DNA of 64,000 nt from an uncultured Chloroflexota bacterium (GCA_913045935.1 CAJWSY010000001.1:46397-110396); one strand, 5' to 3'; positions 1 through 64,000 are shown, numbered from the stretch's first letter. Program-made: numbers and translations. Notes: generated by a model not told the origin, from the letters alone.

Positions 1-764
1 ATTAATTTAGCATGCACTAACAATCTTGAGTGATACAAAAAACTTGGAACACAAGTAACCAAAACTATTTCAGGGGATTCGGAATCAATTTCTAGTACCA
101 AATCATCTTTGGGAATAACTTCTGTTTTATAAATTTGGTAAACAAATGTTTTAGATTTTGTTTCAATATGCACATATATATATGGATCAAATTGCATCAA
201 TTCAGGAATCTTAGGTAACATATGAAATACTTTACCTTCTTTTTTAATAAAGCTTTCCAAATGCCCAAAATACCAAGATTTACCTTTCTCACCAGGTTTT
301 ACAGATTCAGGTATATGCCCAACAACATTTTTTGGGGTCTCATAAGAGGAAGAATCACCCAAATCAATAATATCTAATTCTTTAATCTGAGATTTCAATC
401 CTATTTCTTTTATCATAATTGATTTAGGAGTATTATCCTCAAATATATCAAAAATCGATTTTTGATATATTTGAAAATTAGTTGGGAGACCTGCATAAGG
501 ATCTGCATTATCCTCGTCTTGGTTAACAATAATTCCTGCATCTATTTTTGTTTGATTATTATTTACTGACTTGTCATCTTCAGACAAAACAGTAGATTGT
601 TTTTTTTGAACAACTAAAAGTTCATCATTTATTTCATTGTTTAAATTTTGGATATCAGTTTTTGAGTATTGAATCAATGCAAATATCAAAATTCCAAAAA
701 TTAAAAAGAAAAATCCAAAAATCTCAAATACGTGATACTTTAGTAGTAATTTAAAAAAATTCAA
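1..764 (-). CDS. Sortase family protein (partial, C-terminus beyond window start), N-terminal TM segment
   Basis: Own translation of the minus strand from TTG at 764: MNFFKLLLKYHVFEIFGFFFLIFGILIFALIQYSK...VGHIPESVKPGEKGKSWYFGHLES...IVLVTCVPSFLYHSRLLVHAKL. Sortase-like pG..G...GH, TC and downstream Arg motifs. No stop before the window edge. Absent from the supplied track. Confidence 0.85.
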   Translation of the reverse strand, partial: MNFFKLLLKYHVFEIFGFFFLIFGILIFALIQYSKTDIQNLNNEINDELLVVQKKQSTVLSEDDKSVNNNQTKIDAGIIVNQDEDNADPYAGLPTNFQIYQKSIFDIFEDNTPKSIMIKEIGLKSQIKELDIIDLGDSSSYETPKNVVGHIPESVKPGEKGKSWYFGHLESFIKKEGKVFHMLPKIPELMQFDPYIYVHIETKSKTFVYQIYKTEVIPKDDLVLEIDSESPEIVLVTCVPSFLYHSRLLVHAKL

Positions 765-776
765 TATTTATAAATC

Positions 777-995
777 TTAACGGACCCTGGGAGAATGAGA
801 TTCGCCGCTTGCAATTGGTTCATCTATATATACATCCCCATTTCTAATTTTCAAGTTATATCCACAATCCGGAACATTGCATACCCATGCTTTGTAATGA
901 ATTGCTGCCCCCTGATTACCAAAGTCTGAAAGCGGTAACAAAGTTCCACCTTTTGTACATTTCATACATTTAGGAAAATTTGATTCATCTGCCAT
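777..995 (-). CDS. Small zinc-ribbon-like protein (CxxC...CxxxxC)
   Basis: 72 aa ORF; KCMKC and CNVPDC cysteine pairs; lies just upstream of and codirectional with the sortase ORF. Confidence 0.6.
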   Translation of the reverse strand: MADESNFPKCMKCTKGGTLLPLSDFGNQGAAIHYKAWVCNVPDCGYNLKIRNGDVYIDEPIASGESHSPRVR

Positions 996-1051
996 TAACG
1001 ATCCCCTCTTTTATATTTATATTACTAGTATTATATTCGATATATTTTTTT

Positions 1052-1894
1052 TTACCAAGATAATAAATTTGATGCATTTTTATAAAATATATCATCCAAC
1101 TCGTAAGTGGTTAACTTTGAATCTCTAATATTTTGAACTGCTCTTTCTATAGAAATCAATCCATAATCACTTCCAAACAATATTTTTTTTGATCCTAAAA
1201 TTTCATAAAATACTTTTACAATTTTCGGATCATATAAAAAATCTATTGCAGCAGTATCATAGTAAACATTGTCTAATTCTTTTTTTAATTCAGGCATAAA
1301 ATAATAAATAGGAAGACCTCCTCCTAAATGAGAAAAAATCATTTTAAGATTTTTGTATTTCTTCGCAAAGGAATATAATTTGCTTGGAAACATTCTGCCT
1401 TTGCCCTTATAAATATGGCCAACCGGCTCAGAAGAATGAAAATTAATAATCATATTATTTGATACCATTATTTCAACAATAGGATCAAATATATTAAAAT
1501 TTAATAAATCAAATCCTTGGGCATCTGGATGTAACTCGCCAATTCCAATAACTCCTTTACTGTACATTCTGTCTAATTCTTCTAAACATTTTTCAATACC
1601 CCAAGTTATATTTATGGAACCAAAAGTTTTGACTTGATCGTATTTTGTTGACATTTCAATTAAAAAATCATTGGTATATTTTGTAAGCTCAAAATCTTGA
1701 TAACCTATACTCTGTATGATTAATTTGATTTTTGGATATTTATTTAAAATTTGGACTAAATCATCTTCTATAGGGATATTAATTCTTTTTTCTTCGTACA
1801 ATTCAGAAAAATTTGAATCCAATCTGCAATATTTAGATCGATTCAATTTCATGTCATTAGGGAAAAAATGTGTATGTACATCGATTATATTCAT
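1052..1894 (-). CDS. Amidohydrolase family protein (amidohydrolase 2 / ACMSD-like)
   Basis: IDVHTHFFP start, central His motifs (INFHSSEP, IFSHLGGG), ILFGSDYG C-terminal motif. Confidence 0.75.
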   Translation of the reverse strand: MNIIDVHTHFFPNDMKLNRSKYCRLDSNFSELYEEKRINIPIEDDLVQILNKYPKIKLIIQSIGYQDFELTKYTNDFLIEMSTKYDQVKTFGSINITWGIEKCLEELDRMYSKGVIGIGELHPDAQGFDLLNFNIFDPIVEIMVSNNMIINFHSSEPVGHIYKGKGRMFPSKLYSFAKKYKNLKMIFSHLGGGLPIYYFMPELKKELDNVYYDTAAIDFLYDPKIVKVFYEILGSKKILFGSDYGLISIERAVQNIRDSKLTTYELDDIFYKNASNLLSW

Positions 1895-1974
1895 AGTACT
1901 ATGTCTTAAATATATTTAATAATAACAAAATAATAATAAATATTTTATATTTTCTAGGGAGCAAAAAATTACTA

Positions 1975-3234
1975 ATGATAAATATAGATCTACTAAGAAC
2001 TAACGATAACAAAACAATCATATCTCTAACTAATAGAAATGTTGACAAATCTGAACTTGATAAAATCACAAAATTTGATGCAAAAAGACGAAAATTAATA
2101 GAAAACATAGATTTATTAAGATCAAAAAGAAATACTACTTCTAAAGAATTAAGCAAAATGAAAGACAAACCTCAAAATGTTATTGATGAGATGAGACTGC
2201 TTGGCAAAGATATAAAAGAAAAAGAAAAAGATTTGTCACAAATCAGTGAACAGTTAAACTCTTTACTACTAACAATCCCGAATATTCCTGCAAAAGATGT
2301 CCCTATAGGAGAAAATGAAGATTTAAATAAAATTATTTATTCAGAAAAATATGAAACAAATGATAATTTCAATCCTCTACCTCATTGGGATATAGGCACA
2401 AAGCTAGATTTGATTGACTTTGAAAGAGGTACAAAATTATCAGGATCAAGATTTTATATTCTAAAAAATAAAGCAGCTCAATTGCAAAGAGCCTTAACTA
2501 ATTGGATGCTTGATAATCATTTAAACAATGATTATCAAGAACACTACCTCCCCAACCTAGTAAAAGAATCAGTAGTGCGAGGCGCAGGACAATTGCCAAA
2601 ATTTAAAGACACAATGTTTAGCGATCAAGAATCAGAATTATGGCTAATACCTACAGCAGAAGTTCCCATAACTAATATTTATGCTAATGAGATAATAACA
2701 TCAGATCAATTGCCAATAAAAATTGTTGCACAAACTTCATGTTTTAGAAATGAAAAAGCTGCGGCCGGGAAAGATACAAGGGGAATTAAAAGAGTGCATC
2801 AATTTGAAAAAGTTGAATTGTATCAGTTTGTTGAACCTGAAAAATCTGAAGATGCACTAGATTCTATGCTGAATGCATGCGTAGATCTTTGTAAAAAATT
2901 AGGGCTTACGTACAGAATCAAACTTTTATGTACTGGCGACTTAGGATTTTGTTCAAATAAAACCTACGATATAGAAGTTTGGTCGCCTGGCTCTCAAGAA
3001 TGGCTTGAGGTTAGCTCTGTTTCAAATTGTACCGATTTTCAAAGTAGAAGATCAAATACGAAATTTAAAAAAAATCCAAAGTCTAAAACAGAATACTTGC
3101 ACACCTTAAATGGATCAGGTCTAGCTCTTCCAAGGATAATAATTGCAATATTAGAAACATATCAAAATGAAGATTTGAGTATAGATATCCCTGAAACTTT
3201 ATGGGATTATACTAAATTCAAAAAAATATCTTAA
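1975..3234 (+). CDS. serS: Serine--tRNA ligase
   Basis: Coiled-coil N-terminus, class II motifs (TAEVPITN, TSCFRNEKAAAGKDTRGIKRVHQFEKVE, NGSGLALPR). Confidence 0.97.
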   Translation: MINIDLLRTNDNKTIISLTNRNVDKSELDKITKFDAKRRKLIENIDLLRSKRNTTSKELSKMKDKPQNVIDEMRLLGKDIKEKEKDLSQISEQLNSLLLTIPNIPAKDVPIGENEDLNKIIYSEKYETNDNFNPLPHWDIGTKLDLIDFERGTKLSGSRFYILKNKAAQLQRALTNWMLDNHLNNDYQEHYLPNLVKESVVRGAGQLPKFKDTMFSDQESELWLIPTAEVPITNIYANEIITSDQLPIKIVAQTSCFRNEKAAAGKDTRGIKRVHQFEKVELYQFVEPEKSEDALDSMLNACVDLCKKLGLTYRIKLLCTGDLGFCSNKTYDIEVWSPGSQEWLEVSSVSNCTDFQSRRSNTKFKKNPKSKTEYLHTLNGSGLALPRIIIAILETYQNEDLSIDIPETLWDYTKFKKIS

Positions 3235-3240
3235 AATTTT

Positions 3241-4785
3241 CTATGAATACATTTCCCTAAGATCTTTCTTTAGAATTTTGCCCATTGAATTTCTTGGTAA
3301 TTTGTCTACAAATATTATTTGTTCGGGACGTTTGTAGCCTGACAACTTATCTTTACAAAAATCAAATATTACATTTTTATCAACAAGATCTCCATCTTTC
3401 AATACAATAACAGCTACTACTACTTCACCCCATTGCTCATCAGGCAATCCTATTACAGCAACTTCAGATATATTTTTATGTCCATATATTATTTGTTCGA
3501 TTTCTTCAGGAGAAATCATCTCTCCGCCTCTTTTAATAAAATCTTTGGCTCTACCTGAAAGAAAAATATACCCAGCATCATCAATATATCCTAGATCTCC
3601 TGTATATAGCCATCCATTTATCAAAACAGAATTAGTTTCTTTTTCATTGTTCCAATAACCTGTCATAATTCTATCTCCCTTTGCTATTATTTCGCCTATA
3701 ACAAAAGAATCTACTTCTTCAGAATTATCATCAACTATTTTAACTTCCACATCAGGAAGTGGTTTGCCTATAGAGGTAAGTCTTTTTAATTTTAATTCTT
3801 TTTCTTTTTCTGTTCCAAATATTTTATGATCATCCGGTCCTAAAGAAGTTATTGTTGCTGCTGTCTCTGTTTGACCAAATGCATTAATAAAATTTGTTCC
3901 AGGAAATTTTGAAATTGCTTCTTCTAATACACTGATAGGCATAGGTGCAGCTCCGTAAGTTATAACGTCTAGTGATTGATAATTATAATTTGTAAATTCG
4001 GGGCTATCTATAATTTGTTTTAACATAGTTGGAACAAGCATAACTCGATTAACGTTGAATTTTTCTACTGACTTCATCCATTCGACAGCTTCAAATTGGT
4101 CCTGGATAACCGTAGTTCGGGCTGAGTAAATCCCAGAGATTAAAGTTTGAATTCCCGCAACATGATATAGCGGAACGGAAAGTAAATTTACTTCATTAAA
4201 TTCAGGATCTGGAGGATTAAGATTATTTAAAGCAAAATCACAAAAACTGGAATGATTAAGTATAACGGCTTTTGGTGTACTAGTTGTACCTGCAGTATAA
4301 ACTAACAAGGCTAAAGAATTATTATTATCGCTTTCTATCAAAGAGTTATATGTATTATCTAAATTATTAATACCTAACCAAGGATCAGAAAATTCATCAT
4401 CAATACTTACACAAATAGGTTTGCAATTAGACTTTGATATAGCAGAATCAATCAAATCATGGTAACGAGTACCGGCAAATATTATATTTGGATTGCTATC
4501 ATTTAACATAAATTCTAATTCTTCAGCCTTTGATCTATAATTTATAGGAACCACCACAGCTCCAATATTGCATGCAGCAAAAACAATTTTTACCCAATCA
4601 ACAGTATTAGTATGAAAATAAAAAATTCTATCCCCATTTTTCACTCCAAGATTCAGTAATATATTTGAAAAGCTTAAGACCTCAGTTTGCAATTCACCAA
4701 ATGTTAGCGAATTGTTTTTATATATAAATCCTTTTCGTTCAGGACAAATTGATGCTGATATTTCTAATAAATCATTTATGTTCAA
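3241..4785 (-). CDS. AMP-dependent acyl-CoA synthetase/ligase
   Basis: YTAGTTSTPKA, YTGDLGYIDDAGYIFLSGRAKDFIKRGGE, and C-terminal GKILKKDLR. Confidence 0.93.
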   Translation of the reverse strand: MNINDLLEISASICPERKGFIYKNNSLTFGELQTEVLSFSNILLNLGVKNGDRIFYFHTNTVDWVKIVFAACNIGAVVVPINYRSKAEELEFMLNDSNPNIIFAGTRYHDLIDSAISKSNCKPICVSIDDEFSDPWLGINNLDNTYNSLIESDNNNSLALLVYTAGTTSTPKAVILNHSSFCDFALNNLNPPDPEFNEVNLLSVPLYHVAGIQTLISGIYSARTTVIQDQFEAVEWMKSVEKFNVNRVMLVPTMLKQIIDSPEFTNYNYQSLDVITYGAAPMPISVLEEAISKFPGTNFINAFGQTETAATITSLGPDDHKIFGTEKEKELKLKRLTSIGKPLPDVEVKIVDDNSEEVDSFVIGEIIAKGDRIMTGYWNNEKETNSVLINGWLYTGDLGYIDDAGYIFLSGRAKDFIKRGGEMISPEEIEQIIYGHKNISEVAVIGLPDEQWGEVVVAVIVLKDGDLVDKNVIFDFCKDKLSGYKRPEQIIFVDKLPRNSMGKILKKDLREMYS

Positions 4786-4793
4786 TTATTCAC

Positions 4794-5504
4794 CTAGTTT
4801 ACTTCTGAATATATTTTTTCAAGTTGCTCTGATAAAAATATATTTTCATCTGAGCTAACTCGTAATAAATTTTTTACATTTTTTATTCTATTTAATTCAA
4901 TATTTTCTATATTTTGGCTAAATTCATCAACTTTTTTCAACAGTAAATCGTAGTCATGAGAATGAAAATTTACTATTCCATAATCATAAGCTTTATAAAC
5001 ATCTACAGGTTGAGCAAATAATAGTATTTCTTTTGCAACAGATATGGATGTTTTTTTCAATAATGTCTGAGTGCCTCCAGAAATAGGAGTAATAGATAAT
5101 TCAACTTCTGGCATCTTAAATATTGTACTTTGGTGAGAAAAAACAAAATCCGATAACAATACGATTTCAAATCCTGATCCAACCACCCATCCTTGTGTGA
5201 TACAAATTATAGGTTTGTTAAAATTATACAAATCTTTCCATAGTGTGTTTTCCTTTGATATCAAATTAGATTCTATGATAGAGGGATAACTATTAAATTC
5301 TGACAAATCCGCTCCAACACAAAAATTGTTAGACTCAGATTTTATAACTACAATTTTAATATCATTATCTAAATTGCAAGCATTAAGGATTTCTGAAAAT
5401 TCGTATCTCATTTCTATGCTAAGTGCGTTGTTTTTTTTAGGATTATTAAAAATAATATTTCCAACATTTTTAACTTTATTGAATTTCATATATTTCCAAT
5501 ACAT
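4794..5504 (-). CDS. Enoyl-CoA hydratase/isomerase family protein
   Basis: FNNPKKNNALSIEM, FCVGADLSEF, GWVVGSGFEIVLLSDF crotonase motifs. Confidence 0.85.
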   Translation of the reverse strand: MYWKYMKFNKVKNVGNIIFNNPKKNNALSIEMRYEFSEILNACNLDNDIKIVVIKSESNNFCVGADLSEFNSYPSIIESNLISKENTLWKDLYNFNKPIICITQGWVVGSGFEIVLLSDFVFSHQSTIFKMPEVELSITPISGGTQTLLKKTSISVAKEILLFAQPVDVYKAYDYGIVNFHSHDYDLLLKKVDEFSQNIENIELNRIKNVKNLLRVSSDENIFLSEQLEKIYSEVN

Positions 5505-6245
5505 TTATTCACCTAAGTATGGTTTACGTTTTTTTCTATTTTTAAATGCATTAATAGATTGTTTTCGATCGTGGCTATTTAAAAGGATAGAATATAAATC
5601 ATTTTCGCTATTCATCCCTTGCATGGTATTAGTACTCAAATTAAAGTTAATTGCATTTTTTGTAAATTGCATAGCCAAAGGTGAATTCTTAGATAAATTC
5701 AATAATTTTTCATCTAATGTTAAATTAAGATTACTATCTTCAACTAATTCATTAATTAAACCAATTTTTAATGCAGCTTTGCTATCGTATGTTTTACCAA
5801 ACATAATCATTTGTTTAGCTTGATTTAAACCAATAATTCTTGGAAGTAATCTTGTTGCGCCATCAAATTGCATGTTGTAATCATACATCTGAGACATTCT
5901 GAAAAATGAATTAACTCCAGCTATTCTATAATCCATAGGTAACGTTAACTCTAATAATCTATTGGACACATCTCCATTTATTAAACCAATAACAGGTTTT
6001 TTTATATTGATAATTAAATTAGTTAAACTAAAATTATCTATTAATTCTCTAGAATCTAAATTTAAAATTTGTTTTACATTAGTCAAATCAAATCCTACAA
6101 CCCAAATATTTTTATCAGTGTTAATTTCAGTAATAATAGACTGTAAATTGTGATGTATTAATTCTGGAGAAAATTCTTCATCATTTATTGTAATCACAAT
6201 ATAATTATCTTTGTTTTTAATAGATATTTGTTCTTTATCATTCAT
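5505..6245 (-). CDS. Enoyl-CoA hydratase/isomerase family protein (second, divergent copy)
   Basis: Crotonase-like pattern (KPVIGLINGDVSNRLLELTLPMDYRIAG, GATRLLPRIIGLNQAKQMIMFGKTYDSKAALKIGLINELV). Confidence 0.75.
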   Translation of the reverse strand: MNDKEQISIKNKDNYIVITINDEEFSPELIHHNLQSIITEINTDKNIWVVGFDLTNVKQILNLDSRELIDNFSLTNLIINIKKPVIGLINGDVSNRLLELTLPMDYRIAGVNSFFRMSQMYDYNMQFDGATRLLPRIIGLNQAKQMIMFGKTYDSKAALKIGLINELVEDSNLNLTLDEKLLNLSKNSPLAMQFTKNAINFNLSTNTMQGMNSENDLYSILLNSHDRKQSINAFKNRKKRKPYLGE

Positions 6246-7083
6246 GTTTAATTATATTCAACCTATTTGTTACATATTCAATAGAAGGTATGCCATTAAT
6301 ACCTAAATTTTCCACAACAAAACTTGCTGCGCAATTGGCAATATTTACTGCAAATTCAATGCTCTTAGTCTTATAATAATAAACTAACAAATATAAAGCA
6401 AAAATATCGCCTGCACCCGTAGGATCCAATACCCTGTTTGGTGTATAGGAATTGAATTTTGCAGATTTATTGTAATCAGAGTATATTTTAGCCCCTCTTT
6501 CCGATAAAGTAACTGCAATATATTTTACGTAATTAAATAAATATTTTTTATCCATATAATCATCTTCTTCTTCAGAATATGAAATCAAATCTATATCATG
6601 AAAATTTTCATTTAATGAAATCTTTTTTAAACAAATTTCCGATTTTTTATTCAGATGTCTTGTAAGCCCTTGGGGGGATAATAAAGAAATTTCATAATCA
6701 AAATTGTTTCTTACGTTTAAATCTAATTCATTGAAAATCGGTGCGATCATTAGCATTTTAGTTTTTATTTTACTTGTCAAATTTAGATTAATTTTCTTTG
6801 TATAATTCTTGATAATTCCCTTCCTGATTTTTTTTTCGTAATTCCATACAAACTCTGTGTTGCTTTCACTATTTACACAATAAATATCTAATTGATCATG
6901 ATTTGGCAAATCTAATTCAGAAATTGAATGATTACTTATTATCAATGTTTTCAACCCCATCATTGCTGATCCTATTCCAGCGTAAATACTAGAACCTCCA
7001 ACATTAAAAGTTGAATTGTATTCAAAAAAATCTTTAGTTATATTACCTACTATAACAACATCATATGAATTTCGAAAAATCAA
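6238..7083 (-). CDS. PfkB-family carbohydrate kinase
   Basis: VGGSSIYAG N-terminal motif and LDPTGAGDIFALYLLVYYY C-terminal PfkB signature. Confidence 0.8.
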   Translation of the reverse strand: MIFRNSYDVVIVGNITKDFFEYNSTFNVGGSSIYAGIGSAMMGLKTLIISNHSISELDLPNHDQLDIYCVNSESNTEFVWNYEKKIRKGIIKNYTKKINLNLTSKIKTKMLMIAPIFNELDLNVRNNFDYEISLLSPQGLTRHLNKKSEICLKKISLNENFHDIDLISYSEEEDDYMDKKYLFNYVKYIAVTLSERGAKIYSDYNKSAKFNSYTPNRVLDPTGAGDIFALYLLVYYYKTKSIEFAVNIANCAASFVVENLGINGIPSIEYVTNRLNIIKHE

Positions 7084-7098
7084 ATTACGTAAAAACTT

Positions 7099-7737
7099 TT
7101 ATTTTAATTTCAAAACAACGTGTCTATCTCTACCGTAATCCTCACTCTCAGACACTATTTTTTTGTGATCAGAAAAATATCTATGGACATATCTTCTGTC
7201 AAAAGAAGGCATTGGATCGAGAGCAACTTTCTTTTTTGTTTTCAAAACTTTAGATTCCATTTTTTTTGATAATTGAAACAAATTATTTAGTTTTTTTTCA
7301 ATATAACCCTCAACATCTAATGAAACTAATTGGTCTCTTTTGTTTAATTTTTTTTGAATCATCAAGTTTGTCAAATACTGCAAGGATCTCAATGTTTCTC
7401 CTCGTCTACCAATAATTAATGCAGCATCTTCTCCATCTAGAGATATTATTGAATCAGATATTTTATCATTATTAATTAATTTGGTTGTAATGGTCATATC
7501 TGATTCTAAAAATCCTAATATATTTCTTAGAATTTCATAAGCAATTTGAATATTTTCGGAAACATCTGATTTTTTTTCAACTTTAACTTTTGCTTCCTCG
7601 TTACCAAACCCTAATAGTCCACTTTTACCTCTACTAATAACTTTAATTTCTACTTCTTCTCTGCTTGCGTTTAGTTCTACTAGTGCGATGTCTATTGCTT
7701 CTTCTATTGTTTTTCCTGTTGTTTCTATCACTCTCAT
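7099..7737 (-). CDS. jag: Jag/KhpB RNA-binding protein (Jag_N, KH, R3H)
   Basis: MRVIETTGKTIEEAIDIAL...GLLGFG Jag_N domain, IIGRRGETLRSLQYLTNL KH motif, FDRRYVHRYF R3H. Start moved to the internal Met matching Jag_N. Confidence 0.92.
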   Translation of the reverse strand: MRVIETTGKTIEEAIDIALVELNASREEVEIKVISRGKSGLLGFGNEEAKVKVEKKSDVSENIQIAYEILRNILGFLESDMTITTKLINNDKISDSIISLDGEDAALIIGRRGETLRSLQYLTNLMIQKKLNKRDQLVSLDVEGYIEKKLNNLFQLSKKMESKVLKTKKKVALDPMPSFDRRYVHRYFSDHKKIVSESEDYGRDRHVVLKLK

Positions 7738-8566
7738 TTTCGTCCTCAACTTGAATAATTTTATTATCTTCAATTTCATTTTCTAAATCTTTATCTTCAT
7801 CGATCAATTTTGAATTCAAATTAAAAAGATTCTGAATTTTTCCAGTTATGATCAACTGAATAACTGTACCAATAACATTTGATATTAACCAATATAATGC
7901 CAAACCACTTGGAAAGCTCAGCGTGAAGTATCCAAGTAATATAGGCATAAACCATAACATCATTCTATTAGTAGATTTTTGCCTTTCATCTATTGCAGGT
8001 GTGGCTGTGGTTTTTTGCATAAAAAATGTAGATGCTCCAACTAATAACGGTAAAAATATTTTTGTGTATATATCTGCTGATCCAACAATGATTTCCAAAT
8101 TTAGCCATAAAAATTGACCGTCAATAGGAATAGCTTGATTTATCAATGGAATAAATCCATAAATCGAATCATATAATTGGCTTAAGTTTTCTGGATTAGA
8201 AGGTAATGTGATATACAACGCCTGGTACAATCCAATAAAAATGGGCATTTGAATTACTAGTGGACCTAAACAACCAACAGGATTTATTCCTTGTTGCCTG
8301 TAGATATTCATAGTCTCTTGAGATATTCTTTGTCTATCATCCTTGTATTTTTCTTGTATTGCTTTTATTTTAGGTTGTATAAGAGACATAGCTTTCATTT
8401 GACGAGTTTGTCTAATTGATAAAGGAAACATAGCCATCCTAATAAGTACAGTAAAAGATATAATGCTTAATCCAAAGCTATTTCCAAGTAATATATAAAG
8501 CAAGATCAAACTATTGACCATTGGTCTAATAAAAACTAAATTCCATATGTCTGCAAATATTTCCAT
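7643..8566 (-). CDS. yidC: Membrane protein insertase YidC
   Basis: YidC core (LIRMAMFPLSIRQTRQMKAMSLIQPKIKAIQEKYKDD...GCLGPLVIQMPIFIGLYQAL), Arg-rich C-terminal tail. Confidence 0.96.
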   Translation of the reverse strand: MEIFADIWNLVFIRPMVNSLILLYILLGNSFGLSIISFTVLIRMAMFPLSIRQTRQMKAMSLIQPKIKAIQEKYKDDRQRISQETMNIYRQQGINPVGCLGPLVIQMPIFIGLYQALYITLPSNPENLSQLYDSIYGFIPLINQAIPIDGQFLWLNLEIIVGSADIYTKIFLPLLVGASTFFMQKTTATPAIDERQKSTNRMMLWFMPILLGYFTLSFPSGLALYWLISNVIGTVIQLIITGKIQNLFNLNSKLIDEDKDLENEIEDNKIIQVEDENESDRNNRKNNRRSNRHRTSRTKRKQRRSRN

Positions 8567-8581
8567 AACTATCCTAAATAA

Positions 8582-9757
8582 TTAACAAGAAGGGTCCCAA
8601 TCCTCTTCATTTCTATCATCATTTTCTCGTGTAAAAAATGGTTTCTGCCATAATTCATCAGGATTACCATTCTTTTTTATGTTAAAACCTCTCAAAGATC
8701 CATCAGATACTTGAATAAATATGTTATTCTCATGAACTTCAATAGAAGAGTAAATCTTTTTATCAATATTACAAGTTCCTAATTTTCTTTTTGAATCTTT
8801 GTGAATGACTAATAATTCTCCATTTTTTGTTACAAAAATCAAAAAATCGTCGATTACCACTGGAGATGAGACTATTGGACTTTTTGTCTCGTATTTCCAT
8901 TTAATTTGTCCAGTATTTTTATTCAAAGCATATATACTTCCGTCTAAATTTGGAGCGTAAACTATATCTGTATTTATTACTGGAGCAGTCCAAAACCAAC
9001 CTTTTGAATCATCAAACTCCCATATCAAATTACCGTTTTTAGCATTTATCGAATAAAATTTTCTATTTAAAGTACCAAAGTAAATTTGATTATTTTCTAA
9101 TATCGGAGAACCAACTATACTAGATTTGGTATCAAATTCCCAATTAAGATTGCATTGATTGTTGATGGAGTACATATTACCATCCATAGAACCAAAAATA
9201 ATTTGTTGATTTAGCTCATCATATACAGGAGTATTCCAAATTGCTTCCTCAGCTTGATATGAGCATACAGGATCAAACATCTCTAATTTGTTATATTTAA
9301 ATATTAACAATTCCCCATTTGATGCCGGTACATATATTAAATCTTCGTGAGAAACAATATTTCCGACTATCATGGGGCCATAATTTTCTTCAGATAATAA
9401 TACCTTCTCTTCTATATCTTGCAAGGATACTTCATCTAATCCTGTTTGTTTATTAAATCCTAATATTTTACCTGCAGATGTGCCGATAAAAGTTTTGTTA
9501 TCATAAATAAAAGGTTTAGAATAAATCGCTTTTGCAACAAACCTTCTGTCTTCGTCGTCTAAAGAAACTGCTCTCCAATTCTCACTGCCGCTATCTATGT
9601 TTACTGAAATCAACTCTCCATCAATAGTTGCAACATATACATTTCCTTCATCAACTAAAGGTGTTGACCAGCCTGAACCCTGAAATCTGTCAGCTGTACA
9701 AGCAACAAAGCTCAAAATAACAAATGCAGATGTAATTATTCTCTTAATATTACTCAT
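8582..9757 (-). CDS. PQQ-like beta-propeller repeat lipoprotein (BamB-like)
   Basis: Signal with lipobox-like ILSFVAC; repeated 'V..G....ln...G...W....' blades. Confidence 0.8.
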   Translation of the reverse strand: MSNIKRIITSAFVILSFVACTADRFQGSGWSTPLVDEGNVYVATIDGELISVNIDSGSENWRAVSLDDEDRRFVAKAIYSKPFIYDNKTFIGTSAGKILGFNKQTGLDEVSLQDIEEKVLLSEENYGPMIVGNIVSHEDLIYVPASNGELLIFKYNKLEMFDPVCSYQAEEAIWNTPVYDELNQQIIFGSMDGNMYSINNQCNLNWEFDTKSSIVGSPILENNQIYFGTLNRKFYSINAKNGNLIWEFDDSKGWFWTAPVINTDIVYAPNLDGSIYALNKNTGQIKWKYETKSPIVSSPVVIDDFLIFVTKNGELLVIHKDSKRKLGTCNIDKKIYSSIEVHENNIFIQVSDGSLRGFNIKKNGNPDELWQKPFFTRENDDRNEEDWDPSC

Positions 9758-9963
9758 TTTACTGGATCGTACTCCCTACTATTAAATGGATTACATTTAA
9801 TTAATCTTTTAACAACAAGAAAGGATGCCTTTAAAAAATTATGTCTATTTAAGGCATCAATTGCATACTGGGAGCAAGTTGGTAAATACCTGCATGAACT
9901 AGGCAAATACTGAGATATAGCCTGTTGGTAAAACTTTATTATTAATATTGATATAGATTTCAT
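9754..9963 (-). CDS. yidD: Membrane protein insertion efficiency factor YidD
   Basis: FYQQAISQYLPSSCRYLPTCSQYAIDAL signature. Confidence 0.95.
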   Translation of the reverse strand: MKSISILIIKFYQQAISQYLPSSCRYLPTCSQYAIDALNRHNFLKASFLVVKRLIKCNPFNSREYDPVK

Positions 9964-9979
9964 TTGTTTTATTAGTCTT

Positions 9980-10324
9980 TCATCTAGAGGTTAATCCTGC
10001 GCTTGTTAATAAACGATTTAACTCTTCTTCGATTATACTAAACTTGGATTCCTTTGATTTTTTTCTTGCCATAATTACTATATCGTTACCATAGATGATA
10101 TTAGCATTACGGATAATAGACCTTATTCTCCTCGTTATTTTATTTCTTTGTACGGAATTACCGTAATTTTTTACTGAAGATATCCCTACTCGAGTATACT
10201 TTTGACTATTTTTAACATATATGAGTATCAGATTATCAGATATTTTTTTCTTACCTGAAGACCAAACTAGTCTAAAATCAGTATTTTTTTTTAATCTTAT
10301 TATTTGATTGTCATAGCCAATCAT
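9980..10324 (-). CDS. rnpA: Ribonuclease P protein component
   Basis: RLKKNTDFRLVWSSGKK and RNKITRRIRSIIR motifs; position next to rpmH. Confidence 0.93.
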   Translation of the reverse strand: MIGYDNQIIRLKKNTDFRLVWSSGKKKISDNLILIYVKNSQKYTRVGISSVKNYGNSVQRNKITRRIRSIIRNANIIYGNDIVIMARKKSKESKFSIIEEELNRLLTSAGLTSR

Positions 10325-10341
10325 AAAATTCTCATGTTAAA

Positions 10342-10479
10342 TTAAGGTGACAATCTTGATCGTGATTTTGCCATCCTTCTCTTCAATACATTACGTCCAG
10401 ATTTAGTTCGCATACGCGATCTAAATCCATGCACTCGGGCTCTTCTTCTTTTTTTAGGTTGATATGTTCTTTTTGCCAT
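10342..10479 (-). CDS. rpmH: 50S ribosomal protein L34
   Basis: Own translation: [45 protein letters not shown]. Below the track length cutoff. Confidence 0.97.
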
Positions 10480-10579
10480 AGTTTTATTTGCGAAAAAAGG
10501 ATTATATAAATCTTTACAATGATGGTCAATCTTATTTTACCTTCATAAATGTAAGATTAAAACAACTTATATACAAATA

Positions 10580-11284
10580 TTAATCAAAATATTCTTTTTG
10601 AATTGAAATTATATCTTTAATTGCTGATTCTGCCATTTCAGTAGCTTCTATTAATTGAGTTTTACTAAATGTCCCACTTTCTCCTGTCCCCTGAACCTCT
10701 ATAATATTACCCATATCATCCATAACAAAATTAAAATCAACGCTAGCTTGAAAATCTTCCTCGTAATTCAAATCTAATATAATTTCATTGTTTACTATTC
10801 CTACACTGATCGCAGCTATCAAATTAAAATTAATATTATTTGTTAAAACATTAGAACTCTGTAGTTTTGTTATTGAATTTCTAAGTGCAATAACACTTCC
10901 AATAATGGAAGCCGTTCTTGTCCCTCCGTCAGCATTCAAAACATCACAATCAACTAAAAGTGAATTTTCTCCAATTTGATTTAAATCCACCACAGCCCTT
11001 AGGCTCCTTCCAATCAATCTTTGAATTTCTTTACTTCTACCACTGTTTGTATTATTTCTGCTAACTCTTGAATTTGTTGATCCGGGCATCATAGAATATT
11101 CTGCAGTAATCCATCCTTGACCTGTACCTTTCAGAAAATGAGGAACTTTATTTTCAAATCTTACGGCACAAACAACTTGCGTATTTCCCAAACTAATCAA
11201 ACAAGAACCGTCTGATTGATATTGAATATTATTTTCAATCGAAATTTTTCTAAGTTCATTATTTTTTCTATTATCAATTCTCAT
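10580..11284 (-). CDS. rph: Ribonuclease PH
   Basis: GNTQVVCAVRFE, GQGWITAEYSMMPGST, EIQRLIGRSLRAVVD, DVLNADGGTRTASI. Start trimmed from 11362 to MRIDNRKNNELR with an upstream AAGGA. Confidence 0.95.
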   Translation of the reverse strand: MRIDNRKNNELRKISIENNIQYQSDGSCLISLGNTQVVCAVRFENKVPHFLKGTGQGWITAEYSMMPGSTNSRVSRNNTNSGRSKEIQRLIGRSLRAVVDLNQIGENSLLVDCDVLNADGGTRTASIIGSVIALRNSITKLQSSNVLTNNINFNLIAAISVGIVNNEIILDLNYEEDFQASVDFNFVMDDMGNIIEVQGTGESGTFSKTQLIEATEMAESAIKDIISIQKEYFD

Positions 11285-11385
11285 CAATTCATCCTTAAAT
11301 ATAACTATCGAAACACATATAAATAAATAGTATCCTATGTGATAATTATATAGTAAAAACAATATATATATTTAAATATTTAATT

Positions 11386-13194
11386 ATGGATCAAAATTTA
11401 ATAAGAAATTTTTGTATTATTGCACACATTGATCATGGTAAATCCACCTTGGCCGACAGGTTAATTGAATTCACCAAGGGAGAAAAAGATGATAAAGACC
11501 AAATTCTTGATACTATGGATCTTGAAAGAGAAAGAGGGATAACAATTAAATCTCAAGCAGTCAGCCTCCCATTCAATTTAGACAATAAAACAACTTATAA
11601 TCTTAATTTAATAGATACTCCTGGGCATGTAGATTTTGCATCAGAGGTTTCTAGAAGTTTAAGATCATCTGATGGGGCAATATTATTAGTTGATGCTACG
11701 CAAGGCATACAAGCTCAAACTATTGCTAACACATACCTCGCTATCGACTTAGGGCTAACCATTATACCTGTGATCAATAAAATAGATTTACCATCTTCTC
11801 AAACAAAATCCGTGACTGAAGAATTAATATCAACATTCGGATTTATTGAAGATGAAATATTGCATTGCTCGGCCAAGACAGGAGAAGGAGTAAAAGAATT
11901 ACTTGAAAATATAATAAAAATCATTCCTCCTCCAAAAGGAGACCCTGGATTTACTAGAGCATTAGTTTTCGATTCAAAATATGATCAATACAAAGGAATT
12001 ATTAACTATGTGAGAATATTTGATGGAGAAATAAAATCTGGTGATAACCTGAGAACATTTAATTCTAAAAATGATTTTCTTGCCAATGAAGTTGGAATCT
12101 TCACCCCAGAACAAACTAAAAAACATTCACTTAAATATGGACAAGTAGGATATATCTACACTGGATTAAAAGAATTCAAAACTTTACCTGTAGGAGAAAC
12201 TATATTTAATCTAAACAATGAAAATATTGAGCCATTAATTTCTAACCAAGAATTAAAACCCAAAGTATTTGCAGGTATGTTTCCATTAGACCCAAATGAT
12301 TTTATTGATTTAGAAGAAGCTCTTTCTAAACTTCAATTAAATGATGCTTCAATTTTGTATTCAAGAGAAACTTCTCAAGCTTTAGGTCCTGGTTTCAGGT
12401 GTGGGTTTTTAGGTGTTTTGCATATGGAGATAATTCAAGAAAGAGTAGAAAGAGAATATGGAATAGAAATTATTATGACTGCGCCAAGCGTTGAATATAA
12501 GATCACATTAAAAAATGAAAAAACAATTTTAATAAATAATCCTTCCTCGGTAGAATTAGCTGACATAGAAAGTATTGAAGAACCTTGGATCAAAGCAACA
12601 ATAATTTGCCCTGATAAATTTATTGGTAAAATAATGGATCTAGTTACATCAAGAAGAGGAACTTCGTCAAATATTGAATATCTAAATACATCTGAAAACA
12701 AATCAAAAATTAATCGTATATTAATTTCATTTGAAATGCCTCTTGGGGAAATATTAGTTGGATTTTATGATCAACTAAAATCTGTTACACAAGGTTACGG
12801 ATCTATCGATTATGAAATTATTGGATTTAGAAAGTCTAATTTAGCAAAAGTGGACATACTAATTAATCAGGATAAAGTAGATTCACTTAGTACATTTATT
12901 TCAAAAGAAAAATCATACTATTATGGCCGTGAATTGGTTTCAAAATTAAAAGAACTAATTCCACGACAGTTGTTCGAAGTCCCAATACAAGCAGCTATTG
13001 GCTCAAAAATAATTGCAAGAGATAATGTGAAAGCACTAAGAAAAAATGTAACAGCAAAATGTTACGGAGGTGATATAACTAGAAAGAAAAAACTACTTGC
13101 AAAACAAGCTGAAGGGAAAAAAAGGCTTAAAAAATTAGGAAGAGTTGAAATCCCTCAAGAAGCTTTTCTGTCTATTTTAAATATAGATCATTAA
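11386..13194 (+). CDS. lepA: Elongation factor 4 (LepA)
   Basis: RNFCIIAHIDHGKSTLADRL, DTPGHVDF, NKIDLP, LepA C-terminus AKCYGGDITRKKKLLAKQAEGKKRLKKLG. Confidence 0.98.
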   Translation: MDQNLIRNFCIIAHIDHGKSTLADRLIEFTKGEKDDKDQILDTMDLERERGITIKSQAVSLPFNLDNKTTYNLNLIDTPGHVDFASEVSRSLRSSDGAILLVDATQGIQAQTIANTYLAIDLGLTIIPVINKIDLPSSQTKSVTEELISTFGFIEDEILHCSAKTGEGVKELLENIIKIIPPPKGDPGFTRALVFDSKYDQYKGIINYVRIFDGEIKSGDNLRTFNSKNDFLANEVGIFTPEQTKKHSLKYGQVGYIYTGLKEFKTLPVGETIFNLNNENIEPLISNQELKPKVFAGMFPLDPNDFIDLEEALSKLQLNDASILYSRETSQALGPGFRCGFLGVLHMEIIQERVEREYGIEIIMTAPSVEYKITLKNEKTILINNPSSVELADIESIEEPWIKATIICPDKFIGKIMDLVTSRRGTSSNIEYLNTSENKSKINRILISFEMPLGEILVGFYDQLKSVTQGYGSIDYEIIGFRKSNLAKVDILINQDKVDSLSTFISKEKSYYYGRELVSKLKELIPRQLFEVPIQAAIGSKIIARDNVKALRKNVTAKCYGGDITRKKKLLAKQAEGKKRLKKLGRVEIPQEAFLSILNIDH

Positions 13195-13196
13195 AT

Positions 13197-15779
13197 TTAA
13201 TTTAAACTAAAGGATGAAATTCCACCGTTTTTCTCTACTTCAATTGCTCTGTCAAAAGATTCTTTTAGAGATTCCAAATGAGTAATAACAATAATTTTTT
13301 TAAACTTATAATCATTTGAAATACTAACTGTTTGTATTGCCTCCCTAAGTCTATCTTGTCCCTCTTGATCTTGCGAACCAAAACCTTCATCAATAAATAA
13401 TATGGGAGATCTTACACCTGATCTTAAAGATATCAGTCTAGATAAAGCAATTCTAATTGCAAAATCTATTCTAAAAGATTCTCCTCCACTATATGTTTCA
13501 TAATCTCTTACAACACCATTATGATCAGCAATAAAAATTTCTATTTCTTGTGAAAAAGATTCAGATCCACTGATTTTTTTTCCATCTATTTTTCTAAATT
13601 CAACAGTCAAGTTATTTTCAGTCAATGCCGAAAGTAATTTGTTTGTTTCTCTACTTAATTCTGGTAAAGAATATTCAATTATTTGAGATGGAATTCCATT
13701 AGTGCCAAAACTTTTAACCAAAATTTCTAAATTATTTTGTTTTTCAAATAATTTTGTATTTTTAATTTTAGTATCTTCAACTAAGTCTAATTTAGATTGT
13801 AAGTTATCAATAAAATTTGATTTTGAATGTTTTTCATTCGTTAATTCTTTAATTTCAGATTCTAAGTTATGAATTACTTCAATATCAAAATCATAGACAT
13901 CTAATTTTTCATTATTTAAAATAATGTTTTCTTCTAAAATTTTAATATCATTTTCAATTATCTTTTTATCTTCATTCAACAAATTTAATTTTTGATTATT
14001 TTGAGTAGTTCTTGATAAAGCTTGATCCATATAAAACTTTTCTTTTTCTAACTCTATTTTTTGAGTCTGAACATTTTCTAGCAAATAATTATATCTATCC
14101 TGATCAAAATTCAGTTCATTAATTTCTTTGTTTAATGTGATTAATTGTTCATTCAAATCTTTATATTCAAAATTATTTTCCTTGTAATTAAGTAATGTAT
14201 TTTGAATTTTTTCTTTTTCTATAATTTCATTATTATAATTTTCACCCACAGTTTTAATTTTATTATTTTCAGATTCTAAATATTTTATTTGATTATCATT
14301 ATTTACATATAGATCAGTAATTGCTTTGTAATCCTTTCTAATTTGATCTCTAGTTTTTATCTGATCTGACAATTTTTTTTTATCTTTAATTAATTGAGAA
14401 TTGAATTGTTCAATTTCATTATTGTAATTTTCAATTAAGTCATTTTTTGAATTATCATCTATTTTCGATTTACAAACAGGACAAATATTATCATCAAATT
14501 TAAGCAAATCAATTTTTTGCAAAAAATCTTCAACAATATTTTCTTTCTTTAAAATCTCTTTATTTAAATTTTCTATATTTGAATCGTATGTAACAATTTT
14601 CATATCAAGTTCTTTAGAATCACTACTTGCATCTATTTGATCGTTTTGTAATTTAGTAATCGTATTTTTATTATTTGTATAAGTTGATTTTTCTGATTCA
14701 AGTTTCTTTTTCAATTCAATCAAATTTGCTGAAATATTATTTAATTCCAAATCATTATTTTTAATTACTGAAGTTAAGGTAATTTTTAATTTGTCAATTT
14801 TAGAATTAATTTCCTGATGTTTTGAAAATAATTTGCCTAAATCATTAAACTCGGCATATTTTAAAAGTATTTTCTCATAATCTAAATTAATTTTTTTCGA
14901 GTCAATCAACAACTTTTTATCACTCATTATTTCATCTGAAATTAATTGTATATCTGTGTTTTTAGATTTCAGATTTTCATCTAATATATTTTTCTTATCT
15001 ATATCTCCTTTTATTGCATTACTCAAATTATTAAACTCTAATATTTTTGATTCGTTATCTTTTTTTGTTTGCTCTTTATGTGACAACATTTGTTCAATTT
15101 CTTTTAATTTTTTCTTGTGTCCATTTAATCCTATTTGTTCAGGGTCTAATTGTAATAATTCGTCAGATATTCTTTCATTTAACATAGAATTAAATCCTAT
15201 CTGATTTTTTATATCATTTAATTTTTTTTTACTAAAATCAGATAATTTTTGCCATTCATTCAGGTTTAATATTTCAGACAATATTTCTTTTCTTTTTGTA
15301 GGTTGAGAAGTAGAGAATCTATCAGCATTTCCTTGCATTAGATAAGATGTATTAACAAATGTTTCATAGTTCATATTTACTATTTTTTCAATAATTCTTT
15401 GCGTTTCAGAAACAGTATTTCCAGATATTGAATTAAATCCTGTTCCATCAAATTGTTCAAAGTTGAGTTTTTGTGATCCTTTAGATTTAATAGATCTAAG
15501 GATTCTGTATTTTGTATTTGACAAAGATTCTGTAGTAATAAAATCAATGTCAAATTCAAGCTCAGCAAACATTTCATCCTCACCTTTAGATATTAAATCT
15601 TTAGAACTTTGAACTCTAGTTTTTCCCCATAACGACCATGTAATTGCCTCCAAAAGAGCAGATTTACCATTACCATTATCGCCAGTGATACAAGCAACAC
15701 TCCAATCATCAAAATCTAAAACATCAGTCTTACCTTTATAAGACATAAAATTATTTAATTTCAATTTTGAAGGAATCAT
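13197..15779 (-). CDS. sbcC: SbcC/Rad50-like SMC-type ATPase with CPVC zinc hook
   Basis: Walker A GDNGNGKSALLEAITW, long coiled coil, CPVC hook, YSGGESFRIDFAIRIALSRL signature, ILFIDEGFGSQD Walker B. Confidence 0.9.
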   Translation of the reverse strand: MIPSKLKLNNFMSYKGKTDVLDFDDWSVACITGDNGNGKSALLEAITWSLWGKTRVQSSKDLISKGEDEMFAELEFDIDFITTESLSNTKYRILRSIKSKGSQKLNFEQFDGTGFNSISGNTVSETQRIIEKIVNMNYETFVNTSYLMQGNADRFSTSQPTKRKEILSEILNLNEWQKLSDFSKKKLNDIKNQIGFNSMLNERISDELLQLDPEQIGLNGHKKKLKEIEQMLSHKEQTKKDNESKILEFNNLSNAIKGDIDKKNILDENLKSKNTDIQLISDEIMSDKKLLIDSKKINLDYEKILLKYAEFNDLGKLFSKHQEINSKIDKLKITLTSVIKNNDLELNNISANLIELKKKLESEKSTYTNNKNTITKLQNDQIDASSDSKELDMKIVTYDSNIENLNKEILKKENIVEDFLQKIDLLKFDDNICPVCKSKIDDNSKNDLIENYNNEIEQFNSQLIKDKKKLSDQIKTRDQIRKDYKAITDLYVNNDNQIKYLESENNKIKTVGENYNNEIIEKEKIQNTLLNYKENNFEYKDLNEQLITLNKEINELNFDQDRYNYLLENVQTQKIELEKEKFYMDQALSRTTQNNQKLNLLNEDKKIIENDIKILEENIILNNEKLDVYDFDIEVIHNLESEIKELTNEKHSKSNFIDNLQSKLDLVEDTKIKNTKLFEKQNNLEILVKSFGTNGIPSQIIEYSLPELSRETNKLLSALTENNLTVEFRKIDGKKISGSESFSQEIEIFIADHNGVVRDYETYSGGESFRIDFAIRIALSRLISLRSGVRSPILFIDEGFGSQDQEGQDRLREAIQTVSISNDYKFKKIIVITHLESLKESFDRAIEVEKNGGISSFSLN

Positions 15780-15785
15780 AAATCT

Positions 15786-16271
15786 TTAATTCACAACATC
15801 GTATTTAAAATCACAATAATCATCACCCTGCATTAAAGTTTTTTTACGAGTTAATTTTATATTTTGATTAAACCCTTTCACCAAATTAAAATCACGATTG
15901 CAAGAAAGATCAAATCCCAATTCCTCCAATCCCATAGATTTATACATTTCTGCATACTTACATCTCACTACGTTATAATGATAACTTTTATCATCTTTTT
16001 TTATAATCGAAGTTTCTAAAGATCCGTCTCTTGTCCATGGTTCTTGTCTGTCTATAAATGCTTCCAAAGAATTTCCTTTAATCTTTGTTAGTTCATATCC
16101 TTGTTCAATTGCTATGCCTTTTATAACTTCTGTAATGATATGCCGGGTTTTTTTAGTACCTAATTCCCCGGATAAATAATCTTTAAATTTCATAATAAGC
16201 TTAGCTTCTATTTCTCTTCTAAGTAGTATGCCTACTTTTTCGTTTATTTCATTATCACTTTTTGGAGCCAT
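15786..16271 (-). CDS. L-2-amino-thiazoline-4-carboxylic acid hydrolase (ATC hydrolase)-like protein
   Basis: [29 protein letters not shown]...[24 protein letters not shown] resembles the ATC hydrolase family as I remember it. Internal ATG start preferred. Confidence 0.7.
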
Positions 16272-19200
16272 CACTATCCTCAATATATTTTGATAAAGGA
16301 CTAACATTATACTCAAATTTCTTACTATTCACACTAAGTATGGCAGAGTAAGCCCCATCAAGAGACGTGAAACATGGGATGTTTTTTTCGGCGGCTGCTC
16401 TACGAATATCAAATCCGTCCTTTATCATTTCACTTTCTCCTGTAACTGTATTAATTACTACATCGACTAATCCATGATTAATAACATCTACTACATTAGG
16501 GTGTTTTCCGGTAAAAACTTTAGGAATGAAATTCACGTCTATACCCATATTTTTAATAAAGTCTGCCGTACCTTCTGTAGCAAGTAAGTTAAATCCTTTT
16601 TCATCTAACTCTAAAACTATTTTTTCAAAATCTGATTTATCTCTGTCAGCAATACTGACTAAAACCGTACCTTTGTCTGGTATAGCCATACCTGAAGATA
16701 TAAGAGCTTTATACATTGCTTTATTAAATTCTTTATCTATACCCATAACCTCGCCTGTTGATTTCATTTCAGGACCTAAAGTTGTATCAACTCCGGTTAA
16801 TTTTGACATGGAAAAAACCGGAGCTTTTATAGCAAATAAATCTTTATTTTTATTCAATCCTCCAGGATAACCTAGTGAAGATAATAATTCACCTGCCATA
16901 ACTTTAACTGCAATATTTACCATAGGAATATTGGTGACTTTTGATATAAAAGGGATAGTTCTACTTGCTCGTGGGTTAACTTCAAGAACTAATACTTGTT
17001 GTGTTTTTTGATCTATAACATATTGTATATTCAACAATCCTTTGACATTTAAATTCAAAGCAATTTTAGTTGTATAGTCAATAATTTGATTAATATGATC
17101 GTCAGACAAACTGATAGGCGGATACACTGCCATTGAATCTCCGCTATGAACTCCTGCTTTTTCAATATGTTCCATAATTCCTGGTATAAATACATCTTTA
17201 CCATCACAAACAGCGTCAACTTCTATTTCTGTACCTAAAATATATTTATCAATCAAAACAGGTCTACCTTCTCCAGCTTGAAATGCATCTTTTAGTAATG
17301 AATCTAATTCGCTCTCTTTATATGCGATATCCATAGCTCTGCCTCCTAGCACAAAGCTAGGTCGGACAAGAACTGGATAGCCTAATTTAACTGCAATATT
17401 CCTTGCTTCTTCTTCATCGGAAGCAGTAAATCCTGGAGGATTTGGCACATCGATAGTTTTTAAAAATTGTTCAAACAAACCTCTATCAGATGCAGTGTTA
17501 ATAGAATTAACAGGAGAGCCCAATATTTGATATTTATTCAAGTTAATTTGTGAAGATAAATTAATAGCAGTTTGTCCTCCAAACTGTACTATTGTTTTTG
17601 TATCACTATTTAAATTTTCATTATCAATAATATCCGCAACGGATTCAAAATCTAATGGCTCAAAATACAGCCTGTCGCTAGTATCAAAATCTGTTGACAC
17701 AGTTTCCGGGTTTGAATTTATCATGATACTCTTATAATTTATATCATTTAAAGCCCATGCTGCATGCACTGAGCAATAATCAAATTCAATTCCCTGTCCT
17801 ATTCTAATAGGTCCACTTCCAAATACTGCTGCCTTATTTCCTTCCATTGATATAGCTTCATTTTCCTGTTCATATGTACTATAAAAATACGGAGTTAAAG
17901 CTTCAAACTCTGCTGCACATGTATCAACCATTTTGTACACAGGAGTTATATTTTCATCTTTTCTGTAGCCTCTAATATCTTCTTCTTTTATGTTTAGTAA
18001 AGTAGAAATCATTTTGTCACTAAATCCAGATTTTTTGTAATCTAACAAATTTTCCTTATCAAGCTTTGATTCTTTAATAGTTTTTTCTTTATCAATTATT
18101 GATTTAAATGCATTAAGAAACCAATAATCTATTCCTGTAATTTTATTAATATAATCAATATCAATACCTTTCCTAAGTGCGTATAATAGAGCCCATAATC
18201 TTTCGTCAGTCGGTTTGTAAAATTCTTTTTGATTTAATAGATTGGTTGTCCATTGTTCATCTTCCCAAAACAATGATTTTCCTGTGATTTCAAGTCCTCT
18301 TATAGCTTTCAAAAAAGCTGTTTTAAATGTTCTGTCAATCGACATAACCTCTCCAGTAGCTTTCATTTGTGTACCTAAAGTTCTGTCTCCATAAATAAAT
18401 TTGTCAAATGGCCACCGAGGTATTTTCACAACACAATAATCCAAAGCAGGCTCAAATACAGCTTTTGTTTTTTTTGTTATAGCATTATCAATTTGATCAA
18501 GTGTTTTTCCTATAGCGATTTTGGCAGCAACTCTAGCAATCGGATATCCTGTAGCCTTACTAGCCAAAGCAGAGCTTCGACTTACTCTAGGATTTACCTC
18601 AATCACATAATAATCATCTTTTACATTTTGCTCGGCAGGATCATTGGGTTTAATAGCAAATTGAACATTACATCCTCCTTCTACTCCAAGATGTCTTATT
18701 ATTTTCAAACTTGAAGATCTTAGCATTTGATATTCTTTATCTGTAAGAGTTTGGCTAGGAGCTACAACTATACTATCACCAGTATGCACTCCCATCGGAT
18801 CAATATTTTCCATATTACAGACTGTAATACAATTGTCATTAGAATCTCTCATAACTTCAAACTCTATTTCTTTCCATCCAACCAATGATTTTTCTATAAG
18901 AATTTGATTTATAGGGCTAGATTTAATTCCTGATTCTGCAATCTTTTCCAATTCTTCTAAAGTGTCTGCCATTCCTCCTCCAGTTCCTCCTAAAGTATAA
19001 GCTGGACGAACAACTACAGGTAATCCAATAGATAATGCAATTTCTTTAGACTCTTGAACAGTTTCTGCTACCGCACTAGTGGGAACCGGTTCTTCTATAC
19101 TTTTCATTAATTCTTTGAATCCTTCTCTATCTTCCGCTTTTTCTATAGTATCAATTGGAGAGCCTAGTAATTTTAAATTATATTTTTCATATATATTCTC

Positions 19201-19491
19201 CTTATGTAATTCCATAGCCAAATTTAAACCGGTTTGACCTCCGAGTGTTGGAAGCAATGCATCAGGTTTCTCATTCTTGATTATTTTTTCAATTGTACTA
19301 ACTGTCATTGGTTCTATATAAACTACATCAGCAATATCCATGTCAGTCATGATTGTGGCTGGATTAGAATTTAATAATATTGTTTTAATGCCCTCTTCTT
19401 TTAACGACCTGCATGCTTGCGTCCCAGCATAATCAAACTCAGCTGCTTGACCTATAACTATTGGCCCAGATCCTAGTACTAGTACTTTCAA
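16255..19491 (-). CDS. carB: Carbamoyl-phosphate synthase large subunit
   Basis: [30 protein letters not shown], duplicated ATP-grasp halves, [23 protein letters not shown]-terminal MGS-like domain. Confidence 0.98.
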
Positions 19492-20588
19492 TTATTATCC
19501 TTTTTTGAATTAATTAAGTTTATAAATTCATCAAATACATATTCATTATCATATGGCCCTGGTGATGCTTCCGAATGATATTGAATACCCATAATAGGTA
19601 ATGTCTTATGTTTAATTCCTGAAACAGTTTCATCATTCAAATTAACATGAGTGATCTCAAGATCGTTTGATATTCCATTTGATTCGACTGCATAACCATG
19701 ATTTTGAGCTGTTATGTATACCTTTCCTGAAATCAAATCTTTTACCGGCTGATTACCTCCTCTATGTCCAAATTTCAACTTAAAAGTATTAGCTCCAAAA
19801 GATCTAGCTAATATCTGATGTCCTAAACATATTCCAAACATAGGATAATCATTTGTTAAATTTGCGATCTTCTCTACAAGGTATTCCATATTTTTGGGGT
19901 CACCTGGGCCTGGTGAAATTAAAATTCCGTCAGGATTATATTCTTTTAATTTTTTCAAATCAAAATTTGAAGAAAATATTTCTATTTCACAATTTCTTTT
20001 ATTTAATAACTTTAAAATATTTTCTTTTACACCACAGTCTATTACTGCTATTTTATATGAAGAATTCGTAATTGATTTTCCATATTTTATATTTAAAGAT
20101 TCTTTATTTGAAACACCTTCAGCTAAATCTAAGGAATCATAGGATGGCACTGATTCGAGGAATTTAATTCCTTCTTCTGGGTCTAACCCTTTGTATATAA
20201 CACCATTCATAACACCCTTAGATCTTATTTTTTTCACTACCGATCTTGTGTCTAAATCTGATATTCCAATTATTTTTTCTCTTTTTAAAAATTCATCAAT
20301 AGTAGTTTCTGAAGTGATATGACTTGGAATTGTTTCATGATGACGAACTACATATCCAGCAACTTGTATTTTATTTGATTCACTAATCAAATCATTAATC
20401 CCATAATTGCCAATCATTGGATAAGTTTGAATTACTATCTGCCCTCTATAAGAAGGGTCAGTCAATATCTCTTGATAACCGGTCATAGAAGTATTAAAGA
20501 CAACTTCTCCATAAGTCATTTTGGGATAACCAAAAATTTTACCTTTATAAATTGATCCATCTGATAAAATCAAATATCCTTCATTCAT
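19488..20588 (-). CDS. carA: Carbamoyl-phosphate synthase small subunit
   Basis: [60 protein letters not shown]. Start at [11 protein letters not shown]. Confidence 0.97.
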
Positions 20589-21918
20589 TAAACTCTCCAT
20601 TAATAGAATATATAATTTCCCCATCGACTAATGTGGTCGTAATTAGGCCTGTCAATTCTGTTCCATTTATTGGTGTATTTTTGCCTTTAGAAACAAAATT
20701 GTTCGTGTCAACAATCCATTTTTTATTTAAATCAAAAATAGCTATATCTGCTGGATAATTTTTTTCAATTCTTCCTATTTTTTTATTTAGAAAACTAGCA
20801 GGATTAGAAGTCATACATTTCAATATTTTTGTCAATTCAATTTGCTTCAAATGCACTTTTGCTAAAACCGATCCTAAAGATGTTTCAAAATTACTTATAC
20901 CAAAAGCTGCCTGATTAATTGTTGTCATTTTATCTTCAAATCCATGAGGAGCATGATCTGTAGCAATTATTGTTATAAGATCATCATTTATACCTTCTAT
21001 CATAGAAAGTATATCTTTATCTGTTCTCAACGGTGGAAATACTTTTGCATTAGTATTGTAGGCATTTTCTCCAATTTGTTTTTGGTCACCTTCAAACGCA
21101 CCAAGAATAAAATCTTCTGTTAAAGTAAGGTGGTGAGGTGTTACCTCGGCTGTGTATTTAATTCCTCTAGATTTCGCCATTTTTAAAATATCCAATGATT
21201 GTTTAGCAGAGATATGACAAGCGTGATAATTACCTCCTGTCATTTCCGCCAAGAGAATATCCCTTGATAACATAGAAGCTTCTGCAGCATTTGGAATTCC
21301 CGCGCATCCTAGTCTTTGAGATAAATAACCTTCATTCATTACACCTTGCCCTTTAAAATTTATTTGCCTATCATCACAATGATTCATAATCGGCCTGGAA
21401 ACCATCTTGCTATACTCCAAAGCTGTTTTCATAATATTATTATCAGACACGGGTTCTCCGTCGTCGCTAAATCCTATTGCTCCAGCGTCAGCTAATGATT
21501 TCATTTCAACTATCTTCTCTCCTTCTCTGTTTTCTGTTACAGCTCCTATAGGCAATACTTTAACTTTAGCTCTGTCTGCGCATATATCTTTTAAATACTC
21601 AATAGAATCATATGAATCTAAAGCAGGAATGGTTGTTGGCATTGAGCATATTGTTGTAAATCCACCTTTAGCGGCTGCCTGAGTTCCTGTTAATATCGTT
21701 TCTTTATACTCATATCCCGGCTCTCTGAGATGTGAATGAATGTCTATAAATCCAGGACTGACTATGTAACCTTTTGCATCAATAATTTCCACATCTTTTT
21801 CATTAATCTCAATTTTGCCAACTTCTTCTATAAATTTCCCATTGATTAATATGTCTACATTAATCAGTTTATCTGATATCCCATCAAATACTTGCCCGTT
21901 TTTAATTATCTTCTTCAT
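20581..21918 (-). CDS. pyrC: Dihydroorotase
   Basis: GFIDIHSHLREPGYEYKETILTGTQAAAKGGFTTICSMP, TDHAPH. Confidence 0.97.
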   Translation of the reverse strand: MKKIIKNGQVFDGISDKLINVDILINGKFIEEVGKIEINEKDVEIIDAKGYIVSPGFIDIHSHLREPGYEYKETILTGTQAAAKGGFTTICSMPTTIPALDSYDSIEYLKDICADRAKVKVLPIGAVTENREGEKIVEMKSLADAGAIGFSDDGEPVSDNNIMKTALEYSKMVSRPIMNHCDDRQINFKGQGVMNEGYLSQRLGCAGIPNAAEASMLSRDILLAEMTGGNYHACHISAKQSLDILKMAKSRGIKYTAEVTPHHLTLTEDFILGAFEGDQKQIGENAYNTNAKVFPPLRTDKDILSMIEGINDDLITIIATDHAPHGFEDKMTTINQAAFGISNFETSLGSVLAKVHLKQIELTKILKCMTSNPASFLNKKIGRIEKNYPADIAIFDLNKKWIVDTNNFVSKGKNTPINGTELTGLITTTLVDGEIIYSINGEFNE

Positions 21919-21927
21919 GCTAATCTC

Positions 21928-22911
21928 CTATATTTGATCTAGTGAATAGTCACCAATTAACAGTAATAATAATGCCATTCTAATTGCCACACTATTTTGG
22001 ACCTGATCATTTATTAATGATCTTTCAGAATTTGATACATACCCGTCGATTTCAATACCTAAGTTTACTGGACCAGGATGTAAAATCTTAATTTCTTTCT
22101 CGCAACTTTTAAGAGAATCCTCATTCAACTTAAACAATCTAGTATACTCATTTATATTTGGAACTACATAATTTGACTTTCGCTCAAATTGAGTTCTCAA
22201 AGTCATAACTAAGTCTGCATTTTTCAAGCTGTATCTTAAATCATCACTATATTTAATTTCAGGCCAATATATTTGATTTCTTTCTACTGAATTATCACTC
22301 AAATATTGAGCATCCATAGTTGTTGGTGCGCAAATAGTTATTCTTGCTCCCATAATCGAAAATCCTATAATTGTGGACCTTGCTACTCTGCTGTGTACAT
22401 TATCTCCAAGTACAGTTAAATTAAGACCTTCAATATTCCCTACTTTTTTATGCACAGTGTATAAATCAATTAAATTTTGTGTAGGATGAGCATGAGATCC
22501 ATCTCCTGCGTTAATAACAGGAATGCCGATATTCCTCGCAACAAAATAAGGAGCCCCTGCGTCAAAATGTCTCATGACCAAAAGATTTGCACCAATAGAT
22601 TCAAGAGTTTGAACACTATTAAAAAGAGATTCTCCTTTCTCGTCACTACTACCGCTTGAGGACATATTTATAACATCAGCCGACAATATTTTGCCTGCAT
22701 TTTCAAAAGATACTCTTGTGCGCGTACTAGGTTCAGCAAAATAATTAAGAATAGTTTTTCCTCGAAGCGCCGGGATTTTTCTGATTGAGCCTTTCGCAAT
22801 AGACTGAAGTTTGTCAGCATATTCAAATATATAATTTATATCTGATTTATTTAATTGGTCAACATCCAATAAATTACGAAAATTGGTCAATGGTTTAATT
22901 TTATTAGTCAT
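21928..22911 (-). CDS. pyrB: Aspartate carbamoyltransferase catalytic subunit
   Basis: FAEPSTRTRVSFENAGK, NAGDGSHAHPTQNLIDLYT, LHPGPVNLGIEI. Confidence 0.98.
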   Translation of the reverse strand: MTNKIKPLTNFRNLLDVDQLNKSDINYIFEYADKLQSIAKGSIRKIPALRGKTILNYFAEPSTRTRVSFENAGKILSADVINMSSSGSSDEKGESLFNSVQTLESIGANLLVMRHFDAGAPYFVARNIGIPVINAGDGSHAHPTQNLIDLYTVHKKVGNIEGLNLTVLGDNVHSRVARSTIIGFSIMGARITICAPTTMDAQYLSDNSVERNQIYWPEIKYSDDLRYSLKNADLVMTLRTQFERKSNYVVPNINEYTRLFKLNEDSLKSCEKEIKILHPGPVNLGIEIDGYVSNSERSLINDQVQNSVAIRMALLLLLIGDYSLDQI

Positions 22912-23429
22912 TCTATTTCCACTCCATCTACCCCATCAATTTCTTCAACTAAAACTTTTATTTTTTCATCTTTAGAAGTGGGTATGTTTTTACCAATAAA
23001 ATCAGGAGAAATAGGTAATTCTCTGTGCCCTCGATCAATTAAAACAGAAAGTTGAATACTAGACGGGCGGCCATAATCCATTAAAGCATCCATCGCTGCT
23101 CTTATACTTCTGCCAGTATATAAAACATCATCTATCAAAACAACATTGCAATCATTAATATCTATATCAATTACAGTTGGATTAATATCTGTTTTGATTT
23201 TGGTTTCAATATCATCTCTATAAAATGAAACATCTAGTTGAGCAATAGGGACAGTTAATTTTTCAAAATCTTCTATAAAATCAGCAATACGTTTTGCTAT
23301 TGGAACACCTCTAGTGTGCATGCCAATTAGAACTAATTTTTCAGGTCCTGAATTTTTCTCAAGTATTTCATGCGAAATCCTTTTGAGCATTCTTGAAAAG
23401 CTATTTGAATCTATAATTAGTTTACCCAA
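22908..23429 (-). CDS. pyrR: PyrR bifunctional regulator / uracil phosphoribosyltransferase
   Basis: LIGMHTRGVPIAKRIADFI, NVVLIDDVLYTGRSIRAAMDAL PRPP loop, LIDRGHRELPI. Confidence 0.95.
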   Translation of the reverse strand: MGKLIIDSNSFSRMLKRISHEILEKNSGPEKLVLIGMHTRGVPIAKRIADFIEDFEKLTVPIAQLDVSFYRDDIETKIKTDINPTVIDIDINDCNVVLIDDVLYTGRSIRAAMDALMDYGRPSSIQLSVLIDRGHRELPISPDFIGKNIPTSKDEKIKVLVEEIDGVDGVEIE

Positions 23430-23673
23430 TTATACCAAAGCTTTAAGAGTTGTATTATTCTTAAAAAGATTAAAATTATACAAGTATATAGAAAACATAA
23501 TTAACATCCTTTTCAGTATCTCAGTACTAATTTAAAGGTTAGTAAATATGATTAGATTATATATAAATATGAAAATAATATCAAATTCAATTTTTATATA
23601 ATAATTTAAACGTAATCATTATATTTATTTGATATCATATATGCGTTTGTTTGAAAAATATCAAATATTAAGA

Positions 23674-24783
23674 ATGATTATTGGAATAATAAAAGAAATA
23701 AAAAACAACGAAAATAGAGTAGCTTTAATTCCCGAAAAGGCAAAGTTACTAACAGCTAAAAATCATCAGGTGTTAGTAGAATTCGATGCAGGAATTGGAT
23801 CTGGATATACAAATCAAGATTATGAATTAGCAGGCTGTAAAATAATACAAAGCTCAAATGAAATTTTCTTAACTTCTGATATAGTACTAAAAGTAAAAGA
23901 ACCCTTAGAATCAGAGTACAAATTACTTAATAACAAAGCGACTCTTTTTACATATCTTCACTTAGCTGCCAATAGTAAATTAACTAATTCTTTATTAAAT
24001 GCAGGAACAACTGCTATCGCTTATGAAAATGTGTCTCCAGATAACAAGAATTTCCCTTTGTTAAAACCAATGTCAGAAATAGCCGGCAAACTTGCTCCTC
24101 AAATTGCATCAAATTTCTTGCAAAAACAAAATGGGGGACTTGGAGTACTTATTGGTGGAACTGAGACAGTTCCTGCTCTTAAAATTGGGATTATAGGAGC
24201 TGGCACTGTTGGGTATAATGCAGCTTCTATTGCTTTAGGAATGCAAGCCAATGTTTATGTATTTGATATAGATGAAGAAAAGTTATTAAATTTAAATAAT
24301 AATTATCCTAATGCAAATACTGTGTTATCAAATAAGCAAAATTTAAATGATATATTACCTTTGATGGACGTAATTATTAATGGTATATATATACCGGGAG
24401 CATCTGCTCCAAAAATTATTGATCAAGCTTTATTGCAACAATTAAAAAATAATTGTTTAATTGTCGATGTAGCTATAGATCAAGGAGGAAGCGTGGAAAA
24501 CCTAACTCCGACCAGTCATGATGATCCAATCGTAAACATCAATCAAGTTTATGGATATGCAGTACCCAACATGCCAGGAGTAGTTCCTAGAACTGCAAGT
24601 AAAGCCTTAAATGAAGCTACTTTTCCGTATATAGAATATTTAGCAAACAATGGGTTTGAGCATTCAATAAAGAATAATAACGAAATAGCAAATGGAGTTA
24701 ATACCTATAAAAACAAACTAACCTCCAAGCCTGTTGCAGACTCACTAAATCTAAATTTTTCTCCGCTTGACGAATTGATTTGA
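23674..24783 (+). CDS. ald: Alanine dehydrogenase
   Basis: IGIIKEIKNNENRVALIPE, KVKEPLESEY, GGTETVPALKIGIIGAGTVGYNAA. Start trimmed to MIIGIIKE. Confidence 0.95.
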   Translation: MIIGIIKEIKNNENRVALIPEKAKLLTAKNHQVLVEFDAGIGSGYTNQDYELAGCKIIQSSNEIFLTSDIVLKVKEPLESEYKLLNNKATLFTYLHLAANSKLTNSLLNAGTTAIAYENVSPDNKNFPLLKPMSEIAGKLAPQIASNFLQKQNGGLGVLIGGTETVPALKIGIIGAGTVGYNAASIALGMQANVYVFDIDEEKLLNLNNNYPNANTVLSNKQNLNDILPLMDVIINGIYIPGASAPKIIDQALLQQLKNNCLIVDVAIDQGGSVENLTPTSHDDPIVNINQVYGYAVPNMPGVVPRTASKALNEATFPYIEYLANNGFEHSIKNNNEIANGVNTYKNKLTSKPVADSLNLNFSPLDELI

Positions 24784-24789
24784 TTGATT

Positions 24790-25704
24790 ATGAATAAAAA
24801 TATTTTTGTAATATTTGGTGTTAGCGGATTAATTGGTACAGAATTAGCAAAAACTCTTCACAAAAATAACGAATACACTATTGGTATTACAAGAAATATT
24901 AATAAAACAAAAAAGAAACTACCTTTTTTAAACGAATTACTTGATACAGCATACATAAAATCAAATACTTTTAACACAAATACTAATAATTTCATTTTCA
25001 TTAACTTATCTGCAGAGCCATTAATAGGATTATGGACAAAAACCAAAAGTAGACGCGTGTTGGAAAGTAGGTTAGATGGAATAAATAAATCCATATCATT
25101 AATAAAAAAATACAATCTTAATAATTCCACAATTCTGTGCGCAAGTGGCATAGGAATATACGGGAATAACTTCACTGAATCTCAATCTGAAGATTCCAAA
25201 ACTTCGGATGATACATTTGTTTCACAAATGTCTAAAAAAATAGAACAAAAGCTAAATTCTTCTGAAATTAGTAAAAATATAAATATGCGTTTTGGAATAG
25301 TATTAAGTAAAAATGGTGGATCTTTAAAATACCTAAATTTAATTTATAATATGGGAATAGGAGGTCCAATAGGGAAAGGGAATCAATGGTGGTCATGGAT
25401 ACACATAGACGATGTAATCAATTCCATTTTACACATAGTGCAAAACAAATTAGAAGGTCCTATTAATATAACTTCCCCTAATCCTGAAAAACAAAAAGAT
25501 TTTTCAAAAATTCTAGCAAAGAATCTGCACAGACCGTCCTTAATGTACACGCCAGATTTTGTATTAAAAATAATTTTAGGAAATTTTGCCACAGAATTAT
25601 TGGATAGCAAAAAAATTGTTCCAAAAAAATTAATTGATTCAAATTTTAAATTTAAATTTGATTTTTTAAAAGATGCTTTAAATAATATTTACAATGAAAA
25701 ATAG
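24790..25704 (+). CDS. TIGR01777/YfcH-type NAD(P)-dependent epimerase
   Basis: FGVSGLIGTELAKTL, FINLSAEPLIG, GIGIYG, WWSWIHIDDVI, INITSPNP. Confidence 0.8.
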   Translation: MNKNIFVIFGVSGLIGTELAKTLHKNNEYTIGITRNINKTKKKLPFLNELLDTAYIKSNTFNTNTNNFIFINLSAEPLIGLWTKTKSRRVLESRLDGINKSISLIKKYNLNNSTILCASGIGIYGNNFTESQSEDSKTSDDTFVSQMSKKIEQKLNSSEISKNINMRFGIVLSKNGGSLKYLNLIYNMGIGGPIGKGNQWWSWIHIDDVINSILHIVQNKLEGPINITSPNPEKQKDFSKILAKNLHRPSLMYTPDFVLKIILGNFATELLDSKKIVPKKLIDSNFKFKFDFLKDALNNIYNEK

Positions 25705-26134
25705 AACATTCATATACAATACAACTATTAGAAGATCTATAGATGTAGTATTCGAATTTTATTCCAATCCACAAAATATCAATCAGTTAACCCCTTGGTT
25801 TGTATCAGCTCAAGTTTCTCCAAATACCAAAGTAAGTTCTGGTTCAAATTTTAAAATTAAAATTAAAATATTGGGGATCACAGTAAGTAAATGGCAAATA
25901 TTAATACAAAATTACAAAAACAATAATACTTTCACAGATATCCAAGTTGAGGGTCCTTTTGAAATATGGCAACATAGTCATACTTTTAAAGAAGGTAAAA
26001 ACAATACTCTAATGGAAGATAAAATCATCTACAGATCTAAGATATCTATTTTAAATAAATTAAATATACTCAAATACATATTTGCTCTTGTTTTTTATTA
26101 TCGTAAACGTAAAATATTGAGTATATTTAAATAA
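25694..26134 (+). CDS. SRPBCC-family (START-like) protein
   Basis: Overlaps the YfcH-type gene; IDVVFEFYSNPQNINQLTPWF typical polyketide cyclase/SRPBCC start. Confidence 0.65.
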   Translation: MKNRTFIYNTTIRRSIDVVFEFYSNPQNINQLTPWFVSAQVSPNTKVSSGSNFKIKIKILGITVSKWQILIQNYKNNNTFTDIQVEGPFEIWQHSHTFKEGKNNTLMEDKIIYRSKISILNKLNILKYIFALVFYYRKRKILSIFK

Positions 26135-26148
26135 AAAACAATAGGATA

Positions 26149-27291
26149 ATGGATAACTTATTAAATAATGAGTACTACAATAAACTAGGGGTCAGACGAG
26201 TAATTAATTGCGCATCATACCTTACAATGCTAGGCGGGAGTATAATGCCACCTGAAGTTACAGAAGCCATGGATAAAGCATCCGAATGGTTTGTAGATAT
26301 GAAAGAATTAAATATGGCCGCAGGTGATGTTATTGCAAAATTTACTGGAGCTGAAGCAGGATTAGTTACTGCCGGAGCAGCTTCAGCTTTAATGCTTCAA
26401 ACCGCAGCTTGCATAACCGGGACAGATCCAAAAAAAATAAATCAACTTCCAGATACCAATGGTTTGAAAAATGAATTTATAATACATAGATCTCACAAAA
26501 CCAATTATGACCATAACTATCGAAATGCGGGGGCAAAATTAATAGAAATAGGAAATACAGGAGGAACTCATACTTGGGAGTTAGAATCAAACATTAATGA
26601 AAAAACTGCTGGCATAATATACGTCTATGGTCCCAAGCAAAATGGAGCCATAGATATAGAAACCACAATAAAGATAGCGCATAAAAATCAATTACCTGTA
26701 ATTGTAGATGCTGCTGCACTTTTACCTCCTGTGGAAAATCTAATGAAATTCACTCAATTAGGCGCTGATATGGTAGCATTTAGTGGAGGAAAAGGCTTAA
26801 GAGGTCCTCAGTCTACGGGAATATTATGCGGAACAAAAGAATTAATCAATGCAGCCTATTTAAACGCTGCTCCAAATAATGAAGGAATAGGAAGAGTTTC
26901 TAAAGTTTCTAAAGAAGAAATTATAGGACTGATAACTGCATTAGAGTTATTTATAGACCGTGACCATTCAACTATCATGAAAAAATGGGAGCAAGACTGT
27001 GAATTAATTATTGATCAAATAAATTCAAAGGTCAAAGATGTAAATATAAAATATATTAAATCACCTAAAGATCCCAATTTAATTATCGACGAAGACTCAA
27101 CCCATCCCTCAATAATAATATCTTCAGATAAATTTTCTGATCAAGAATTAGAAGAAAAGTTAGCTGAAGGGAATCCCTCGATTAGGGTTAGAAATACTTT
27201 TGAGTATAATGGAATCAAAATTGTAACTTCAAATTTTCATTCAGATGAAGCTCAAATAGTAGCTGAAAAATTAATAAAAATATTATCCTGA
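26149..27291 (+). CDS. PLP-dependent SelA-like (selenocysteine synthase / DgaE) family protein
   Basis: GVRRVINCASYLTMLGGS, TGAEAGLVTAGAASAL, PVIVDAAALLPP, VAFSGGKGLRGPQSTGILCG catalytic Lys region. Confidence 0.8.
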   Translation: MDNLLNNEYYNKLGVRRVINCASYLTMLGGSIMPPEVTEAMDKASEWFVDMKELNMAAGDVIAKFTGAEAGLVTAGAASALMLQTAACITGTDPKKINQLPDTNGLKNEFIIHRSHKTNYDHNYRNAGAKLIEIGNTGGTHTWELESNINEKTAGIIYVYGPKQNGAIDIETTIKIAHKNQLPVIVDAAALLPPVENLMKFTQLGADMVAFSGGKGLRGPQSTGILCGTKELINAAYLNAAPNNEGIGRVSKVSKEEIIGLITALELFIDRDHSTIMKKWEQDCELIIDQINSKVKDVNIKYIKSPKDPNLIIDEDSTHPSIIISSDKFSDQELEEKLAEGNPSIRVRNTFEYNGIKIVTSNFHSDEAQIVAEKLIKILS

Positions 27292-28200
27292 TAAGTGGCT
27301 TAAATATTGTGAAACATAATCAAAACCAATAGAATCTATAAATGCTTCTTGTAATCTCTTAGTTATTTTCCCTGGAATATCTCCATTTCCGATTTGCCTA
27401 CCATTAACAGAACCTACTGGTACAATGCAAAAACTTGTAGATGTAACAAACATTTCATCTGCGGTAAATGCATCGTAAGAATCTAAATCTTTCTCAACTA
27501 CTGGCATTCCTAACCCTTTAGCAAGATTCATTGAATCAGATCTGCCTATACCTGCTAAGACATATTTTTCTTTTGGTGTAAAAATCTGATTATTTTTTAC
27601 AATAAATATATTTGCACCAGAACCTTCAGTAAGATTACCATTTTCATCTAAGAGTATAGCTTTGGCATCTTCTCTGTAATTATGTGCTTCAATGTCTGCC
27701 AAATTAAAATTAATATATTGATTAACTTTAGCTCTTGGACTTAAAGCTTCGTGAGAAGTTCTTCTTATAGAAGAAATAATCAAAGGGATTCCTGATTTAT
27801 AATACTCGCATCTTTCAGCTAATGGTAAAGGAACACAATGGATAATCACATTAGGAATAACGGGGCCATCCGAAGTTCTTTTTGATCCTCTAGTTATTCT
27901 CAAAAACACCCAATAATCATCTTTTTCAGTGAGTAAATGGTTGTTTAATTCTAATAATTTATTAGTAAATTCTATTAATTCTTTCTTGTTATATGGAGAT
28001 TCAATTTGCATATATTTCAACGACATAAATAATCTGTCTATGTGTTCTTCTAATTTATAAATCTCTCCTCTGAAAGTACGACATGTGTCAAAGACAGCAT
28101 CACCCCTGGTAAAGCCACCGTCGTGAATTGGTATCACAGCATCTTTGTCAGTTACATACTCACCATTAATAAACGTATACAAATCTTGTACTTTTACCAT
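27283..28200 (-). CDS. Aminotransferase class IV (branched-chain / D-amino acid type)
   Basis: FINGEYV, IPIHDGGFTRGDAVFDTCRTF, LTEGSGANIFIV, EMFVTSTSFCIVPV. Confidence 0.88.
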   Translation of the reverse strand: MVKVQDLYTFINGEYVTDKDAVIPIHDGGFTRGDAVFDTCRTFRGEIYKLEEHIDRLFMSLKYMQIESPYNKKELIEFTNKLLELNNHLLTEKDDYWVFLRITRGSKRTSDGPVIPNVIIHCVPLPLAERCEYYKSGIPLIISSIRRTSHEALSPRAKVNQYINFNLADIEAHNYREDAKAILLDENGNLTEGSGANIFIVKNNQIFTPKEKYVLAGIGRSDSMNLAKGLGMPVVEKDLDSYDAFTADEMFVTSTSFCIVPVGSVNGRQIGNGDIPGKITKRLQEAFIDSIGFDYVSQYLSHLSG

Positions 28201-28223
28201 AAATATACCCTATAAAATTTATT

Positions 28224-29060
28224 TTAGTGATTATACTGCCTTTTATAGTGAAAAAGAAAGTGCTGTATAATTCCTGAATAAGGACCAAAGTGATTTTGTG
28301 CCCATTCTCTTTTTTTTAACATTGATAATTTCTTGTTAACACCATAATCATCAACAAGTACTCTTTCGACCCATAAATCAACCGGGAAAGCATAAGATTT
28401 TTTTAATGAATATACCAAAACACAATTTGCCACTTTGTCACCAACTCCTGGGAATTTCAATAAAGCTTTAAGTGAGTTTTCATAGTTATAGTTAAATAAA
28501 TCATAAATCAAATCTAAATTATTATTTAATAATTTAGATGTTCCTAAAACATATTTAGCTCTATATCCCAAAGAAAAATTTCGTAGAGATTTTTCATCTA
28601 GATCAGAAAGGATACCCGGAGTTGGAAAAGTATGTCCTACTTCTGTGTCTATTTTTTTTTCTACACCTAGTTTCAAGCTTAAATCATTAATAGATTTAGA
28701 TATTTTGGGAACATTCGACCATGCTGAAATAATGAACGAAATCAAACACTCCCACGGATCTTGATTTAAAACTTTCATGCCTTTAAATCTTTTATATGCT
28801 AAATATGCATTATGGTCATCAAGATTTTCAAAAATCTGATAATAATTATTGTTCAAATCAAAATATTCAATAATTTCTGATTCAAACTTTGTATTTTCAG
28901 AATTCGTATATTCAATACAATTGTTATATTTTCTTAACTTTATAAATGTATTCTTAATATAACCATAATACCATTCGTTTTTTTTATACCATCTAAATGC
29001 CTGCCCACTAAATAAAGTGCTGTCTAAATCTAAATCATGTATTAATTTAATTTGATACAT
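28224..29060 (-). CDS. OGG1-type 8-oxoguanine DNA glycosylase
   Basis: SGQAFRWYK, QDPWECLISFIISAWSNVPKI, LKFPGVGDKVANCVLVYSLKKSYAFPVDLWVERV (HhH-GPD with catalytic Lys and Asp). Start at MYQIKLIHDL. Confidence 0.85.
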   Translation of the reverse strand: MYQIKLIHDLDLDSTLFSGQAFRWYKKNEWYYGYIKNTFIKLRKYNNCIEYTNSENTKFESEIIEYFDLNNNYYQIFENLDDHNAYLAYKRFKGMKVLNQDPWECLISFIISAWSNVPKISKSINDLSLKLGVEKKIDTEVGHTFPTPGILSDLDEKSLRNFSLGYRAKYVLGTSKLLNNNLDLIYDLFNYNYENSLKALLKFPGVGDKVANCVLVYSLKKSYAFPVDLWVERVLVDDYGVNKKLSMLKKREWAQNHFGPYSGIIQHFLFHYKRQYNH

Positions 29061-29076
29061 ATTGTTTAAAAAAAAA

Positions 29077-31836
29077 TTATAAATAATCTTCTTCCCCAAA
29101 ATCCAATTTTCCACCTGGTAGTGATTCAAGAAAAATTTTACCATATTGTTTTGTTATGACTCTTGGATCTAATAATAGTACTTTCCCTTTATCATTTTCA
29201 TTTCTTATCAATCGTCCAAATCCCTGCTTGAATTTAATGATTGCACGAGGAATTGCATACTCAAAAAAAGGAGTTTTGTATTGTTCTGATCTTGCCTGGA
29301 ATAATGGATGAGTAGGGACATCAAAAGGTAATTTCAAAATTATTAATAATTTTAAAGAACCGTCATCAATATCTACACCTTCCCAAAAACTAGACGTACC
29401 TAAAATTAAAGATTGGGGATTTTTTTTAAATCTTTTAAGAATTTGATGTGGAGACCCATCTAAACCTTGAGCTAGAACATTAATATTATATTCATCTAAT
29501 TTATCTTTCAAAATTTTACTTGTTTCACGTAATGCTTGATGAGATGTGAATAGAGCCATAGAAAACCCTTTCATATCAGTTACATTTTCAAAAATAATTT
29601 TACTTGTTTCTGTTAAATAATTTGACGAATTTGGTTCTGGTAAAAATTTAGGAATTACAATATTTACTGATTCGTCATAATCAAATGGAGACCCAAAAGA
29701 CATTGTCAAATCCACTTTTAATCCCACTGTGTTTCTTAAATGCGTAAAATTATCGTTTGAGTTTAAAGTTGCACTAGTAAGTATTGTACTTTCTAAATTT
29801 GAAAATAAATTTTCATTTAATAAATCTGACACATTAATCGGCGCTGAAAAAAATTCGTTATTGTTAAATCTTTCATTTTTTTCAATCCAAAAAACATTTG
29901 TTTCGTTTTTATCTAAAAACATTTCGTCTAAGTTTGATTTAGCAGTGTTATAATTCTCTGTCCATTCAGTGATTAAATCATTCAAATTTTCTACTAAAGA
30001 TTTATTTTTATTTACATTATCTTTTACAAATTTAAATATCAATGTTAACTCTTCCAACAATCTATCTAATTTGAGTTTGCAATCATTCCATTCAGTAATA
30101 ATTTTAGTATCAAACTTATTATTCTTCGTTACTCTCAAAGTCTTTATACCGGCACTTTTAGTTGCATTGGAATTAATAACAATGTTAACTTCATTAATAA
30201 ATTCTTTAAGGGTTAACACTGATTCCTCTGATTTTTTGTTTAATTTATTTTTTCGTTGATTATAGTCAGAGTCTTCGTCAAAGATATCTGTTTGAGTTTT
30301 AAATTCAATAGATATAATTCTTTCAATAATTTCAAGTATATTTATTTTACCCAAATCTAATTTGGACAAATCCCTTAGAACTCTTTCGTCAATTCTCCAT
30401 CCCAAATGCTGTGAAGCGACATCTTCTAAATTATGTGCTTCATCAATAATCAAAACTTCATGATTTGGGATAAGTTGATTCAGTGATTTAACATCACTCA
30501 TCAGTAGCGCATGATTAACAACAATCACGTCACATTCTTCTGCTCTTATTTTTGAATCATTAAAAAAACATCCTGAGTTTTTCCCAAAACATTTTCTATT
30601 CTTATGCGTTAGTTTAGACCAAAAATTTGAATCAACATATTTACTTAATCCTAATTCAGATTTGTCACCACTGGTGGTATTATTAATCCAAACTAGAATT
30701 TTAGCAAGAAATCTAGCATATTCAATGTCTTCTGTTTTTTCAAGCAACTGATTTCCCAATGAACTTAAACACAAATAATTATCTCTTCCTTTTAAAGTGC
30801 AATAGTTGAAAGAATTATCAGTAGATTGAATTTTATTTAATATTTCATTCACCAAAGGTAAATCTTTTGAATAAAGTTGTTCCTGTAAATTTATTGTATT
30901 TGTAGATACAACAATTTTTTTTCCTGTATTCAGCGCATATATTGCAGATGGCAATAAATAAGCAAGTGACTTCCCAACACCCGTACCTGCCTCAACGGCT
31001 ATATTTTTATTTTCATAAATTGATTTCAAAACAATGTCTGACATTTCATGCTGTTGAGATCTGTATGAAAAATTACTAAGTAAAGAATTCAAAATTTCAC
31101 TTTCGTCACTAAAAACTTGGTCTACAACTTCATCTTGTAATGTAACATTTGATTTTGTGTAATTAATATTTTCATTTTTAGTAATTAATTCGATTAAGGA
31201 AAAATGTTCAGTTGTTTCTTCGTACTCAAAAACCAAATCATTAAATAAAAAATACAATTCTTCATCTTCCTTCAAAATTAAGCTTTTTATTAAAGATTTG
31301 ACTCTTATATCTAATTTTTCAAATTTATTTATTAGATATATAAACACTTGCATAGTATATTCGGCATCAGATTTGGCTCTATGTGCGTTTAATTGATTTA
31401 CACCTATGTAATTACATATGGATCCTAAAGATAAATCCTGTAATTCAGGTAACATAATCTGAGCAAATCTCCATGTATCTATAAAAATATTATTTAAATC
31501 CATTCCACTTTGATAAAGAAATCCTTTGTCAAACCCAACATTATGGCCAATAATTACAGAATCATTTAAAAAACTTTCTAATTTTGGAGAAATATCATCA
31601 AACATTGGAGCATCATGCAGATCATTATCTGTAATTCCTGTCAAATTTTGAACAAATGAATTTATAGCAACACCGGGATTTACAAAAGTTTCAAACTCTG
31701 ATTCTTTAATTCCAAAATGATCATACTTAACTGATCCTATTTCAATAATTTTATCTTTTTCTTGTGATAATCCTGTGGTTTCAAGATCAATTGAAATAAT
31801 AGATTTATTAAATGTAATGTTATTTTCTAAAATCAT
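29077..31836 (-). CDS. dinG: DinG-type helicase with N-terminal DEDD exonuclease domain
   Basis: SIDLETTGLSQEKDKIIEIG exonuclease, VEAGTGVGKSLAYLLP, IIDEAHNLED, LGTSSFWEGVDI, KQGFGRLIRNENDKG. Confidence 0.92.
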   Translation of the reverse strand: MILENNITFNKSIISIDLETTGLSQEKDKIIEIGSVKYDHFGIKESEFETFVNPGVAINSFVQNLTGITDNDLHDAPMFDDISPKLESFLNDSVIIGHNVGFDKGFLYQSGMDLNNIFIDTWRFAQIMLPELQDLSLGSICNYIGVNQLNAHRAKSDAEYTMQVFIYLINKFEKLDIRVKSLIKSLILKEDEELYFLFNDLVFEYEETTEHFSLIELITKNENINYTKSNVTLQDEVVDQVFSDESEILNSLLSNFSYRSQQHEMSDIVLKSIYENKNIAVEAGTGVGKSLAYLLPSAIYALNTGKKIVVSTNTINLQEQLYSKDLPLVNEILNKIQSTDNSFNYCTLKGRDNYLCLSSLGNQLLEKTEDIEYARFLAKILVWINNTTSGDKSELGLSKYVDSNFWSKLTHKNRKCFGKNSGCFFNDSKIRAEECDVIVVNHALLMSDVKSLNQLIPNHEVLIIDEAHNLEDVASQHLGWRIDERVLRDLSKLDLGKINILEIIERIISIEFKTQTDIFDEDSDYNQRKNKLNKKSEESVLTLKEFINEVNIVINSNATKSAGIKTLRVTKNNKFDTKIITEWNDCKLKLDRLLEELTLIFKFVKDNVNKNKSLVENLNDLITEWTENYNTAKSNLDEMFLDKNETNVFWIEKNERFNNNEFFSAPINVSDLLNENLFSNLESTILTSATLNSNDNFTHLRNTVGLKVDLTMSFGSPFDYDESVNIVIPKFLPEPNSSNYLTETSKIIFENVTDMKGFSMALFTSHQALRETSKILKDKLDEYNINVLAQGLDGSPHQILKRFKKNPQSLILGTSSFWEGVDIDDGSLKLLIILKLPFDVPTHPLFQARSEQYKTPFFEYAIPRAIIKFKQGFGRLIRNENDKGKVLLLDPRVITKQYGKIFLESLPGGKLDFGEEDYL

Positions 31837-32543
31837 ATGCTATCAATTGTAAAATAATTTTCATTAACTGGGATCCATCGGTTTTCAGATTTGTAAACAG
31901 GAGTAACTTTATTGCTTTGCAACTGCAATACTATGTCATCTAACTGATCAGTTTCGTAATCAAATTTTGTAGCAAATGTACCTACTCCTGATTCAGAATG
32001 AGCATCACTCCCTGCTGTCATAACTTTATTATTCATAGTAGCAGCAAGAAAAGCAAATCTGTTTTCTTCTATATTATTTCCTCCATTTAAAACTTCTACG
32101 CCATCAACTTGATCAAATAAATAGTTAGATGAAAATTCATTAATGTCTGGAATATATTCTTGTCCTTTATATAACAAGTTATGTTGGAATTTTTCTTTAC
32201 CAAATAATCTTCTTGCAGGATGCGCTGAAATTAAAAAAGCATTATTTTCTTTTGCAAATTGTTTTAATAAATCAATATCATGTGAACCAGGTAAATATTT
32301 ATTAAATCCTATAGCTACAACATGTCCGTAATTTGTACTAATTTCTATGCATCTAAAAATTTTTAATTTATAGTAAGAAAAGACATCTTCGATCAATTTT
32401 TTATCTTTTTCCCAAATACTACTATGCTCAGTTAAACAAGCGCCATCTAAACCTCTGTCAATAAGCTTTTCTGCTGCATCTTCTATTTTCAGACTGCTAT
32501 CACTGCTACCTAATATTGTATGTAGATGTAAATCTAAAATCAT
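31833..32543 (-). CDS. PHP-domain phosphoesterase-like protein
   Basis: DLHLHTILGSSDSSL, LTEHSS, SAHPARR, TAGSDAHSESGVGTF. Confidence 0.82.
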   Translation of the reverse strand: MILDLHLHTILGSSDSSLKIEDAAEKLIDRGLDGACLTEHSSIWEKDKKLIEDVFSYYKLKIFRCIEISTNYGHVVAIGFNKYLPGSHDIDLLKQFAKENNAFLISAHPARRLFGKEKFQHNLLYKGQEYIPDINEFSSNYLFDQVDGVEVLNGGNNIEENRFAFLAATMNNKVMTAGSDAHSESGVGTFATKFDYETDQLDDIVLQLQSNKVTPVYKSENRWIPVNENYFTIDSI

Positions 32544-32549
32544 AGAATC

Positions 32550-32921
32550 CTAAGCATTAATCATAAATGGTAATAACCATAAATTTAAAATCAAAAACCC
32601 TATATATCCTACTAAAACTATCTTTAGAATTTTAAAAATTAAAAAGCTCCCAAACATGAAAATCAATCCTAATACAATTATCAATAAACTGTAAATTAAG
32701 GTGTTATCAATTAGAACAAAAATAGATCCAATTACAAAAGATAGCCCCGCGCAGACTGGGTAAGTTAGCATTACACTAATAAAAATAAATTTCGGATTAA
32801 CTTTACTAGGAGAAGGTCCTGCTTTTTTTAAATTTATAAATGATGCAGCAAGGAATAAGTTTGCATATAAAAAAGCTAAAATTATTCCACTAAACAAACT
32901 CGGTACTAATATATCTTGCAA
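32550..32921 (-). CDS. Small multi-TM membrane protein of unknown function
   Basis: 123 aa with several hydrophobic segments; packed between ispE and the PHP gene. Confidence 0.6.
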   Translation of the reverse strand: MQDILVPSLFSGIILAFLYANLFLAASFINLKKAGPSPSKVNPKFIFISVMLTYPVCAGLSFVIGSIFVLIDNTLIYSLLIIVLGLIFMFGSFLIFKILKIVLVGYIGFLILNLWLLPFMINA

Positions 32922-33773
32922 TTATTTCCTCCAAGGAAAAGCTAAAAATTTTTTATAATGTTTAACATCTATATTTTCATACACATGCTTTGCTTTTTGA
33001 ACATCATCATAAAGACAAAAAAGAGAACTTCCACTCCCTGATAAGTAAATCTCATTATCAATTTGTTTATTTAAAAAAGCTTTGAAATCTGATGCCTCAG
33101 GGTATAAATCATTTATATAATTGTCGAAAACATTAAAACATTTAATTGAGCCAAGTCCAAAAGAACGTCCCACAATACAATTGATTAATTGATTAGTATT
33201 TTCCCCTGAAGAAAATTCCGAAACTTTAATCATATTATATGCTCTAAAAGTTTTTTTTGGAATTCTTAATCCATCATGAAATATTAAGATCGCTCCATGT
33301 GGTAACGCATCAATATTCTCTGTTTCATTACCTTTTCCTTTCAACAAGTTAATCCCCGGTTTGAAAAACATATTTACATCCATTCCTAAGTTGTTACCAA
33401 TGGATTTAAAATCAGAAAAATCTAAATTAAGATCCCATAATTCATTCATTCCAAATAAAAAATTAGCTGCGTTACCACTTCCACCACCTAATCCTGCATC
33501 TAAAGGAATGTTCTTTTTTAAATGTACTTTGGTAGGCAAATCGCCAAATTTAGCTAGCAAAATTTGGTATCCCTTGTATATTAAATTTTCATTTTGAGCT
33601 ATATCAGAATCGGTTTTTATTTCAAAATCTTCTGATTTTTCCAATCTGATTTCATCACACAAATCCATATTTAAGACTAAAGATCTGATTTCATGGAAAT
33701 TATCATGAAATTTTTTCAGTATCTCTAAAGTTAAATTTAGTTTGGAAGGTGATTTTAAACTAATATTTTTCAT
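32922..33773 (-). CDS. ispE: 4-diphosphocytidyl-2-C-methyl-D-erythritol kinase
   Basis: SPSKLNLTLEI, IPLDAGLGGGSGNAA, YLSGSGSSLFCL. Confidence 0.95.
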   Translation of the reverse strand: MKNISLKSPSKLNLTLEILKKFHDNFHEIRSLVLNMDLCDEIRLEKSEDFEIKTDSDIAQNENLIYKGYQILLAKFGDLPTKVHLKKNIPLDAGLGGGSGNAANFLFGMNELWDLNLDFSDFKSIGNNLGMDVNMFFKPGINLLKGKGNETENIDALPHGAILIFHDGLRIPKKTFRAYNMIKVSEFSSGENTNQLINCIVGRSFGLGSIKCFNVFDNYINDLYPEASDFKAFLNKQIDNEIYLSGSGSSLFCLYDDVQKAKHVYENIDVKHYKKFLAFPWRK

Positions 33774-34568
33774 TTATTTTTTATATATAAAATATAATTT
33801 AACCCAATCATCTACACTCAAATTTTGAGGTCTTAGATTTAAATTGATCTTTGATTGATTTAATATTTCAACAGCTTCATTTTTGGATATTTTGTGACCT
33901 GAAGCAATATTATTTAATATAGTTTTTCTTCTACTAATAAAACTTTTTCCTACAAAATCTGAAAACTTATTTATATCTGAAATGTTAATTTTAGGTTTTT
34001 CATAAGGAATCAGTTTTAATACTGCTGAAGTTACTTTTGGTTTTGGTTTAAACGCAGTTGATTTAACTTGAAATAAAATTTCAGATTTACAAAATATTCC
34101 TATCATAATAGTAAGATATCCCCGAAATTTTTCGTCTCCAATAATACGTTTTGCCACTTCTAATTGAAGCATTACTATCATAAATTCAGGTTTGGGTAGT
34201 GATTGTAAAAAATTTAAAATAATTTTATTTGCCACATTATAAGGCAAGTTTCCAACAAACTTGTATTTTTCTTTATTGTCTAAATAATCTTCAATCTTAA
34301 ATAATTTAGCATCAGCTTTAATTATATTTACGTTTTCAGATTCGTATTTTGACGACAAATTTAAATATAAATTGTCATCTAATTCAATAGCTAACAAAGA
34401 ACTTACTTTTTCATAAATCATTTCCGTTAAGGCACCTTTCCCTGGACCAACTTCAATAACCTTATCGTCTTTGTTTAAATACAAATTATTTATAATTTTG
34501 GTTTTAATTTGTTTATCAACCAAAAAATTTTGACCTAATGATTTTTTTGCATATATACGTCTACTCAT
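33774..34568 (-). CDS. rsmA: 16S rRNA (adenine1518/1519-N6) dimethyltransferase
   Basis: KKSLGQNFLVD, VIEVGPGKGALTE, KFVGNLPYNVANKII. Confidence 0.96.
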   Translation of the reverse strand: MSRRIYAKKSLGQNFLVDKQIKTKIINNLYLNKDDKVIEVGPGKGALTEMIYEKVSSLLAIELDDNLYLNLSSKYESENVNIIKADAKLFKIEDYLDNKEKYKFVGNLPYNVANKIILNFLQSLPKPEFMIVMLQLEVAKRIIGDEKFRGYLTIMIGIFCKSEILFQVKSTAFKPKPKVTSAVLKLIPYEKPKINISDINKFSDFVGKSFISRRKTILNNIASGHKISKNEAVEILNQSKINLNLRPQNLSVDDWVKLYFIYKK

Positions 34569-34637
34569 ATTTAATAGATAATATCACAATAAGTAAATAA
34601 ATTGATTTATCACAATAAAAAATCTTTTAATATGTAT

Positions 34638-34709
34638 GGGCCGGTAGCTCAGAGGTAGAGCAAATGACTCTTAATCATTAGGTCGAGGGTTCGAATCCCT
34701 CCCGGCTCA
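34638..34709 (+). tRNA. tRNA-Lys (anticodon CTT)
   Basis: GGGCCGG/CCGGCTC acceptor stem, AATGA-CTCTTAA-TCATT anticodon arm, GGTTCGAATCC T-arm. Confidence 0.93.
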
Positions 34710-34726
34710 TAATCAAAGGAGAAAAT

Positions 34727-36079
34727 ATGACTGAAAAAATAAAATTCAACATAAAATCGGTATGTGAAATATTAGATGTGTGGATACCCTTAAAAATTCA
34801 ATACTCCAATGTTCCTGGTGTAAACATATGTATTGCTCATAATGGTAAGCCTATATATTTAAAATCGTTTGGATATCAAAATTTGGAAAAAAAGGTAGAA
34901 TTAAATAAAAATAGCTTGTTTAGAATAGCATCTCATTCCAAAATGTTCACTTCAGTAGGGATAATGCAGCTACAAGAAAAAGGGAAATTGAAAATAGATG
35001 ACAAGGTAAATAAATATCTTGATTGGGTAAAAGGCGAAAATGAGGTTTCAAATAATAAAAACATTACTATAAGACAATTAATGTCTCATCAATCTGGTAT
35101 GTTTCGAGATGGGAAAACACATCATTGGTCAAATCACAGATTTCCCAATAATCTTAAAAATACTATATCTGAAGAATCAATTATTTTTGAGAATGGATCT
35201 ACTTTTAAGTATTCTAATCATGCATATGCCTTGCTAGGTGCAATTATTGAGAAAGTTTCAAATCAAAAATACGATGATTACATGTATGAAAGTATAATTA
35301 ATCCATTGGATTTATCATCAACATACCCTGATCTCCCGGATGAAATACCAGATGATTTAGTTTTTGGGTATGAACGAGTAATTCCGGGGAAATTAAATAG
35401 AGAAATTTTTGATCACTCAAAAACATATGCATATGCTTCTGCAACTGGATTTATTTCAAATTCAGCAGATATAGCTAAATTTTTATCAAGTTTATGCTTA
35501 GATTCAGAATATAGCGTAATCAACAGAGAATCAAAAAAAGAAATGATAAAATCACATGGATTTACAGATAGAAAAAACGGGAAAATCGGATATGGATTAG
35601 GATTAGATATAGAAAACATCGACAATAATATTATAGTTGGTCATGGAGGAGGATATCCCGGATTCATCACTAGATCACGAACTGGTATAAATGATAATTT
35701 ACAAGTGATTGTACTCACTAATACAAATTCTATACTAGCATCTGAATTAAATGATTCTATATTTGACATTATATACAATACCAAATCCAATCTTTTTGAA
35801 GGATCAAATCTCAAAAAAGATTACAATGGGATTTACAGATCTAGATGGGGTGATATGGCCATTGTAAGTATAGGTTCAAAATTAGTTTCTTTTTCTGCTG
35901 AATCTACAAATCCTTTGGGTGATTGGTCTATACTTAATAAATTAAATATTAATACTTTTGTTAATACCGACAAATTAGGTTATGGCGCACCTGGAGAAAA
36001 AATAACATTTAACAAATCTTCAGATCAGAAAATTGAAAGTGTAACCACTTCGAGTGGAATTATGAATAAGATTAAATAA
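34727..36079 (+). CDS. Beta-lactamase-fold serine hydrolase (class C / PBP-like)
   Basis: SHSK (SxxK) at RIASHSKMF, YSN at FKYSNHAYALLG, HGGGYPGF. Confidence 0.88.
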   Translation: MTEKIKFNIKSVCEILDVWIPLKIQYSNVPGVNICIAHNGKPIYLKSFGYQNLEKKVELNKNSLFRIASHSKMFTSVGIMQLQEKGKLKIDDKVNKYLDWVKGENEVSNNKNITIRQLMSHQSGMFRDGKTHHWSNHRFPNNLKNTISEESIIFENGSTFKYSNHAYALLGAIIEKVSNQKYDDYMYESIINPLDLSSTYPDLPDEIPDDLVFGYERVIPGKLNREIFDHSKTYAYASATGFISNSADIAKFLSSLCLDSEYSVINRESKKEMIKSHGFTDRKNGKIGYGLGLDIENIDNNIIVGHGGGYPGFITRSRTGINDNLQVIVLTNTNSILASELNDSIFDIIYNTKSNLFEGSNLKKDYNGIYRSRWGDMAIVSIGSKLVSFSAESTNPLGDWSILNKLNINTFVNTDKLGYGAPGEKITFNKSSDQKIESVTTSSGIMNKIK

Positions 36080-36082
36080 AAA

Positions 36083-36904
36083 ATGTATATAAATGCAACA
36101 AGCTTTGAAATAATTATCTTTTTGGGTTTAATATCGTTCTTTGTTGGCTTATTAGGAGGATTTGTAGGATTAGCTCTTGGAACAATCCGTCTTCCCATTA
36201 TGTTACTTTTAGGAATAAATCCAAAGATAGCAGCCGGAACAAATATTCTAGTTTCAAGTCTTTCTTCTTTCTTGGGATCAGTACAACATTTAAAAAATAA
36301 ACGTGTTGATAAAAGAGTTGTAATCGTAATGGGAATACCTGCTTGTGTTGGAGCATTTTTAGGAGGATTCCTTTCATCGCAAGCTCCTGAAAATATTCTA
36401 CTTATTTTTGCAGGATTATTAGTGTGTTGGCAGGGATACGAATTCATTGAATTAGGAAGAAAAAAAAGTGGAAACACTATGAGTGATATATTCGGATCGC
36501 ATTTAGAAAATTCAAATGGACAATTTACAAGAATAAGAATAACATTAGAAGCTTTATCAGGATTAGCGATAGGAATGATTGGAGGGTCTGTTGGTTTAAT
36601 TCTTGGTAGTATAAGGCTGCCAGCAATCATTTACATTCTACAAATCGATCCAAGAAAAGCTGCTGGATCAAATTTATTCATAGGTTTCTTTATTGGAATA
36701 TTAGGATGGATTGGACACGCTTATTTTGACCAGGTAAATTACGAAATTCTTATTACAATGAGTTTTACAGGGATGATTGGCAGCTATGTTGGGGCATCTT
36801 ACACAGGTAAAGTTTCTCTAAACAAATTTGTCTTAACTTTGGGAATCATTCTATTTATTGTTGGCATACTTTTATTTGTAAGACCGTTCATGGATAATAT
36901 ATAA
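36083..36904 (+). CDS. TSUP (TauE/SafE) family sulfite/sulfonate exporter-like permease
   Basis: Duplicated GG(F/S)VGL.LG.IRLP...AAG(T/S)N motif in both halves; multi-TM. Confidence 0.88.
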   Translation: MYINATSFEIIIFLGLISFFVGLLGGFVGLALGTIRLPIMLLLGINPKIAAGTNILVSSLSSFLGSVQHLKNKRVDKRVVIVMGIPACVGAFLGGFLSSQAPENILLIFAGLLVCWQGYEFIELGRKKSGNTMSDIFGSHLENSNGQFTRIRITLEALSGLAIGMIGGSVGLILGSIRLPAIIYILQIDPRKAAGSNLFIGFFIGILGWIGHAYFDQVNYEILITMSFTGMIGSYVGASYTGKVSLNKFVLTLGIILFIVGILLFVRPFMDNI

Positions 36905-37972
36905 ATGAGAAGTTGGTTAGAAATTAATTTGAATAATTTAAGCTATAACTTAGCCCAAATTGAAAAATTAACTAATAAAAAAGTAATTCCAGTCATAAAA
37001 GCAAATGCTTACGGACTAGGATCTATACAAATTGCTCAATACTTAAAAAGTAAAGACTACGATTTATATGCAGTAGCTAATTTTCACGAAGCGCTAGAAA
37101 TAAAAGAATCAGGTGTAAATATTAAAACTCTTATAATGGGCAATAATGATAAGGATGATTTGCAACAAGCGATAAAAAATAATTTTAGTATAACTATTTC
37201 TTCTTGGGATGATATAAAAAATTTGGAAACCATTACGAGTAATATTAACTCTTTGATTCATATCAAAATAGATACAGGAATGGGTAGAATTGGATTTTTA
37301 CCCTCTGAAGCAGAGAAAGCTATACAATATATTAAAACAAATAATCTGGGTGAAATTGAAGGAATATATTCCCACCTCTCAAGCGCAGATGAAAACGAAG
37401 ATGAATTTACTTTAAATCAAATAACTCAATTTTCAAAATACGAAAATAACGAAAACATAAAATTTAGACATATACTAAATAGTCCTGGGATTTTCAAATA
37501 TTATAAAAATACAAATACAAATTATGTTAGACCAGGTATAGCAATGTATGGTATTTTGCTGTTTGACAGCCCTTTAAAAAACATACTAAAACCTGTATTT
37601 AAACTAAAAACCAAAATTATATATTTAAAAAAATTGCAAAAAGAAACTTTTATATCCTATGGGAAAACTGAGTCAGGGCAAAAAGGAGATATAATTGCAA
37701 CTCTGCCAATTGGTTATGCCGATGGATTAGACAGAAGATTTTCAAACGGTGGAATAGTAAAAGTGTTAGGTCAAGAATGTAAAATTATTGGAAGAGTTTG
37801 CATGGATATGACAATGATTGTTATACCTGAATCCATTAAAGATAGAGTTGAAATAGGAACAGAAGTTGATATTTATGACGAAGAAATTCAGACGGCAGCA
37901 GAAAAAATTGGAACTATCGCAGACGAATTAATGACAAGAATTAATAAAAGAGTTCAGAGGAGACATATTTAA
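36905..37972 (+). CDS. alr: Alanine racemase
   Basis: VIKANAYGLG PLP motif, HIKIDTGMGRIGF, RPGIAMYG, GRVCMDMTM. Confidence 0.95.
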   Translation: MRSWLEINLNNLSYNLAQIEKLTNKKVIPVIKANAYGLGSIQIAQYLKSKDYDLYAVANFHEALEIKESGVNIKTLIMGNNDKDDLQQAIKNNFSITISSWDDIKNLETITSNINSLIHIKIDTGMGRIGFLPSEAEKAIQYIKTNNLGEIEGIYSHLSSADENEDEFTLNQITQFSKYENNENIKFRHILNSPGIFKYYKNTNTNYVRPGIAMYGILLFDSPLKNILKPVFKLKTKIIYLKKLQKETFISYGKTESGQKGDIIATLPIGYADGLDRRFSNGGIVKVLGQECKIIGRVCMDMTMIVIPESIKDRVEIGTEVDIYDEEIQTAAEKIGTIADELMTRINKRVQRRHI

Positions 37973-37974
37973 TT

Positions 37975-39090
37975 ATGCTAGACGTTATAGTCATAGGTAT
38001 GGGAGCTCATGGAAGTGCCGGATTATTTCATTTGTCAAAAAAAGGTTTTAATGTGCTGGGGTTAGAGCAATTTGACCAGATACATAATAATGGCAGCTAT
38101 CACGGCTTATCAAGAATTATTAGGATGGGACTATATGAGGGAGATACCTATTTACCATTAGCAAAAAGATCTTTTGAATTATGGAGAGATTTAGAAAAAG
38201 AATACAATGAACAAATCCTTTATATGACTGGGATTATAAATATTGGAAAAAAAAACAGTGATATATATAAAAATACATTGAATTCTGCAATTAAACATAA
38301 CCTTGATTATACAGACATGAATAATCAAGAAATCATGTCAAAGTTTCCTGGATTTGAATTGTCTAAGGATTTAAATGGGGTGTTCATGAAAGAAGGGGGT
38401 TTTTTAGATCCTGAAAAATCAGTAAAAGCACATACACAGTTAGCAATTAAGAATAAAGCTATTATTAACTATAATGAAAAAGTACTTTCATGGGAGGATA
38501 AAATTTCTCATATTGAAGTGTTAACAAATAAAGCAACATATAAAACAAAAAAATTAGTAATTGCTGGAGGTGCTTGGAATATTGATTTGTTTGGTATTCC
38601 CAATCTTCCTCTGTCTGTTATAAGACAAGTTGTAGGTTGGTTTCCCAGTAATAACAAATCGTTATTTGATAAAAATAATTTCCCTGTTTGGATTTTAGAT
38701 GATGGGAAGAATCATGGGTACGGGTTTCCTGAATATGGAAATGAAGGTTTGAAAATTGGTATATTCAATCACTTGAATGAAAAGGTACATCCTGATAAAA
38801 ACAACAAAAACATTACCCCCGAAGATATAAAATTATTATCAGATTTTACTAAAAATTTTAAAAATACAAAAAAAGGAGAAAATTACGGAGTGTGCATGTT
38901 TACGAATACTCCTGACGATAATTTTATACTAGACAAACACCCTTCATCTGAAAATTGTATAATTGTATCCTGCTGTTCAGGTCATGGATTTAAATATAGC
39001 TCAGCAATTGGAGAAATAATTAGTGATTTATGTAATGAAGGAAAAACTGAATACAATATCGATTTATTTAATATTTCAAGATTTAATTAA
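37975..39090 (+). CDS. FAD-dependent oxidoreductase, sarcosine / N-methyltryptophan oxidase-like
   Basis: VIVIGMGAHGSAGLFHLSKKG, HGLSRIIRMGLYEGDTYLPLA, CSGHGFKYSSAIGE. Confidence 0.87.
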   Translation: MLDVIVIGMGAHGSAGLFHLSKKGFNVLGLEQFDQIHNNGSYHGLSRIIRMGLYEGDTYLPLAKRSFELWRDLEKEYNEQILYMTGIINIGKKNSDIYKNTLNSAIKHNLDYTDMNNQEIMSKFPGFELSKDLNGVFMKEGGFLDPEKSVKAHTQLAIKNKAIINYNEKVLSWEDKISHIEVLTNKATYKTKKLVIAGGAWNIDLFGIPNLPLSVIRQVVGWFPSNNKSLFDKNNFPVWILDDGKNHGYGFPEYGNEGLKIGIFNHLNEKVHPDKNNKNITPEDIKLLSDFTKNFKNTKKGENYGVCMFTNTPDDNFILDKHPSSENCIIVSCCSGHGFKYSSAIGEIISDLCNEGKTEYNIDLFNISRFN

Positions 39091-39164
39091 TGAGTACTAG
39101 AACTAAAATAAATATATTTATAATGACAGTATTTATAACAATTTTGGTTAGAATGTTTTTATGA
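39090..39164 (+). CDS. Possible 24-aa hydrophobic micropeptide
   Basis: ATG overlaps the preceding stop (TAATGA). Own translation: MSTRTKINIFIMTVFITILVRMFL*. Single putative TM. Could be chance. Confidence 0.3.
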   Translation: MSTRTKINIFIMTVFITILVRMFL

Positions 39165-39167
39165 GTT

Positions 39168-40403
39168 TTAAGTAATAGTATTTTTGTAAAACTTCCCATT
39201 TTTCATAATTACTGACAATTTTTCTCCTTGATTCTGCAAAACTTCAAAATCTTCAAGAGGATTGCCTTCTACTACTAGAATATCAGCAAAAGCCCCTTCT
39301 TTAATAATACCAATTTGATCTTTTTGATTAACTATTTCGGCGTTAACTAATGTAGCGCTTTTTAAAATTTCTTCTTTAGGCATTATATTTTGCCTAATCA
39401 AAAATTCTTTACTTTGATACACCTGCAACTCGCCAAGTAAATCAGTTCCATAGCCAATCTTTACTCCTGCGTCATAAGCATACTCCAAAGCTATTTTGCC
39501 TTCATCTTTAACAAATTTGTTTTTTTCCAAACTTACCTTAGGTAGTCCATATTTTTCTCCTTCTAAGTCCATTGCCTCATAAGTGATTAAATTTGGAACT
39601 AGGTATGCATTTTTTTCATTCATTAATTTAGCAGTTTTTTTATCCATTAAATTACCGTGTTCAATAGTTCTGACACCACAATTAACGGCTCTAGTAATTG
39701 CTTCAGAAGTATATGCATGAGCAAGAACATATTTTTGCCAAGAATATGCTTCATTTACCACGGCTCGTATTTCATCTTCTGAAAATTGTAATCCAAATAT
39801 AGGATCATCAGGAGAAGCAACTCCTCCAGACGCAAAAATCTTTATAGCATGTGCTCCTTTTCTTAATTCTCTTCTTGCAGCTTTTTGAACATCGGCAACA
39901 CCATCAACAATCCAAGTTTCTTTTTGGGTTCCCTGGTAACAGTTACAATGATCTCCTTCGTAAGTTTTAGGTCTTCGATCTCCATGTCCTCCTGTAGGAC
40001 CCAAAGCTTTTCCAACAAAAAACAATCTCGGACCTTTAATTAAATCATTCTCTATTGCTTCATGAAATCCCCAGTCAGCTCCAGTACAATCTCTTACTGA
40101 AGTAAAGCCTCTCATCAACATTGATTCAGCTAGTTTTGCCGATCTTAAAACATTTAAACTATGAGGATAATTACTTATTGTTGACATATCCAATGCAGTC
40201 GCAGTTATATGAACATGGGCATCTATCAAACCTGGCATCAATGTTTTACCAGTACAATCTAACTCAATAGCATTTGTTGATTTTATAGAAGATTCGCTAA
40301 TTTTGGTAATTAAATTATTTTCAACTAAAACATCAATCCCTTTAATGAGATTGGAATTATCAATATCTAATAAATTAGAATTTTTAAAAATTACAGATTT
40401 CAT
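39168..40403 (-). CDS. Amidohydrolase family protein (imidazolonepropionase/prolidase-like)
   Basis: LMPGLIDAHVHI, KIFASGGVASPDDP, VLAHAYTSEAI, EHGNLMD, YGTDLL. Confidence 0.88.
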   Translation of the reverse strand: MKSVIFKNSNLLDIDNSNLIKGIDVLVENNLITKISESSIKSTNAIELDCTGKTLMPGLIDAHVHITATALDMSTISNYPHSLNVLRSAKLAESMLMRGFTSVRDCTGADWGFHEAIENDLIKGPRLFFVGKALGPTGGHGDRRPKTYEGDHCNCYQGTQKETWIVDGVADVQKAARRELRKGAHAIKIFASGGVASPDDPIFGLQFSEDEIRAVVNEAYSWQKYVLAHAYTSEAITRAVNCGVRTIEHGNLMDKKTAKLMNEKNAYLVPNLITYEAMDLEGEKYGLPKVSLEKNKFVKDEGKIALEYAYDAGVKIGYGTDLLGELQVYQSKEFLIRQNIMPKEEILKSATLVNAEIVNQKDQIGIIKEGAFADILVVEGNPLEDFEVLQNQGEKLSVIMKNGKFYKNTIT

Positions 40404-40410
40404 ATTTGTT

Positions 40411-42180
40411 TTATTTGGAAATTATAAATATCCCTAAATCAGCTTTATAATTATACTCTTCTTGAACAAATTCTCTTGTATTTGAATTCAAAAATCTACT
40501 GTTAATTATTTTAATTTTTTTCTCACTACAAAATTCTTCAAAATCAACTATAGACATATATCTCTTGTTAGGTGTATTGTACCACTCATAACCTAATACC
40601 CCTTTTGATTTAGGAGCTCTTCCTTCCTCGTAAAGCATATTTCTTAATGGATAATAAGCAAAATTAGGAAAACTCAATATAGCTTTGTCTGCTATTCTGC
40701 ACATTTCGTTTAAAATTTTTTCAACATTATCAATTGCTTGTAGTGTTAAAGATAAAATAGCAGTATCAAATTGTTTATCACCAATTATAGACAAGTCAGA
40801 ATTCAGATCCAAACTCAGAACAGGAATTCCTTTTTGTGAGGCGTGTAATAACTCATCTAAGTTATTATCTATACCAAGTAAAGATCCACCTTGGTTATAA
40901 TTTTTAATATAATCCAGCAAACTTCCGTCCCCGCACCCCATATCTATTATATTTTTAGACCCAATTACAAAATCTAAAATTAATTCATGATCAAAGCTTA
41001 ATGACTTTTTATTTTGTTTGGAATTAGTATTTTCATCCTCAATAAAAATATGTTCTATAAAATTTGAAACATATTTACCATAATAATCTATATCATCTTC
41101 TAACAAAAAAGCATCATGACCACAATTGCTAGGGACTTCAACAAAACTCACTTGTTCTTTAGCCATAAATAAAGCCTTTGTTAATTCTTGTGATAAGCTT
41201 GTGGGGAATAACCAATCACTTGAAAAGCTAATCAAAAACCATTTTAAATTTTTATTTTTTAATTTATTTGATATTGAAATACTATTTTCACCAAGATCAA
41301 ATTTATCCATTGCTTGAGAAAGTACTATATACGAATTAGGATCAAATCTTTCAACAAACTTGTCTCCCTGATACGCCAAATAAGAACCTACGGAGAATTG
41401 TTTTTCAAAATTTGTATCAACATCTTTAGGTTCATATCTATCATCGTCAAATTTGTCACTCATAGATTGTTGAGACAAATAAGTAATATGACCTAACATT
41501 CTTGCAAGAGCCAATCCTGTATCAGGAGATTCTTCTTTGTCATAATATTGCCCACCATAAAAATAAGGATCTCTTCGTATTGCATTTCGCCCTATAATAT
41601 CAAATGCTATACTTTGGCTCGTTAATCTAGAGCCTCCTGCCAAAGACACAACACTTTGAGTTTTTTCTGGAAATTGTATCCCCCACTGAATAGCTTGATA
41701 TGCACCCAAAGATCCGCCGACCACAGAAACTAATTTTTTAATACCTAAATGTTCTATTAATTTGGATTGAACTAAAACCATATCTGATATAGATATTTCT
41801 GGAAAATCTGCTCCCCAATATTTATTAGTTGCACTATTTATTTGATTAGGCCCAGTAGTTCCCATACAACTTCCAAGAACATTAGAAGATATAACAAAAA
41901 ACTTATTTGTATCAATATATTTCCCAGGTCCAACAAAAATGTCCCACCAACCCTCAATATCTGAATCGTCATGTTTTGCAACATGAGAATCTCCGCTAAT
42001 CGCATGACAAACCAATAAAGCATTATTTTTTTCCTTATTTAAAATCCCGTAGGTTTCATAACTAATTTCACAATCACTCAATTCATAACCTGAACTCAAA
42101 GTTAATAATTCAGGAATTTTGTAATGTTTAATATGTTTAGAAAATTGATTTGATCTGTTTTCATCAGAAGATTTATACAT
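40411..42180 (-). CDS. metX: Homoserine O-acetyltransferase (MetX) fused to MetW-like methyltransferase domain
   Basis: MetX: GGSLGAYQAIQWGIQFPE, NCGHDAFLLE. MetW: IIDMGCGDGSLLDYI, FDTAILSLTLQAI, LSFPNFAYYPLRNMLYEEGRAPKSKGVLGYEWYNTPNKRYMSIVDFEEFC. One uninterrupted 589-aa ORF. Confidence 0.92.
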   Translation of the reverse strand: MYKSSDENRSNQFSKHIKHYKIPELLTLSSGYELSDCEISYETYGILNKEKNNALLVCHAISGDSHVAKHDDSDIEGWWDIFVGPGKYIDTNKFFVISSNVLGSCMGTTGPNQINSATNKYWGADFPEISISDMVLVQSKLIEHLGIKKLVSVVGGSLGAYQAIQWGIQFPEKTQSVVSLAGGSRLTSQSIAFDIIGRNAIRRDPYFYGGQYYDKEESPDTGLALARMLGHITYLSQQSMSDKFDDDRYEPKDVDTNFEKQFSVGSYLAYQGDKFVERFDPNSYIVLSQAMDKFDLGENSISISNKLKNKNLKWFLISFSSDWLFPTSLSQELTKALFMAKEQVSFVEVPSNCGHDAFLLEDDIDYYGKYVSNFIEHIFIEDENTNSKQNKKSLSFDHELILDFVIGSKNIIDMGCGDGSLLDYIKNYNQGGSLLGIDNNLDELLHASQKGIPVLSLDLNSDLSIIGDKQFDTAILSLTLQAIDNVEKILNEMCRIADKAILSFPNFAYYPLRNMLYEEGRAPKSKGVLGYEWYNTPNKRYMSIVDFEEFCSEKKIKIINSRFLNSNTREFVQEEYNYKADLGIFIISK

Positions 42181-42188
42181 TTTTCATC

Positions 42189-43370
42189 CTAAATTTTATC
42201 TAAAGATTTGTCCAAATCATCTATTAAATCTTCGTGATTTTCTAAACCAACTGACAATCTAATCATTCCATCAGAAATTCCTGCTTCCTTTCTTCCTTCC
42301 TGCCCCAAGGAATAATGAGTTGTAGTTGCAGGATGAGTAATCAAAGATTTTGTATCCCCCAAATTATTGGAAATATCTATAATTTCTAAATTATTTAACA
42401 TTTTAAAAACTTCTTTTTTACCTCCATCTAAAATCATAGTCAACAAAGTTCCTCCTTTACTCATTTGAGATTTAATCAAGCCATATTGATCATGAGTATT
42501 TTTTGAAGGGTAAATAACTTGCTTAATTTTCTTATGCTTAAGGTAATATTCTGCCAATTTTAATGCACTATCAGATTGATGCTCTACTCTTAATTTTAAT
42601 GTCTCTAAACCTTTTAACATTATCCATGCATTAAAAGGACTTAATGAAGCACCTGTATGTCTCATATAAGGTTTTAAATGTTTTTCATAATATTCGTTAT
42701 CAGAAATTATCGCTCCACCTAACGCTCTGCCTTGACCATCGATATGTTTAGTTCCTGAATAAACAACTATATCAACACCTAATTGAAGAGGTTTTTGTAA
42801 AATTGGAGTAGCAAAAACATTGTCAATCACAACTTTTGCTCCAACTTTTTTAGCTATTTGCGAAACAGCTGCTATATCAATAATTTCTAAAGTAGGATTA
42901 GAGGGTGTCTCAAAAAAAACAGCTTTTGTATCATCATCAATAGCCTGTTCCCATTCTTCGATATTTTTACCTGATACAAAGGTTGTATTAATACCATATT
43001 TTGGGAAAATTTTTGTGAGTATTTGATAACAAGATCCAAATAAAGCTCTTGATGCAACTATTTTGTCACCTTGTTCCAAAAAACACATCATAGAAGAAAA
43101 AACCGCAGCCATCCCTGTAGAAGTTGCAAAACACTTTTCTCCACCTTCAATAGAAGCTAATCTATCTTCAAATACTTTAACTGTAGGATTCCCATACCTA
43201 GAATAAATAAACCCATCATCATCTCCCTTAAACCTTGCTTCAGCTTGTTCTGGAGAATCGTATACATAACTACTTGTCATAAAAATAGGTTCACTAGTTT
43301 CACTAAAATTAGTTCTATTCAATCCTTCTCTAATTAATTTTGTTTCTATTTTAATATTTTTTCTTTTCAT
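42189..43370 (-). CDS. metZ: O-acetyl/O-succinylhomoserine sulfhydrylase (Cys/Met metabolism PLP enzyme)
   Basis: YSRYGNPTVKVFEDRLASIEGGE, YSGTKHIDGQGRALGGAI. Confidence 0.93.
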   Translation of the reverse strand: MKRKNIKIETKLIREGLNRTNFSETSEPIFMTSSYVYDSPEQAEARFKGDDDGFIYSRYGNPTVKVFEDRLASIEGGEKCFATSTGMAAVFSSMMCFLEQGDKIVASRALFGSCYQILTKIFPKYGINTTFVSGKNIEEWEQAIDDDTKAVFFETPSNPTLEIIDIAAVSQIAKKVGAKVVIDNVFATPILQKPLQLGVDIVVYSGTKHIDGQGRALGGAIISDNEYYEKHLKPYMRHTGASLSPFNAWIMLKGLETLKLRVEHQSDSALKLAEYYLKHKKIKQVIYPSKNTHDQYGLIKSQMSKGGTLLTMILDGGKKEVFKMLNNLEIIDISNNLGDTKSLITHPATTTHYSLGQEGRKEAGISDGMIRLSVGLENHEDLIDDLDKSLDKI

Positions 43371-43381
43371 AATTTTCTCCC

Positions 43382-43411
43382 AAAAAAAAATCTCCCCTAA
43401 TCAGGAGAGAT
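43382..43411 (-). terminator. Intrinsic terminator (expression platform of the riboswitch)
   Basis: Minus-strand RNA ATCTCTCC-TGATTA-GGGGAGAT followed by a run of T; 11 nt upstream of the metZ ATG. Confidence 0.92.
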
Positions 43412-43415
43412 TCAT

Positions 43416-43532
43416 ACTCAATGTTTACCTTTAAACAGGTCACGTATGATCTGGGGCACCTTTACATTTAGGTTGCCAGATAGGATCAAAGGCCCAGTCG
43501 CCTAGCCTATCATTCTCAACGATTGTCCGAGT
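43416..43532 (-). promoter_or_regulatory. SAM-I/SAM-IV clan riboswitch aptamer
   Basis: Minus strand: P1 ACTC/GAGT; P2 GATAGG/CCTATC enclosing AGGC-GACTGG-GCCT; conserved core GGCAACC...AGGTGCC; P4-like ACCT-GTTTAA-AGGT. Located before metZ. Confidence 0.88.
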
Positions 43533-43654
43533 AATTTATCATAATTAAATAATTATTTCTACAATATTTTTTATTCATGGTCTTGTTTGAATTAAAATTT
43601 TATAAAATAATGTTACATATATTTAATTAATAAAAATAGCAAAAGGGGGAAATT

Positions 43655-44566
43655 ATGAAAATAGGATGGATAGGAGTTGGAAATATGGGAAAACCTATGG
43701 CTAAGAATCTTCAAAAATTCGCATCTGAATTCACTGTAAATGACTTAAACCAAGAATCAGCAATTGATATTTTAGAAGACGGAGGTTCTTGGGCAGATTC
43801 TCCTAAAAAATGTGCACAGGGAAAAGATCTTGTATTTATGTGTTTACCTATGCCTGAAGATGTGGAAAAAGTAGCACTTGGCGAAAATGGAATTCTGAGT
43901 GGTGTTAATAAAAATACAATTGTAATTGACTCATCAACTAATTCTTTGGCTATGGTAAAAAAATTAAATAGTGAATTCAATAAACATGATATATCTTTCA
44001 TGGATTGTCCTGTAAGCGGGGGAGTTACTGGAGCTATTGATAGAGATTTGTGTGTTATGGTCGGAGGAGAGGAAGATCTGTATAATCAACACAGTTCAGC
44101 ATTTGAAGCTATAGGGGATAAAGTGATTTATTGTGGCCCAACAGGAAGTGGTACAATTTGTAAATTATCTCATAATCTTTTTAGTGCAATGCTAATGAAT
44201 ATCACTTCAGAAGTACTGTCATCTGGGGTTAAAGCAGGAATGGATTTGGGTACACTTCTTACTGCGATCTCTAAATGTGCGTCGGGGAAAAACCCGCCAT
44301 TGGAAAATTGGATAAATTCAACTCAAAACGATTTTGCAGCAGATGAATATTCTTTTTTCCTTGAATTGGGAGCAAAGGATGTTAAATTAGCTTGTGAAAT
44401 GGGAAGAGAAAATAATGTTCCTATGGATATGGCAAATATTGCTGAACAAAATATGATTGAAGCAATGAATAAAGGTTGGGGGAAAAAAAATGCTGGAATA
44501 ATAAGAAAATTAATAGCAAATAAAGCTGGGATTGATTTCGACTATTGTCCAGGAGGTTTTGCTTAA
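43655..44566 (+). CDS. 3-hydroxyisobutyrate dehydrogenase-like NAD-binding protein
   Basis: IGWIGVGNMGKPMAKNL, FMDCPVSGGVTGA, GPTGSGTICKLSHN. Confidence 0.9.
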   Translation: MKIGWIGVGNMGKPMAKNLQKFASEFTVNDLNQESAIDILEDGGSWADSPKKCAQGKDLVFMCLPMPEDVEKVALGENGILSGVNKNTIVIDSSTNSLAMVKKLNSEFNKHDISFMDCPVSGGVTGAIDRDLCVMVGGEEDLYNQHSSAFEAIGDKVIYCGPTGSGTICKLSHNLFSAMLMNITSEVLSSGVKAGMDLGTLLTAISKCASGKNPPLENWINSTQNDFAADEYSFFLELGAKDVKLACEMGRENNVPMDMANIAEQNMIEAMNKGWGKKNAGIIRKLIANKAGIDFDYCPGGFA

Positions 44567-45558
44567 ACTATCTTTATTAATAATTTACCAAAATTTTTAC
44601 CTTTCATCATTCCTATAAATGTACTAGGAGCGTTTTCTATTCCTGATACTATATCCTCTTTATATTTAATTTTACCCTCAATTAACCATTGTGATAATTT
44701 AGTCAAACCCTCATGATATCTTGATTTGAATTGAAAAACTAAAAATCCTGTCATTGATGCTTGGTTTATTAATAAACTACTTCCTATTCGAGGTCCGTTT
44801 TCATTTTCTTCTAAATTATAGAGAGAAATTTGTCCACAGACAGCAATTCTTGCACCAACTGACAAATTAGAAATCACATTATCAGAAATTTCTCCACCAA
44901 CATTGTCAAAGTAAATATCTACTCCATAAGGGGCATACTCAGAAATTTTACTCAAAATATTATCAGACTTATAATTTATAACAAAATCAAAGCCGAGCTC
45001 ATCTAAACAATAATCAGTTTTAATATCTGAACCTGCTATTCCAATAACTTTACATCCCATCAATTTTGCGATTTGCCCAACAATTGCTCCAACAGCACCA
45101 GATGATGCTGAAACTACAACTGTCTCTCCAGGTTTTGGAGAACACACATCTAAAAATCCAAAATATGCGGTTAGCCCAGGCATTCCTAAAATTCCTAAAG
45201 AAGTTGAAATAGGTGCTAATTCTGAGTCGATTTTCCTTGCGCTGATTGCATCAATTTTTCCATATTTTTGCCACCCTATATGTGCAGTTGCGTAATCTCC
45301 TTCATTAAATAATTTACTTTTGCTTTTAATTACTTTACCCACTACTTCTCCTGTAATAACACCTCCAAGTTTTATTGAAGGTGCATAAGATTTGGAATCA
45401 TTCATCCTTCCTCTCATGTAAGGATCAAGAGATAAATAGTGAGCTTCTATTAAAATTTCTCCTTCATCAAGTTCAGGTAATGGGCTTTCAATCCATTTAA
45501 AATCACTTTCTTTTGGATAACCTATTGGCCTTCTATTCAATACCCATGCATTATTCAT
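44563..45558 (-). CDS. NADP-dependent MDR oxidoreductase (YncB/curcumin reductase type)
   Basis: SLDPYMRGRM, VSASSGAVGAIVGQIAKLMGCKVIGIAGS, YFDNVGGEI. Confidence 0.9.
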   Translation of the reverse strand: MNNAWVLNRRPIGYPKESDFKWIESPLPELDEGEILIEAHYLSLDPYMRGRMNDSKSYAPSIKLGGVITGEVVGKVIKSKSKLFNEGDYATAHIGWQKYGKIDAISARKIDSELAPISTSLGILGMPGLTAYFGFLDVCSPKPGETVVVSASSGAVGAIVGQIAKLMGCKVIGIAGSDIKTDYCLDELGFDFVINYKSDNILSKISEYAPYGVDIYFDNVGGEISDNVISNLSVGARIAVCGQISLYNLEENENGPRIGSSLLINQASMTGFLVFQFKSRYHEGLTKLSQWLIEGKIKYKEDIVSGIENAPSTFIGMMKGKNFGKLLIKIV

Positions 45559-46508
45559 ATTAATCCCTTTTGAGAAATAATCTCATCAACCATTCGCGGG
45601 TCAACTAAACTTCCTGTAATTACAAAGCAAATTTTTGATAAATCAGGAAATTTGTCACGATACTCGAAAAACCCTGCCAATGTTATGGCTGCAGAAGGTT
45701 CTACTAGCATATTTTCATGATCTATAAATGATTTCATTGATCTCATAAGTAATTTCTCTTCAACTAGCAATACATCATCAATAAATTCTTTGACTCGATT
45801 TACAGAATCCAATACAGGTATCCTAACCGATAATCCATCAGCAATAGTATCAGCTGTTTGATTTTCATAATCCTTATTATTTAAAGCTAAAAACATGGAC
45901 GGAGATTCAGAAGGTACTAATCCTATGATTTTTGTACATTTATTTTTATCTTTAATCGCTTTGCCAATTCCTGAAATTAAGGATCCATTTCCGATAGGAA
46001 CAAAAACGTAATCAAATTCAGAATCAACTATTTCAGTACCTATTGTTTCTGCGCCTATATGCATTCCTGGCAATTTACCATCTTCTAAAAATAATAAATC
46101 TGTATCTTCAGCATACTTTTTTGCATTTAACTTGGCATCATCAAAATCTTTTCCGATTTTTACTACTTCTGATCCAGATAATTTTATACGTTCTACTTTA
46201 GATATATTTGCATCTTCGGGTACGAAAATAACAGAATCAATTTTATTTCTTTTACATGCCTCAGCTATTGCTAATCCATAATTACCTGCAGAAGCTGCGA
46301 CAATTTTTTTCACATTTCTATCAGACTTAACTATGTCTCCTATTACACTAAGAGCTCCTCTGATTTTAAAAGATTTAACCGGCGTGCAATCTTCTCTTTT
46401 TAACCAAATATCAGCATTTAACAAATCACTTAATACATTAGCTTTGAACAACGGAGTTGGAGTCCATGGCTCATTATCTATCATTGAATACATGTCATTT
46501 TCATTCAA
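45555..46508 (-). CDS. Threonine/serine dehydratase-like PLP enzyme
   Basis: DIWLKREDCTPVKSFKIRGAL PLP-Lys motif, AASAGNYGLAIA, PIGNGSLISG. Confidence 0.87.
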   Translation of the reverse strand: MNENDMYSMIDNEPWTPTPLFKANVLSDLLNADIWLKREDCTPVKSFKIRGALSVIGDIVKSDRNVKKIVAASAGNYGLAIAEACKRNKIDSVIFVPEDANISKVERIKLSGSEVVKIGKDFDDAKLNAKKYAEDTDLLFLEDGKLPGMHIGAETIGTEIVDSEFDYVFVPIGNGSLISGIGKAIKDKNKCTKIIGLVPSESPSMFLALNNKDYENQTADTIADGLSVRIPVLDSVNRVKEFIDDVLLVEEKLLMRSMKSFIDHENMLVEPSAAITLAGFFEYRDKFPDLSKICFVITGSLVDPRMVDEIISQKGLI

Positions 46509-48687
46509 TTGCTTCTCCTACTTTAAATTGTATGTTTTTATAACTATCTTCAAACTCTCTAATCAGTATATATTTATTCACTGGTACATTCTTGAAATTT
46601 TGAGGTTTATCAGAGCTAGGCCAAATAATTTCTAAATCAACAATATTGTCACAAGTATTTAATCCTATAGTTTGGATAAATGAAGATGAACCAAAACTTC
46701 CTCCATTATCAACTATTGAATTATAAATTATTTCATTTCCACAATTTAGTGTGATTTTTGTACCTACAATTGTTTTTTTATTACTTCTCTTTAATATGAT
46801 TCCAATCCAATTATTACTATTACCAGGATTCTCATATAACAAATTAGTAAACCCATCAGACAAATAAAATCCTCCCATTTGCTCAAATATATCTAAATCA
46901 CCATCAAGATCAAAATCTGCAAATCCTATACCATGTCCTTTTTGTAAATGTCCCAAACCATAAGAATGTGTTTCATCTATAAAATTCAATCCTTTATTAT
47001 TTATATAAAATGCATTTGGGATAATTGAATCTATATATGGGTACCCCGTACCAAAATAAATATCTTCATATCCATCGTTATTTAAATCACCATAATTACC
47101 ACCCATAACAGAGTGCACTTTATTCAAATTTAATTTTTTTGAATTTTCTTCAAATCTTCCTTTTCCGTCATTAGTAAATATTTTTATTGAATAATCTTCA
47201 TCAATATCATCTTGATAACTTTTAATAGATTTTACTATCCCATACTCATATCCGGAAGATAAAATATCTAAATCCCCATCATTATCATAATCCCAAAACC
47301 AAGAAGTAAAACTATAGTAAGGATTAGTAATTTGTAATTCAGTAGCAATATCAACAAATTTATTGTTTCCAAAATTTTTATACAATCTATTTCCACCTGC
47401 ATAATTTGAAACAAATAAATCTATGTAGCCATCATTGTCGTAATCCCCCCAATCCGCAGATTTACAATATCTATTATTTTGGGGCGACAAATTCCCAGAA
47501 ACATCCACAAATTTATTATTTTCATTAATAAATAATTTGCTAGGATATTTGGGAATTTGATTTTCATCAATTTCAGATTCATTGCAACTAAACAAATCTA
47601 AATCGCCATCATTATCATAATCTCCCCAAGCTGCTGATTGTGATGGGTAAGCATAATTCAGCAAACCAACTTCCTCAGTAACATCTGTAAAAGTCAAATC
47701 TTTATTATTTCGTAACAAAGTATTTATCATTTCTCCTTCTTCAGAAAGCCATCCGCCTCTCATGACATATATATCTACATAACCATCATTATTGTAATCT
47801 GTACTTACTATGTTTAACCCCCCCAATTGTTTATTCAAATTTGATTCATTTGTTATTTCTACAAAACCCTCAATACCTCTATTTAAATAAAATTTCATCG
47901 AAGAACATGGATTCCAAGAAGAAGTAATAATATCTGAAAATCCGTCGTTATTAAAATCATCAAATATAACTCCACCAGCCAAATCAACATTATAGATTCC
48001 TAAATTTACCGATATATCTTTAAATTTAATTTTATTATTAGAATTTTTAGTTTTAGAAATATCAATAAGTAAATCTCTGTCAACTAAATCAGGATATGAC
48101 CCAAGGTTCATGTGAGTAACATTTAGTAACCATTTTGCTTTAATGTTTTCAGGATCAATTAAGATCAATTCACTCAAAATATTCAAAGCTTCTTTTGAGT
48201 AATTTGGTTTTTGGTGTGCATAATTTTGATCAATTGGTAACTGACAAATTATAGATCCGCCGGGTATTACACAATTTTCATACTCAGCAGATTTAAGATA
48301 TATCAAAGCTGCAGTTTCGAGTGTTACAATCTTTGACACCTCGTCCATCCTAGCTAAATTATCTTGTTGTAAAAATTTATTTATAATTTTTCTGGAATTT
48401 TCAAAATTCCCCAATCTCAACTCAGAATTAGCTAGTCCTATATTTGCAATCCACAAATTATATTCATCTTTTGCATTATTGATTTTTGTTTGCCAAATCT
48501 TACTTTGATTAGTTCCTATATACTTATTCGAGCTATTTTTTAATTTTTCGCAATATGAATTAATACTATCTAAGACAAAACCTTTATCAGAAATGTTAAA
48601 GTAATTTAAACTAAAATTTAATCCAAATAAAAATATAATAATTACAGACGAAATTACTAACAAATATGTAAATTGCTTATTAAACAT
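46501..48687 (-). CDS. Membrane-anchored CRTAC1-like protein: N-terminal TM, TPR-like helical region, VCBS/FG-GAP repeats, ASPIC/UnbV C-terminus
   Basis: Repeated FDDFNNDGFSDI / DYNNDGYVDIYVMR / GDYDNDGDLDLF / DFDLDGDLDIFEQMGG; C-terminal NNWIGIILKRS...SSFIQTIGL...LEIIWPSS. Confidence 0.88.
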   Translation of the reverse strand: MFNKQFTYLLVISSVIIIFLFGLNFSLNYFNISDKGFVLDSINSYCEKLKNSSNKYIGTNQSKIWQTKINNAKDEYNLWIANIGLANSELRLGNFENSRKIINKFLQQDNLARMDEVSKIVTLETAALIYLKSAEYENCVIPGGSIICQLPIDQNYAHQKPNYSKEALNILSELILIDPENIKAKWLLNVTHMNLGSYPDLVDRDLLIDISKTKNSNNKIKFKDISVNLGIYNVDLAGGVIFDDFNNDGFSDIITSSWNPCSSMKFYLNRGIEGFVEITNESNLNKQLGGLNIVSTDYNNDGYVDIYVMRGGWLSEEGEMINTLLRNNKDLTFTDVTEEVGLLNYAYPSQSAAWGDYDNDGDLDLFSCNESEIDENQIPKYPSKLFINENNKFVDVSGNLSPQNNRYCKSADWGDYDNDGYIDLFVSNYAGGNRLYKNFGNNKFVDIATELQITNPYYSFTSWFWDYDNDGDLDILSSGYEYGIVKSIKSYQDDIDEDYSIKIFTNDGKGRFEENSKKLNLNKVHSVMGGNYGDLNNDGYEDIYFGTGYPYIDSIIPNAFYINNKGLNFIDETHSYGLGHLQKGHGIGFADFDLDGDLDIFEQMGGFYLSDGFTNLLYENPGNSNNWIGIILKRSNKKTIVGTKITLNCGNEIIYNSIVDNGGSFGSSSFIQTIGLNTCDNIVDLEIIWPSSDKPQNFKNVPVNKYILIREFEDSYKNIQFKVGEAIE

Positions 48688-51600
48688 ATGAAACTTTTGA
48701 ATTTAAATATTAATATACACAAAAAAAGATTGATTGGCATAATATTAATCCTGATTTCTACGCCTTTGTTTTTCTTTTTAAACAGGTTCCAAAAGTTGGG
48801 AACTATTAAAGAGGAATTATTTACAGCAGCATCAAGAAAAGGAGAGTGTTTTCAAGGTTTTTGTGTTGGAGGCGATCCTGATGCAACTCTTATTTCTAGG
48901 TGGATTAATTTTTCTTTCGAATACTTAGAGTTAGTTTTATTAGGAATGATTTTTGCTTTTGTCATTGCAGGAATTGTAGAATCTTTTATTTTTCCAAGAA
49001 AAGAAAATACAAGATTTTTCGAACCAGGAATCAAAGGGGCAATAAGGGGTTATATCATTGCTCCCGCACTTAATTTATGTTCTGCCTGCATTGTTCCAGT
49101 TGTAAATTCATTAAAAAACAAAGGGTCTTCCCTTGAATCTGTAATTGCTTTAGCCCAAGGATCCTCTACATTAAATTTCTTATCAATAATAATGATTTTT
49201 ACAATATTTAGCTCTGAATTAGGTTTGAATAGAATTATAGCAGGCGCAATAAGTGTATTTTTATTTGGACCTATAATCTCTCGATTAACATACGGATTAA
49301 ATCAAAAAAATGAAATTCCCAATACTATTCCATCTTTATCTATAGAAAAAAACATTTCTTTTACCAAATCCATCAAAGAAGGATTAAAAGATTTTTTCGA
49401 TATAACAAAATCAAATGTAATTAAACTAGGGCCAATAATGATAATAGCTGGATTTATAGCCGGTTTAATAATTCAATTTCTATCTGCGGAAACCATCAAT
49501 GAATATTTAGGAAATAATTTTAAAGGAGTAATCATTGCTAGCACTATAGGCGTTCTAATTAATGTTCCTCTGTTATTTGAAATCCCTTTAGTAGTAACAT
49601 TACTTTTACTTGGAATGGGGATAGCCCCGGCATCAACGTTATTATTCACAGCTGCATCAGGTGGTCCAATTACATTTTGGGGACTAGGAAAAGTTCTGCC
49701 CAAAAGATCTGTTTTTTACTATGCTTGTTTAATTTGGATATTGGGTGTAATCACCGGATCAATTTCGATTTTCATGTCTGGTAATAATATTAGTTTGGGA
49801 ATAAAACTTACAGACAATGAACCGATAATAAAGCAAACAACATTTAACAATGATTCAGCAAATAACTTAAACAACAATAATATAAATTTATCATCTTATA
49901 CAGAAAATCAAAATTATGATAATTACGAATTTAAACCATTTAATCAATTAACATATGAACATTTCAATGGGAATACAGAAGTTTGGAATTATAGACCAGG
50001 AGTAGTGATATTTGATTTCGACAGAGATAGTGACATGGATTTTCTTATAACAAACGGCAATGAATATTCTAATTTTTTATATCAAAATGATGGTCAGAAT
50101 AAGTTTACAGATATTTCAATTGATGCAGGCTTAGGAGCTAAAAATTTTAATGCAAGTGGCGCTGTAGCGTGTGACATAAATAACGATGGATACCAAGATT
50201 TATACATTGGAGGAAAAGGATTCAATGGTGACGGACTAGATTTTAGATCTTTGCAAGATAGTAAAGAATTTATTGGTATAGAAGACAGATTATATCTAAA
50301 TTTGAAAAACGGAAAATTCAAAGATATTACCAAGTCAGCATTTGGTAACAATTTAAATTACAGATCTGCTAGCAGCATGATATGCGCTGATATAAATAAT
50401 GATGGATATTTAGATATTTATGTTACAAATCTAATTGATGAAGATTTTTTTATGTCGAGTCTTTTTTGGCCATCACATCCAGGTCATTACAACCTCCTAT
50501 ACCAAAACAATGGTAACGAAACATTTAAAGAAGTATCTAAAGAAGCCGGAGTCCAAGGACCAGAAGTAATAATGCTAAATCCAGAAGGAAAAGGAATATA
50601 TTTTAGCGACCAAAATGGTAAAGAATATATGGGATTTAATCCTTTGGTAAAAGATAAAAATTCTCATATCGTCGGAGATCCCACAGGTCCAACTCATGCT
50701 GCAGTATTTTTTGATCATGATGGTGATGGAGATCAAGATTTATGGGTAGCAAGTGATGGAGATCAACTGCATGTCTATAGAAATGATTCTTCAAAAGAAA
50801 AAATATTATTTAATCATGTTAGTAAAGAACTCAATTTAAATATAATAGGAAACTGGATGGGTTTTGCTGTATCTGATTTTAACAATGATTTAATTGAGGA
50901 TGTATTTATAACCAACGCAGGCCCCCATCAAAGAATTGAAAGAAGTGGTATAAATAGCCCTACAATTAAACCTGGCGGAGATTGTAAATATCACGAGCTA
51001 CATGAACTTGGATCCTGTTTACATTTATTTTTAATAAATCAAAAAAATAACAACTCTTTTGAAAACAAAACAGAAAAAATTCATGTTATACCATCTCCTT
51101 ATCTGCCTGCTGAAGCTACTATTAAAAATATTAAAAAAGAATCAAAAATACCTAAAGGCTTGGGAGCGTACGATTTTGGGTACGGCGTTACAGCTTTTGA
51201 TTTCAATAACGACACAATAAAAGATTTATATTGGCTTGGATCTGAAGTAGGTAGAGGTGAAGGTCCTGGTGGTAATATATATCCTTCAGCAGGCAGAATG
51301 TTGATGGGATTACCTAATTTAAAGTATGAAGATATAACTGTAAGAGCTCAACTTCTAGACATACAGGGAATCAATTACAATAAATATTTTTCAAATTTAA
51401 AGCCAAATGAAATCCCTAATGAGAAATATAATTTAAAATATAAAGTCCACACTAAATACCATGAAAATGGCAAAGGATTAGCTCACGGAGATTTGAATGG
51501 GGATGGATATGTTGATTTAATCGGTACAAATAGCAGTGGTCCAGTTTGGTCTGGTACTCTCGATGATGCTCCAGGACCATTCTTTGTATGGATTAATGGA

Positions 51601-51915
51601 GGAGGTAATAATAATTGGATAAATATTAAACTTACAGGAAGACAAGGCATTGATAAAACAGGTAGTAACTCAGATGGAGTCGGAGCTAAAGTCTTTATAG
51701 AAAGTAAAGATGCTAATAATAACAAATCTATACAAATGCAAGAAGTAAGAGCTGGCTCAAGTTATTTATCGATGAATTCAATAAATTTAGAATTTGGGTT
51801 AGGAGATATTGAAATAATAGATAAAATTACTGTAATATGGCCAAGTGGAATTACTCAAATACTCAAAAACATTAATTCCAATCAACAAATTAATATAATT
51901 GAATCACAAAATTAA
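48688..51915 (+). CDS. Fusion protein: DUF318/ArsP-like permease plus VCBS/FG-GAP repeats plus ASPIC/UnbV domain
   Basis: N-terminal TM region with NLCSACIVPVVNSLKNKG and FTAASGGPITFWGLGKVLPKRS; then DFDRDSDMDFLITNG, DINNDGYQDLYIGG, FDHDGDGDQDLWVASDG, DLNGDGYVDLIGTN; C-terminal NNWINIKLTGRQG...VWPSG-type ASPIC (VIWPSGITQ). Start placed at ATG 48688 rather than TTG 48673. Confidence 0.87.
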   Translation: MKLLNLNINIHKKRLIGIILILISTPLFFFLNRFQKLGTIKEELFTAASRKGECFQGFCVGGDPDATLISRWINFSFEYLELVLLGMIFAFVIAGIVESFIFPRKENTRFFEPGIKGAIRGYIIAPALNLCSACIVPVVNSLKNKGSSLESVIALAQGSSTLNFLSIIMIFTIFSSELGLNRIIAGAISVFLFGPIISRLTYGLNQKNEIPNTIPSLSIEKNISFTKSIKEGLKDFFDITKSNVIKLGPIMIIAGFIAGLIIQFLSAETINEYLGNNFKGVIIASTIGVLINVPLLFEIPLVVTLLLLGMGIAPASTLLFTAASGGPITFWGLGKVLPKRSVFYYACLIWILGVITGSISIFMSGNNISLGIKLTDNEPIIKQTTFNNDSANNLNNNNINLSSYTENQNYDNYEFKPFNQLTYEHFNGNTEVWNYRPGVVIFDFDRDSDMDFLITNGNEYSNFLYQNDGQNKFTDISIDAGLGAKNFNASGAVACDINNDGYQDLYIGGKGFNGDGLDFRSLQDSKEFIGIEDRLYLNLKNGKFKDITKSAFGNNLNYRSASSMICADINNDGYLDIYVTNLIDEDFFMSSLFWPSHPGHYNLLYQNNGNETFKEVSKEAGVQGPEVIMLNPEGKGIYFSDQNGKEYMGFNPLVKDKNSHIVGDPTGPTHAAVFFDHDGDGDQDLWVASDGDQLHVYRNDSSKEKILFNHVSKELNLNIIGNWMGFAVSDFNNDLIEDVFITNAGPHQRIERSGINSPTIKPGGDCKYHELHELGSCLHLFLINQKNNNSFENKTEKIHVIPSPYLPAEATIKNIKKESKIPKGLGAYDFGYGVTAFDFNNDTIKDLYWLGSEVGRGEGPGGNIYPSAGRMLMGLPNLKYEDITVRAQLLDIQGINYNKYFSNLKPNEIPNEKYNLKYKVHTKYHENGKGLAHGDLNGDGYVDLIGTNSSGPVWSGTLDDAPGPFFVWINGGGNNNWINIKLTGRQGIDKTGSNSDGVGAKVFIESKDANNNKSIQMQEVRAGSSYLSMNSINLEFGLGDIEIIDKITVIWPSGITQILKNINSNQQINIIESQN

Positions 51916-51919
51916 TAAA

Positions 51920-52002
51920 GGGGAAGTGGCGGAATTGGTAGACGCGCTTGACTTAGGATCAAGTGTTCATAGAACGTGAGAGTTCGAGTCTCTCCTTCCC
52001 CA
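51920..52002 (+). tRNA. tRNA-Leu (anticodon TAG)
   Basis: GGGGAAG/CTTCCCC acceptor, CTTGA-CTTAGGA-TCAAG anticodon arm, long variable arm, AGTTCGAGTCT T-arm. Confidence 0.93.
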
Positions 52003-52008
52003 TACTAA

Positions 52009-52884
52009 TCAAATAATTTTTTTTAAAGTCTCTGCTATTTGACCTGGATGAATTACAATTTCACAACCTGCTTCTTTAAGGGCAAACATCTTTGACTCTG
52101 CTTTTCCTGAATCACCACTAATAACTGCGCCTGCATGTCCCATTCTTTTGCCTTCAGGTGCACTAGCACCAACTATTAAAGCTGCAATCGGTTTAGTATT
52201 ATTAATGCTTTTTAAATATTCAGCCGCTTCCTGTTCTTTTGTCCCGCCTATTTCACCAATAAACACTATACCATCAGTTTCTTCGTCTTGAATAAAATAA
52301 TCTAAAACATTAATAAATGTTGTTCCAACAATAGGATCTCCACCTATTCCTACACATAAAGATTGTCCGATACCACTTTTAGTCAATTGATCAACTGCCT
52401 CGTAAGTTAAAGTACCACTTCTTGAAACTACTCCTATTCTACCTGGCATAAATATATCTCCTGGCATTATTCCTATTTTGCATTTTTGTGCAGGATTTAT
52501 TAATCCAGGACAATTAGGACCAATTAAAGTAACTCCAAGATCATTTGCAATTTTATAAATTTTAATCATTTCATTAACTGGAATTCCTTCAGTAATACAT
52601 ATAACTGTTTTGATTCCTGAATAGATTGACTCTAAAATAGCATCTGGAGCAAATGGAGCCGGAACAAAAATTAAAGAAGTATTTGCCCCAGTCTCATGTG
52701 TAGCTTCTTTCATTGAATCGTAAACTTTTATAGTATCATTAAACATTTGCCCTCCTCGTCCCGGAGTGACACCTGCTACAATATTTGTTCCATACTCGAT
52801 ACATCTAAGAGCATGAAATCCTCCTTCTTTTCCTGTTATCCCTTGAACAATTACTTTGGTATTGTCATCAATCTTTAAAGACAA
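52009..52884 (-). CDS. sucD: Succinyl-CoA ligase alpha subunit
   Basis: VIVQGITGKEGGFHA, GVTPGRGGQ, GPNCPGLINP, GRIGVVSRSGTLTYEAV, RMGHAGAVISG. Confidence 0.96.
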   Translation of the reverse strand: MSLKIDDNTKVIVQGITGKEGGFHALRCIEYGTNIVAGVTPGRGGQMFNDTIKVYDSMKEATHETGANTSLIFVPAPFAPDAILESIYSGIKTVICITEGIPVNEMIKIYKIANDLGVTLIGPNCPGLINPAQKCKIGIMPGDIFMPGRIGVVSRSGTLTYEAVDQLTKSGIGQSLCVGIGGDPIVGTTFINVLDYFIQDEETDGIVFIGEIGGTKEQEAAEYLKSINNTKPIAALIVGASAPEGKRMGHAGAVISGDSGKAESKMFALKEAGCEIVIHPGQIAETLKKII

Positions 52885-52887
52885 AAT

Positions 52888-54054
52888 TTACTCCTCACTA
52901 GATAATATTTGTGAAATTTGATCTAAATTTTCTGCAAAAGATATATTGTATTTTGTATTACTTAATATTCTTTTACCTTCTTCACTATTTGTACCCTGCA
53001 TTCTAATAATTAATTTTGGAGGAGTCCCATCCGAATCTTTAAGTGCTAAAATAAATCCACGGGCAGCCACATCGCATCTCAAAATCCCCCCAAACAGATT
53101 GACCAATACAATTTTTACATTACCATCTGACAAAACAGCGGACATAGCTTTTGAAACTTTATCTTCATCAGCTCCTCCTCCTATGTCTAAAAAGTTTGCA
53201 GGACTTAATCCTGCAGATTGTATGACATCCATAGTTGCCATTGCCAAACCAGCCCCATTTACAATGCATCCAACACTTCCTTTCAATTGCACATATTTTA
53301 TACCCAGTTCAGCTGTTTTGATTTCAACTTCATTTTCTTGACTTAAATCTCTTAATTCGGAAATATCTTTATTTCTAAATAAAGCATCCTCATCGAAAGT
53401 TATTTTTGCGTCTAAAGCAATTATTTCATTATTATCATTCAAAATTAACGGATTAATTTCAATTAGAGAACAATCTTTATCTATATACAGCTTATACAAT
53501 CCTCTTATAATTTTATTCAACTGAGAAAAAAGTGTTTTATCTAGATTAAGAAAGTCTAAAATTTCTCTAACGTGAAAATCGGTTGGACCTAAAATTGTGT
53601 TAACAGGTAGACTAAATATTTTTTCCGGATTTTTAGAAGCAACTTCCTCTATATCTGTTCCTCCTTCAGGGCTAGCAATGATATTTATAGATTGATTACT
53701 ACCATCCACTAGTAAAGCTAAATACATTTCTGAAACTATAATACTTGCTTCTTCCACAAGAATTTTATTTACAACAACAGATTCATCGCCAGTTTGAAAT
53801 GTTTGAAATAAATTACCAAAAAATTTATCTGCAAATTCAACCGCATCTTGTGAGTTATCTACTAATTTAACTCCTCCTGCTTTGCCTCTACCTCCAGCGT
53901 GTACCTGAACTTTTAAAACTGCTTTAGATTGAAAATCTCGAAAATTTTCCAATAAAGTCTCTTTATCTGTGGCAATCGTACTTTTTGGTACTGGTACACC
54001 AAATTCATTCAATAATTTTTTTGACTGATACTCATGTATTTTCAAATTACACAC
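52888..54054 (-). CDS. sucC: Succinyl-CoA ligase beta subunit
   Basis: IHEYQSKKLLNEFGVPVP, VHAGGRGKAGGVKL, EINPLIL, NGAGLAMATMD, GGGAD. Start may be GTG 54054 or TTG 54045. Confidence 0.96.
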   Translation of the reverse strand: MCNLKIHEYQSKKLLNEFGVPVPKSTIATDKETLLENFRDFQSKAVLKVQVHAGGRGKAGGVKLVDNSQDAVEFADKFFGNLFQTFQTGDESVVVNKILVEEASIIVSEMYLALLVDGSNQSINIIASPEGGTDIEEVASKNPEKIFSLPVNTILGPTDFHVREILDFLNLDKTLFSQLNKIIRGLYKLYIDKDCSLIEINPLILNDNNEIIALDAKITFDEDALFRNKDISELRDLSQENEVEIKTAELGIKYVQLKGSVGCIVNGAGLAMATMDVIQSAGLSPANFLDIGGGADEDKVSKAMSAVLSDGNVKIVLVNLFGGILRCDVAARGFILALKDSDGTPPKLIIRMQGTNSEEGKRILSNTKYNISFAENLDQISQILSSEE

Positions 54055-54061
54055 CTATAAT

Positions 54062-54148
54062 CGGAGAGAGTGGGATTCGAACCCACGATAATCGTAAAAT
54101 TATACTGGTTTTCAAGACCAGCGCCTTAAACCACTCGGCCATCTCTCC
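54062..54148 (-). tRNA. tRNA-Ser (anticodon TGA)
   Basis: Minus strand GGAGAGA...CTGGTCTTGAAAACCAG anticodon arm, long variable arm, GGGTTCGAATCCC T-arm, TCTCTCC. Confidence 0.93.
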
Positions 54149-54297
54149 ATTATCAAATATTCATAATTTTATAAAAGGACATTATATCAATTGTTATCTT
54201 ATTTCCAAATTACAACTTAGATAAAAAGTAATCTTTATATTATTTATTACAACTATTTTGATAAAATTGAACTATTAATTATTCTAAATAATCAGTT

Positions 54298-57156
54298 GTG
54301 AATTCAAAAAACATAATAATTAGAGGTGCTAAAGAACATAACCTCAAAAATATAGATATTAATATCCCTCGTGAAAAATTTGTAGTTATCACCGGGTTGT
54401 CCGGATCAGGTAAGAGTTCTTTGGCTTTTGACACTATTTATGCAGAAGGAAGAAGACGATATGTTGAATCACTGTCTGCGTATGCTAGACAGTTTTTAGG
54501 TAATTTAGAAAAACCTAATGTAGATTATATCGAAGGATTATCTCCTGCGATATCAATTGATCAAAGAGGAATATCTAAAAACCCAAGATCTACCGTTGGG
54601 ACAACAACAGAAATTTATGACTATCTTAGAATATTGTTTGCTCGTATAGGGGTGCCTCACTGTATAAATTGTGGTAAAAAAATTATAAAGCAAACAATTC
54701 AACAAATAGTAGATTCAATATTGTCTATTCCAAAAGATAGTAAATTTATGATCCTTTCCCCAATCGTAAGGCATAAAAAAGGAGAACATAAAGAAATAAT
54801 TAACATGACAAAAAAATCAGGTTTTGTTAGAGCTAGAATTAATGGTGAAATAAAAGAACTTTCAAATGAAATAAATCTAGACAAAAACAAATGGCATACA
54901 ATTGATATTGTTATTGATAGATTAATAATGAACGAATCTATTGATAAAGATAGGCTAACGAATTCTGTTGAAACTTCTCTAAAACTATCAAATGGACTTA
55001 CTGTTATCGCAATTGATAGTAAAACAGAATTAAAGTTTTCTGAAAACTTTTCTTGCCCAGATTGCAATATAAGCCTTGAAGAAATTGAACCAAGAAATTT
55101 TAGTTTCAATAGCCCTAAAGGAGCATGTAAAGCTTGTTCTGGCATCGGTCATTCATTAAAAGCTGATCCTTCTTTGATCATCCCAAATCAAGAAATTAGT
55201 ATTAATGACGGAGCAATAGCTCCATGGTTCAGATCTGGAAGATATGCAAATATATATAAAGGCATATTAGAATCTTTATCTTATAATTACGGTTTTTCTT
55301 TAAGCACACCTATCAACAAATTAAACCCTATTCACTTAGATATTATTTTAAAAGGATCAAAACAAGATTCTCTAAATTTTAATTACACATCCAAAAGATT
55401 TGGAAGGCAAACATATCACAAACCATTTGAAGGTTTGTTAAATAATTTAAACAGAAGACATAGCCAAACAAATTCTGATTATGCAAGAGACGATATTGAA
55501 AAATATATGTCAAAAGAAATTTGTGCTAATTGTGATGGATTAAGACTGCAAAAAGAATCTTTAAGTATAAAAATTCTTGATAAAAATATTATTGACCTAA
55601 CACTTATGAATATCTCAGATTTACAAAATTGGATACAAAATATTTCAAATAATAAATCAAAAAACCGCCTATCAAATCGAGAAATATTAATTGGAGAAAG
55701 ATTAATAAATGAAATCAATTCGAGATTAGAATTTTTATTAGGAATAGGTTTAAAGTATTTATCTCTTTCAAGATCATCGGGTACACTAAGCGGAGGAGAA
55801 GCTCAAAGAATAAAATTAGCAACACAAATTGGATCCGGCCTTACTGGGGTTATATACGTTTGTGATGAACCGTCTATTGGATTACATGCAGCTGATGACG
55901 AAATGTTAATCAATACTTTAAAAAAATTACGTGATTTAGGTAATTCTATAATAGTAGTTGAACACGATGAATCCATTATCAGATCTGCAGATCATATAAT
56001 TGACATGGGCCCCGGGGCAGGCGAATTTGGTGGTGATATCATAATTCAAGGAAGTTTAAACCAAATCTTAAAATCAAAAAAATCGATAACCGGTGCTTAC
56101 TTATCAAATAAATTAATTATCGATAACCACAAAAACAGAAAACAAAATCGTTCTAAGTATATAAAAATTAATAATGCATCCGAAAACAATTTAAGAAATA
56201 TTACTCTTAAAATTCCAATCGGATTACTTGTTGTAGTATCAGGTGTATCAGGTTCTGGTAAGAGCACACTAGTTAACGAAATAATATATAAAGCACTTGC
56301 ACAAAAAATTAATAGATCAAAACATAAACCAGGTCAATTTAAATCAATCGAGGGATCAGAAAATATAGATAAAATAATAAATATTGACCAATCACCTATT
56401 GGTAGAACTCCTAGAAGCAATCCTGCAACCTATACTGGGACATTCACATTTATAAGAGAACTTTTTTCAAATCTACCAGAATCAAAATCGAGAGGATACA
56501 AACCAGGAAGATTTTCTTTTAATGTAAAAGGCGGTCGATGTGAAAATTGCTCTGGAGATGGATCAATAAATATAGAAATGCAATTTTTACCAGACATATC
56601 GATAACCTGTGATGTATGTAAAGGGCAAAGATATAATCGAGAAGCTTTAGAAATAAAAATCAGAGGTAAAAATATATTTGATGTACTATCAATGAGTGTT
56701 GATGAAGCATTAATATTTTTTGAAAACATTCCTTCAATAAACAGAAAACTCAAAACTTTACAAAATGTAGGGCTTGGTTATATCAAACTAGGACAACCCG
56801 CAACACAATTAAGCGGAGGAGAAGCTCAAAGAATAAAATTATCCTCTGAGTTATCTAAAAGATCGACAGGAAAAACTATGTATATTCTAGATGAACCAAC
56901 AACAGGATTGTCATTCCAAGATTGCAATATGCTCATAGAAGTTTTACAACAATTAGTAGATTCTGGAAATACAGTTTTAATCATTGAGCATCATTTAGAT
57001 ATAATAAAATCAGCAGACTGGATAATTGATTTGGGGCCTGGCGCCGGAGACGAAGGTGGTGACATAATTTATGAAGGAAATATCCAAAATTTATTAAAAG
57101 AAAAACGATCTTTGACTAGTAAATTTTTAAAAAAACATATCAGTATGAAAAAATGA
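54298..57156 (+). CDS. uvrA: Excinuclease ABC subunit UvrA (GTG start)
   Basis: GLSGSGKSSLAFDTIYAEGRRRYVESLSAYARQFL, CxxC zinc fingers, LSGGEAQRIKLA twice. Confidence 0.98.
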   Translation: MNSKNIIIRGAKEHNLKNIDINIPREKFVVITGLSGSGKSSLAFDTIYAEGRRRYVESLSAYARQFLGNLEKPNVDYIEGLSPAISIDQRGISKNPRSTVGTTTEIYDYLRILFARIGVPHCINCGKKIIKQTIQQIVDSILSIPKDSKFMILSPIVRHKKGEHKEIINMTKKSGFVRARINGEIKELSNEINLDKNKWHTIDIVIDRLIMNESIDKDRLTNSVETSLKLSNGLTVIAIDSKTELKFSENFSCPDCNISLEEIEPRNFSFNSPKGACKACSGIGHSLKADPSLIIPNQEISINDGAIAPWFRSGRYANIYKGILESLSYNYGFSLSTPINKLNPIHLDIILKGSKQDSLNFNYTSKRFGRQTYHKPFEGLLNNLNRRHSQTNSDYARDDIEKYMSKEICANCDGLRLQKESLSIKILDKNIIDLTLMNISDLQNWIQNISNNKSKNRLSNREILIGERLINEINSRLEFLLGIGLKYLSLSRSSGTLSGGEAQRIKLATQIGSGLTGVIYVCDEPSIGLHAADDEMLINTLKKLRDLGNSIIVVEHDESIIRSADHIIDMGPGAGEFGGDIIIQGSLNQILKSKKSITGAYLSNKLIIDNHKNRKQNRSKYIKINNASENNLRNITLKIPIGLLVVVSGVSGSGKSTLVNEIIYKALAQKINRSKHKPGQFKSIEGSENIDKIINIDQSPIGRTPRSNPATYTGTFTFIRELFSNLPESKSRGYKPGRFSFNVKGGRCENCSGDGSINIEMQFLPDISITCDVCKGQRYNREALEIKIRGKNIFDVLSMSVDEALIFFENIPSINRKLKTLQNVGLGYIKLGQPATQLSGGEAQRIKLSSELSKRSTGKTMYILDEPTTGLSFQDCNMLIEVLQQLVDSGNTVLIIEHHLDIIKSADWIIDLGPGAGDEGGDIIYEGNIQNLLKEKRSLTSKFLKKHISMKK

Positions 57157-57197
57157 TATAATAACTATGTATTATTTAATTAATTTTAGGAATTAAT

Positions 57198-57908
57198 ATG
57201 CCAGTAATTGCACTGGGTGGGCTTACAGCAGGCGGAGGCCGAATAATAGGACCCAAGGTAGCAAAAAAGCTTAATATTGATTACGTGGACAAAGACATCG
57301 TCAAGCAAGCTGCTTTGCAAAGCGGAATGGACATAGAATTGTTTACAAAAAAGGAAGAAAAACCTTCTTCTTTTACTGAATCTATATTACAAAAAGTATC
57401 TAATATATTAGAGAAATCTGCATTTTCCGGAGCTGTTGGCGACCCTCATTTCGGTCCTGGAGCTGCTGCATTTCTAACTCATGAATTTGAAGATTTGAAT
57501 TCAGAAGAAAATACTGATAAATATCATTTGAATGATGTAGATTATTCAAAAGGAGTCCAACAAACAGTCTTACAGTTAGCAGAATTAGGAAGTATTGTAA
57601 TAGTCGGTAGGGGTGCTAATATAATTCTTAAAAACCATCCAAAAGTTTTAAGAGTTGGATTGATAGCTGAACAAGAAGACAGAATATCAAGGATTGCTTC
57701 TTTTGAAAATGTAGATCATGAAAAAGCTAAAGAATTAATGGAGAACAGAGATAAAGCTAGAGTTCAATACTTTAAAAAGTTCTTTAACATAGATGATCCT
57801 GATAGCAGATTTAATTACCACGCTGTACTTAATACTAGCGAAATGAATTTTGATACTGCTACAGACGTAATTGTAGACTTGGCAAAAGATTTACATTTAG
57901 ATAATTAA
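57198..57908 (+). CDS. Cytidylate kinase-like family protein
   Basis: GGLTAGGGRIIGPKVAKKLNIDYVDKDIV and GRGANIIL...VGLIAEQEDRI fit the cytidylate kinase-like 2 pattern. Confidence 0.75.
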   Translation: MPVIALGGLTAGGGRIIGPKVAKKLNIDYVDKDIVKQAALQSGMDIELFTKKEEKPSSFTESILQKVSNILEKSAFSGAVGDPHFGPGAAAFLTHEFEDLNSEENTDKYHLNDVDYSKGVQQTVLQLAELGSIVIVGRGANIILKNHPKVLRVGLIAEQEDRISRIASFENVDHEKAKELMENRDKARVQYFKKFFNIDDPDSRFNYHAVLNTSEMNFDTATDVIVDLAKDLHLDN

Positions 57909-59467
57909 AAATTTTTATACATCAAATCACCTTTTACTACTGTACCTAAAATTTTAGTGTTCAAAATTTCAGTTGAATCAATTTCAAATATATTTTGATC
58001 CAGAAGTGTAAAATCTGCAACAAACCCTTTTTTGATTTCCCCCTTCATATTTTCTTTAAATGAACCGTACGCAGCATCTTTAGTAAACATATCTACTGCT
58101 TCTTTTATATTAATTTTCTCTTTTGGTTGCCATCCATTAGTAGGTAAAAAATTTAATTTTTGCCTATTAACGGCAGCATGAATACCAATTATAGGAGAGC
58201 AATCTTCTACAGGGAAATCTGATCCTCCCATTAATTTAATTTTATTTTCTATCAAGGATCTCCATAAATACGAATCATTAACCCTTGAACCTAATCTTAA
58301 CTCTGCCATATACATATCTGATATACAATGAACAGGCTGTATACTTGCAATCACTTTATTGTTAAAAAATTTTTTAATATCATCTTTTTTTATTATTTGT
58401 GCATGCTCAATTCTAGTTCTATGATCATCTGGAATGACATCTATAACTTCTTTTGTTTCAATAGCTTCAAAAACTTCTTTATTTGCTTTATCTCCTATTG
58501 CATGAATGCAAACCTGAAAATCTTCATTAAAAGCTTTAACAAATAATTTTTTCAATTTGTTTTTATCTAAAATCAGAATCCCCTTAGTATCATAATCACT
58601 ATATTTTTCAATTAGCGCAGCACCTCTTGAACCGAGAGCGCCATCAGAAACCAATTTAATGCTTCTTAGTTCAAAAAGATCGTTTTGTTGTTTACTTATC
58701 CCTTTTTCAAACAATTCTTGATTTGCCATCGCATATATTCTCATCTTTAACTTATTTTCTTTTAACAAAGACAAATAAGCGTTATATTGAATTAAACTTA
58801 TGCCAGCATCGTGAACCTCTGTGATACCATTAGACAAACAAATATCTTGGGCTTTTAATATCCATTTTTTAACATCGTCTAATGTTTCTGAAGGAATTAT
58901 TTTATTTACTAATCTTTGTGCTTTATCAACTAAAATACCTGTTAATTTACCATCTTCAATTAAAATATCTCCTCCATCAGGACTAGGAGTATTGGGATTA
59001 ATACCTGCTTGTTCAAGTGTTTTTTTATTAACCCATAAAGCGTGTGCGTCAACTCTAGCCATAATCACAGGGATATTTGGAAATTTCAAACTTAATTTTT
59101 CATTATTCGGTAAGGTTTTTATATCCCATTCTTCTTGGTTCCAACCACTACCAAATATTATTTTTAAAGATTTGTTTCGCTCATAAAATTCATATATTTT
59201 TTGTATTGCATCTTCTTCTGAATTACATTCAGACAAATCTACTTCAAATTGATTCTTCCCCATGTGTGCCACATGGCCATGACCGTCAACAAAACCAGGT
59301 ATTAAAAATGAATTATTACAATCAATTACATATTTATCGTTAAGTAAAAATTCATCTGTTATTTTTGATATTAATCCATCTTCAACATAAATAGTTTTTT
59401 TTAACGGGAGGTTTGTATGATGATCAATAATCCTTAAGTTAGAATATATTTTGATATTTGAGCTCAT
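57905..59467 (-). CDS. Amidohydrolase family 3 (YtcJ-like metal-dependent hydrolase)
   Basis: LIPGFVDGHGHVAHMG, GSGWNQEEWD, ARVDAHALWVN, CIHAIGDKAN, GGSDFPVEDCSPI. Confidence 0.9.
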   Translation of the reverse strand: MSSNIKIYSNLRIIDHHTNLPLKKTIYVEDGLISKITDEFLLNDKYVIDCNNSFLIPGFVDGHGHVAHMGKNQFEVDLSECNSEEDAIQKIYEFYERNKSLKIIFGSGWNQEEWDIKTLPNNEKLSLKFPNIPVIMARVDAHALWVNKKTLEQAGINPNTPSPDGGDILIEDGKLTGILVDKAQRLVNKIIPSETLDDVKKWILKAQDICLSNGITEVHDAGISLIQYNAYLSLLKENKLKMRIYAMANQELFEKGISKQQNDLFELRSIKLVSDGALGSRGAALIEKYSDYDTKGILILDKNKLKKLFVKAFNEDFQVCIHAIGDKANKEVFEAIETKEVIDVIPDDHRTRIEHAQIIKKDDIKKFFNNKVIASIQPVHCISDMYMAELRLGSRVNDSYLWRSLIENKIKLMGGSDFPVEDCSPIIGIHAAVNRQKLNFLPTNGWQPKEKINIKEAVDMFTKDAAYGSFKENMKGEIKKGFVADFTLLDQNIFEIDSTEILNTKILGTVVKGDLMYKNF

Positions 59468-60609
59468 TCGTTCATACCATTAAACAAATCAAATAATTCT
59501 TGATCAAAATTTAACAAATAATTTTTAACAATTTCTGCGGTTCCTAATGACAACATCATTCCTTGAGTATAATGACCAGAAACTAAAAGTATATTATCGT
59601 TATCAAATATTTTTTTAATAATTGGGACACCAATTTTTGATTGTGGACGTATACCAGCTCCAGCAGAAATAAATTCCAGATTATTTATGTTGTTCAAGTA
59701 TTTTTTTGCAACTGCCAAACAAAATTCAATTCCATTAAGATCCAAATTCAAATCATTTTTATTAATATGCTTAGAAGCTCCTATGTATATGACTCCATTA
59801 TCCCTGGGTACCAAATATCCCTGAGTCTGCGGACCATTGTCAATCTGCCCATAAGTTCCATCTCCAATAGTGTATGGCAAATCAAAATCTTGTGTTCTAA
59901 CTAAAATATATTGCCCTCTTACCGGGGATATAATAAGATCGTTAGAAATATTGTATTTACTCAAAATATTTTCTGAACCTGTAGCAAAAATCAAAGTATT
60001 ACCGTGAAAAATGTTTTGTTTAGTTTTTATTTGTTTAATTTCATCATCTAGAATCTCAAAATCAACAAATTCTTCATTTTCAAATATATCTGAATTCATT
60101 TTCAAAATAGCTTTTCTAAACTTATTTACAAAATCTATACCGTCTACATATCCTTCGTCAGGAAAATACATTCCTCCAAGAATATCTGAATTTAAAAAGC
60201 CTAATTCATTTTTTTGTGATCTATCTGATATAAGCTCAGACTTTACACCCAAATTGGAAGTTTTACTCGCAAGATCGATCAACAATTTCAATTCAGATTG
60301 ATTAAAGGCTGTTCTAAATATTCCCGTTTTGTTAAACGGTGATTCTATTTCTAATTCTTCAAACTCATTGTCCAAATGCAAAAACATTTCATAACTTAAT
60401 TCTCTAATTTTTCTCATTGGAGAATTGCTTTTATCACTCCCGTAAAACAACGGGGATATAACACCGGCAGCTGCATTTGTTGCCCCACTGCCTAATTGAT
60501 TTTTCTCAATAATTGCACATTTAACGCCATTTTGAGATAACTTGTAAGCGATTGATACCCCTATTACACCACCTCCGATAATTATCACATCATATATCTG
60601 TTTATCCAT
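59464..60609 (-). CDS. FAD-dependent glycine/D-amino acid oxidase-like protein (ThiO/DadA family)
   Basis: YDVIIIGGGVIGVSIAYKLSQNG, GSGATNAAAGVISP, GAGIRPQSKIGVPII, GHYTQGMMLSLGTAE. Confidence 0.88.
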   Translation of the reverse strand: MDKQIYDVIIIGGGVIGVSIAYKLSQNGVKCAIIEKNQLGSGATNAAAGVISPLFYGSDKSNSPMRKIRELSYEMFLHLDNEFEELEIESPFNKTGIFRTAFNQSELKLLIDLASKTSNLGVKSELISDRSQKNELGFLNSDILGGMYFPDEGYVDGIDFVNKFRKAILKMNSDIFENEEFVDFEILDDEIKQIKTKQNIFHGNTLIFATGSENILSKYNISNDLIISPVRGQYILVRTQDFDLPYTIGDGTYGQIDNGPQTQGYLVPRDNGVIYIGASKHINKNDLNLDLNGIEFCLAVAKKYLNNINNLEFISAGAGIRPQSKIGVPIIKKIFDNDNILLVSGHYTQGMMLSLGTAEIVKNYLLNFDQELFDLFNGMNE

Positions 60610-60810
60610 GCATATTTTATCCAACAAAATAAAAAATCTTTTTTCTATTTCTATCAAATTAATAACTAATTTAATTGTTAATTTTGGTTAAATTTGTTTT
60701 ATTAGGCTAAAATTTGTAAAAAAAAGACATCTAAACCTATTTTTTATAAGTGAGATTCTGTATATATTTCATTCAGTATAATAATTTTTGATATAGTCTT
60801 TATTGCCTAG

Positions 60811-60828
60811 TTATACAAATTTGTATAA
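60811..60828. promoter_or_regulatory. 18-bp perfect palindrome, candidate operator
   Basis: TTATACAAATTTGTATAA, exact dyad in the 336-bp gap upstream of the fasciclin-type gene. Confidence 0.5.
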
Positions 60829-60945
60829 ACTTTTGGTAATAATAATTATTAAATTAGTTATTATTTATATAGGAAGAAGTATCTATTTATGATAAGATAC
60901 GTTTCTGAATTTGATTAAATATTTAAAAATCGAGGTGCGAAGATC

Positions 60946-62292
60946 ATGCCCAAAAGAAATATATTGAGATACACAGCTTTACTAATGGCAATAGCATTTG
61001 TTGCATTGCCAGCAAAACTAATTCATGCAGCAACAGTTTCAGGAAGTGGCTCTGCAATGATTTCAACAGGATCATCTGCAGGTAATACTTTAACTATAAG
61101 TATGACAGGAGTTACTCCGCCAACAGGTTCAATGAAATACAATGCGTACTTGCTTGATGATTCTATGAAGAAAACAAGTATAGGTGCAGTTTCTGTAGAC
61201 GAAGATGGTGCAGCAAAACTATCTTACAATTCAGATTCTGATATTTTGCTTAATTTTAGAAGATTAGAAGTTAGAGAAGAATCCGGAGCATCTTCTAGAA
61301 TTGTTTTTGCAAACACTATTCCAGGGCAAGATGTAAAAAACATACGAGCTCTTGTGAATAAAGATTCGGAAATCGCTGCTCTTCAGGGTTTGCTAGATAC
61401 AGCTATCACCCATGCGACTGCAGGAAAAAATGCAAAAACAACTGCAGATCTAGTTCTAAATGCAAAAAAAATGATGGACGTTATTAAAGGTAATGTTGGA
61501 AACGGAGTTACCGCACACATTGATCTATCTAAAGCAGCCATTACAAAAGCCATGGGTACTAATATTACAGGCTCATATGTTTACGATAATGGAGTAACAG
61601 CAGGTAATGCAATTGACATAATTCAAAGCAATGCTGATGCAGCAGTACTATCTGCTACACAAGCTCAGACTTTTACAAACTTTGAAACAGGTGCAATACT
61701 TATGAATGATGCTCTTAACTCTCTTATGAGAGCTAAAAATCAAGGTACAGTATTAGCAATGTCAGAAGCATATCAAATGGGATCGTTTAAATTAACAAAA
61801 CTAGAAGATATATATACAACAATTAAAAATGATACTAGACTAACTAAATTAGCTTCAGCGGTAAATACGGCTGGGATGTCTTCTGCTCTTTCTGCAACAG
61901 GTCCTATGACGCTATTAGCACCAACAGATACTGCCATTACTTCTTACGGAGATGACAAGTGGGATAAGCTATCATCTAATTCAGCTAATTTAAAAAGAGC
62001 TCTAGAAGTTCATGTCCTAGACAATCACATCTTGTCAGGTGACTCAAAAATAGATATTAGAGTTTTGGACAGTAACCAAGCTCAATACACTGCAACTGAT
62101 ATCGAAGCTAGTAATGGAATAATTCACCTAGTTGATACAGTTATCGCTAGAAGAGGTCCATTCCCTGGATTACCAAGTGTAGGATCTTACGATACAAATA
62201 TTCAAAATTTGGCATACATTGTACTTTCAATGGGTATTATGCTAATAACAATATCTGGATTTATAAGATTGAATTACAGAAAAAATAACTAG
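60946..62292 (+). CDS. Secreted fasciclin (FAS1)-domain protein with C-terminal sorting-like signal
   Basis: Signal peptide (ALLMAIAFVALPAKLIHAA), FAS1-like TLLAPTDTAI...LKRALEVHVLDNHIL...IEASNGIIHLVDTVI, then LPSVG, TM and RLNYRKNN tail. GAGGTG RBS upstream. Confidence 0.82.
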   Translation: MPKRNILRYTALLMAIAFVALPAKLIHAATVSGSGSAMISTGSSAGNTLTISMTGVTPPTGSMKYNAYLLDDSMKKTSIGAVSVDEDGAAKLSYNSDSDILLNFRRLEVREESGASSRIVFANTIPGQDVKNIRALVNKDSEIAALQGLLDTAITHATAGKNAKTTADLVLNAKKMMDVIKGNVGNGVTAHIDLSKAAITKAMGTNITGSYVYDNGVTAGNAIDIIQSNADAAVLSATQAQTFTNFETGAILMNDALNSLMRAKNQGTVLAMSEAYQMGSFKLTKLEDIYTTIKNDTRLTKLASAVNTAGMSSALSATGPMTLLAPTDTAITSYGDDKWDKLSSNSANLKRALEVHVLDNHILSGDSKIDIRVLDSNQAQYTATDIEASNGIIHLVDTVIARRGPFPGLPSVGSYDTNIQNLAYIVLSMGIMLITISGFIRLNYRKNN

Positions 62293-62318
62293 ATTAAAAA
62301 AGTAAAAACAAATTAAAA

Positions 62319-62352
62319 AAAACCCGGTTTATTCTAAACCGGGTTTTTTTTT
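62319..62352. terminator. Bidirectional intrinsic terminator
   Basis: AAACCCGGTTTA-TTC-TAAACCGGGTTT flanked by A-run and T-run, between convergent fasciclin and thyX genes. Confidence 0.93.
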
Positions 62353-62986
62353 ACCAATTCATAGTAGATGCAATAACAGGCATATTTTCTTTAAATATGT
62401 CTTTAATTTGATTTGCTATATCCATATGTTCTTTCTGTGTCCCATGACCTGATCTTAAATCAATATAATGCATCCAACTTCTTATTGTTCCCGTCATATA
62501 CATTCTAGTTGTTGTTGCTTGTGGTAACACAAATCTTGCGCTTTCTTTGGCAACTCCTTGATCAAGCAAATCATTATACAACTGTGTTGATTCATCAAAG
62601 TGTTTTCTAATTCTTACATTAAAATGTGATTTGACATCTTCAGAAATATCATCGATGGAATTTTGCCTGTTTTTTGTATCTTGTCTTCTTAAATCTGGAA
62701 GATCTATAGATTCATTAATTAAATTTTTTTCAGCATATCTCTGGCTAAATTGCTGATAAGTAAAAGATCTGTGTCGCAAAATTTGTGTAGCTATGGCTAA
62801 CGATGTTTGAATTTCAATAGTCATATAAGCTTGCTCAAATGGTGACCAATGAGAATGTTCAATCATATATTTTAATAAGCCTTCATATTGGTCATTATCT
62901 TGATTTTTTGGATTGCTTACTCTTGCAATATAAGCAATTGTTTCTTCTGCTTTAGGTGTAATTGATACTAATTTAGCTATATTCAT
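62351..62986 (-). CDS. thyX: Flavin-dependent thymidylate synthase
   Basis: RHRSFTYQQFSQRY matches the RHRx7S ThyX motif. Confidence 0.97.
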   Translation of the reverse strand: MNIAKLVSITPKAEETIAYIARVSNPKNQDNDQYEGLLKYMIEHSHWSPFEQAYMTIEIQTSLAIATQILRHRSFTYQQFSQRYAEKNLINESIDLPDLRRQDTKNRQNSIDDISEDVKSHFNVRIRKHFDESTQLYNDLLDQGVAKESARFVLPQATTTRMYMTGTIRSWMHYIDLRSGHGTQKEHMDIANQIKDIFKENMPVIASTMNW

Positions 62987-63008
62987 AATAGATATAGTAT
63001 ATATTATT

Positions 63009-64000
63009 TTAGATTATCAAATTAACAGGGTTTTCTAAATTTTTCTTTAATTCTGCTATAAATAGAGCTCCAGCTGCTCCATCAGTGACCCTGTGATCAG
63101 CTGACAAACTAGCATGCATAATACTCGAAATAGATATACTATCATCGTCATTTACAACTGGAGTTTTCTTAACAGATCCAACAGCTAGCATAGCAGTTTG
63201 AGGTGGTAAAATAATTGCAAGAAAATTATTAACATCAAACATTCCCAAATTACTTATAGAAAAAGTACCTTTTGTATACTCAGCACTTGTTAGTTTTCCA
63301 TTTTTTGTTCTGTCAACTAAATCTTTGGTAGATAATGAAATATCTTTTATATCCTTATCATTACATCCAATTATAGCTGGTAAAATCAATCCATCCGATA
63401 AAGCAATTGCAATTGAAATGTTTATTTCATCATTGGAAATAACCATGTTATTCTCATATCTGCTATTAAAAATTTGGTATTTTTTAAGTGTCTCAATTGA
63501 TGCTTTAATTATTAAATCATTAATACTAATTTTAATATTTTGATCTTCTAATTTAGCATTAATTTGTGATCTTATTTCCAAGGCTTTATCCATATTAATT
63601 TCAGTAGATAAATAATAATGAGGAACCTCTTGTTTGCTTCTTTGTGTAACTCTTGCAATCTGAGCACGCATTTTATTACTTTCTTGGCTAGTACTTGAAT
63701 TTTCTATATCTTTAACCGGAGAACTTGTTACGCCTATTGGATCTGTGGATACATCAGCATCAATAGTTTCATCTTGGTTATTACTTTCATTAATCATATT
63801 TTCAACATCTGATTTTACAATTCTTCCACCTGGACCTGTGCCAGATATTTTGCTCAAATCAATATTCTTTTCTTTAGCTAAAGTTTTTGCCAATGGAGAA
63901 GCTTTTATTTTAACTCCAGGTACTTCTTCTGTTGTTTCTGGTGTAGATACTTCTTCTGTTGTTTCTGGTGTAGATACTTCTTCTGTTGTTTCTGGTGTAG
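63009..64000 (-). CDS. 2-oxo acid dehydrogenase E2 (dihydrolipoyl acyltransferase), partial; N-terminus beyond window
   Basis: Frame continues past the track's start: (STPETTEEV)n-PGVKIKASPLAKTLAKEKNIDLSKISGTGPGGRIVKSDV (E3-binding domain), catalytic SADHRVTDGA. Confidence 0.93.
   Translation of the reverse strand, partial: TPETTEEVSTPETTEEVSTPETTEEVPGVKIKASPLAKTLAKEKNIDLSKISGTGPGGRIVKSDVENMINESNNQDETIDADVSTDPIGVTSSPVKDIENSSTSQESNKMRAQIARVTQRSKQEVPHYYLSTEINMDKALEIRSQINAKLEDQNIKISINDLIIKASIETLKKYQIFNSRYENNMVISNDEINISIAIALSDGLILPAIIGCNDKDIKDISLSTKDLVDRTKNGKLTSAEYTKGTFSISNLGMFDVNNFLAIILPPQTAMLAVGSVKKTPVVNDDDSISISSIMHASLSADHRVTDGAAGALFIAELKKNLENPVNLII
63921..64000. repeat. 27-bp tandem repeat, three units in window (last unit cut by the edge)
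   Basis: tacttcttctgttgtttctggtgtaga at 63921, 63948 and 63975, identical as read; encodes STPETTEEV on the minus strand. Confidence 0.9.

Follow-up and report, generated by a model that had tools for sequence, protein, structure and literature searches.

A permease fused to a CRTAC/ASPIC-type propeller, and its divergent neighbour, in an uncultured Chloroflexota bacterium

CRTAC1 is a human cartilage protein, and CRTAC/ASPIC propeller proteins are common in bacteria. A literature search, outside which most subscription journals lie, found no published function for the bacterial propellers and no published description of a permease-propeller fusion, and the combination appears to be undescribed. 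In the human protein (structure 9etn) and the bacterial CRTAC1 family an UnbV_ASPIC domain comes after FG-GAP repeats whose loops are of the Dx[DN]xDG type, and the same order is found in the protein described here, P, although in P a polytopic permease has the propeller as its tail.

The closest described permeases are members of PF03773. ArsP is an exporter of trivalent organoarsenicals in which the motif C(S/T)C has been reported to be universal (PMC4435449), and SO_0444 is an exporter of Cu/Zn (PMC3219624). P shares with the ArsP permeases (TC 2.A.119) the Pfam domain, the eight-helix core and the site of a cysteine motif in the membrane, but it has CSAC in place of C(S/T)C, an extra N-terminal helix, a CFQGFC loop and the C-terminal propeller, with no ars context seen. 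PF03773 is matched at 85 bits, above the Pfam gathering cut-off of 32.3, whereas SaoE (NF040736), the best NCBIfam match, and SO_0444 (NF033936) have the superfamily in common with P and are matched far under their equivalog cut-offs, at 65.3 bits against 325 and 29.9 bits against 300 respectively. As judged by profile score P is a PF03773 plus CRTAC/ASPIC protein, and by their defining tests it is not an ArsP, a SaoE or a SO_0444. A further likeness is to the Dpp/Opp-type ABC importers, which also combine extracytoplasmic binding with a membrane permease and whose genes are often beside CRTAC and permease-CRTAC genes in this order of Chloroflexota, although P has no ATPase and belongs to another transporter superfamily.

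Domains and predicted topology of the two proteins

P is the plus-strand member of a divergent gene pair in the window, the whole stretch of 64,000 nucleotides that was analysed, which lies within a 1.33-Mb genome that is 76% complete. Among named records PAHZ01000012.1 (Chloroflexi bacterium isolate NAT190) comes closest, at 86% identity, and a SAR202-like organism is a guess. The features of P are:

48688 to 51915, plus strand: gene P, 1075 aa, with a PF03773 permease, a linker, a seven-motif FG-GAP propeller and a terminal UnbV_ASPIC domain
48847 to 48864, plus strand: CFQGFC motif, P residues 54-59, in the acidic TM1-TM2 loop, predicted outside
48928 to 49764, plus strand: ArsP_1 (PF03773) permease domain, P residues 81-359 (Pfam E = 6.6e-24)
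49078 to 49089, plus strand: CSAC motif, P residues 131-134, at the site of C(S/T)C in ArsP/YraQ relatives
50014 to 51522, plus strand: FG-GAP propeller, P residues 443-945, with seven Dx[DN]x[DS]-type loops (Pfam)
51676 to 51891, plus strand: UnbV_ASPIC domain, P residues 997-1068 (Pfam E = 4.1e-18)

ArsP_1, FG-GAP and UnbV_ASPIC are all above their Pfam cut-offs within this one open frame, and the propeller profile matches human CRTAC1 structure 9etn with E = 1.4e-20. The first-pass annotation had described both genes of the pair as encoding surface proteins with a hydrophobic segment soon after the start methionine; the segments are there (P residues 14-32, M residues 9-27) and the propeller halves fit the description, but the permease domain of P was missed. 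Its domain matches make P a fusion of a permease with an FG-GAP/ASPIC propeller rather than a surface protein held by an anchor.

Hydropathy averaged over the aligned clade gives nine membrane segments in P: eight belong to the PF03773 region and the extra one (TM1) spans residues 14-32. An initial reading of the hydropathy, with only eight helices and hence the propeller inside, was rejected when the family average revealed the ninth segment at residues 315-333. Basic stretches are found at the N-terminus, in the loop at residues 102-120 and in the loop at 334-344 ahead of the last segment, and the loop at residues 33-82, which contains CFQGFC, is acidic. By the positive-inside rule the basic N-terminus and the basic loop before the last helix would place the N-terminus inside and both the CFQGFC loop and the propeller outside, a topology that hydropathy and charge point to rather than prove. 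AlphaFold gave a mean pLDDT of 28 for the propeller half, with an alignment of only two sequences, and a pLDDT of 36 for the permease half, with the window sequence and one ortholog; no sequence relatives of the permease clade were found in the PDB.

The cysteines C54 and C59 (CFQGFC) and C131 and C134 (CSAC) are invariant in a 26-sequence alignment of the clade, the aligned members having CSAC and not the C(S/T)C that defines ArsP. CSAC, NVPLxFEIPLV and GGPxTFW are nearly invariant in the aligned members, which is hard to square with a mere anchor role. Stand-alone relatives mostly have C(S/T)C or CTCC and are without CFQGFC, and a Vibrio sequence has CSAA. Free CRTAC proteins of two genomes (G026, G059) have a motif related to CFQGFC, CVQGVC, close to their N-terminus. 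There are also degenerate copies: that of G005 (L085) has kept ECFQGFC, several helices and the CRTAC part with CSAC absent and no PF03773 hit, and those of G048 and G012 (L124, L136) have kept CFQGGC, seven hydrophobic segments and the CRTAC part without CSAC. The presence of CFQGxC and CRTAC without CSAC in these three genomes suggests that the outer cysteine loop works with the propeller, and not with transport alone.

The features of the minus-strand gene, M, are:

46501 to 48687, minus strand: gene M, 728 aa, a membrane-anchored protein with TPR-like, FG-GAP and ASPIC parts
48607 to 48663, minus strand: N-terminal hydrophobic anchor, M residues 9-27
48094 to 48426, minus strand: TPR-like region, about M residues 88-198, weak by Pfam in this copy
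46885 to 47958, minus strand: FG-GAP propeller, M residues 244-601, with seven Dx[DN]xD-type loops
46567 to 46767, minus strand: UnbV_ASPIC domain, M residues 641-707 (Pfam E = 1.1e-9)

That P and M share their domains, which had been named as VCBS plus ASPIC/UnbV, is borne out by Pfam, with FG-GAP and UnbV_ASPIC above cut-off and seven calcium-type loops in each protein, so that both are of the CRTAC1/ASPIC type, with calcium binding predicted only. The profile of M also matches human CRTAC1 (9etn). The TPR-like region proposed for M is weak in this copy but clearer in its orthologs and by PDB profile match.

Distribution, fusion and fission

A search of genome contigs with the protein alone found a single near relative, all other matches being distant propellers. 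With a permease profile 60 of the order's 250 genomes (25 of 97 genera) are seen to have the clade; of the genomes sampled from the rest of the phylum, only genus g131 does. About 58 of 65 interpretable permease copies are in frames of at least 800 aa, taken as fusions to an extracytoplasmic beta-domain, and 7 stand alone, these counts being made by hand from the profile-search table, with about five further copies truncated or broken. An assembly artefact as the source of the fusion was rejected, since both single-contig genomes and complete plasmids contain fusions. The C-terminal part has been swapped, with the inspected fusions ending in CRTAC type A, CRTAC type B, a PD40-TIG-CRTAC arrangement of ~1260 aa (TolB-TIG-CRTAC) or TIG-CRTAC, and in one case in what was judged by eye to be a beta-helix-like repeat.

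A tree built from 52 permease domains requires the type-A label to change 6 times, with no fewer than 4 of the changes forced, and has L082 (type A) and L117 (type B), both from genome G014, as sisters. On the CRTAC-A tree the label of fused or free needs 9 changes, at least 5 of them forced, and in G037 two neighbouring genes encode the permease half and the propeller half. Fusion and fission of permease and propeller have thus recurred, which speaks for cooperation between them.

The fusion is not limited to Chloroflexota. A plasmid search gave eight Rhodobacterales records (marine roseobacters) with it, including Phaeobacter sp. G2, Leisingera, Tateyamaria, Tropicibacter and Roseovarius, and no phage records matching the roseobacter fusion were found. 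The single roseobacter homolog tested has the same three Pfam domains in the same order, and BLASTP aligns P with a roseobacter homolog over residues 9-508, beginning at the first helix and reaching into the propeller (E = 1e-24, ~22% identity), a co-linear homology across both domains. In a tree with stand-alone permeases the roseobacter fusions are placed weakly with those of Chloroflexota and away from the stand-alone ones (support 83/55, on long branches), and either a single ancient fusion or two would fit. These proteins (UWQ93519.1 and relatives) are annotated as 'FG-GAP-like repeat-containing protein', which conceals the permease half; they are like P in domain order and in having a CxxC in the membrane, but have CVNC/CANC, no CFQGFC and other neighbours. 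The neighbours are genes for giant Ig-like or DUF11 proteins and tail-fibre-domain proteins, with polysaccharide export, sulfotransferase and type II secretion genes. A locus in Gemmatimonadota (L036) has a stand-alone ArsP_1 gene one gene away from CRTAC genes, and is not counted as support since a very long branch leads to its permease.

Within Chloroflexota the neighbours are often genes of Dpp/Opp-type ABC transporters. Permease genes of this type are found within 4 kb at 29 of 68 loci compared to 2 of 40 controls (p = 1.6e-5, only indicative as the 68 loci are not fully independent), and within 1.5 kb at 16 of 68 compared to 1 of 40, the controls being arbitrary stretches from the same or related genomes. 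In three genomes of genus g30 (L083, L158, L159) SBP5-DppB-DppC genes are followed by a type-A CRTAC gene, divergent from an M homolog and without the permease. The P/M pair in the window's genus has no Dpp/Opp neighbour, several fusions, those of this genus included, have no transporter genes close by, and no ars, merR or zntR-like gene was recognised among those neighbours of the pair that were profiled.

The gene pair and its junction

The junction of P and M contains two features:

48685 to 48690, no strand: CATATG, the abutting start codons of the divergent pair
48634 to 48639, plus strand: TATAAT hexamer inside the M coding sequence, a weak candidate -10 element for P

The zero-gap arrangement that was first noticed here stands, with ORF analysis of the window placing the ATG of M at 48687 and that of P at 48688. 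A mechanical ORF finder extends P to a TTG at 48673, overlapping M by 15 bp, and this could be an alternative start. The remaining divergent gaps in the window are of 23-288 bp, making zero spacing locally unusual. CATATG is kept in three of the five genomes of the genus (G000, G002, G004) and the other two (G001, G003) have a gap of 101 bp with TTG/GTG as the M start, thus zero spacing is the state of a subclade. It had also been claimed that neither start has a Shine-Dalgarno-like motif, and a scan of the window found none before P or M; as only about 20 of 48 window genes have such a motif in the same scan this is unremarkable, and its absence was rejected as a special feature.

Over the first 20 positions of P and M the codons at same-amino-acid sites are identical to those of G002 in 21 of 23 cases compared to 75 of 130 in control genes (p = 0.002), and to those of G004 in 28 of 32 compared to 156 of 217, which is not significant (p = 0.08); the control counts are hand sums of per-gene fractions, and some control genes equal the junction level. 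The raised identity fits signals embedded in the coding sequence in a suggestive manner only. The TATAAT hexamer is common to G000, G002 and G004, with AT-rich surroundings and no -35 partner found, and the promoter scan is at chance overall, with 4 sites compared to 2.7 in shuffles.

The proposal that the two genes are co-inherited holds within the genus, where the divergent pair is present in 5 of 5 genomes (with M of G004 split by contig ends), but beyond it the genes are usually apart, so the synteny of the pair goes part way against the proposal. Of the order's 250 genomes, 18 carry the M family (7 of 97 genera), and a permease fusion adjoins it only in the window's genus. An M homolog is paired with a type-A CRTAC gene in genus g30, as above, and in tandem in G043 (L077). 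The P/M two-gene system is a local arrangement, and the wider finding is the permease-propeller fusion.

Possible roles of the fusion

The reading that we favour, and to which we give an even chance, is that P is a transporter carrying its own extracytoplasmic domain for capture or gating, and M a looser partner. For this we infer direct cooperation of the two halves, as well as a direction of transport, a kind of substrate and the role of M. Nine helices, one extra and the eight of PF03773, would form the membrane unit of P, and after the last helix the chain would exit the membrane and bear a calcium-type, seven-bladed CRTAC/ASPIC propeller outside. The propeller may capture a substrate, or dock a carrier or ligand, which it would then deliver to the permease, or it may gate the permease; carried in cis, it would be the counterpart of the binding proteins of ABC transporters. 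The CFQGFC cysteine pair of the outer loop probably works with the propeller, and the intramembrane CSAC pair is probably placed along the route taken by a thiol-binding or soft-metal/metalloid-like substrate. Counted against such a transporter are the degenerate copies of G005, G048 and G012, in which the extracytoplasmic part has outlasted the transport motif, the roseobacter homologs that lie beside adhesin and polysaccharide genes and not importers, and the several fusions, including those of the window's genus, without nearby transporter genes.

The same observations would suit a surface platform or receptor, in which a reused permease anchors, assembles or signals for an extracellular beta-domain in adhesion or surface building, with transport lost or secondary. 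One membrane domain bearing such diverse beta-rich ends (CRTAC A, CRTAC B, TolB-TIG-CRTAC, beta-helix-like), the loss of CSAC whilst CFQGxC and CRTAC persist, and the roseobacter neighbourhoods, from Ig-like/DUF11 giants and tail-fibre-domain proteins to polysaccharide export, sulfotransferases and type II secretion, are all as it would predict, but the near-invariance of the intramembrane motifs in the aligned clade members and the Dpp/Opp association in Chloroflexota are not, and we regard this as possible though rather unlikely, favouring the transporter with its own binding domain. An efflux pump of the ArsP/SO_0444 type for metals or metalloids, with a chelating domain as its extracellular accessory, could be imagined from PF03773 membership, the weak SaoE and SO_0444 matches and the paired cysteines in loop and membrane; with the ArsP motif C(S/T)C absent, scores of 65 bits against 325 and 30 against 300, and no ars, merR or zntR-like gene recognised among those neighbours profiled, it is improbable. 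Least probable, and to us very doubtful, is the original reading of P and M as a dedicated, mutually regulated two-component surface system. The constancy of the divergent pair (5/5 genomes, CATATG in 3/5), the CRTAC-A/M pairs of g30 and G043 and the codon identity against G002 (21/23 versus 75/130, p = 0.002) speak for it, but M occurs in 7 and the permease in 25 of 97 genera, mostly unlinked, the G004 comparison gives p = 0.08 and some control genes are equally conserved.

More broadly, P may represent an unrecognised class of membrane proteins, found in two phyla or more, that use a modified ArsP-type permease as the standard chassis for swappable extracellular beta-domains, being either a transporter with a built-in binding protein or a transporter turned receptor; this is a tentative suggestion, with the odds somewhat against it. 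If true, the degenerate copies would mark stages in the change of a transporter into a receptor. The fusion to a transporter, its repeated fusion and fission and the clustering with Dpp/Opp genes link CRTAC/ASPIC propellers to transport or surface work, and the presence of roseobacter homologs in cultured strains makes this idea of propeller function testable.

Within the transporter reading M would be a second anchored propeller with a TPR-like scaffold, acting beside the P machinery. Downstream of M is a gene for a PLP-dependent enzyme, with an overlap of 8 bp, and then an oxidoreductase gene. The M orthologs in genus g30 are lipoprotein-like in place of the hydrophobic anchor.

Partners of the clade permease

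The clade permease, a PF03773 relative of the window's plus-strand gene P (48688..51915), usually carries a C-terminal CRTAC module (FG-GAP propeller with UnbV_ASPIC), which at L155:5775-8144 (G474) is replaced by a glycine-rich beta-helix-like repeat, the permease being the sole Pfam-named part of this fusion. Fusions of ~1260 aa occur at L149 (G437), L150 (G445) and L151 (G441), with the order permease, PD40/TolB-like propeller, IPT/TIG and CRTAC. At L122 (G006:C19:6000-24000) at least four CRTAC-type genes are clustered, two of them permease fusions.

Free CRTAC proteins and degenerate permease-CRTAC copies

Free CRTAC proteins (L102:3702-6017, L104:6918-9233) have a CVQGVC motif close to the N-terminus, and the genomes that encode them have a stand-alone permease. 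Degenerate permease-CRTAC copies were found at L085:5446-11972, L124:4611-7238 and L136:4756-7419; these three retain the outer CxQGxC motif and CRTAC, and lack both CSAC and any PF03773 match.

Neighbouring and other genes

The minus-strand gene M, divergent from P, overlaps the next gene, a PLP-dependent enzyme, by 8 bp (window 46501-46508), and this gene order is conserved throughout the genus. On the roseobacter plasmids (L208-L213) the permease-propeller fusion repeatedly has gsp genes nearby, together with genes for a short hypothetical protein (~140 aa), for proteins with tail-fibre domains or SEL1 repeats, and for giant surface proteins.

Elsewhere in the window, one ORF (40411-42180) has an alpha/beta hydrolase domain and then MetW (Pfam), and is perhaps a MetX-MetW fusion. 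A 448-aa ORF with a fasciclin domain (60946-62292) is likely to encode a surface adhesion protein.
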